Shown: in pieces, positions 1 through 27,741 of the stretch
Position numbering within the stretch: the first letter of the stretch is position 1
Layout: each line of letters opens with the position of its first letter
Notes under the pieces: generated by a model
What the model saw: only the letters and a program-made list of their open reading frames with translations
Databases searched by the model: none
What the model was told of the DNA's origin: nothing
Source of the DNA: a virus
Virus record (IMG/VR): IMGVR_UViG_3300036857_000308
Span: 1 to 27,741 of that record
Direction: 5' to 3' (one strand)
Length of the DNA stretch: 27,741 nucleotides
Position numbers and translations under genes: made by a program

Positions 1-497
1 GCGTCTGCTGTGTCTGCGCGGGCCTGCACAGTCATCGTCCGACGCCGGGTGAGGTTCGCGAGCGAGTCGGCCGCCACCCGGGTGTCGACGTCGATACCGA
101 TACGGACCTGGCGGCGCTGGGTGAGGTTGCGGATCTCGTCCGCTGCGACACGCGCATCGACACTGGCGCGGATGTTGACCGCGCGTTCCTTCGTCAACCG
201 GTCGAGCTGCGCCTTGACCCGGTTGTAGGCCGCATCCGACATCTTCGGGACGATGCTGACCTCGACGTCCCTCAGCTTGAGCCGGTCGAGGGCGGTCTCA
301 TCGAGTTTGACTTTGACGTTGAGGAGGCGGTCGCGGACGAGCCGGTCGAGTTTGGCGAGGGCGTCCTTGTCGTCGACGTCGACGCCGACCTTGACCTGGT
401 TCTTCTTGGACTTGAGGCGCTGCATAGCGCGGTCGTAGCCGGACTCGTCGGCCGTGACTTCGACGTAGCCCTCAGCTATGCGGAACGAGCCAGCCAT
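1..497 (-). CDS. Tail tape measure protein, N-terminal part (runs off window)
   Basis: The reading frame is open from an ATG at 497 to the window edge, giving 165 residues of a longer protein. It starts MAGSFRIAEGYVEVTADESG, and the 'GYVEVTAD' opening is typical of actinophage tape measure proteins. The rest is repetitive, with units of the kind 'LDRL..(R/K)...V.V..' (for example around residues 45-75 and 90-150), as expected for a long helical protein. The family sets tail length and is threaded through the tail tube. The ATG overlaps the stop of the nuclease gene (ATGA), and the tail assembly chaperones lie just upstream, which is the normal order. The C-terminal part, including any lytic domain, is not visible. 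Confidence 0.85.
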   Translation of the reverse strand, partial: MAGSFRIAEGYVEVTADESGYDRAMQRLKSKKNQVKVGVDVDDKDALAKLDRLVRDRLLNVKVKLDETALDRLKLRDVEVSIVPKMSDAAYNRVKAQLDRLTKERAVNIRASVDARVAADEIRNLTQRRQVRIGIDVDTRVAADSLANLTRRRTMTVQARADTAD

Positions 498-1036
498 CAG
501 ACGCCCCCACCCGTGAGGTAATCGATCGCGCGGAAGAGGAGGGCCGCGTCGTCCTTGAACATGCCGATGGCGGCGTTGCAGTTCTGGCAGAGGAGCCCAC
601 GGACGCGCCCGGTGCTGTGGCAATGGTCGACGCTGAGGCGGCGCTCGCGCGCGCACGGCTGCTTGCAGATGGCGCAGCCGCCGCCCTGCCGTCCGAGGAT
701 GCGGTCGAACTCACCAGGCACCAGCCCGTACTTGCGATCCCGCATGCAGTCCAGGCAGTCGCTCTGCAAACCGTTCTTCTTGGTGCGGTTAATGGCGAAC
801 TCGTCTGCGGGCTTCTCGATCCTGCAACGCCCGCAGGTCGCCGTTGCAGGCAAAGGACGCATGTCGGCTCGGTCCGCATTCCTGGCTCGCCATTCGGCGA
901 TGTAGGCGTGTGTGCACGTCTTGCATTCGGAGTTGTACGTCCGGTCAGCCTTGCGGTTCGGCCGCCGGTTGGCTCGCGAGTGGAAGTCGGAGAGCCGTTT
1001 CACTTCCCCACACTTGGTGCACTGCTTACCCGCCAC
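497..1036 (-). CDS. HNH/endonuclease VII-type nuclease
   Basis: This 179-residue protein is rich in Cys pairs (C6/C9, C38/C41, C68/C71, C94/C97). It ends in a recombination endonuclease VII (Endonuclease_7) domain: CAIC at 111-114, DHCH at 127-130, then LLCQNCNAAIG with C140, C143 and N144. The DHCH histidine and the asparagine fit the beta-beta-alpha-metal active site, and the Cys set binds structural zinc. The family cleaves branched DNA, or acts as a homing-type nuclease. I chose GTG 1036 because GGAGG lies 8 bases upstream; GTG 1042 would leave only 2 bases. The gene sits between the chaperone and tape measure genes, an unusual spot that suggests insertion as a free-standing nuclease. Its role in this phage is inferred. 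Confidence 0.8.
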   Translation of the reverse strand: MAGKQCTKCGEVKRLSDFHSRANRRPNRKADRTYNSECKTCTHAYIAEWRARNADRADMRPLPATATCGRCRIEKPADEFAINRTKKNGLQSDCLDCMRDRKYGLVPGEFDRILGRQGGGCAICKQPCARERRLSVDHCHSTGRVRGLLCQNCNAAIGMFKDDAALLFRAIDYLTGGGV

Positions 1037-1439
1037 CTGCACTTCCTCCCGACACGATTCCGGGGAACATGACCCGGAACGCCGTCAGGCTGACTTCCTT
1101 GACGGCTCCGTCGCCCTGCCGGACTGGCGGGGCTTCACTGCGTGTGCGGGTTGTGGTGGTGCCGGTCGACTGCCGGTCCTCGCGTTCCTCCTCAACGCGG
1201 GCCGCCATCACACCGGTGTAAGCAGTGAGGCGGTACACCAGTGAGAAGTAGCGGCGGCTGCTGATCTCGTCTTGCTCAAGGTCGAGACCGTAGATCGCAA
1301 GGAAGTCGGCGTCGATGTCGTCCTGATGGTCGAGGATCCAGAGGAGTTCCTCAACCCGGTCGACGATGGCCTGCGCGCATTCCGGCTCCCGCATGCGGGC
1401 GAGGGCTCGGACCCACGCGGCTCCGTCGTCTACTTCGCT
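1026..1439 (-). CDS. Tail assembly chaperone, frameshifted C-terminal part
   Basis: This frame is reached by a -1 ribosomal shift at the GGGAAAA site of the upstream chaperone gene. Reading on from the shift gives SEVDDGAAWVRALARM and then the ATG-led frame at 1394 (MREPECAQAIVDRVEELLWI...), with no stop between. The frame ends at 1026, overlapping the nuclease gene. The tail contains an acidic helical part and a Thr/Arg-rich stretch (about residues 75-90 of the ATG version). As with lambda G/GT, the fusion product is expected to be a minor species that binds the tape measure and tail tube proteins during tail assembly. Independent start at ATG 1394 is possible but has no good ribosome site. 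Confidence 0.75.
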   Translation of the reverse strand, partial: SEVDDGAAWVRALARMREPECAQAIVDRVEELLWILDHQDDIDADFLAIYGLDLEQDEISSRRYFSLVYRLTAYTGVMAARVEEEREDRQSTGTTTTRTRSEAPPVRQGDGAVKEVSLTAFRVMFPGIVSGGSAGGG

Positions 1440-1825
1440 TTTCCCCCCTGCTTCTTCCGGCCGAGCGCCAGGTCAAGAACCTTGTTGATGATCCATTCCA
1501 TTTGGTCGTCGGACAGCGATTTGGACTCCTCCAGCGCCTGATACGCGTCCTCGCCGAGGACCCGGATCAGGAGCGGCGCGGCAGCCAGCTCGCGGCCGTG
1601 CTCGCGGGCCTCGCGCATGAACTGCAGCGCCACGCCCGGAGGAATCACCTTCGGGATCGTGTACTCATCGTCGCCGATGTAGAAGAAGGGGACGCGTTCC
1701 TCTTCGGTCTCGTCGTCGGCGGCGATCCGTAGCGGCTCGAAGCCGATGTCGTCTCCGGTGCCGTTGGCGGGCTTGGCCGCAGCCCTCTTGCGGGCTGCGG
1801 TGGTCTGACGGGTGGTGGGTGCCAT
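1430..1825 (-). CDS. Tail assembly chaperone
   Basis: This 131-residue protein begins MAPTTRQTTAARKRAAAKP, with a basic N-terminus followed by an acidic, helical body (YIGDDEYTIPKVIPPGVALQF and ALEESKSLSDDQMEWIINKV). It ends in KKQGGKAK. It lies directly after the major tail protein gene and before the tape measure gene, which is the diagnostic slot for the lambda G-like chaperone. Such proteins coat the tape measure before tube polymerisation and are not part of the virion. The GGGAAAA heptamer just before the stop gives a longer -1 product. A copy of the recurrent motif GGCACCCACC spans codons 1-4. Confidence 0.8.
   Translation of the reverse strand: MAPTTRQTTAARKRAAAKPANGTGDDIGFEPLRIAADDETEEERVPFFYIGDDEYTIPKVIPPGVALQFMREAREHGRELAAAPLLIRVLGEDAYQALEESKSLSDDQMEWIINKVLDLALGRKKQGGKAK
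1439..1445 (-). promoter_or_regulatory. -1 programmed frameshift slippery site (G GGA AAA)
   Basis: On the minus strand the end of the chaperone gene reads CAG GGG GGA AAA GCG AAG TAG. The heptamer G_GGA_AAA fits the X_XXY_YYZ rule for tandem -1 slippage. After the shift the ribosome reads AGC GAA GTA and continues openly into the downstream chaperone frame. Position just upstream of the zero-frame stop and between the two chaperone frames matches the lambda G/GT arrangement. No pseudoknot was modelled. Confidence 0.8.
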
Positions 1826-1860
1826 GGTGGTGCTCCTCGAAGCGTGCAGAAGTCAGGGGG

Positions 1861-2424
1861 TCAGGCGGTCTCGTCGACGATGTGGATGGGCGCGATCGCG
1901 TCGGACACGTAGTGACCAGCGAACTTCACCCCGAACACGGTCATCTTGTCCTTCGTGTACGCCATCTCCGTGGCGTCCGTGGACAGCGCCTTGCGGACGA
2001 TCGCCCGCCGCGTGTACGCGCCGCCGGGCGCCCACCCGTCGAAGAGCAGCGCGATGTAGGTGGGCTGCGTCGCCGACGAGGCGTAGGACGGTTCGAACGT
2101 CGCATACCCGGACCCGGAACCGCTGGTGCCGCCGTTCAGCGCCAGGCTCAGGTTCGCCAGGGTCGGCTCGGCGAGCGTGGTCTCCACCATGAAGTCGCGC
2201 TTCGTCAGCCGGGAGCCGACACGGTCGACGATCTGGTCGACCTCCAGCTCCACATACGTCTGGTCGATGCTGAGCTTCACGCCGTCCTGCGTGCCGCCCA
2301 CGTCCGTCCACGTCGACGCGGCCGGGGTGGTGTTGACGGCGGAGTCGGCGGGCTCGGTCGCGCCGAAGGCTCCCGTGTAGAGGGTCGCCGGGCCCTGTAC
2401 GAGGTCGGTTGCGGTGACTGCCAC
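1861..2424 (-). CDS. Major tail (tube) protein
   Basis: The protein has 187 residues, starting MAVTATDLVQGPATLYTGAF. It shows the mostly-beta pattern of siphovirus tube proteins: 'WTDVGGTQDGVKLSI' followed by 'VELEVDQIVDRVGSRLTKRD', where the new monomer describes a difference from target and a linear tolerance. Length is normal for the family. It lies immediately before the chaperone genes. It would polymerise into the tail tube around the tape measure. Function is assigned by sequence style and gene order, not by any catalytic motif. Confidence 0.8.
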   Translation of the reverse strand: MAVTATDLVQGPATLYTGAFGATEPADSAVNTTPAASTWTDVGGTQDGVKLSIDQTYVELEVDQIVDRVGSRLTKRDFMVETTLAEPTLANLSLALNGGTSGSGSGYATFEPSYASSATQPTYIALLFDGWAPGGAYTRRAIVRKALSTDATEMAYTKDKMTVFGVKFAGHYVSDAIAPIHIVDETA

Positions 2425-2427
2425 TGG

Positions 2428-2631
2428 TCAGTCCTCCTTGCTGGTGGCCGACGGGGCGGCCTTCTTTGTGGTGGCCGTCCGCGCGGCAGGCGCCGGCGGA
2501 GGTACGGGAGCAGCAGGCTGCCGGGTGTAGTCGTGGGCGATGAGGCCCTGCCGCTTGAGGTCGAGGTACTCGGCGTCACCGACGTCGATCGGCTGGTCGG
2601 GCCGCATGGTGGTGGAGATCCTGTGGGTCAT
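2428..2631 (-). CDS. Small conserved-type phage protein (67 aa), unknown
   Basis: The protein starts MTHRISTTMRPDQPIDVGDA and contains 'EYLDLKRQGLIA'. It ends in a Pro/Ala-rich and Lys/Thr-rich low-complexity tail (PVPPPAPAA, then TTKKAAPSATSKED). It overlaps the stop of the upstream 74-residue gene by ATGA and precedes the major tail protein by 3 bases, so it is translated within the neck/tail operon. Similar short proteins with a 'YLDL..QGLI' core sit between tail terminator and tube genes in actinophages. No function can be given. Confidence 0.65.
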   Translation of the reverse strand: MTHRISTTMRPDQPIDVGDAEYLDLKRQGLIAHDYTRQPAAPVPPPAPAARTATTKKAAPSATSKED

Positions 2632-2852
2632 GCCGGGTAGTCCTCTCGCTGCAGCGGGAAGCGGTGGTGGGCGAACTGCGGGTGGAAGCGGAGCTCCAGG
2701 GTTTGCTCGGGCGGGATGTCGCGCGGGCACACGATGACGCGGGCTCCGGCGATGAGGAACTCCAACTCGGCCCGGTTGTCGTGGACCAGCACGCGGCCGT
2801 TCCAGGTGAGGAGGTCTCGGCTGGTGGCGCCCTGGAGGGCGTAGCGGCTCAT
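2628..2852 (-). CDS. Small phage protein (74 aa), unknown
   Basis: The protein starts MSRYALQGATSRDLLTWNGR and continues with short beta-like segments (VLVHDNRAELEFLIAGARVIVCP) to HHRFPLQREDYPA. Start and stop overlap both neighbours by ATGA, so it is coupled to the tail terminator upstream and the 67-residue gene downstream. It has no recognised motif. The operon position suggests a neck or tail-assembly accessory role; this is inference only. Confidence 0.65.
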   Translation of the reverse strand: MSRYALQGATSRDLLTWNGRVLVHDNRAELEFLIAGARVIVCPRDIPPEQTLELRFHPQFAHHRFPLQREDYPA

Positions 2853-3310
2853 GGCACCTCCACCCATGCGACGGCCAGGCCCGGGATGCTGTAGCGGGCG
2901 TAGCTGCTCGGGTCGTCGGGGACACGGCGCGGGTCGCCCGTGACGTAGGCGGAACGGACCTGTACGTCCGGGTAGCCGGCCGGGAGGGTGACGGTCTGCG
3001 GAATCGCGGTGTGGGCTTGGCACGCGGTGTTGATGGCTTCGGCGAGGCAGGCTGCCTTGTTCCATGGCGGCTTCTGGCTGCTGGTGTTGGCGGCCCAGCA
3101 GTCCACGCCGATGACCGGTTCCCGCATCGGTACGTAGGCGTTGGGGGTGCCGCCGACGGTGGTCACGGTGACGAAACCGGTGGTCTCCCACGAGAGGCTG
3201 CCGTCGCTACTGGGCTTGGGCAGGGTGGTGGCCACGATGTCACCGACCACAGTCTTCAGCCAGGCGATCGCGACGAGTTCGGGGGTGGCGCGGAGGGCGG
3301 GTGTGCTCAT
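2849..3310 (-). CDS. Tail terminator-like protein
   Basis: This 153-residue protein begins MSTPALRATPELVAIAWLKT. The pattern 'ELVAIAWLKTVVGDIVATTLP' (target-coordinate helix), then 'FVTVTTVGGTPN' and 'PVIGVDCWAA', followed by a helix 'KAACLAEAINTACQ', is that of the lambda gpU/HK97-type tail completion fold used by actinophages. Size and slot (between the gp10-like neck protein and the tube protein) agree. The protein would cap the finished tail tube and join it to the head. It overlaps both neighbours. Confidence 0.7.
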   Translation of the reverse strand: MSTPALRATPELVAIAWLKTVVGDIVATTLPKPSSDGSLSWETTGFVTVTTVGGTPNAYVPMREPVIGVDCWAANTSSQKPPWNKAACLAEAINTACQAHTAIPQTVTLPAGYPDVQVRSAYVTGDPRRVPDDPSSYARYSIPGLAVAWVEVP

Positions 3311-3678
3311 GGTGTCCTCCGCTGGAACAGGGCTGTGCGGAGGAACGGCCGGGGGGCGGTGCCGGGATGGTTGACGCGCGCCACCGGATGCTGGGCGCCT
3401 TCCCAGTACAGGGCCTTCTTGTAGCGCGGCTTGATGACGTGTGCGGACGTGCCCATCTCCACGTCGGTGCAGTAGTTCACGTCGAGCGAGCCGACGCGGA
3501 GCACCTTGTCGTGGACCTCGCTGCGCAGCGATTCGAGGAGCCTGCCGGTGCGTTTGGGCACGTAGTTCCGGGCGTCGGAGAGGATCGCGGAGCCGATGGT
3601 CTTGTCGAGCCAGTCGTTGATGGCTGCGTCGACGTGCGCGCGTGCTGAGGGGTCGATCCGTACACCGGATCGTGCCAT
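3307..3678 (-). CDS. HK97 gp10-like neck/tail completion protein
   Basis: The protein has 123 residues. Its core 'DARNYVPKRTGRLLESLRSEV' is the hallmark of the HK97-gp10 family (a 'P..TG.L..S' motif, residues about 40-51). It is followed by 'MGTSAHVIKPRYKKALYW' and a 'RPFLRTAL' ending, both typical. Members act at the head-tail interface, helping tails mature. A strong ribosome site (GAGGAGG) precedes ATG 3678, and the stop overlaps the tail terminator start. The 103-bp gap upstream carries a 9/10 copy of the recurrent GGCACCCACC motif. Confidence 0.8.
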   Translation of the reverse strand: MARSGVRIDPSARAHVDAAINDWLDKTIGSAILSDARNYVPKRTGRLLESLRSEVHDKVLRVGSLDVNYCTDVEMGTSAHVIKPRYKKALYWEGAQHPVARVNHPGTAPRPFLRTALFQRRTP

Positions 3679-3781
3679 GGCCGCCTCCTCTCCGAAGCCG
3701 GTCGTTGTGGTGGCCGCCCGGTCTCCCCGAGCTGTGTGGCCTGTTCAGTTCTTGATCGCGTTGTGGGTGCCCGCAAAGTGA

Positions 3782-4111
3782 TCAGGTGGTGCGCCGCAGC
3801 TCCAGCCGCACGTCGGCGGCCACGGCTGCGGAAGTCATGGAGGAGACGGCCTCAACGATGTACGTGGCGCCGGTCTTCTCGTCGTACAGGCGGTCCTGGT
3901 CTGTGATGTCCGTACCCGAGGTGACGCGGCCGACGGCGTACCGCACGATCCGCGGTGTGGGATCGTCGCGGGTCGTGGTCCGCCGGGTCTGCTCGACAAT
4001 CGACGCTGGGATCCCGGTGTAGACGGCGGTGTTCGTGTCCTGCTCGTCGCCATACGCGTCCGTGGTCGTGCCCCGGTACACGGTCACCGTGGTCGTCGCG
4101 AGCGCCAGCAT
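3782..4111 (-). CDS. Head closure (stopper) protein
   Basis: The protein has 109 residues, starting MLALATTTVTVYRGTTTDAY. 'TTTVTVYRGTTTDAYGDEQD' followed by an 'IPASIVEQTRR' beta segment and 'RIVRYAVGRVTSGTDITDQDR' is a common pattern for SPP1 gp16-type head closure proteins. These close the portal channel after packaging and dock the tail. The start overlaps the adaptor stop (ATGA). Assignment rests on style, size and place between adaptor and gp10-like genes. Confidence 0.65.
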   Translation of the reverse strand: MLALATTTVTVYRGTTTDAYGDEQDTNTAVYTGIPASIVEQTRRTTTRDDPTPRIVRYAVGRVTSGTDITDQDRLYDEKTGATYIVEAVSSMTSAAVAADVRLELRRTT

Positions 4112-4566
4112 CAGACACCCCCATGGCTGAGCGGCCGCCACCTGGGGTCGTTCTCGTCCTGCGTCGCGGAGGTGACGTTCAGGGTCCGCGAGAGCGGCCG
4201 GCCACCGCGTCCGATCCGTAGCGGGCGCATCCGCTTCCAGGACAGGCGGTCGATGCAGCGCTTTGCGAGCGGGGCGAGGATCTGGGCGTTGTCGTGGCGG
4301 AACGTCGCGGACACCTGGTCCTGGCTGACGCTGCTGACGTCCATGTTGGTGAAGGCGTCGGGGTGCTGGGTGATCCACGCCGCCTGGTAGGAGACGGCCT
4401 GCTTGAGGAGGCGGAGGTTCTTCTCCGAGATGTTCCCGGCGTCGGATGCGTCGGTGGTGGTGTCGGCGAAGATCTCCACCACGGCCTGAGCCTGCGCAAC
4501 CTGCGCGGCGGTCGCACTCACACCGGTGTAGGTGGCGACGTCCCCGGTGGTGGCCCAGTCGGTCAT
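4111..4566 (-). CDS. Head-tail adaptor (connector) protein
   Basis: The protein has 151 residues, starting MTDWATTGDVATYTGVSATA. The opening 'TTGDVATYTGVSATAAQVAQAQAVVEIFAD' and the helical segment 'KNLRLLKQAVSYQAAWITQHPD' match the all-helical HK97 gp6/SPP1 gp15-type adaptor used in actinophages. It binds below the portal ring as the first connector layer. It ends in a basic C-terminus (KRMRPLRIGRGGRPLSR). Coupled by ATGA to both neighbours. Confidence 0.75.
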   Translation of the reverse strand: MTDWATTGDVATYTGVSATAAQVAQAQAVVEIFADTTTDASDAGNISEKNLRLLKQAVSYQAAWITQHPDAFTNMDVSSVSQDQVSATFRHDNAQILAPLAKRCIDRLSWKRMRPLRIGRGGRPLSRTLNVTSATQDENDPRWRPLSHGGV

Positions 4567-4961
4567 GACGTCCCCCGGCAGAGGTGGACTTCGTACACGT
4601 GCTGGCCGTCGACCGTGCCGACGCGGTAGCCGCCGCCCATCGGCTGGTAGCCGTGGGCCTCGGCTGCAGCGACGACGGCCGCGCAGTTGGCTTGGTGCTC
4701 GCGGTCGGCGAGGTGCTCGCCAGCCGGGTATCGCTCCTGCCACACGGCGGGCACCTCTGGCGTGGCATCCGTGACGGGCAGGGCCTGGTCTGCAGGGTCA
4801 GCCGTGACAGCCTCGTTCTCGGCGCGCAGCGGCCCCTGCTTGCTGTCGGCCTCGGTGAGGCGGGCGACCATGGTGTCCTTGTCGCGGGCCGTGGCCAGGC
4901 CGCGGTCGCGGCATGCCTGCTGCAACTCACGTGCGCTCATGCTCTGGTAATCCACGCCCAT
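4563..4961 (-). CDS. SAP-domain protein downstream of capsid
   Basis: The protein has 132 residues. Residues 8-36 (MSARELQQACRDRGLATARD then KDTMVARLTEA) form a SAP motif, a two-helix DNA-binding element. The rest is an Ala/Glu/Pro-rich linker and a Tyr/Gly-rich C-terminal segment (YQPMGGGYRVGTVDG). SAP-like proteins (often called Rho-N-like or head-to-tail) are common directly after capsid genes in actinophages; their task is unknown. I chose ATG 4961 (GAGAGG just upstream). The frame is open to an upstream start at 5012 inside a terminator-like hairpin, which is unlikely. Confidence 0.7.
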   Translation of the reverse strand: MGVDYQSMSARELQQACRDRGLATARDKDTMVARLTEADSKQGPLRAENEAVTADPADQALPVTDATPEVPAVWQERYPAGEHLADREHQANCAAVVAAAEAHGYQPMGGGYRVGTVDGQHVYEVHLCRGTS

Positions 4962-4988
4962 ACACCTCTCTGCGCCTGTATGCGGGGT

Positions 4989-5024
4989 CTCCGCCGAGGT
5001 GGCACCCACCAAGCCCCGGCGGAG
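4989..5024 (-). terminator. Nested hairpin downstream of the capsid gene
   Basis: CTCCGCCG at 4989-4996 pairs with CGGCGGAG at 5017-5024, and inside the loop GGTGG (4998-5002) pairs with CCACC (5006-5010). It lies 26 bases past the capsid stop and upstream of the SAP gene. It may be a partial terminator or an mRNA-end stabiliser that sets high capsid mRNA against lower downstream expression. The inner stem contains the recurrent 10-mer GGCACCCACC. Confidence 0.5.
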
Positions 5025-5050
5025 GATCCAAGGGGAGGATCAATCCCGCA

Positions 5051-5986
5051 TCAGGACACGTCCTCCAAAACCGCCAGCGCGTTCTCGTGGCCGACAACGA
5101 AGCCCTTACGGACGCGGATCTTCACCGCGGTGTTGTCCGTGGTGTCCTGCGCACGCGCCTTGTCGACGAGGATCTCCCCGTTGGAGCGGTCGCCGCGCTT
5201 GAGGAACTGCCGGTTGCCGTAGATCAGCAGCCCGTTCCCCGTCGGGGACTGGGTGTTCGTCGCGGACACCTTGCAGCCGCGGGACCAGGCGATCGGCGCC
5301 TCGAACAGCATGTCCGGGGTGCCGCCGGTGCCCTGGGTGAAGATCGGGCGCCCCTGCCCGTCGAGGCAGCTGCGGAGCTTGGACCGCCAGGACGGGGAGG
5401 CGATGACGAGCTGATCGGCTGCACTCCAGTACTTGCCGTTTTCGACGAGGGCGAACGTCGCGGACAGCTTCTCGTACAGGCTGGTGCCGTCGGGGGTGGA
5501 GGCGATCTGCAGGGTGCCGTTCCACGACAGATAGTTGTCGTCCGCCGTGTACGACGTGGCGGAGTTGGTGGTGCGGAGCGACTTGTACACGGAGTCGTAC
5601 AGGATCGTGGTGCCGTTCGACGCGGCGGACGTGCCGAGGCACGCGTTGTCGAAGTGGTCGGCGTACGAGATGGCCCAGTCGTTGCCCTTGGTCTTGACGG
5701 TGTCGATGACCGAGTCGACGTCGGACAGGTCGTCCTCGTCTACCTCGAACAGGCTGTTGACCTTGCGGGCGGTCAGGGTGACGTAGTCGTTGTCGGAGGT
5801 GTCGGCGGTGTACGTCGAACCACCGTTCACGTCGAGGCCCGCGCTGCGCAGGATCCGCTTGGTCGCGGTCGTCATCTTCGTCGGATGCGCGTACCGTTCG
5901 ACGGCCGAGTCCGCGAGGACGCGCTGAATGACCTGGTCATCCCATTCGATCGGGATCCAGTTGTCGAGAATCGTCTGAGCAGACAC
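5051..5986 (-). CDS. Major capsid protein (HK97 fold)
   Basis: The protein has 311 residues, starting at GTG with GGAG 7 bases upstream. It has the actinophage capsid pattern: an N-terminal arm (TILDNWIPIEWDDQVIQRVL), an 'SLFEVDEDDLSDVDSVIDT' spine region, an A-domain stretch 'YEKLSATFALVENGKYW' and 'QLVIASPSWRSKLRSCLDGQ', and a C-terminal 'VKIRVRKGFVVGHENALAVL'. It is preceded by the scaffold gene and followed by connectors, the normal order. It builds the icosahedral shell. No protease gene is visible between portal and capsid, so the separate scaffold probably leaves without a dedicated protease. Confidence 0.85.
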   Translation of the reverse strand: MSAQTILDNWIPIEWDDQVIQRVLADSAVERYAHPTKMTTATKRILRSAGLDVNGGSTYTADTSDNDYVTLTARKVNSLFEVDEDDLSDVDSVIDTVKTKGNDWAISYADHFDNACLGTSAASNGTTILYDSVYKSLRTTNSATSYTADDNYLSWNGTLQIASTPDGTSLYEKLSATFALVENGKYWSAADQLVIASPSWRSKLRSCLDGQGRPIFTQGTGGTPDMLFEAPIAWSRGCKVSATNTQSPTGNGLLIYGNRQFLKRGDRSNGEILVDKARAQDTTDNTAVKIRVRKGFVVGHENALAVLEDVS

Positions 5987-6011
5987 CCGAATACTCCATG
6001 GGGTGACAAGG

Positions 6012-6095
6012 GGCTCACAGCCCGCGCGGTTGGTGGGTGCCCTTGCCTGGGCGAACTGTGAGCCTCCGGCTCAAACGTCGACCCCGCTCGGGGGT
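6012..6095 (-). other. Structured intergenic region between scaffold and capsid
   Basis: Three inverted repeats lie here: GGCTCACAG (6012-6020) with CTGTGAGCC (6056-6064); GAGCC (6060-6064) with GGCTC (6068-6072), which would compete with the first; and ACCCC (6081-6085) with GGGGT (6091-6095) directly after the scaffold stop. The long loop of the first contains the recurrent 10-mer at 6032-6041. The arrangement could terminate, attenuate or process the mRNA ahead of the capsid gene. Confidence 0.5.
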
Positions 6096-6830
6096 CTAGC
6101 CGCGCATCAGCTTTTCGGCGACCTGGTGTGCCCAGTCCTTGGGCTCCGGCGCGGGGGGCTTCTTGTCGGCTGTGTCAACGTTAGCCGCCGGGCTGCCGTT
6201 TTGGCCAGAACCGCCGTTCGGCTTGGACGGTCCGGAGCGGTTGCGCTTGAAGAACTCGGGCCACTCGGTCTTCAAGCCCTCGATCTGCTCCGTCAGGCCG
6301 GTGATCTCCCCGTCGTCGTCGATGTCTATGTCGTCGAAGTCGAGGAGCTTCATCAGATGCCCGAGCCGGGAGCCGTTCCACCCGGCCTTCGCCAGTTCCT
6401 GGTTGAAGCCGACGGTGAACGAGTGCATCTGCCTGCGGCCTCGGAGCTGCGTTTCCGTGACCGCCTTGTCCAGTAGCCGCTTGACGTCGGCTTCGCTCAT
6501 GCCGGGGGCCGCGGCGGCGGGGTCCTGCGGCCTCGCTGCGGGGGCGGGGTCCGGCTCGGGGTCGGGCTCCAACTTGTTCCCGGTCTTCGGGTCGATGCCG
6601 TGCTGCCGCAGGTACTTGCGGCGCGCCGCAGCCTCAGCGTCGGCCTTCCGCTTCGCTTCGACGAGCTTCTCGTATTCCTCCCGGCTCGGCGGCTGCCAGT
6701 CGTCGACGGGCTCCGGGTCGGGCTCCGGGGCCGGGTCGTCGGTGGGCTCGGGGTCAGGGTCTCCGCCGTCGGCGTACAGCACGAACGGGTTGTCGTAGGG
6801 GTGCGCCCATCCGGGCATGTTGGGTGCCAT
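6096..6830 (-). CDS. Scaffolding protein
   Basis: The protein has 244 residues, starting MAPNMPGWAHPYDNPFVLYA after GGAG at good spacing. It is acidic and low in complexity, with a Pro/Glu/Asp-rich section (residues about 33-55), a charged coiled-coil stretch (about 58-88, EEYEKLVEAKRKADAEAAAR), a second Pro/Ala section and a C-terminal helix 'DWAHQVAEKLMRG'. That layout and the slot just before the capsid gene identify a phage scaffold. It would template procapsid assembly and bind the shell through its C-terminal helix. A conserved-looking middle 'QMHSFTVGFNQELAKAGW' may interact with itself. Confidence 0.75.
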   Translation of the reverse strand: MAPNMPGWAHPYDNPFVLYADGGDPDPEPTDDPAPEPDPEPVDDWQPPSREEYEKLVEAKRKADAEAAARRKYLRQHGIDPKTGNKLEPDPEPDPAPAARPQDPAAAAPGMSEADVKRLLDKAVTETQLRGRRQMHSFTVGFNQELAKAGWNGSRLGHLMKLLDFDDIDIDDDGEITGLTEQIEGLKTEWPEFFKRNRSGPSKPNGGSGQNGSPAANVDTADKKPPAPEPKDWAHQVAEKLMRG

Positions 6831-6841
6831 CTGGTTCTCCT

Positions 6842-7846
6842 TCAGAAGTGCCCGGCCGCGACCGCGGTTCGGGCCTGGCGGCGCACGGCGGCAGGAACAC
6901 CGCGTGTGGCGAGCAGCGTGCGTGCCGCACGGAGCCGTGCGGCACGGGACTCGGACGGCCGGGCGGAGCCGGCAGCGACGGACCGCCACGCCTGCTCCCG
7001 CAGCAGATCCGGCAGCGCTGGGCCGCGGCGAGGCGCCCACTCGTCACGCCACGGAACCAGCCGGCACCGGCAGCGAGGGTGCCGCGGTGGGCCGTCGATC
7101 CGGGCTGCGGACGTCTGCCGCTGACGTGGGTCGAGGGCGAGGCCGCCCGGGAACGTGCCGTCCGGATCGGCCAGACGTCCGGCGTAGGCGAGGCACAGCA
7201 CACAGGCGTCCGGCTCTGCCACCCACAGCCCGCGCGCGCCGAGCGCTGCCACGGCCTGCGCGGCCCCGTCGTTGATGGCCCGGTGCAGCGCCCACGACGC
7301 CGCCCTCCCCACCAACCCGACCGCTTTACGCGCCGCGCCAATGCCAGTGAGGACACCCCGCCACCCGGACCGGCCCACCTCTTGATCCGACAGCAGCCGC
7401 GCCGCCAGCCGAAGCTGCTCCCGGACCGTGCCGCCCAAGGCGCGCGCCGCCTGCAACGCCTCGGACGGCACGGTCACCTCCGGCACACGATGGCGCCCGC
7501 CCGCCGCCCGCACGGCGAACGCCACCGCATGCCTGGCCCCCAGTCCGGCCGCCTCGCCGAGCCGGGCCGCCACCACCCGCGGGGCCCGCTCCTCCAGTCC
7601 AGCCGTTGCCCTGCCGACGTCTCTGCGGACGCCCGCCAGGTAAGCGGCGAGCGCAGGACCGGAGCCGGCGACGGTGAGCGCCCCGAACGCGGTCACCCAC
7701 CCGCCGAGGGCAGCAGTGATCGCCGCTGCGAGTGCGGTGTCCGCGCCGCCGTCGGCCTCGCTGACGGCCTGGGATTCCAGGTCGGTGGCCTCGCTGGTTT
7801 GCTGCTGCTGGACCAGGTCGGCGAGCTGCTGCGCATTGGCTGCCAT
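6842..7846 (-). CDS. MuF-like minor head protein
   Basis: The protein has 334 residues. It carries the phage Mu gpF-type zinc/cysteine pattern: CVLC at 215-218 followed by 'AYAGR' and, 40 residues on, 'HPRCRC' with H256, C259 and C261. The N-terminal 200 residues are Ala-rich helices. The start overlaps the portal stop (ATGA). MuF proteins are minor head components acting with the portal in DNA ejection or head assembly. No C-terminal toxin domain is seen: after residue 270 there is only an Arg/Ala-rich tail. Confidence 0.8.
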   Translation of the reverse strand: MAANAQQLADLVQQQQTSEATDLESQAVSEADGGADTALAAAITAALGGWVTAFGALTVAGSGPALAAYLAGVRRDVGRATAGLEERAPRVVAARLGEAAGLGARHAVAFAVRAAGGRHRVPEVTVPSEALQAARALGGTVREQLRLAARLLSDQEVGRSGWRGVLTGIGAARKAVGLVGRAASWALHRAINDGAAQAVAALGARGLWVAEPDACVLCLAYAGRLADPDGTFPGGLALDPRQRQTSAARIDGPPRHPRCRCRLVPWRDEWAPRRGPALPDLLREQAWRSVAAGSARPSESRAARLRAARTLLATRGVPAAVRRQARTAVAAGHF

Positions 7847-9387
7847 CAGGTGCCGGCCTCAAGTTCATTGAGGTTCACGGTAGCGCCGAGGACCGAGTCG
7901 AGGAGCTGTGTCACCTGGGCTTCGCTGATCGCGCCGAGTTGCACGCCGGTACCGAGGGCCTGCACCGCGTTGCCGAGGCTGGTGAGCAGTTCCACGCGGC
8001 GGGCGAGTTCGGCGTCGTCGTCCAACTTCGACATCCATCCGCGTACGAGTTCCGGGTCCCGGCCGGTCTCCACGAGCGCCTGCTCGCGGGGCACGCCGGC
8101 GTCGATTTTCGCGGTGACGGTGGCCCAGCCTTCGGCGTCGTCGATCTGCTGCGGCGGCTGCCAGCGCACCTGCACCGTGACGTCCTCGACACCGAGGAGG
8201 GCGAGGGCGTGCTCGAAGGCGTCCTCGGTGACCGGGCCGAATGCGCGTTGCAGGTGGTTGACGCGGGCGATGAGCGGCGCATTCGCCTCCCTGCGTGAGG
8301 CGCCGGACATCTGGTCGCCGGTGGAGTCGAACAGGTGGAACGGCGTGTCCGTCACCTGGCTCATGGCCTTGATGTACCGGTCCAGCGGCTCCATGTAGGT
8401 GGACGGGTTCGCGGCCTCGAACTGGCCGACCTGCTTGTAGCCCTGCAACTGCCAGAACTCGCCCGGATCCGAGCGCAGCTGGGAGGGGTTGCCCGGGTCC
8501 TCCGGATCCGCTGCGGTGTCCTCCGGGAAGTCCGGGTCGAAGTCGGCTTGCTGGCCGGGCTGGTCGACGGTGGGGTCGATGAGCCCGTACCGCTGGGGCA
8601 GGGACTGGTAGTCGATGACCGCTGCGTGGGACAGGACCAGCTTGTTGATCAGAGTTTGCGCACCGTAGGCGGCGTAGTGCTCGGGCCGTCCGTAGGGGCG
8701 GGCGGTGCGGTAGTGGTGGAACGGGAACCCATATGGGTGGGTGATGACCGGGGGCTGCCCGTCGCCGGTGTAGGGCTGCCACCTTTTCGTGCCGGTCTTG
8801 TTCTTCGTCAGGACGTAGCGTTCGATCCGCGACAGCGCCGCGCCCGTGTCGTCCACGGCGGGCGGGTAGTACAGGTCGGCGCGGACCGTCTCGGACTCGC
8901 CGTGTCCGACACACCACGACTTGATCGCCAACTGGACTTGGAGCGGGTGCTCGTCGTCGTAGATGACACGGACGGTGGTGGGGCTGTGCACGGTCATCCC
9001 GACGGACGTGATAGCGCCGTCGGGGTCGAGGTTGGGCCACACCATCAGGTAGGCGTCCCCGAGTGAGCAGGCTTTCTCCAGCAGGCCCGGCAGTTCCATG
9101 TCGAGCTGGTTGACGGTGATCAGGTCGGTGATCTCGTCGTCTGCGTGCTGGTCGCCGGTGGTGATGCTGGTGATGTGAAGGCGGTTCAGCACGGCGCGGA
9201 CGGGGATCCGGGCGAAGTTGAGCTCGTCGATCTCTTCCAGCTGGGACTTGGCGAGAAGCCGGGCCACGGCGTCGGAGGCGTAGATTTCGTCGACGTCGCC
9301 GTCGTAGTAGGACTGGGCTTTGGCGTAGGCGGGGCGGGCCTCGGTGAGGTCTTCGTATGACTGTGTGAGGTCGCTGTTGACAGCCAT
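7846..9387 (-). CDS. Portal protein (SPP1 gp6-like)
   Basis: The protein has 513 residues from ATG 9387, which has GGAGG five bases upstream; an ATG four codons earlier lies before that site. Characteristic portal segments are present: 'YYDGDVDEIYASD' near the start, 'ACSLGDAYLMVWPN', 'TAPYGRPE'-like 'TARPYGRPEHYAAYGAQTLI', 'TPFHLFDSTGDQMSGASRRE' and 'LIARVNHLQRAFG' (crown and stem helices). The dodecameric ring forms the packaging channel at one vertex and binds the large terminase. In most phages the gene directly follows the terminase, but here about 2 kb of other DNA separates them. Confidence 0.9.
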   Translation of the reverse strand: MAVNSDLTQSYEDLTEARPAYAKAQSYYDGDVDEIYASDAVARLLAKSQLEEIDELNFARIPVRAVLNRLHITSITTGDQHADDEITDLITVNQLDMELPGLLEKACSLGDAYLMVWPNLDPDGAITSVGMTVHSPTTVRVIYDDEHPLQVQLAIKSWCVGHGESETVRADLYYPPAVDDTGAALSRIERYVLTKNKTGTKRWQPYTGDGQPPVITHPYGFPFHHYRTARPYGRPEHYAAYGAQTLINKLVLSHAAVIDYQSLPQRYGLIDPTVDQPGQQADFDPDFPEDTAADPEDPGNPSQLRSDPGEFWQLQGYKQVGQFEAANPSTYMEPLDRYIKAMSQVTDTPFHLFDSTGDQMSGASRREANAPLIARVNHLQRAFGPVTEDAFEHALALLGVEDVTVQVRWQPPQQIDDAEGWATVTAKIDAGVPREQALVETGRDPELVRGWMSKLDDDAELARRVELLTSLGNAVQALGTGVQLGAISEAQVTQLLDSVLGATVNLNELEAGT

Positions 9388-9405
9388 CCGCACCTCCATC
9401 GAGAC

Positions 9406-9444
9406 CCTTTGAATCGAAGGCTACGGCATCTCTTTACCTTCGAA
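9406..9444. promoter_or_regulatory. 39-bp operator-like element, copy A
   Basis: The element starts CCTTTGAATCGAAGG and ends CTTTACCTTCGAA on the + strand. It aligns without gaps with 13622-13660, sharing 25 or more of 39 positions, including CCTTTGAATCG and TTCGA. It has outward dyad symmetry: TCGAAGG near one end and CCTTCGA near the other. It lies between the divergent portal and 9553 genes, 19 bases upstream of the portal start. It is probably a repressor or activator site, or a phage promoter; which protein binds is unknown. Confidence 0.55.
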
Positions 9445-9459
9445 CTAGGGCATCTGATG

Positions 9460-9489
9460 TTGTGTGCGCGGCCCTGTATCTCCTACACT
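9460..9489 (+). promoter_or_regulatory. Candidate sigma-70-type promoter for the rightward pair
   Basis: TTGTGT (9460-9465) and TACACT (9484-9489) are separated by 18 bases, a fair fit to actinomycete -35 and -10 boxes. They point at the gene at 9553, with an expected leader of about 55 bases. The leader contains a nine-codon frame (9512-9541, MAAGTHPFA) and the recurrent 10-mer at 9521-9530. Confidence 0.4.
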
Positions 9490-9552
9490 CGCAACACGGT
9501 TCGTGGCGCGGATGGCAGCAGGCACCCACCCATTCGCTTGAAAGGGACAGTC

Positions 9553-10188
9553 ATGTCCGAGGCAGCAATCGAGATCACCCGTGTCGGCACCGAGACCCTC
9601 CTCGTCCCGATCGTCGGCACCAGCCCGCTGATCGTGCACCGCTTCAGCGAGAAGGCCAAGAAGCAGATGCTCGACAACATGCAGGGCCGCAAGACCCCGA
9701 AGCAGGCGAAGAACCCGGAGGCCGAGTACGAGGCCGCGTTCTACCGGCTCAAGGACGGGAACTATGGCTTCCCGGCGCTCGCCTTCAAGGCCGCTACGGT
9801 CGGCGGCGCCCGCTTCTACTCGGGCGTGACGATGACCGCCCTGAAGCAGTTCCTGTTCATCCACGGTGAAGAGGGCGACGACGGTCGCGCGCTGACCCGC
9901 ATCGAGGGCGAGCCGATCATGCGGGAGGACGTCGTCACGGTCGGCCGCAACGGCTCGGACCTCAGGTACCGGCCGCAGTTCTCGGAGTGGCGCACCACGC
10001 TGGAAGTCCGGTACGTCACCTCGGCTCTGACGCAGGGCTCGGTGCTGTCTCTGATCGACGCGGGCGGCATGGGCGTCGGGGTCGGCGAGTGGCGGCCGGA
10101 GAAGGACGGCGACTTCGGCACCTACCGCGTCGACCCCACGCGCGAGGTGCAGATCATCAAGGACGGCGCTGAGCTGGTGGCGGCGTGA
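9553..10188 (+). CDS. Phage protein of unknown function, inserted between terminase and portal
   Basis: The protein has 211 residues, starting MSEAAIEITRVGTETLLVPI after AAAGGG. The segment 'VGTSPLIVHRFSEKAKKQML', then 'KNPEAEYEAAFYRLKDGNYG' and 'FPALAFKAATVGGARF', is a pattern I associate with a conserved phage family of no known role. The alternating beta pattern ('TTLEVRYVTSALTQGSVLSL') and a glycine-rich 'AGGMGVGVGEWRPEKDGDFG' near the end would suit a RAMP-like or annealing fold, but this is a guess. It runs opposite to the structural operon. GTGA overlap couples it to the next gene, so the two are probably a unit, transcribed early. Confidence 0.7.
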   Translation: MSEAAIEITRVGTETLLVPIVGTSPLIVHRFSEKAKKQMLDNMQGRKTPKQAKNPEAEYEAAFYRLKDGNYGFPALAFKAATVGGARFYSGVTMTALKQFLFIHGEEGDDGRALTRIEGEPIMREDVVTVGRNGSDLRYRPQFSEWRTTLEVRYVTSALTQGSVLSLIDAGGMGVGVGEWRPEKDGDFGTYRVDPTREVQIIKDGAELVAA

Positions 10189-10613
10189 GCGAGGCACTGA
10201 CCGCGCAGCTCACGGAGATCCGGGACGCCCACGGCGGTGAGCTGAAGCCGGAGTACGTGCTGGACGCTGCTCGCGATCCGAGTCATCCGCTGCACTCGCG
10301 GTTCGAGTGGGACGACTCCGTTGCCGCGGAGAAGTTCCGCCTGGAGCAGGCGCACACGCTGATCCAGAAGGCGAAGGTGGCGTACCAGGCGCCTGGGGAG
10401 GACGGGCCCCCGAGGTTGACGCGGGCGTTCGTCGCGATGCGGGCTGCTGAGGGTCATGTCTATGACCCGGTGGAAGAGGTTGCGCAAGATCCGCTGCGTC
10501 GGAAGATGGCGCTGGCCGATATGGAGCGTGAGTGGAAGGTGCTCCGTCGGCGGTGGGAGGAGTATGCGGAGTTCTTCGACATGATCCGCCGCGACACGGG
10601 CGAGGCGGCCTGA
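10185..10613 (+). CDS. Conserved-type phage protein of unknown function (142 aa)
   Basis: The protein starts at a GTG overlapping the previous stop. It reads MSEALTAQLTEIRDAHGGEL, then 'LDAARDPSHPLHSRFEWDDS' and 'AAEKFRLEQAHTLI', a string seen in unrelated phages and usually encoded next to the family of the previous gene. The second half is helical and charged (ADMEREWKVLRRRWEEYAEF). The pairing across phages points to a joint task, possibly in DNA metabolism; nothing in the sequence proves it. The gene is followed not by a terminator but by the 5-bp-periodic tract. Confidence 0.7.
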   Translation: MSEALTAQLTEIRDAHGGELKPEYVLDAARDPSHPLHSRFEWDDSVAAEKFRLEQAHTLIQKAKVAYQAPGEDGPPRLTRAFVAMRAAEGHVYDPVEEVAQDPLRRKMALADMEREWKVLRRRWEEYAEFFDMIRRDTGEAA

Positions 10614-11450
10614 CTCGGCAGGCATGGCTAGGTTCGGCATGGTTCGGCTGGGCAAGCGCAGCGTGGCAAGGCCAGGCAAGGCAGGCTCGGCACGGTCTGT
10701 CGTGGCAGGGTGTGTCTTGGCAAGTCCTGGCACGGTTCGGCAGGCGCGGTTTCGTAGGGCTCGGCGCGCTGTGTCTGGGCATGGTTTGGCAGGCACGGCT
10801 AGGTTCGTCGTGGCTCGGAGTGGCTAGGCCCGTTTCGGTCCGGCAGGCAAGGTAGGCGCGTTCTGTTGTGGCAAGGTCGGCACGGCGTGGCAGGCGAGGC
10901 TAGGTCCGGTTCGGCAGGTCATGGCTACGCGGGGTGCGGCAGGCGCGGAAGGGCGTGTCTGGGCACCGCCTGGTGCGGCACCGCATGGAACGGCTCGGCA
11001 GGCACGGCAGGTCTAGGTCCGGACCGGCTAGGCCCGTTCGGGCACGGTTCGGCATGGCAGGCGAGGCGCGGTCAGGTCAGTCGAGGAGCGGTGAGGCCAG
11101 GCATGGCAGCGCACGGCAGGCAGGGCAGGGCGCGGCATTGCATGGCGAGGCGCTGCGTGGAATCGCACGGCAGGCAGGGCCGGGCTTGGCGCGGCTGGGC
11201 CTGGCGCGGCGCTGTAGGGTCCGGTAGGGCAGGCGCGGCGTGGATAGGCGAGGCATCGCCAGGCACGGCAAGGCAGGCACGGCATGGCAGCGCCTGGAAT
11301 GGCGGGGCCTGTCGCGGTTCGGCATGGCAGGCATGGTTGGGCAGGGCCCGTTCGGGCGTCGCTCGGCACGGCACGGCAGGCACGGCCAGGTGCGGTGTGG
11401 CACGTCTTGGTGAGGCTCGGAAGGCGCGGCAAGGCAGGCACGGGGGCCGC
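10614..11450. repeat. 837-bp non-coding tract with a degenerate 5-bp repeat (GG[C/T]NN)
   Basis: GG dinucleotides recur every five bases: at 10621, 10626, 10631, 10636, 10641, 10646 and 10651, then after a phase change at 10665, 10670, 10675 and 10680, then at 10684, 10689, 10694, 10704, 10709, 10719, 10729, 10734 and 10739. Common units are GGCAN and GGTTC. The + strand is G-rich (26 G against 14 C in 10621-10680). Longer copies also occur, for example a 17-base identical repeat at 11110-11126 and 11164-11180. Open frames on both strands are by-products of low A+T and have repeating peptides such as PCLPCRA. The tract fills the space between the convergent 10185 gene and the large terminase. 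No terminator hairpin is evident within it. Confidence 0.85.
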
Positions 11451-13031
11451 TCACCGAGGTGTCACAGACCGCGCCGCAGCACGCTTCCGCGGCGGCGGCT
11501 TCAAGAACCGCAGCACCGCATTCCCCACACTGTCAATCAGATCATCGTTCGGAGCCTTCGGGAACCCGACCATCTCCTCCTCCAGCGCAGACAGCGGCTC
11601 CGCATGCACTACCCGCGTCGGGATCAACTGGTACAGGTTCAGCAGACGCTCAGCGCGCGCCTCCTTCTTCTCCCCGTTCGAGAAGATGACGACCTTCACC
11701 GGCAGGTCATGAAACACCTCGCGCCACAACTCCTGACCCTGGTTTCCCTCAACAAGGAGAGCGCCAACCTCGGGGAAGGACTCCAGGATCTGAAGGATCC
11801 GCGTCCGCAGCGGCTTGCCCTTCAGCTTGACCCGCTGCGCAAACTTCACCAGGCAGCGCGCCGGGCGGTCGCCACTGTCCGGCGCCCAGGAGACGACGGA
11901 CAGTCCGGTGAAGTCGGACGACTTCTTCGTGGTAACGGCGCCGTCCACCGACAGATACGTGCGAGCGGTCGGGAAGGTGCCGTAAGTGAAGTCGTCCTCT
12001 GACCAGTAGGCGCCGTCTGTGGCCATCGGGTCGTTGAGGTAGTTCTTCCGGTAGCTACGCGTGTGCTCGATCTTCTTCAGGTATCCGAGTGGCCACTTCG
12101 ACGGCCACATGGACCGCTCGCGCCCGTAGTCGTCACGGATGATCGGCAGGTGATGGTGGACGCGGAACTGCTGCTCCCCAACCCACGCGTTGCCCTCGGT
12201 CCGCTCACCCTTGCCCCACTTCACCAGCTGGTGCGTGACGCTGCCCGGCATCGTCACCGTCCCTGACAACACCACCCGGGCGTAGATGTTCAACGGCAGG
12301 ATCGCATCCGTCACCGTCTTCAGCCGCTTGTCCGCCTGGTATGCGGAGTACTGCGCCTCATCGGGCTCGATGTCGTCCAGCAGCAGCAGGTCCGGACGCA
12401 ACTGGCCGACCTTCATGCCGAGACTGGACGCGTCGATACCCTTCGCCGCGAACACGAACCCGTTGGACCGGATCACCATGTGCTTCGCGTCCGACTCCGA
12501 CGCCCCCGACGGCCGCCGGCCTGGCGTGCACAGCGTGGGGAAGTCCCGGCGTAGCGCTGCGTTCTCGTCGACTTCCTTCCGGAACGTCGCCAGGTGCATT
12601 TCTGCCTGCGGGCCGGAGTCGGCGAACACGGCGGCGAACTTCACGTGCCCGTGTGCGGCGGCCCACAGGGGGAGGATGAACAGCATCCATGTGGACTTGC
12701 CGGTATCGCGGGGGGCGAGGTCGGCGTCCCGCTGCTCCATCGGCGAGCGCGGAGGGATAGCCCACTGGCGGGCGCGGCGGATCCAGTCGAGGTGGGCGTC
12801 GGCGAAGGTGACGTTGCCTTCGGTGTCGCGGAGGTGGTGCAGGCAGTAGAGGACGGCGAACAGCAGTGGGTCGAGGCGGGTGGCTTCGATGCGGGCTTCG
12901 CGGTGTCGGGGGTCGCCGTCAAGGATCCGCGCGTCAAGGCCGTCGATCCACGCCGGGAAGTCGAACGTGGCCGCGTTCGCCTGTGCGTTGTATGGGTCGG
13001 CAATGCACGGGTCGCCGACCGCCGTGGTCAC
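11451..13031 (-). CDS. Terminase large subunit
   Basis: The protein has 526 residues from GTG 13031 (GTGA overlap with the small subunit; GGGAG 8 bases upstream). The ATPase half has a Walker A-like 'APRDTGKST' (106-114) and Walker B 'LLLLDD' (215-220). The nuclease half has the RNase H-type acidic set: 'SVDGAVTTKKSSDFTG' (D363), 'LLVEGNQGQELW' (E428) and 'NDDLIDSVGNAV' (D497 or D500). It would dock on the portal, pump DNA into the procapsid and cut concatemers. The C-terminus is very basic (PPPRKRAAARSVTPR). It is followed by the 5-bp-repeat tract rather than the portal gene. Confidence 0.9.
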   Translation of the reverse strand: MTTAVGDPCIADPYNAQANAATFDFPAWIDGLDARILDGDPRHREARIEATRLDPLLFAVLYCLHHLRDTEGNVTFADAHLDWIRRARQWAIPPRSPMEQRDADLAPRDTGKSTWMLFILPLWAAAHGHVKFAAVFADSGPQAEMHLATFRKEVDENAALRRDFPTLCTPGRRPSGASESDAKHMVIRSNGFVFAAKGIDASSLGMKVGQLRPDLLLLDDIEPDEAQYSAYQADKRLKTVTDAILPLNIYARVVLSGTVTMPGSVTHQLVKWGKGERTEGNAWVGEQQFRVHHHLPIIRDDYGRERSMWPSKWPLGYLKKIEHTRSYRKNYLNDPMATDGAYWSEDDFTYGTFPTARTYLSVDGAVTTKKSSDFTGLSVVSWAPDSGDRPARCLVKFAQRVKLKGKPLRTRILQILESFPEVGALLVEGNQGQELWREVFHDLPVKVVIFSNGEKKEARAERLLNLYQLIPTRVVHAEPLSALEEEMVGFPKAPNDDLIDSVGNAVLRFLKPPPRKRAAARSVTPR

Positions 13032-13597
13032 CTCTCCGGCTCCCGGTCAACGCGCAACTCGTCGACGGTGGCGGCGTTCTTGGCGCGCATCTCGGCCAGT
13101 AGTTCCTGCAAGGCGATGTCCTGCTGGGTGACCTGGTGGACGGTGGCGTCGACCTTTACCGCCTCGTCGAGGCCGACGAGGCGACGGAAGCTTTCGAGGC
13201 TGGCGCGGGCTTCCCGGAACGCGGCGAGTTTGGGGCCGATGTCGGGGACGGGGTTGCCCTCCTCATCGCGGATGATCTTTCCGTGGGAGACGGTGATGTA
13301 GGTGTCCTCGGCCATTTCCATGAGGCTGGCGAACATGAACTCCAGCCGGTTCATGTGCAGGGCGAGGAGTTTCTCTGCCGGGCCTTGGAGTACGGAACGG
13401 ACGGCGCGGCGGTGCGCTTCCGCAACGGAGCTGTGGTGGGAGTAGCCGACTTCGGCAGCAATGGCGCGCTGTGACCAGCCTTCAGCGACGAGTTCAGCAA
13501 CGCGGGCGTCGCGTTCGGCGGCGTCGAGGGTGCGGACGTAGCGGCCGGTGCGTTGGCCGCGTGCGTCTTGGCGGGGGTTGCCTCGTGGGTTGGCCAT
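13028..13597 (-). CDS. Terminase small subunit
   Basis: The protein has 189 residues, starting MANPRGNPRQDARGQRTGRY after AAGGAGG at 8 bases. An HTH covers about residues 31-62 (RVAELVAEGWSQRAIAAEVG, then YSHHSSVAEAHRRAV), the DNA-recognition part expected of a small terminase. The middle is helical, suited to ring formation, and the C-terminal region (VTQQDIALQELLAEMRAKNA) could contact the large subunit. The stop overlaps the large-subunit start. The recurrent 10-mer lies between the ribosome site and the ATG. Confidence 0.8.
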   Translation of the reverse strand: MANPRGNPRQDARGQRTGRYVRTLDAAERDARVAELVAEGWSQRAIAAEVGYSHHSSVAEAHRRAVRSVLQGPAEKLLALHMNRLEFMFASLMEMAEDTYITVSHGKIIRDEEGNPVPDIGPKLAAFREARASLESFRRLVGLDEAVKVDATVHQVTQQDIALQELLAEMRAKNAATVDELRVDREPER

Positions 13598-13621
13598 GGT
13601 GGGTGCCTCCTTAGCCCTGTA

Positions 13622-13660
13622 CCTTTGAATCGTAGGTCAAGGCACCCACTCATCTTCGAT
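13622..13660. promoter_or_regulatory. 39-bp operator-like element, copy B
   Basis: The element starts CCTTTGAATCGTAGG and ends CATCTTCGAT. It is the ungapped partner of 9406-9444. It sits in the divergent gap between small terminase and the basic-protein gene at 13685, 25 bases upstream of the terminase start, the same position relative to a leftward late gene as copy A. It contains a near-copy of the recurrent 10-mer (GGCACCCACT, 13641-13650). On the minus strand it holds TTGACC, a possible -35 box for the terminase. Confidence 0.55.
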
Positions 13661-13684
13661 TCCAGCGTGAGGCAGGTGGGCCAG

Positions 13685-13876
13685 GTGGCCAAGAAGAAGA
13701 CGCCGAAGCTCGGCACCGGCAAAAGGTTCGCCGCCGTCGCCGCGTCCGCAGCCAAGTCCGGCGCCCGCAACCCGAAGGCCGTCGCAGCCGCTGTCGGCCG
13801 ACGGAAGTACGGCAAGGCGAAGATGGCCGCCCTCGCCGCCGCAGGCCGCCGCCGCGCCACACGCAAGGGGCGGTGA
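13685..13876 (+). CDS. Small very basic protein (63 aa)
   Basis: The protein reads MAKKKTPKLGTGKRFAAVAA and continues 'KSGARNPKAVAAAVGRRKYG' to an Arg-rich end (AAAGRRRATRKGR). It is dominated by Lys, Arg and Ala and looks like a nucleic-acid-binding or DNA-condensing peptide. The start is uncertain: GTG codons at 13667, 13676 and 13685 are all in frame and none has a clearly better ribosome site. It is followed within 10 bases by a second small basic gene and then the tail fibre, so the three form a rightward operon divergent from the terminase. Confidence 0.65.
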   Translation: MAKKKTPKLGTGKRFAAVAASAAKSGARNPKAVAAAVGRRKYGKAKMAALAAAGRRRATRKGR

Positions 13877-13885
13877 ACGGTCTTG

Positions 13886-14074
13886 GTGTCATCCCGCGGC
13901 GGACGCTATGGATTCGTCTATAAGACACGCCAAAGGGCATACAAGGCACTTCGTAAGAAGGGCGCGAGCAAGTCAAAAGCGGCCCGCATCGCAAATGCCG
14001 GTTTGACCTTCCCCCAGCGCAGCGTCATGGCCCGCAAGGCGGCGAAGACCCGCAAGCGCCGAGGCGGCCGCTGA
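13886..14074 (+). CDS. Small basic protein, DUF7218-like (62 aa)
   Basis: The protein reads MSSRGGRYGFVYKTRQRAYK, then 'ALRKKGASKSKAARIANAG' and a basic end (MARKAAKTRKRRGGR). The 'LRKKGASKSKAARIANAG' helix is typical of short actinophage proteins that I recall as DUF7218, of unknown role. I give the GTG start; a TTG one codon earlier is equally open. The stop overlaps the fibre ATG (14074). Strong positive charge suggests contact with DNA or RNA. Confidence 0.65.
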   Translation: MSSRGGRYGFVYKTRQRAYKALRKKGASKSKAARIANAGLTFPQRSVMARKAAKTRKRRGGR

Positions 14075-16530
14075 TGCCCCTGCCCAACGGCGTCGACGCC
14101 GTCACCCTCAACGCCGGCACCAACGGACTCGCCAACCCCGACGGCACACCCGCCGCAGGCACGGTCACCCTCACCCCATCCGTGGAGCGGGTCGTCTCCT
14201 CCACCGACGGCCTGATCATCCTCGGCCCCGTCAACGCCACCCTGTCAGCGTCCGGCACATTCACCCTCGGCCCGGTCCTCGCCACCGACGCCGACGGCTT
14301 CGAACCGTCCGGCTGGACGTACCGGGTCGACGAGAACTTCACCGGGCAGCCACCCCGCTCCTACAGCATCAGCCTGCCCGCCGCCGCCCCCACGGTCGCC
14401 TTGCCCGACATCACACCCGTCAGCACATCGACCGGGACCGTCACCGCGTCGGGTGTCTCCTCGGTCAACGGCCACACCGGCACCGTCACCCTGACCGCGG
14501 CGGACGTCGGCGCCGACACGACCGGGGCGGCGACCGCCGCTGTCTCGGCGCATGTTGCGGCGACGGACCCGCACGGCGACCGCGCCTACACCGATACGCA
14601 GACCGCGACGCGGGCCGCAGCGGCCACGCAGATCATCGCCGGGACCGGGCTGACCGGCGGCGGCACCCTCGCCGCGGACCGCACCTTGAACGTCGCCTAC
14701 GGAGCGTCTGCCGGCACAGCCTGCGAAGGCGACGACACACGCCTGTCCAACTCCCGCACGCCGACCGGCCCGGCGGGCGGGGACCTGTCTGGCACGTACC
14801 CGAACCCGACGGTCGCCGCCGTGGACGGGGTGGCCGTGTCGGGGACGCCAGCGACCGGTCAGGTGCTCACAGCGACCGGGGCTGCGGCGGCGTCGTGGCA
14901 GGACGCTGCAAGCAGTACCGGCGCGTGGGTGTTCGACGTCACGAGCAGTGCTTATGGTGCCGCCGGTGACGGGCGCATGGTCACGGACGGGGCGATGTCC
15001 TCCGGGTCGGCGACGCTCACCAGCGCCACCGCCGCGTTCACGGCCGGGGATGTTGGCAAGGTTGTCCTCGTCAAGGGCGCTGGGGCGTCGGGTGTCACCA
15101 CGCTGGTGACGACGGTCAGCGCGTACAACTCGGCCACCTCGGTGACGCTGGCCGATGCGAACGCGTCCGGCGGGTCGGTGTCGGGCGCGCTGGTGATGTG
15201 GGCCAGCGACGACACCGCCGCGATCCAGGCCGCGATCGACGCGGCGGGCGCCTACGCGGCCGTGCACGGGGCAGCCACCGTGTACATTCCGGTAGCCCCG
15301 GCCGGCCGGTTCTACGGCATCGGCGGTGCGCTGGTCACGGGCGGCAGCACGCTGGGCAACGCGCAGCTGACGCTGCCGGTGGTGGCGACGACCGGGAACA
15401 AGGCGGTGCTGGTCTTCGAGGGGCCTGCTGATGGTGCGGCGGTGCAGCACTGGGAGCAGACGGTTCCGCAACTGTCCGGGGCGACGCTCGTGTCCTTCGG
15501 CGTTTTCGCCTCTGGGGCGGCGCAGATCGCGTCCATCAACGCGGCCGGTAACGCGTGCGTGATCGGCGGCCCGTCGCAGCCGGGCGGGTACGGCGTGAGC
15601 CCCGGGGTGTTCTCCAACATGCACATCACCCTGCGGAACCTGAGCATCCTGACCACGCACTCGGCGAACGGCCTGACCTACGGTGCGGCCGACCTGAGCG
15701 GCGTCGCCAACGCCGCGATCGAGAACGTCGCCTACGGCACCGCGGGCACGGTCGCGGGCGGCGACTACAACTCCCCGGGCGGCTTCGCGAACGGCCTGTG
15801 CCCCGGCCTGCTCCTGCCCGCCAGCGGAAACAACGACCTGGTGCTGCTGCGGAACGTGACCTGCCACGGCGGCTACACCTACGGCGTGTTCGCGACCGAG
15901 CACTGCGACATTTACGGGATGCGGATCCTGTACTGCTGGTCCGCGTTCTGCCCGGTCGGCACCTACTACAGCAGCGTGGGTTCGACGCACGCGATCGTCG
16001 CGACACTCCTCAGCATCGAAGCGTGCACGTATCTCGTGTACGTGATCGGCGCCGGGTCCGGCGGGATCGGCCCGTTCCTGCACCTGCGGATCGACACCGA
16101 GACGTCCACGCCCAAGTTCGGCGACAACAACTCCGGCTTCGCATCCTCGACCGCCCGCGGTGACGTCGTCCTCACCGGCCTGTACACGCGCACCGGTCTG
16201 ACCCTCGACCACCCGGTGGGCTACGACATTCTCGACGGGCAGCTGTCGTATCCGGCGGTGGCGACCACTGGCACGTACACCGTCAGCACGTTCGATGAGT
16301 CCGTGCAGGCCGACGCGTCCAGCGGCGGGTTCACAGTCACGCTGCCGACTGCCGCGGGCCGGTGCCGGAGGCTGCTGGTCACCAAGACCGACGCGAGCGG
16401 TAACGCGGTGACGGTGGCCGCGGCAGGCAGTGAGACGGTGAACGGGTCGGCATCTACGTCGCTGGCCGCGCAGTGGGACAGCGTCGAGTTGCTGCCGTTG
16501 GCGTCGGGTGGTGGGTGGATCGCCCGGTAG
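14074..16530 (+). CDS. Tail fibre / receptor-binding protein with pectin-lyase fold
   Basis: The protein has 818 residues. It is built of an N-terminal beta domain (about 1-115), phage-fibre linkers 'SVNGHTGTVTLTAADVGAD' (130-148) and 'GGDLSGTYPNPTVAAVDG' (235-252), and a long parallel-beta-helix region from about 285 to 730. That region opens with 'FDVTSSAYGAAGDG' and contains 'DDTAAIQAAIDAAG' (379-392), the usual Pectate_lyase_3 signature. A C-terminal cap (TVTLPTAAGRCRRLLVTKTD ... SVELLPLASGGGWIAR) is common in actinophage fibres. It probably binds, and may cleave, a surface polysaccharide. Its place beside the terminase, opposite to the structural operon, is unusual for siphophages. Confidence 0.8.
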   Translation: MPLPNGVDAVTLNAGTNGLANPDGTPAAGTVTLTPSVERVVSSTDGLIILGPVNATLSASGTFTLGPVLATDADGFEPSGWTYRVDENFTGQPPRSYSISLPAAAPTVALPDITPVSTSTGTVTASGVSSVNGHTGTVTLTAADVGADTTGAATAAVSAHVAATDPHGDRAYTDTQTATRAAAATQIIAGTGLTGGGTLAADRTLNVAYGASAGTACEGDDTRLSNSRTPTGPAGGDLSGTYPNPTVAAVDGVAVSGTPATGQVLTATGAAAASWQDAASSTGAWVFDVTSSAYGAAGDGRMVTDGAMSSGSATLTSATAAFTAGDVGKVVLVKGAGASGVTTLVTTVSAYNSATSVTLADANASGGSVSGALVMWASDDTAAIQAAIDAAGAYAAVHGAATVYIPVAPAGRFYGIGGALVTGGSTLGNAQLTLPVVATTGNKAVLVFEGPADGAAVQHWEQTVPQLSGATLVSFGVFASGAAQIASINAAGNACVIGGPSQPGGYGVSPGVFSNMHITLRNLSILTTHSANGLTYGAADLSGVANAAIENVAYGTAGTVAGGDYNSPGGFANGLCPGLLLPASGNNDLVLLRNVTCHGGYTYGVFATEHCDIYGMRILYCWSAFCPVGTYYSSVGSTHAIVATLLSIEACTYLVYVIGAGSGGIGPFLHLRIDTETSTPKFGDNNSGFASSTARGDVVLTGLYTRTGLTLDHPVGYDILDGQLSYPAVATTGTYTVSTFDESVQADASSGGFTVTLPTAAGRCRRLLVTKTDASGNAVTVAAAGSETVNGSASTSLAAQWDSVELLPLASGGGWIAR

Positions 16531-16548
16531 ACGGCGGGTGGGCTGGGG

Positions 16549-16577
16549 CCCCGGAGCGCTCGGCGGCAGCTCCGGGG
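16549..16577. terminator. Bidirectional terminator
   Basis: CCCCGGAGC (16549-16557) and GCTCCGGGG (16569-16577) form a perfect 9-bp stem with an 11-base loop. It sits between the convergent fibre and PASTA-protein stops and can serve both. Confidence 0.75.
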
Positions 16578-16588
16578 TCCCTCTGCTG

Positions 16589-17212
16589 CTACGGGCAGGC
16601 CTCCCCGTACTTGACTGCGGTCAGGGTGACGGGCTGCCCGTTCAGCGTCGCCCCGGCTTTCGGGGTCTGGGTGCAGACCTGCCAGTTGGATTCGAGCAGC
16701 ACCATGCGGTCCTGCCCGGATGCGTCGTTGACGGTGATCGACGTGCCGGAGTCGAGCGCGCCGCGTGCGGCTTTCACGCTCTTTTCGTGGAAGTCCGGCA
16801 TCGTCCCGCCGGCCGCGGAAGGTGCGGCCTGGTCCTTGGTCGGGCAGGTCTCGGCGAGCTTCACCGCGCCGAAGTCCAGCTTGCTGTCCGTCGACGCCGT
16901 GGTGCCGGCCTTCAGGTTCTGGGAGCAGACTTTCCAGTCGCGGTCGAGGATCTGCATGCGGTCGCGGCCGGATGAGTCGTGGGAGTCGAGGGTGTAGAAG
17001 CCGGTGGCTTGGGCTTTGTCTTGGGCGGATTGGAGGCCCATGCCGACGAAGTTGGGGACGGTCTTTTTCTCGCTGCTGTCCTTGTTGCCGCCGTTGGCAC
17101 TGGTAGTTGGGGTGCTACCGCTGCTGCTGGTGTTGTCGGGTTGGCAGGCGGTTGCGGTGCCGAGGATGGTGATGAGGGCGGCGGTTGTGCAGGCGAGTGT
17201 TCTGCGGTTCAC
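16589..17212 (-). CDS. PASTA-repeat lipoprotein
   Basis: The protein has 207 residues from a GTG preceded by GGGGGG. Residues 1-23 are a signal peptide ending in a lipobox-like 'TATAC' (C23), then a Ser/Thr/Gly-rich linker (24-50). Two PASTA-like repeats follow: one from 'VPNFVGMGLQSAQDKAQATG' (52-71) to about 125, and one from 'MPDFHEKSVKAARGALDSG' (about 139) to the end. Each has a 'GQDRM..L...W.VC.Q.PKAG' core with conserved Cys. PASTA domains bind peptidoglycan or serve as envelope spacers. The protein would be anchored outside the host membrane; it may be a lysogenic conversion factor such as superinfection exclusion, which is inference. Confidence 0.75.
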   Translation of the reverse strand: MNRRTLACTTAALITILGTATACQPDNTSSSGSTPTTSANGGNKDSSEKKTVPNFVGMGLQSAQDKAQATGFYTLDSHDSSGRDRMQILDRDWKVCSQNLKAGTTASTDSKLDFGAVKLAETCPTKDQAAPSAAGGTMPDFHEKSVKAARGALDSGTSITVNDASGQDRMVLLESNWQVCTQTPKAGATLNGQPVTLTAVKYGEACP

Positions 17213-17331
17213 GGTGTTTCCCCCCTGGTTGGTGCGGGTTCTGACGGGGGGTGAGCGTAGGCGGAGTTTGGGTGGGTTGCGGGGGTTGTGATGGTCCTGT
17301 GACCGGATTGGGTGGACGGCCGCGCATGGGT

Positions 17332-17361
17332 GAGGCCCCGATCGCGGTGGATCGGGGCCTC
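17332..17361. terminator. Strong hairpin terminator
   Basis: GAGGCCCCGATC (17332-17343) and GATCGGGGCCTC (17350-17361) form a perfect 12-bp stem with a 6-base loop. It lies 15 bases past the stop of the Cys-rich gene (leftward). Confidence 0.85.
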
Positions 17362-17376
17362 TTGCGTGCGGTGGGG

Positions 17377-17610
17377 TCAGGCGTTGCGGAGGATCTGGTA
17401 CATGCGCTCGGCTTCGGGCGTCCGGTCGTTGAGCCAGCCTTCGCCGTGCTGGGAGCAGTACCGGCTGCCGTCGTCCCGTTCCGGGCTCAGCCAGCACCAG
17501 TCCTGTGCGCTGACTCGGGGGCAGCAGCCGCACGTGGCTTCGCAGCACTCCTCGTCGGGGGTGCAGTCGGCGCAGCGGTCGCCGGTGCAGTACGGCCGTT
17601 CGTCGGTCAT
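17377..17610 (-). CDS. Cys-rich small protein (77 aa), probable metal binder
   Basis: The protein starts MTDERPYCTGDRCADCTPDE after AAAGGACG. It has ten or more cysteines packed in residues 8-55 (C8, C13, C16, then CCEATCGCC, then 'DWCWLSPERDDGSRYCSQHG'), enough for two zinc sites. The C-terminal 'EAERMYQILRNA' is helical. No family name is recognised. It heads a short leftward unit closed by a strong terminator. Confidence 0.65.
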   Translation of the reverse strand: MTDERPYCTGDRCADCTPDEECCEATCGCCPRVSAQDWCWLSPERDDGSRYCSQHGEGWLNDRTPEAERMYQILRNA

Positions 17611-17657
17611 GGGGTTCGTCCTTTCGTGGCGGGCGGTCAGGCGGCGGGGATTGCGGG

Positions 17658-17930
17658 TCAGAAGCCGCCACCGGGGAACGTCGGGGCGGGTGCCGGACCG
17701 GGGCGGATGGTGATGGCCGCGCCGCCGAACTCCAGCGCGGCGAAGCCCTCAATGTCGGCCTGCGATCGGGCGGCGCCGACCATCTCGATCAGCGGCCCGT
17801 GGTCGGCGTCGGTGATGACGCTGCCCTCGGCGCGGATGACCTCCCAGACGATGTCGCGGAGGTCGCTGCCCGCTATGGCGGTGCGGCGGTCGGTGGGCTG
17901 GCCCTTACGAACGATGGCGATGCGGTACAC
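17658..17930 (-). CDS. Hypothetical protein (90 aa)
   Basis: The frame starts at GTG 17930 (AAGGACG at suitable spacing), reading MYRIAIVRKGQPTDRRTAIA and continuing 'SDLRDIVWEVIRAEGSVITD' and 'LEFGGAAITIRPGPAPAPTF'. An open extension upstream overlaps a terminator-like hairpin and is rejected. The pattern suggests a small alpha/beta protein. Its leader shares a GATCCCCGCCC string with that of the gene starting at 18488. Confidence 0.6.
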   Translation of the reverse strand: MYRIAIVRKGQPTDRRTAIAGSDLRDIVWEVIRAEGSVITDADHGPLIEMVGAARSQADIEGFAALEFGGAAITIRPGPAPAPTFPGGGF

Positions 17931-17976
17931 GGCACGTCCTTCCGGGTGGGTTGAGCGTAGGGCGGGGATCAAGCGG

Positions 17977-18006
17977 GCCCGCGCCGACCGGGAAGCCGAC
18001 GCGGGC
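17977..18006 (-). terminator. Hairpin terminator after the 18018 gene
   Basis: GCCCGCG (17977-17983) pairs with CGCGGGC (18000-18006), with a 16-base loop. It begins 12 bases past the stop of the leftward gene that ends at 18018. Confidence 0.5.
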
Positions 18007-18017
18007 AACAGGGGCGG

Positions 18018-18488
18018 TCAGTCCTCCCAGCCGCGGGCGACGTCCAGCGCGCGGGACAGCGCGGACGCGAGCGGCAGGCGCTGGGATTCCGGGAGAACGA
18101 TCCCGACGTCGACGTGCTGTCCAGCACCGTGAGTCTCCGTGACGCCCACGACCACCCCTCCGGAAGCCGCCGCGACCAGCAGGGCCCCGGAGACCAACGC
18201 GTTGTCGGCCCACCATCCTCGCTCGGTGAGCGCCTCGATCACCTTGGGCAGGTCTGTGGTGGTGACGCCGACCTCGGCGACGCCGCGACTGTCCGGGCCG
18301 GTGATCCCGAACTCACCGAGCTCGGTGGCGTCCGGGCGGGTGATGCGGATGAGGACCTCGGCGTATCCGGCGTCCTCACGGAGGCCGGCGGGGATGATCC
18401 GGAGGGTGGTGCCGTCGGGGTCCGTCCAGTCCCAGGGCTGGGGGGTGAGGTCGGTGATGACGGTGTTGAGGGCGTCCTGGAAGTCCAT
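18018..18488 (-). CDS. Hypothetical protein (156 aa)
   Basis: The protein starts MDFQDALNTVITDLTPQPWD after AAGGAG at 6 bases. It consists of beta-rich stretches ('TTLRIIPAGLREDAGYAEVLIRI'), a helix 'DLPKVIEALTERGWWADNA', a hydrophobic Gly/Ala/Val section (LVSGALLVAAASGGVVVGVT, which could be membrane-associated or a buried strand), and a C-terminal helix 'ASALSRALDVARGWED'. Not recognised. It shares orientation with its neighbours and has its own terminator. Confidence 0.6.
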   Translation of the reverse strand: MDFQDALNTVITDLTPQPWDWTDPDGTTLRIIPAGLREDAGYAEVLIRITRPDATELGEFGITGPDSRGVAEVGVTTTDLPKVIEALTERGWWADNALVSGALLVAAASGGVVVGVTETHGAGQHVDVGIVLPESQRLPLASALSRALDVARGWED

Positions 18489-18518
18489 GAGCTGCTCCTT
18501 CGGTGGGTTGGGCGGGGA

Positions 18519-18731
18519 TCAAACAGCGGGCGTAACGGTCTGCGTCACGCCGTACCGGGCCAGTTCGCCCGCGCTGGACAGGTAGCCGTCGTACGCGCCG
18601 CGCGGGCCACGCCCGGCGAGGCGGAACCCGGCAGGGCCGACGCTGCTCACGGTGCCGGTCCAGGTGGTGGTGCGGCCGCCTGGGTGGGTGCGGGTGACGG
18701 TGACGCGGTCGCCGTTGGAGGGCTGGTACAT
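18519..18731 (-). CDS. Small hypothetical protein (70 aa)
   Basis: The protein starts MYQPSNGDRVTVTRTHPGGR, followed by 'TTTWTGTVSSVGPAGFRLAG' and 'YLSSAGELARYGVTQTVTPAV'. It looks like a single small beta barrel (SH3/KOW-like 'GDRVTVTRTHPGG...WTGTVSSVG'). AAGGAG lies upstream of ATG 18731 and overlaps the stop of a possible 22-codon frame. No function can be given. Confidence 0.6.
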   Translation of the reverse strand: MYQPSNGDRVTVTRTHPGGRTTTWTGTVSSVGPAGFRLAGRGPRGAYDGYLSSAGELARYGVTQTVTPAV

Positions 18732-18744
18732 GGGCGGGGGCTCC

Positions 18745-18813
18745 TTATGCGGCGAGGGCGTCTGCCAGCAGCTGGACGCGGGCGGTGGCGGGGCAGTCGA
18801 CGGGGTCAAGCAC
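18745..18813 (-). CDS. Possible 22-residue peptide
   Basis: A frame from GTG 18813 reads MLDPVDCPATARVQLLADAL and ends AA. Its stop overlaps the ribosome site of the next gene, as in coupled genes. It has no clear ribosome site of its own. A hairpin lies just upstream. It could be a remnant of a larger gene. Confidence 0.3.
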   Translation of the reverse strand: MLDPVDCPATARVQLLADALAA

Positions 18814-18822
18814 GGTGGCGAG

Positions 18823-18844
18823 GCCCGGCCCCGAAGAGCCGGGC
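18823..18844 (-). terminator. Hairpin after the 18851 gene
   Basis: GCCCGGC (18823-18829) pairs with GCCGGGC (18838-18844), with an 8-base loop. It lies 6 bases past the TAG of the leftward zinc-ribbon gene. Confidence 0.5.
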
Positions 18845-18850
18845 GGGGTG

Positions 18851-19204
18851 CTAGCGGCGAACGCCCGGAATGAGGCTCTGGATGATCCGGCTTGCCTTCG
18901 CGTAGTCGTCGAGGCTCGGCCCGGGGTCCTGCTTCGGAGCGGCGGTCTCGCCGTCGCGCTCCCAGCCACCGTGCTGGTTCTGCTTCGGCAACTCGTAGTC
19001 CTCCGGCAGGCCGGGCTCCCACGGCTTCTCGCCGGAGCCCTTGCAGATGTCGCCGTTCGGCTGCTGCGGCAGGCCGCCCGACATGGTGAAGCGCCCCATG
19101 TCGACGGACTCGCGGTGCTTGCGCATCGTGCCGTTCTTGCGGAGCTTGCCCGCCCACTTGCAGCGGGGGCAGGTGGCGTAGCTGTCGTCGGCGATGGCGG
19201 TCAC
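18851..19204 (-). CDS. Zinc-ribbon-type hypothetical protein (117 aa)
   Basis: The protein starts at GTG 19204 with AAGGAG 6 bases upstream. It opens MTAIADDSYATCPRCKWAGK, with a CxxC (C12, C15) and a later single Cys (about residue 54, 'GDICKGSGEKP'), so a partial zinc site or one completed by His. The remainder is charged linker (LPEDYELPKQNQHGGWERDG) and a C-terminal helix 'DYAKASRIIQSLIPGVRR'. This type is common in Streptomyces phages and plasmids but has no known role. Confidence 0.65.
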   Translation of the reverse strand: MTAIADDSYATCPRCKWAGKLRKNGTMRKHRESVDMGRFTMSGGLPQQPNGDICKGSGEKPWEPGLPEDYELPKQNQHGGWERDGETAAPKQDPGPSLDDYAKASRIIQSLIPGVRR

Positions 19205-19261
19205 TTCGGTCTCCTTGCGGTTCGTGCTGGTGGGGTTCGTCTGCTGCGTCGTGAAGTTGGT

Positions 19262-19645
19262 CTAGGCGGCCTCCGCGTAGGTGCTGGCGAGGAGGTGGCT
19301 GGTGCCCTTGTAGGAGCGGAGGCCGGCGTACAGGGCGGGGTCGATGGCGCCGTACACGAAGACGTGGATCCACTTGCCGGTGGTGCGGTGCTGCGTCCAG
19401 ACGCGGACTGCGTCGCCGCCGTGCTGTGCGCGGTAGGCCTTGGCGACGTGGCGGCCGAACCAGGACTTCTGTCCGTCCTTGAGGTCGCCGCCGCCGATGC
19501 GGTCGAGGAAGTCGCCGGTGCGGATGAGCCGGCCGGTGTCGACGTGGGTGGCGATGATGCCGGAGAGGGTGCGGTAGCCGAGGGCCTTGCTGGTGGCGGC
19601 TGCGGCGTGGAGGCCGTTGCGGCGGGTGCGGGTCTTGGCGTTCAT
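19262..19645 (-). CDS. Hypothetical protein (127 aa)
   Basis: The protein starts MNAKTRTRRNGLHAAAATSK. The body reads 'LIRTGDFLDRIGGGDLKDGQ', 'SWFGRHVAKAYRAQHGGDAV', 'WTQHRTTGKWIHVFVYGAID'. Basic, mixed alpha/beta; resembles unnamed proteins of Streptomyces phages and plasmids. The start at 19645 is chosen because the longer frame upstream crosses the divergent operator region. It is transcribed away from the ribbon-helix-helix gene, and the first direct repeat of that operator lies 28 bases upstream of its start, so it may share that control. Confidence 0.6.
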   Translation of the reverse strand: MNAKTRTRRNGLHAAAATSKALGYRTLSGIIATHVDTGRLIRTGDFLDRIGGGDLKDGQKSWFGRHVAKAYRAQHGGDAVRVWTQHRTTGKWIHVFVYGAIDPALYAGLRSYKGTSHLLASTYAEAA

Positions 19646-19672
19646 CTCGGCTGGTCCCCCTGCTTCGGTGCG

Positions 19673-19754
19673 GTTTCTGTAATACGAGAATGCACCCGGA
19701 GCGGGGGGGTTGTCAACATGCTTGCGCAGATGGATCCTAGTTTCTGTAATACGA
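19673..19754. promoter_or_regulatory. Direct-repeat operator of the ribbon-helix-helix operon
   Basis: The 15-mer GTTTCTGTAATACGA occurs exactly at 19673-19687 and 19740-19754, with 67 bases between repeat starts. The copies flank the divergent region between the 19645 (leftward) and 19770 (rightward) starts, one near each gene. Spacing by roughly six helical turns would let a dimer or tetramer bind both on one face. Autoregulation by the RHH protein is the simplest reading. Confidence 0.6.
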
Positions 19755-19769
19755 CACTGAGGAGGACCC

Positions 19770-19961
19770 ATGGCCCGGCCAGCCACCGGCCAGACCCCGC
19801 CCATCTCCTTCCGTCCGCCGGAGAAACTGAGGGAGGAGTTCGACGCCGAGGTGAAAGCGTCGGGCCGCAACCGGTCGGACGTCCTGATCGAAGCCATGCA
19901 CGACTGGCTCAGGAAGCGACGCCGAGAGCGCCCGGTGGGCAGCGAGGAGACGAGCGCATGA
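19770..19961 (+). CDS. Ribbon-helix-helix (CopG/Arc-like) regulator
   Basis: The protein has 63 residues: MARPATGQTPPISFRPPEKL, then 'REEFDAEVKASGRNRSDVLI' and 'EAMHDWLRKRRRE'. It is a short beta strand (PPISFRPP), helix, turn (GRNRSD) and second helix, the full RHH fold. The strand residues contact the major groove. GAGGAGGACCC precedes the ATG. It could be a repressor of its own operon or an antitoxin; the next two genes do not look like known toxins. ATGA overlap couples it to the next gene. Confidence 0.8.
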   Translation: MARPATGQTPPISFRPPEKLREEFDAEVKASGRNRSDVLIEAMHDWLRKRRRERPVGSEETSA

Positions 19962-20221
19962 GCATCTGGTCCAGCGTCCCCGGCCCGGACATCGTCGCCC
20001 TCGACGGCTCCAACAGCGCGGCAAACTACCGCGCCGAGGGCACGCCGACGATCACTGTGGACGTGGCCACCACCGGCCACCACGACCACATCCGGCTTTG
20101 CCTGTACGACGGCGCGGACGTTGATGCACTGCTGTCCCCGACCGCTGCCCGGATGCTGCGGGACCGCCTTGATGCCGCGCTGATCGCGGGCCCGGTGCGC
20201 CCGGACGAGGAGCCCACATGA
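19958..20221 (+). CDS. Hypothetical protein (87 aa) in RHH operon
   Basis: The protein starts MSIWSSVPGPDIVALDGSNS, then 'ITVDVATTGHHDHIRLCLYD' and 'SPTAARMLRDRLDAALIAGP'. It has a small beta sheet plus one helix. Proteins of this style recur in Streptomyces plasmids and phages without known function. Both ends overlap neighbours by ATGA, so it is co-translated with the regulator and the following 57-residue gene. Confidence 0.65.
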   Translation: MSIWSSVPGPDIVALDGSNSAANYRAEGTPTITVDVATTGHHDHIRLCLYDGADVDALLSPTAARMLRDRLDAALIAGPVRPDEEPT

Positions 20222-20391
20222 GCGGCCAGCCGCGTCGTGAGGACTACGCCACCCACGACGCATACCTCCTCGCCTGGTACACGTGGCGTGCCACCGAACG
20301 CGACGGACGCCTCACCGACGAGGAACGCACGGCCCAGTTCGAGGTGACCGAAGCGCACATCCGACAGCGATTCGAGCAGCCCACCGCATGA
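20218..20391 (+). CDS. Short hypothetical protein (57 aa)
   Basis: The frame reads MSGQPRREDYATHDAYLLAW, then 'YTWRATERDGRLTDEERTAQ' and 'FEVTEAHIRQRFEQPTA'. It is an acidic, all-helical peptide. The ATG overlaps the stop of the gene before, which supports translation. It is the last gene of the operon; a strong hairpin follows three bases after the stop. Confidence 0.6.
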   Translation: MSGQPRREDYATHDAYLLAWYTWRATERDGRLTDEERTAQFEVTEAHIRQRFEQPTA

Positions 20392-20393
20392 CG

Positions 20394-20426
20394 GCGGCCC
20401 CGCCCGGGACTCCGGAGCGGGGCCGC
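20394..20426. terminator. Bidirectional terminator
   Basis: GCGGCCCCGC (20394-20403) and GCGGGGCCGC (20417-20426) form a perfect 10-bp stem with a 13-base loop. It separates the convergent RHH operon and the lipoprotein gene. Confidence 0.8.
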
Positions 20427-20438
20427 TGCACGTCTGCG

Positions 20439-20765
20439 TCAAGGCGTCGCCACAGGCCACTCCGTACACGACGGGTTCCGTGTGCACTCATCGAACTTCT
20501 CCCGGTTCGCCGCGTTCCGCTTGTGCAACGCCTCCATGTACATGCCCGCCTGATCCTTCAACCCCCCACACTCCGCAGGCGTCGCCGGATCCTCCTCGTC
20601 GATTACCGCACCCCACGCGGTGATACACGCCGCCCGCTGCTCGGCGGCGCTGAGCTTCGGTGTCTTCGTGACGGTGACGGCCGGCGTCGGCTTGCCGCTG
20701 CCGCCCGATGAGCATCCGGCGAGCGCCAGACAGGTGACGAGCAGGATGGCGGTGGTGTGGCGCAT
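20439..20765 (-). CDS. Small secreted lipoprotein (108 aa)
   Basis: The protein starts MRHTTAILLVTCLALAGCSS after GGGGGGACC. Residues 1-17 are a signal peptide and 'LALAGC' is a clear lipobox (C18). The mature part has a Ser/Gly/Thr/Pro linker and a Cys-containing domain (AACITAWGAVIDEEDPATPA, ECGGLKDQAGMYMEA, FDECTRNPSCTEW) with five cysteines. This type is common in Streptomyces chromosomes and prophages. It would sit on the outer face of the membrane. As the second lipoprotein in the window it may modify the host envelope; function unknown. Confidence 0.7.
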   Translation of the reverse strand: MRHTTAILLVTCLALAGCSSGGSGKPTPAVTVTKTPKLSAAEQRAACITAWGAVIDEEDPATPAECGGLKDQAGMYMEALHKRNAANREKFDECTRNPSCTEWPVATP

Positions 20766-20839
20766 GGTCCCCCCAGGGCGCGTGTCGAATGGCCCGGATC
20801 GTAGCGGCCGGCACCGACAACCGGGGCGGAAACGACGAA

Positions 20840-20871
20840 CCCCCGCCGGACTGGGGGGTAGCCGGCGGGGG
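20840..20871 (-). terminator. Terminator of the Spd-like operon
   Basis: CCCCCGCCGG (20840-20849) and CCGGCGGGGG (20862-20871) form a 10-bp stem with a 12-base loop. It lies 34 bases past the stop of the 20906 gene and upstream of the lipoprotein start. Confidence 0.7.
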
Positions 20872-20905
20872 CACTCATCGACACCTCAGTGTGACACGCC
20901 AGTGG

Positions 20906-21154
20906 TCACCGCCCCCAGCAGTTCGCCAAAACCGCGAACACCAGGAACGCCACGAAAAGAAACGACCCAGACGGCAGACACCCATCCCCACGCGCCTCGT
21001 CGTGCACCCGCCGCACCCGGTCCCCCGCGGCCGGCGCCAACCCGCCGTGCGCGGACGCCCGGTGCTGCTCCCGCTCAGCGCCCGCATCCCCCTCGCGGTC
21101 GTGCCTGCGGGGGGATCTCGCCTTGCACTGGCGGCACTCGTACTCGTAGGGCAT
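20906..21154 (-). CDS. Zinc-finger plus membrane-anchor protein (82 aa), mobile-element type
   Basis: The protein starts MPYEYECRQCKARSPRRHDR after AGGAGG. A CxxC (C7, C10) opens a half zinc finger. A charged His/Arg/Glu segment follows, and residues about 64-79 (GSFLFVAFLVFAVLAN) are one membrane helix ending in CWGR. Near-identical layouts accompany spread/transfer genes in Streptomyces integrative conjugative elements, from memory. It is the last gene of the leftward membrane-protein operon. Likely inner-membrane with the zinc part in the cytoplasm. Confidence 0.7.
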   Translation of the reverse strand: MPYEYECRQCKARSPRRHDREGDAGAEREQHRASAHGGLAPAAGDRVRRVHDEARGDGCLPSGSFLFVAFLVFAVLANCWGR

Positions 21155-21170
21155 CGGGGGCCTCCTGGGG

Positions 21171-21812
21171 CTACTCGGCGAGTGTAGGAGGCGTAGCTAC
21201 GTCTGTAGCGGATTCTGCTACATCGCTGCTCAGGGCCGTAGTAGCGATGTTGCTACGCGTCTTGGAGAGGGCCACGGCCGGGACCGGGGAGCGGGCCTCC
21301 GACCATGCCTCCAAGTCGGCCCTGTGGACCCCGCGGTTGACGCGCTGCTCGGCGTCCCGGACAGAGGCGCGGATAGGGATGCGGCGGCGGGTGAGGGCGG
21401 CGGTCACGTCGGCCATGGTGCAGGCGGGGTCGAGGCCGGTGTCGTGGAGGTGGTTGAGGAGGGTTTTGAGGTGGACGCCGGGGGCGTCGCCGATGAGGTC
21501 GCGGACGATGCCCGGGAAGGGGTCTGCCGGCGGCTCCTCGGCGCCCTCCGGGGCGGTCTCCTCCTCTTTCCCGCCGGGCTCCTCGTCGGTGTTCTGCGGG
21601 GCGTGCATCCACGCGGCAATGCTCCAGGCGAGGAGCGCCCACACGATCCACGTCCGGTAGCGGGCGGCCGCGTACACGGCGACCAGGGCGCCCGCGGCCA
21701 CTGTCTTCCACCCGAACCGGCCGACGAGACGCAGCAGGAGTACGCGCGAGCCCGCGCCGAGCGGCCCCAGCAGGGCCAGCACGACGCGGACACGATCAGC
21801 GACGACCTTCAT
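21171..21812 (-). CDS. Spd-like membrane protein with cytoplasmic C-terminal domain (213 aa)
   Basis: The protein starts MKVVADRVRVVLALLGPLGA, overlapping the previous stop (ATGA). Two membrane helices lie at about residues 37-52 and 54-70 (KTVAAGALVAVYAAARYRTW, IVWALLAWSIAAWM). An acidic linker (about 72-97) and a folded helical domain follow (FPGIVRDLIGDAPGVHLKTL ... RRIPIRASVRDAEQRVNRGV). This pattern occurs in Streptomyces conjugative-element operons next to tra/spd genes. The last 25 codons hold several GTAGC/GCTAC dyads. A role in intramycelial spread is inferred from context. Confidence 0.7.
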   Translation of the reverse strand: MKVVADRVRVVLALLGPLGAGSRVLLLRLVGRFGWKTVAAGALVAVYAAARYRTWIVWALLAWSIAAWMHAPQNTDEEPGGKEEETAPEGAEEPPADPFPGIVRDLIGDAPGVHLKTLLNHLHDTGLDPACTMADVTAALTRRRIPIRASVRDAEQRVNRGVHRADLEAWSEARSPVPAVALSKTRSNIATTALSSDVAESATDVATPPTLAE

Positions 21813-22216
21813 CAGGACACCTGCTGCCCGAGGTTCGCGATGCTGACCGCGACGGTGCCCCACACCCCGCCCGCACCCGAGGCTGCGTACCAGAACACGA
21901 TCCCCAGGATCGCGACCTGCCTCGTCGTCAGACTCCTGAACAGGATGATGATCGCCAGGGTGAGGGCGATAGCGGGCATGGTGACGCCGGGCACGATGCC
22001 CTGCGCGGCCTTCAGCAGGGAGCCGACCAGGTCGGGCACGATTTTGAAGATGCCGCCGGCCGCGGCGTAGGCCGACCCGGCGAGCATGCCGCCGATCAGG
22101 CACGGCCACCAGCCGAGCGGCTTGACCTTGCCGCCGCCCTTGATGCCGACGAGGAGCAGGACGGTCATGGCGACGGCGAGCCCGACGATGCCGAGGTTGC
22201 CGAACACGCTGTTCAC
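21812..22216 (-). CDS. Spd-like integral membrane protein (134 aa)
   Basis: The frame starts at GTG 22216, reading MNSVFGNLGIVGLAVAMTVL. About four hydrophobic helices are visible (residues 6-24, 38-60, about 84-98, 104-128), including 'LTLAIIILFRSL' and 'GIVFWYAASGAGGVWG'. No catalytic motif. It fits the small multi-span proteins of Streptomyces spread operons. The stop overlaps the next gene, and only 11 bases separate it from the upstream gene. Confidence 0.65.
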   Translation of the reverse strand: MNSVFGNLGIVGLAVAMTVLLLVGIKGGGKVKPLGWWPCLIGGMLAGSAYAAAGGIFKIVPDLVGSLLKAAQGIVPGVTMPAIALTLAIIILFRSLTTRQVAILGIVFWYAASGAGGVWGTVAVSIANLGQQVS

Positions 22217-22227
22217 AGCGGTGATCC

Positions 22228-22773
22228 CTACTGGTTGGGGGCGTACAGGAGTACGCCGGTGACGATCGAGCAGATGGGGGTGGCGGTCATCCAGGCGACG
22301 GGCCACCACCAGTGGCGGGTGCGCCGGTACAGGGCGACTGCGGCGAGGGCGAGGGCGTAGCAGGTGATGGATTGCGGGTCGGCGTAACGGTCGGCCGCGA
22401 TCCATACGGTGACCTGCGTGGACCAGGTGACGATGCCGAGGCCCCAGCCGAAGCCTGCTGCGGTGCCGTGGTAGATGAGCCAGCGCAGACGGGGGCTGGT
22501 GCCGTCCCAGGCGTCGAGGAGCGACTGACGGGGGCTGGGCCTGTGGCTGGCGCGGCGAGTGCGGGCGGGCGTGGGCGGCGGGGTGTCGTCCTCGTCGTCC
22601 GGGGCTTCGCCATCCGGCTCGTCTGCGGGCTCGTCGCCGGCGTACAGGTCGTCCCACCAGTCGTCCGCATCCGGGGCGGGTGCGTCGGATGCGGGGGCCG
22701 GGTCGTCGGGTGCGTCGAGCAGCTTGTGCAGGCGAGCACGCACGGCCAGCTCGTCGGCGTCGGGTGCGGTCAT
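22228..22773 (-). CDS. Spd-like membrane protein with acidic N-terminus (181 aa)
   Basis: The protein starts MTAPDADELAVRARLHKLLD, overlapping the stop of the large Spd/GIY-YIG gene (ATGA). Residues 20-85 are Asp/Pro/Glu-rich and disordered, with a 'DDWWDDLYAGDEP' patch. A basic stretch (RTRRASHRPSPRQSLLDAWD) precedes three or four membrane segments (about 99-118, 121-131, 136-150, 157-178), one with 'HWWWPVAWMTATP'. The acidic tail plus small hydrophobic domain is typical of AICE transfer-operon proteins. Confidence 0.7.
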   Translation of the reverse strand: MTAPDADELAVRARLHKLLDAPDDPAPASDAPAPDADDWWDDLYAGDEPADEPDGEAPDDEDDTPPPTPARTRRASHRPSPRQSLLDAWDGTSPRLRWLIYHGTAAGFGWGLGIVTWSTQVTVWIAADRYADPQSITCYALALAAVALYRRTRHWWWPVAWMTATPICSIVTGVLLYAPNQ

Positions 22774-24134
22774 GCGTAGCCGTCCTTTGGCTGTCCGGGT
22801 CGTGCCTGCCTGGCCTCTCGCAGGTACCGCTTTGCGGTGGCAGGGCTGACGGCCAGGAGCTCAGCCACCTGAGCCGAGGTAATCCCTGGGTCCTGAGCCA
22901 CGAGCTCAGCCACGCGTGCCACGCTCTGAGCCCGCTGAGCCGACTGGGCATTCAGATGAGCCGAGAACCCAAAGGGGCGATCCCCGGGCTCAGCAGGTTG
23001 GGCCTGCGGCTCAGGCGCTGCGGCCTGCGGCGATGCGGGGGTGGACACCGGTGTGAGGGTCTGGGGCTCATCGAGTTGAGTGTGGAGCTCAGCGGCCGGT
23101 TGAGCCTCGGGCTCGGCTGGCTCAGCTGGCTGAGCCTCGGGCTCCCCCAGATACCGGGCGAGACTTCCCCGAAGCTCAAACCACTCAGTCTCGTCGACTC
23201 GAAGTTCGACGAAGCGGCGGTGCAGCGACCTCTCGTACTCCTGGTCGCCGTGCTCGACGCGAACCACGTCTTCGCGACGCAGCGACAGGGAGGTGATACG
23301 ACGTCGGAGATTCTGTGAGGTGCCGATCTTCAGACGGTTGCCGTTCCTCAGGAAGTACACAACGGGCGCGTGCGCTTCGCGGAACAGCGCCGAGACGTCC
23401 TCGACGACTTCGCCGGTGGGCCCTGCGGGACTGGTTGGCGGCTGTTGTTTGCGAGGAACACGGGTCAGCGCAGACGCGGGGGCGTCGCCCTGCTCGCCGA
23501 TCACTTCGATCGCCTGCTCGGCGCTCCGGTCGAACGACGTGCTGGAGGAACCCGGGGGCAGCGCGAGGGGGGTTCGCCGGCCGAGTTCGGCGCGCTTCTC
23601 CATCCGTTCGATGCTGATCTCGAAGTCGGCTTCGTCGCGGGCGAGGGTGACGCTGGCCTCGGCACGGATCTCGGCGATGCGGGCCTGCGCGCGGGCGTGG
23701 AGCATTCCGGTCTCGTGAGCGGTGTCCCGCATGAGGGTGTGGAGTTCGGCGCGCTGTTCCGGGGTGGGAGCGGCGGGGTCCTTCATCGCTTCGAGGGCGA
23801 ACGCCCACACGATCTTCCCGACGAGGACGACGAACGGCCCGGCGATCGCCTGCCCGTGGCCGCCGGCCTCGTTGCCGTGGATGACGAGGAGAAGGGCAAC
23901 TCCGGTGGCGATGAGCCAGCCTGCGGCGGTGGGGGCCCAGCGACGGCCGCCGAGGGTGACGCCTTTGTATTCGGCCCAGAGGACGGTGATCCAGCCGACG
24001 TCACCGGCGAAGGCGACGGAGAGGCCGAACTTGCCGGAGTGCATGAGGTCGGCGATGGCGTACCCGGACCAGGCCAGTGACAGCACGGCGAGGATCGCGG
24101 CGCCGTAGAGGATGGGCGGGCGTTCGGTCTTCAC
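22770..24134 (-). CDS. SpdB-like membrane protein fused to GIY-YIG (T5orf172-like) and HTH domains
   Basis: The protein has 454 residues from GTG 24134, after GGAGGAG. Residues 7-115 hold four membrane helices (YGAAILAVLSLAWSGYAIAD; VGWITVLWAEY; AGWLIATGVALLLVIHG; IAGPFVVLVGKIVWAFALEA), the DUF2637/SpdB type. Residues 123-190 are a charged coiled coil. Residues 258-328 resemble a GIY-YIG/T5orf172 domain: 'VVYFLRNGN' (GIY), 'LKIGTS' (YIG), R277-R279, 'E301..LH' and 'TEWFEL'. Residues 404-440 are an HTH (ARVAELVAQDPGITSAQVAE, LLAVSPATAKRYLREAR), usual at the end of Spd proteins. Spd proteins move plasmid DNA through septa of mycelium; the nuclease-like domain could handle that DNA. The 3' third has odd codon use (GCT for Ala). 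Confidence 0.75.
   Translation of the reverse strand: MKTERPPILYGAAILAVLSLAWSGYAIADLMHSGKFGLSVAFAGDVGWITVLWAEYKGVTLGGRRWAPTAAGWLIATGVALLLVIHGNEAGGHGQAIAGPFVVLVGKIVWAFALEAMKDPAAPTPEQRAELHTLMRDTAHETGMLHARAQARIAEIRAEASVTLARDEADFEISIERMEKRAELGRRTPLALPPGSSSTSFDRSAEQAIEVIGEQGDAPASALTRVPRKQQPPTSPAGPTGEVVEDVSALFREAHAPVVYFLRNGNRLKIGTSQNLRRRITSLSLRREDVVRVEHGDQEYERSLHRRFVELRVDETEWFELRGSLARYLGEPEAQPAEPAEPEAQPAAELHTQLDEPQTLTPVSTPASPQAAAPEPQAQPAEPGDRPFGFSAHLNAQSAQRAQSVARVAELVAQDPGITSAQVAELLAVSPATAKRYLREARQARPGQPKDGYA
22857..23180. repeat. Dense TGAGC/GCTCA array inside the Spd-like gene
   Basis: About 15 copies of TGAGC or its complement GCTCA occur in some 320 bases, for example within 22857-22911, at 22926-22939, 22954-22959, 22988-22993, 23009-23013, 23067, 23097-23105 and 23119-23135. 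Both orientations are about equally frequent. A chance expectation for a 5-mer on two strands is below one. The copies fall in several codon contexts and explain why about half the Ala codons here are GCT, normally rare at this GC content. Confidence 0.6.
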
Positions 24135-24213
24135 GGTGCTCCTCCGGGAGCGGGGGCCGGCCCCCGCGGACGGGGGGATGGGTGTACGCGGGGGCCGGCG
24201 GTTTGGGTGGCGG

Positions 24214-24423
24214 TTATCGGGTGGGGCGGTACCAGCCGCCGCGGCGGTCGTTGCGGCGGTCGCGGTCTTCCCAGGCTTGGCCTTGGGCGGCGGCACCTCG
24301 GATGCTTCGGCGGTGGCCGGTCCGGCGTTGCCGGGCGGCGGTCTGGCTGGCGGACTCGCGGCCGGCGTATTTCGTCTGCGCGCGTTCGCGGTCGTTGCCG
24401 AACAGTTTGTCGAGGAGGCCCAT
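24214..24423 (-). CDS. Small basic protein (69 aa) in transfer operon
   Basis: The frame reads MGLLDKLFGNDRERAQTKYA, 'GRESASQTAARQRRTGHRRS', then Arg/Gly/Gln-rich to 'DRRNDRRGGWYRPTR'. The N-terminal amphipathic 'MGLLDKLFG' may touch the membrane; the rest is disordered and positively charged. AGGAG precedes ATG. It lies between the SpdB-like gene and two very short genes in one leftward operon, and similar peptides occur in Streptomyces conjugative elements. Confidence 0.6.
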   Translation of the reverse strand: MGLLDKLFGNDRERAQTKYAGRESASQTAARQRRTGHRRSIRGAAAQGQAWEDRDRRNDRRGGWYRPTR

Positions 24424-24426
24424 CGG

Positions 24427-24576
24427 TCACTTCTCCTGGGGCTGTTCGTCGGCGGACGCGTAGAGGGCGGCTTCGACGAGGGCTTCGTGGACTTCGTCGG
24501 CTTTGATGTCGCCGTGGAGGATGGCGTTGTAGACGCCTTGGCTGGCGTCGTGCATGCGCTGCTCGAAGTCGCTCAT
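24427..24576 (-). CDS. Short acidic protein (49 aa)
   Basis: The frame reads MSDFEQRMHDASQGVYNAIL, then 'HGDIKADEVHEALVEAALYA' and 'SADEQPQEK'. It is a small all-helical acidic peptide. GAGGAC sits at correct distance from ATG, and the start overlaps the previous stop. No family recognised; operon position supports that it is real. Confidence 0.6.
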   Translation of the reverse strand: MSDFEQRMHDASQGVYNAILHGDIKADEVHEALVEAALYASADEQPQEK

Positions 24577-24740
24577 CGGCGGGTCCTCGCTTCTTGGGTG
24601 GCGAGGGTTTGGCGGACGTCGGCGCCGGCCGCGTACTCCTGCTGGCACGCCTCGACGGTGTCGGGGGTGGCGAGGATCCGGTTCGGTTGCGGCGCAAGCG
24701 TGGGGCTGGGCTGGCCAGCGGGTTGGTCGGTACGCTCCAT
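24573..24740 (-). CDS. Short protein (55 aa), first gene of the transfer operon
   Basis: The frame reads MERTDQPAGQPSPTLAPQPN, then 'RILATPDTVEACQQEYAAGA' and 'DVRQTLATQEARTRR'. A Pro/Gln-rich N-terminus precedes a helical end. AAGGAG lies 10 bases upstream of ATG and the stop overlaps the next start (ATGA). It opens the leftward operon, directly facing the divergent regulatory region. Confidence 0.55.
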   Translation of the reverse strand: MERTDQPAGQPSPTLAPQPNRILATPDTVEACQQEYAAGADVRQTLATQEARTRR

Positions 24741-24778
24741 GGCGGACCTGCTCCTTCGTCACGGTTGTGGGTGGGTCC

Positions 24779-24817
24779 GCCCCCGGCCCGGGATCGCCAA
24801 ATCAACGGACCGGGGGC
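24779..24817. terminator. Hairpin in the divergent regulatory gap
   Basis: GCCCCCGG (24779-24786) pairs with CCGGGGGC (24810-24817), followed by TTT on the + strand. It separates the leftward operon start from the palindromic operator and may insulate the two promoters or attenuate the leftward leader. Confidence 0.5.
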
Positions 24818-24852
24818 TTTGTGCGTAGTAGCGCGGGCTACTGGTAGGGACT

Positions 24853-24868
24853 TTACGGGATCCCGTAA
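24853..24868. promoter_or_regulatory. Perfect 16-bp palindrome, probable operator
   Basis: TTACGGGATCCCGTAA is a perfect palindrome overlapping a possible -10 box (TAAGCT, 24867-24872) of the rightward operon. Just upstream, AGTAGC and GCTACT form a second dyad (about 24827-24842). The HTH protein encoded at 24930, or an unseen repressor, could bind here and control both directions. Confidence 0.6.
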
Positions 24869-24929
24869 GCTAATGCCAGTGCCCGCCCGAAGAGAGGGCC
24901 CGGGTGTGAGCAACAAGGAGGTGCGGCAG

Positions 24930-25202
24930 GTGACAGATGCCCTGGACGCAGTGGACCGCATCGAGGACCCCGAAGAGCGGGTACGGGCTAGGAACCAGGT
25001 ACTGGCCGACCAGTTGAAGCGCAGCCAGCAGTGGACGCAGGAGCGTCGTGAACTGGTGTTGGCCATGCGCGCCGAGAAGATCACGTACCGCGAGATCGGC
25101 GAACGGCTGAACCTCTCGATCTCCACCGTGCAGGGGATCGTCGAGAACTACCGAGGATCCGGTAAGACCCGCAAGAAGGCCGCCCCAAAGGAGGAGTCGT
25201 GA
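24930..25202 (+). CDS. HTH regulator, sigma region 4-like (90 aa)
   Basis: The protein from GTG 24930 (AAGGAGG, 8-base spacing) reads MTDALDAVDRIEDPEERVRA, 'RNQVLADQLKRSQQWTQERR', then an HTH 'MRAEKITYREIGERLNLSIS' and 'TVQGIVENYRGSGKTRKK'. 'TYREIGERLNLSISTVQGIV' is a good two-helix recognition motif. Earlier in-frame starts (24873, 24906) lack such a ribosome site. The 'LDAVD.I.DPEER' opening is common in small regulators on Streptomyces plasmids. It probably acts at the palindrome just upstream. Coupled by GTGA to the next gene. Confidence 0.75.
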   Translation: MTDALDAVDRIEDPEERVRARNQVLADQLKRSQQWTQERRELVLAMRAEKITYREIGERLNLSISTVQGIVENYRGSGKTRKKAAPKEES

Positions 25203-25465
25203 AGATCGACCGGTTGCGGGTCGATGGCGAGCCCGTGCGCCGCTTCTACGTGATCGCGGAGGTGACGTTCGCCGACCGTGAGGCCGAGCCCCGCGACGAG
25301 TACGACCACAACTACTACGAGGACTCCGAGCTGCGGTCTGTCGCCGTCGACTGGATGCAGGACGGGATGAGCAGCCGGGATGACAGTCCTGCGGTGCGGT
25401 TCCGTGAGGTGCCGGAGGAGTGGCGGGAGCGGCTGGCTCGGGAGTCGGAGGCGCAGGATGGATGA
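25199..25465 (+). CDS. Hypothetical protein (88 aa)
   Basis: The frame starts at GTG 25199 with GGAGG four bases upstream, overlapping the regulator's stop. It reads MKIDRLRVDGEPVRRFYVIA, then 'EPRDEYDHNYYEDSELRSVA' and 'FREVPEEWRERLARESEAQD'. It is strongly acidic with a Tyr/Asp patch. No family recognised. The stop overlaps the DUF6221-type gene start by a few bases. Confidence 0.65.
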   Translation: MKIDRLRVDGEPVRRFYVIAEVTFADREAEPRDEYDHNYYEDSELRSVAVDWMQDGMSSRDDSPAVRFREVPEEWRERLARESEAQDG

Positions 25466-25820
25466 TCTTGCACGTTGGTTGACGGCCCAGCTCGACGAGG
25501 ATGAGCGGATCGCGCGCGCGGCTGGTGACAGCTTCGGCTTCGCGTGGACGGCAGACGGCGACGTAGTGAGCAGCGAGATCGACTACGTGAGCGTCGTTGA
25601 GGAGCCGGGCTCGCCGACCGAGTACATCGCGGAGCATGATCCGGCTCGGGCGCTGCGGGAGATCGACGCGAAGCGGGACCTGCTCCGCTTCGCCGAGGGG
25701 ATCCACGACCACCGCGAGACGTTCACGACTGGCGTCGCCTCCCGGCTGGAGGAGACGCTGCGCCTGTTCGCTCTGGCCTACGCCGACCGTGACGGCTATC
25801 AGGAGTCCTGGCGCCCTTAG
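25458..25820 (+). CDS. DUF6221-type protein (120 aa)
   Basis: The protein starts MDDLARWLTAQLDEDERIAR and includes 'AEHDPARALREIDAKRDLLR' and a C-terminal helix 'RLEETLRLFALAYADRDGYQ'. The opening 'DDL..WL.AQLDEDER.AR' and the 'HDPARALREI.AKR.LL' motif match a family common in Streptomyces plasmids and prophages that I recall as DUF6221; function unknown. It closes the three-gene operon and is followed by a strong terminator. Confidence 0.75.
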   Translation: MDDLARWLTAQLDEDERIARAAGDSFGFAWTADGDVVSSEIDYVSVVEEPGSPTEYIAEHDPARALREIDAKRDLLRFAEGIHDHRETFTTGVASRLEETLRLFALAYADRDGYQESWRP

Positions 25821-25837
25821 CCCCCACTCAGCAGCGT

Positions 25838-25865
25838 GGCCCCCGTCGACGGATCGGCGGGGGCC
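25838..25865 (+). terminator. Terminator of the regulator/DUF6221 operon
   Basis: GGCCCCCG (25838-25845) and CGGGGGCC (25858-25865) form a perfect 8-bp stem, followed by TT. It starts 17 bases after the stop at 25820. Confidence 0.8.
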
Positions 25866-25951
25866 TTCGCATGCAGCAGCACTGTCCGGCCGGCAGAGCA
25901 GGTGCGGCCGGCAGCGGTTCGAGGGTACGCGCGGCCACTGACAACACGCGT

Positions 25952-25994
25952 CCGCCCCGCGCCTGCCGGTCGGACGAGGGCAGGGGCGGGGCGG
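25952..25994 (-). terminator. Terminator of the right-edge leftward operon
   Basis: A 16-base arm at 25952-25967 pairs with 25979-25994 with one mismatch (CCGCCCC at one end with GGGGCGG at the other); the loop has 11 bases. It lies 72 bases past the stop at 26066. The rest of 25866-26065 holds no gene that I can support. Confidence 0.65.
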
Positions 25995-26065
25995 TCGGGG
26001 GCACTCACGCCAATGAGTTGCCCGTAGCCGGTTGGAGCCGTGCTGGGGTCAGGATGCCACGACGG

Positions 26066-26617
26066 TCAGGCTGGTTCGGTCTGTTCGGTGAGTTCGTCCA
26101 GCACGGCGCGCCACCGCTCCATGCGGTCGCCGGTGATCTGTCCTCCGGTGAGGATCTCGCGGAGGGTTGTGTCGGCGAGGGTGAGGCGTTGCCGGAGTTG
26201 CTGGAGGTGCCGGTCACGGACGCGGATCACGGCGTCGGCGAGGTGTTCGTAGCGGACGTTGCCGTCCTCGACGCATGACCGGATGGCGGCCTCGTACTGC
26301 TGCTTGAGCCATTCCGGGTCGGTGATCGTCGCGGGCTCGGGCTCGGGCTGGCCGGTCGCTTGGGTCGCTTGCGTGCGCATGGGGTCGGTGTCGAGGAGGG
26401 TGAGGAGGTAGCCGAGGCTGACGCCGAAGCCGGGCCCGTCTGTGCCGAGGGCGCGTTCGGCGTAGCCGCGGACCCGGTCGATGGCGGCCTCGGCGCGAAG
26501 GAGGCGCTTCTCCTGGCCCTCCAGGTGCGTGATGACCGTCTTGTCGTCCTCCAGCCGGCCGTAGAGGGCGTCGAGTTGGTCGCTGGTCAGGTCGGCCAGC
26601 GGAATGCGGTCGGTCAT
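26066..26617 (-). CDS. Hypothetical protein (183 aa), Streptomyces phage/plasmid type
   Basis: The protein from ATG 26617 (AGGAG, 8 bases) reads MTDRIPLADLTSDQLDALYG, then a coiled-coil 'LEGQEKRLLRAEAAIDRVRG'. A middle linker (QATQATGQPEPEPATI) and a second helical part (LKQQYEAAIRSCVEDGNVRY, LQQLRQRLTLADTTLREI) follow. The 'ipL.dlTSDqLDaLY.rL' opening recurs in Streptomyces phage proteins of unknown function. It overlaps the upstream gene by ATGA and is last in its operon. Confidence 0.7.
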   Translation of the reverse strand: MTDRIPLADLTSDQLDALYGRLEDDKTVITHLEGQEKRLLRAEAAIDRVRGYAERALGTDGPGFGVSLGYLLTLLDTDPMRTQATQATGQPEPEPATITDPEWLKQQYEAAIRSCVEDGNVRYEHLADAVIRVRDRHLQQLRQRLTLADTTLREILTGGQITGDRMERWRAVLDELTEQTEPA

Positions 26618-26772
26618 GCGGCTTTCTCCTGCTGGCTGGTGGTCTGGCGGGTGCGGTAGCGGTCGGTGCGGTGGGCGCAGCAGCATGCGGAGTCGGGTCC
26701 TCCGGTGGCGTCGCAGTGGGCGTCTCGGTCGGCTTGCTGGTCGGCTGCTTGGGCGCAGGTGCGACAGATCAT
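26614..26772 (-). CDS. Cys-rich small protein (52 aa)
   Basis: The frame reads MICRTCAQAADQQADRDAHC, then 'DATGGPDSACCCAHRTDRYR' and 'TRQTTSQQEKAA'. C3, C6, C20, C30-C32 and H34 could form one zinc site (CxxC, then HC, then CCC.H). AAGGAAG lies upstream. Start and stop overlap both neighbours. This type is widespread in Streptomyces phages; role unknown. Confidence 0.65.
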   Translation of the reverse strand: MICRTCAQAADQQADRDAHCDATGGPDSACCCAHRTDRYRTRQTTSQQEKAA

Positions 26773-26942
26773 CGGTTCTTCCTTCGTGTGGCGCGCTGCA
26801 TGGCGCGTCGGGTGGCCCGGTTCGGCTTCGGGTCGGGTGCGTCGTCGGCTATCACGGTCTCGGTGCGGACCAGCGTGGTCTGCCAGGTGACGCCCGGCTT
26901 GGGCGTGTGCTCGGCACGGGGCGTGGACGACGGGCCGGTCAC
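26769..26942 (-). CDS. Short basic protein (57 aa)
   Basis: The frame from GTG 26942 reads MTGPSSTPRAEHTPKPGVTW, 'QTTLVRTETVIADDAPDPKP' and 'NRATRRAMQRATRRKNR'. The basic 'NRATRRAMQRA.RR' end is frequent in phage proteins of actinomycetes. The GTG overlaps the stop of the nucleotidyltransferase-like gene, and its stop overlaps the next ATG, so it belongs to the coupled series. Confidence 0.6.
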   Translation of the reverse strand: MTGPSSTPRAEHTPKPGVTWQTTLVRTETVIADDAPDPKPNRATRRAMQRATRRKNR

Positions 26943-27328
26943 TGGCCGTTCCTGTCATGCAGGCCGAGAGCGTGACGCACCCCGGGGTACCGGTCGTTGG
27001 CGTAGGTCTGGCGCTGGATCTGGAAGTCGACGGGCAGGCCGGTGCGCTGCCGGGCGAGTTCGCTGATCGCGGCGCAGAGCAAGCTCCACAGTCCGTCGGG
27101 GAACTGGCCTGGCTCGACGGGCGGGAAGAGGTGGTCGAACTCGTCGTCGGGCAGGATCAGCCGGACGTCTACGTCCCGCCACTGCTTGCCGACGGCGGCG
27201 GTGCCGACCAGGTACGGGAGGTGACCGAAGGCGGCGTCGATCTCGCGGCCGAACGCGTTGAGGTGGAGGGCGGCGGGCATGCCGACGCCGATCATGGGGC
27301 GTGGGGTGTCGTGGGTGGGCGTGGTCAC
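26939..27328 (-). CDS. Minimal nucleotidyltransferase-like protein (129 aa)
   Basis: The protein from GTG 27328 (AGGAG, 5 bases) has the core of a polymerase-beta-type nucleotidyltransferase. 'PYLVGTAAVGKQWRDVDVRL' gives hG[ST] at 41-43 and DxD at D52/D54 nine residues on, and 'GLPVDFQIQ' supplies a third acidic residue, D101. Such minimal enzymes transfer AMP or other nucleotides to RNA or protein (MNT/HEPN systems, tRNA modification). No HEPN partner is seen next to it. Activity, if any, and its target are unknown. The longer upstream extension of the frame looks like a shadow of the 27325 gene. Confidence 0.6.
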   Translation of the reverse strand: MTTPTHDTPRPMIGVGMPAALHLNAFGREIDAAFGHLPYLVGTAAVGKQWRDVDVRLILPDDEFDHLFPPVEPGQFPDGLWSLLCAAISELARQRTGLPVDFQIQRQTYANDRYPGVRHALGLHDRNGQ

Positions 27329-27480
27329 AGGTACTCCTGGGTGGGTTTGATGGTGGTCATGGGGCGGCCGGTGGGTCCGTGGCGTTGCAGGTCGCGGGGT
27401 GTGTCGGGCTGGTCGTCCCAGTCGTCGGGTTCGTCGGCGGGGTCCCAGCGGATGCCGGGGAGTTCGTGAACGGTCCACAG
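27325..27480 (-). CDS. Short acidic protein with no ordinary start codon (about 51 aa)
   Basis: The frame reads LWTVHELPGIRWDPADEPDD, then 'WDDQPDTPRDLQRHGPTGRP' and 'MTTIKPTQEYL'. Composition and Trp/Asp pattern look like true protein, while the alternative frames here are Arg/His/Pro-rich shadows. No ATG, GTG or TTG lies in frame near the expected beginning; CTG 27480 is the first plausible codon. Alternatively the product arises from the upstream 27482 gene by a +1 shift at CCC C before its TGA. It couples to the nucleotidyltransferase-like gene through GTGA. Confidence 0.5.
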   Translation of the reverse strand: MWTVHELPGIRWDPADEPDDWDDQPDTPRDLQRHGPTGRPMTTIKPTQEYL

Positions 27481-27481
27481 G

Positions 27482-27721
27482 TCAGCGACGGGGCGGCTCT
27501 TCGCCGATGTACCGGTAGCCGGTGCTGGTCGGCCGGAAGCGGTCGAGGCGGATACGGGTACGGCGGCCGGGCTTGGCGCTGCTGACGGGCAGGCGCGGCT
27601 GGTGCAGTTCGACAACGGCGTGGGTGTCGGTGATCTCAACGATGCGGACTTTGCGGCTGTAGCTGCGGGGGTCGTTGTCCTGCCAGATCTGGCCGATGGC
27701 GGGGTGCGGGGTGTCGGGCAT
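27482..27721 (-). CDS. DUF6354-type protein (79 aa)
   Basis: The protein starts MPDTPHPAIGQIWQDNDPRS, with GGAG six bases upstream. 'IGQIWQDNDPR' is followed by 'VRIVEITDTHAVVELHQ' and 'GRRTRIRLDRFRPTSTGYRY'. This is a small beta-barrel pattern that matches a Streptomyces phage/plasmid family I recall as DUF6354; function unknown. It is the first gene of this operon visible in the window. Confidence 0.7.
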   Translation of the reverse strand: MPDTPHPAIGQIWQDNDPRSYSRKVRIVEITDTHAVVELHQPRLPVSSAKPGRRTRIRLDRFRPTSTGYRYIGEEPPRR

Positions 27722-27741
27722 GCGTGTCTCCGTGTTGGGTG

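What the first reader, a model, noticed from the sequence alone, without database searches (positions are those of the whole stretch)
10614..11450. An 837-bp tract with a strict but degenerate 5-bp period inside the phage late region
GG recurs every five bases for long runs (for example seven consecutive steps from 10621 to 10651), with occasional phase slips, while the three other positions drift. The + strand is G-rich. The tract sits between convergent genes, next to the large terminase and in place of the usual terminase-portal junction. A five-base unit gives GG on alternating helix faces. It could be a packaging (pac) or replication site, a G-rich RNA, or a spacer grown by slippage. Degeneracy with kept phase suggests selection on spacing rather than recent expansion.
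Basis: partly seen in the sequence, partly recalled or inferred. Interest (0 to 1): 0.75.

Follow-up and report, generated by a model that had tools for sequence, protein, structure and literature searches.

The report
VIPR guide-RNA array in an actinophage
The odd five-base rhythm is a string of guide-RNA genes of a recently described phage weapon (VIPR, a relative of CRISPR); decoding two of its guides gave exact matches to replication genes of rival phages and of an integrated phage-satellite-like element.

Summary
The tract parses into 170 modules using only 5-nt (149) and 4-nt (20) steps. It is not a pac site, replication site or slippage relic. It is the guide array of a VIPR system (preprint PMC13142463, 2026): a Vipr RAMP protein gene (9553-10188), a vap-like gene (10185-10613) and a GGY/NN vrRNA array (10617-11447), inserted between terminase and portal. 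Close terminase relatives lack it, but the gene pair and a 5-bp tract recur together in many unrelated phages. The window Vipr profile matches the solved SUSP1 Vipr (PDB 36pp, E 3e-12); its model has the Cas7/Csm3 fold (Z 11.8). Read by the published one-nucleotide-skip rule, unit 10942-11000 exactly matches 40 viral contigs, in a phage helicase gene where inspected, mostly with the skip at the codon wobble position (order-reversed control: 0). Unit 11001-11059 matches Prim-Pol genes of two integrated elements 22/22, one satellite-like. The other twelve units have no convincing target. In this clade guides are delimited by a GGCA tetramer. Known kind, new member, with two natural targets decoded.

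The parts
9553..10188 (+). vipr gene: RAMP (Cas7/Csm3-like) protein, about 211 aa (longest ORF starts at TTG 9409; alignment favours ATG 9553); phrog_4652
   Evidence: profile A1 hits PDB 36pp SUSP1 Vipr E 3.3e-12; AlphaFold model pLDDT 90.8, best PDB matches are Csm3-type subunits, VIA Z 11.8, 166 aligned
10185..10613 (+). vap-like accessory gene, 142 aa, 4-bp overlap with vipr; phrog_15946; weak winged-helix resemblance in its N-terminal part
   Evidence: co-occurs with vipr in nearly all loci; model pLDDT 95.0; PDB matches to winged-helix DNA-binding proteins only weak, Z 4.6 at best
10617..11447 (+). vrRNA guide array: 170 GGYNN modules, 4-nt GGCA delimiters, about 14 guide units of 6-11 NN
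10684..10742 (+). guide unit, 11 NN (TC-AC-CT-GT-AG-GT-TT-AA-CT-AC-TC); target not found
10942..11000 (+). guide unit, 11 NN (GC-AG-GT-TG-AC-CT-GC-AC-AT-AC-TC); matches phage SF2 helicase motif DVIVASVQTLA, antisense
   Evidence: 40 viral contigs with exact 20/20 match, 38 of them 22/22; helicase family
11001..11059 (+). guide unit, 11 NN (AC-AG-TA-CC-CC-TA-CC-CG-AC-TC-AT); matches Prim-Pol motif IDVRGYGGYLV, antisense
   Evidence: two 22/22 matches in integrated elements at tRNA-Thr
11060..11118 (+). guide unit, 11 NN; target not found
11119..11172 (+). guide unit, 10 NN; only two chance-like hits
11173..11231 (+). guide unit, 11 NN; no match in 121 genomes
11379..11422 (+). guide unit, 8 NN; weak candidate target (1 mismatch) in the terminase-portal gap of the relative L005
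7846..9399 (-). portal protein gene, flank of the inserted cassette
11451..13031 (-). large terminase gene, flank of the inserted cassette

Best explanation
The tract is the guide array of a phage-borne VIPR system. Shown here: the gene upstream (9553-10188) encodes a homologue of the SUSP1 Vipr RAMP protein; the tract has the vrRNA grammar (GGY framework, variable NN); the cassette of vipr, vap-like gene and array recurs in many unrelated phages; two guide units read by the one-nucleotide-skip rule (N1N2 x N3N4 x ...) find exact matches in replication genes of other phages and integrated elements, with the skipped base at the codon wobble position. Inferred from the preprint: the + strand is transcribed, Vipr subunits coat the RNA about one per pentamer holding GGY, the NN pairs bind complementary double-stranded DNA in rival elements, and binding blocks transcription. 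Also inferred: the GGCA tetramer marks the boundary between guides.
For: Periodicity and module parse. Homology to PDB 36pp SUSP1 Vipr, E 3.3e-12. RAMP fold. Gene pair and sense-strand 5-bp array co-occur in most of L003-L004 and L021-L138, in unrelated phages and bacterial contigs. Unit 10942: 40 viral contigs with exact 20/20 match and 38/40 agreement at the 11th NN, which was not in the pattern; order-reversed control pattern 0 hits. Unit 11001: full 22/22 in two of 199 genomes, both Prim-Pol (PF09250), next to integrases at tRNA-Thr; backwards control matched 1 genome even at 3 mismatches. Skip base equals codon third base in the genes examined.
Against: No RNA or binding data exist for this phage. 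About twelve of fourteen units have no convincing target in the searches made. No separate structured 3' tail, as described for SUSP1 vrRNAs, was recognised. Both matched motifs are conserved protein motifs, so the number of matching contigs reflects motif conservation, although the guide letters still have to equal it.
Confidence: 0.94

Rival explanations
1. The cassette is a VIPR relic: homologous genes and array, but no longer expressed or used.
For: No consensus promoter or terminator found around the array (the scan does not cover phage or most actinobacterial promoters); some modules have lost GG (GTC, CGC).
Against: Both genes are open and overlap by four bases; only 5- and 4-nt steps across 169 steps; two guides still match exactly.
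Confidence: 0.05
2. Pac or replication site, or a spacer grown by slippage.
For: Location beside the large terminase.
Against: Terminase relatives lack the tract, whereas the vipr/vap pair carries it at other loci, e.g. next to Rha and excisionase genes in F1 mycobacteriophages. Slippage does not predict exact gapped matches to foreign genes.
Confidence: 0.005
3. The tract encodes protein (it is annotated as hypothetical ORFs in some relatives, e.g. UmaThurman gp40).
For: Open frames exist in the tract and some relatives are annotated so.
Against: A 5-nt unit with 4-nt steps is out of register with codons; variability sits at NN irrespective of frame.
Confidence: 0.005

Closest known systems
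VIPR, Escherichia phage SUSP1 and Pseudomonas fulva prophage systems (PMC13142463)
   Same: Vipr RAMP protein, vap-type partner, GGY/NN vrRNA, one-nucleotide-skip code, wobble-aligned targets in competing phages and satellites
   Different: Here the array is one unbroken run of about 831 nt with GGCA delimiters and no recognised separate 3' tails; phage relatives are actinobacterial; Vipr shares only profile-level similarity with SUSP1
VIPR 'staggered arrays with overlapping vrRNAs' (same preprint, fig. S18, not readable here)
   Same: Possibly this architecture
   Different: Cannot be compared; supplement not available
Class 1 CRISPR-Cas Cas7/Csm3 backbone (Csm, type VII)
   Same: RAMP fold (Z up to 11.8)
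   Different: No CRISPR repeats or cas genes found beside it; 5-nt rather than 6-nt periodicity

Membership tests
VIPR | Vipr RAMP protein homologous to SUSP1 Vipr | tested here: met
   36pp_D E 3.3e-12, aligned 13-196 of the profile
VIPR | RAMP fold with G-loop | tested here: met
   Csm3 matches Z 11.8; glycine-rich G-V-G-E-W-R-P motif conserved in alignment A3
VIPR | vap accessory gene in the operon | tested here: inconclusive
   phrog_15946 gene nearly always nearby, weakly winged-helix-like; vap sequences of the preprint not available for comparison
VIPR | vrRNA region of GGY/NN pentamers, 9-16 repeats per guide | tested here: met
   170 modules; most units hold 8-11 five-base modules plus one GGCA
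VIPR | One-nucleotide-skip targets with skip at wobble base | tested here: met
   two units, 20-22 of 22 letters
VIPR | Invariable structured 3' tail on each vrRNA (SUSP1 clade) | tested here: inconclusive
   no tail recognised inside the continuous array by inspection; other VIPR types are said to differ in array architecture
VIPR | vrRNA expression and Vipr binding | not testable with these tools
   needs RNA
CRISPR-Cas class 1 | CRISPR repeat-spacer array with cas genes | tested here: not met
   no long identical repeats; flanks are terminase and portal

The most novel reading that the evidence does not exclude
A continuous VIPR array uses a 4-nt GGCA tetramer as a genetic punctuation mark: guides are packed head to tail with no separate tail, each guide being exactly the NN letters between two tetramers, and one array carries guides against both ordinary phages (helicase) and satellite-like elements (Prim-Pol).
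Probability: 0.4. Interest if true: 0.7.

Novelty: new member of a known kind. Interest (0 to 1): 0.6.

Why it matters
VIPR was described in a 2026 preprint whose experiments rest on two proteobacterial systems. This is a sequence-only, independent test of its non-contiguous code in a distant actinophage clade: it gives exact natural targets, supports the one-nucleotide skip with the wobble alignment, supports the phage-versus-satellite role, and suggests how continuous arrays are divided into guides.

Tried and rejected
Exact scans of viral contigs for units 11060 (10 NN) and 11001 (9 NN) gave none; unit 11119 (9 NN) gave two unrelated contigs, taken as chance; unit 11173 gave none in 121 genomes. 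Scanning all units against whole genomes of the closest terminase relatives gave nothing better than shuffled guides except unit 11379 (1 mismatch; the best of 30 shuffles also reaches 1), which hits an operator-like element ACCTWCGATTCRAAGGT in the relatives' terminase-portal gap; too short to claim. An all-against-all search of 543 units in loci in hand gave only a slight excess for skip 1 (of units with 18 or more letters, 4 with at most one mismatch, against 0, 0, 2 for skips 0, 2, 3 and 0 for shuffled guides). Rfam: no match in 8500-12000. Pfam: no family for the window Vipr. One Pfam call failed on coordinates and was repeated in part. Most of the 135 genomes matched by unit 11001 at up to 3 mismatches carry the related motif GIDIRG-x-GGYLVGPGS of other Prim-Pol-like genes (the 1-mismatch copy in L219 lies among metabolic genes), so only the two 0-mismatch sites are used as targets.

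Full report
Observation. The 5-bp rhythm is real: GG lag-5 count 95 against 32±5 in 1000 dinucleotide shuffles, with harmonics at 10, 15 and 20, and the tract outranks the rest of the contig. A dynamic-programming parse gives 170 modules from 10617 to 11447, with 149 steps of five, 20 of four and no other. The framework is G-G-pyrimidine; the last two bases vary. The 'phase slips' are mostly the tetramer GGCA followed by GGC, which cuts the array into units mostly of 44, 49, 54 and 59 nt. In 80 arrays of relatives the same holds: 5857 five-base and 832 four-base steps, 581 of the latter GGCA, with unit lengths peaking at 49, 54, 44 and 59 apart from short pieces.

Context. The tract fills the space between a two-gene + strand operon (9409-10188 and 10185-10613) and the convergent large terminase; operon and tract together sit between terminase and portal. 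Terminase relatives, the twelve closest with 69-85% identity, lack the tract, and the 13 of their virus records searched whole have no vipr gene (some records are fragments). In contrast, homologues of the two operon genes in unrelated phages, including F1 mycobacteriophages, Gordonia phages and Cyanophage Cy-LDV1, nearly all have a sense-strand 5-bp array beside them. The tract therefore belongs to the gene pair, not to packaging.

Identity. A literature search found the preprint that describes VIPR (PMC13142463): a RAMP protein, a vap partner and vrRNAs of alternating GGY/NN, read with a one-nucleotide skip. The window protein's profile matches one solved chain convincingly, 36pp 'SUSP1 Vipr protein', E 3.3e-12. 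Its AlphaFold model (pLDDT 90.8) best matches Csm3-type Cas7 subunits (Z 11.8, 4.0 A over 166 residues). The partner protein models well (pLDDT 95.0) and resembles winged-helix DNA binders only weakly (Z 4.6).

Targets. The units were fixed by the parse before any target search with them. Unit 10942, written with one free base between dinucleotides, matched 40 viral contigs exactly over 20 letters. 38 of the 40 also match the eleventh dinucleotide, which was left out of the pattern. In the seven full-match contigs whose reading frame was followed, the site encodes DVIVASVQTLA on the opposite strand with the free base at the codon third position. The two of these genes scanned are DNA helicases (phrog_16; Pfam ResIII, DEAD and Helicase_C). 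The free base varies among contigs. The same dinucleotides in reversed order gave no match in the collection, and unit 11060 none. The two contigs that lack the eleventh match encode PVMVASVQTLA instead. Unit 11001 reads, in antisense, as IDVRGYGGYLV. In 199 genomes of the genus of G241 two matches are perfect over 22 letters; the backwards control pattern matched one genome even at three mismatches. Both are Prim-Pol genes (PF09250) with 'GIDVRGYGGYLVGPGS', wobble-aligned. In both an integrase gene lies near, beside a tRNA-Thr. In L217 the element also carries a repressor, an excisionase, a small terminase and a capsid gene within about 8 kb, the make-up of a capsid-forming phage satellite (inference from known families). 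The helicase match ends at the delimiters: the base after the guide is usually G, not the A of GGCA.

How it likely works. By homology and the preprint's experiments, Vipr coats each RNA, about one subunit per pentamer, holding GGY and presenting NN to double-stranded DNA, and represses the targeted gene. For this phage, expression, processing and repression are inferred, not shown. The genus of G241 and the host of this phage were not named by the tools; the nearest terminase relatives among named phages are Streptomyces phages, which suggests a Streptomyces-like host.

Limits. About twelve units have no convincing target. The VIPR type could not be assigned because the supplement was not readable. 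The GGCA delimiter may already be in its figure S18.

Noticed in passing
window 9405-9420 (-) and 13621-13636 (-); relatives L005, L010, L184, L194: A repeated operator- or promoter-like element CCTWCGATTCRAAGGT in intergenic gaps of this phage and its terminase relatives (2 copies in the window, 0.05 expected).
   Followed up: partly
L120:4653-4976 (UmaThurman gp40); L004:2950-3336 (Donkeykong gp48): vrRNA arrays in published phage records are annotated as hypothetical proteins, probably spurious ORFs.
   Followed up: partly
L217:6892-15217: Integrated satellite-like element at tRNA-Thr with integrase, repressor, excisionase, Prim-Pol, small terminase and HK97-type capsid in an actinobacterial genome.
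   Followed up: partly
L048:7290-7520; L054:8417-11359: Very long or locally homogenised VIPR arrays (near-identical 14-nt repeats GGCACGGCTAGGCA in L048; an array of about 3 kb in L054), suggesting recent local expansion.
   Followed up: no
L095:3899 vs L102:7273: A guide unit of one VIPR locus matches a coding site in another VIPR-bearing locus 18/18 under the one-nucleotide skip.
   Followed up: partly
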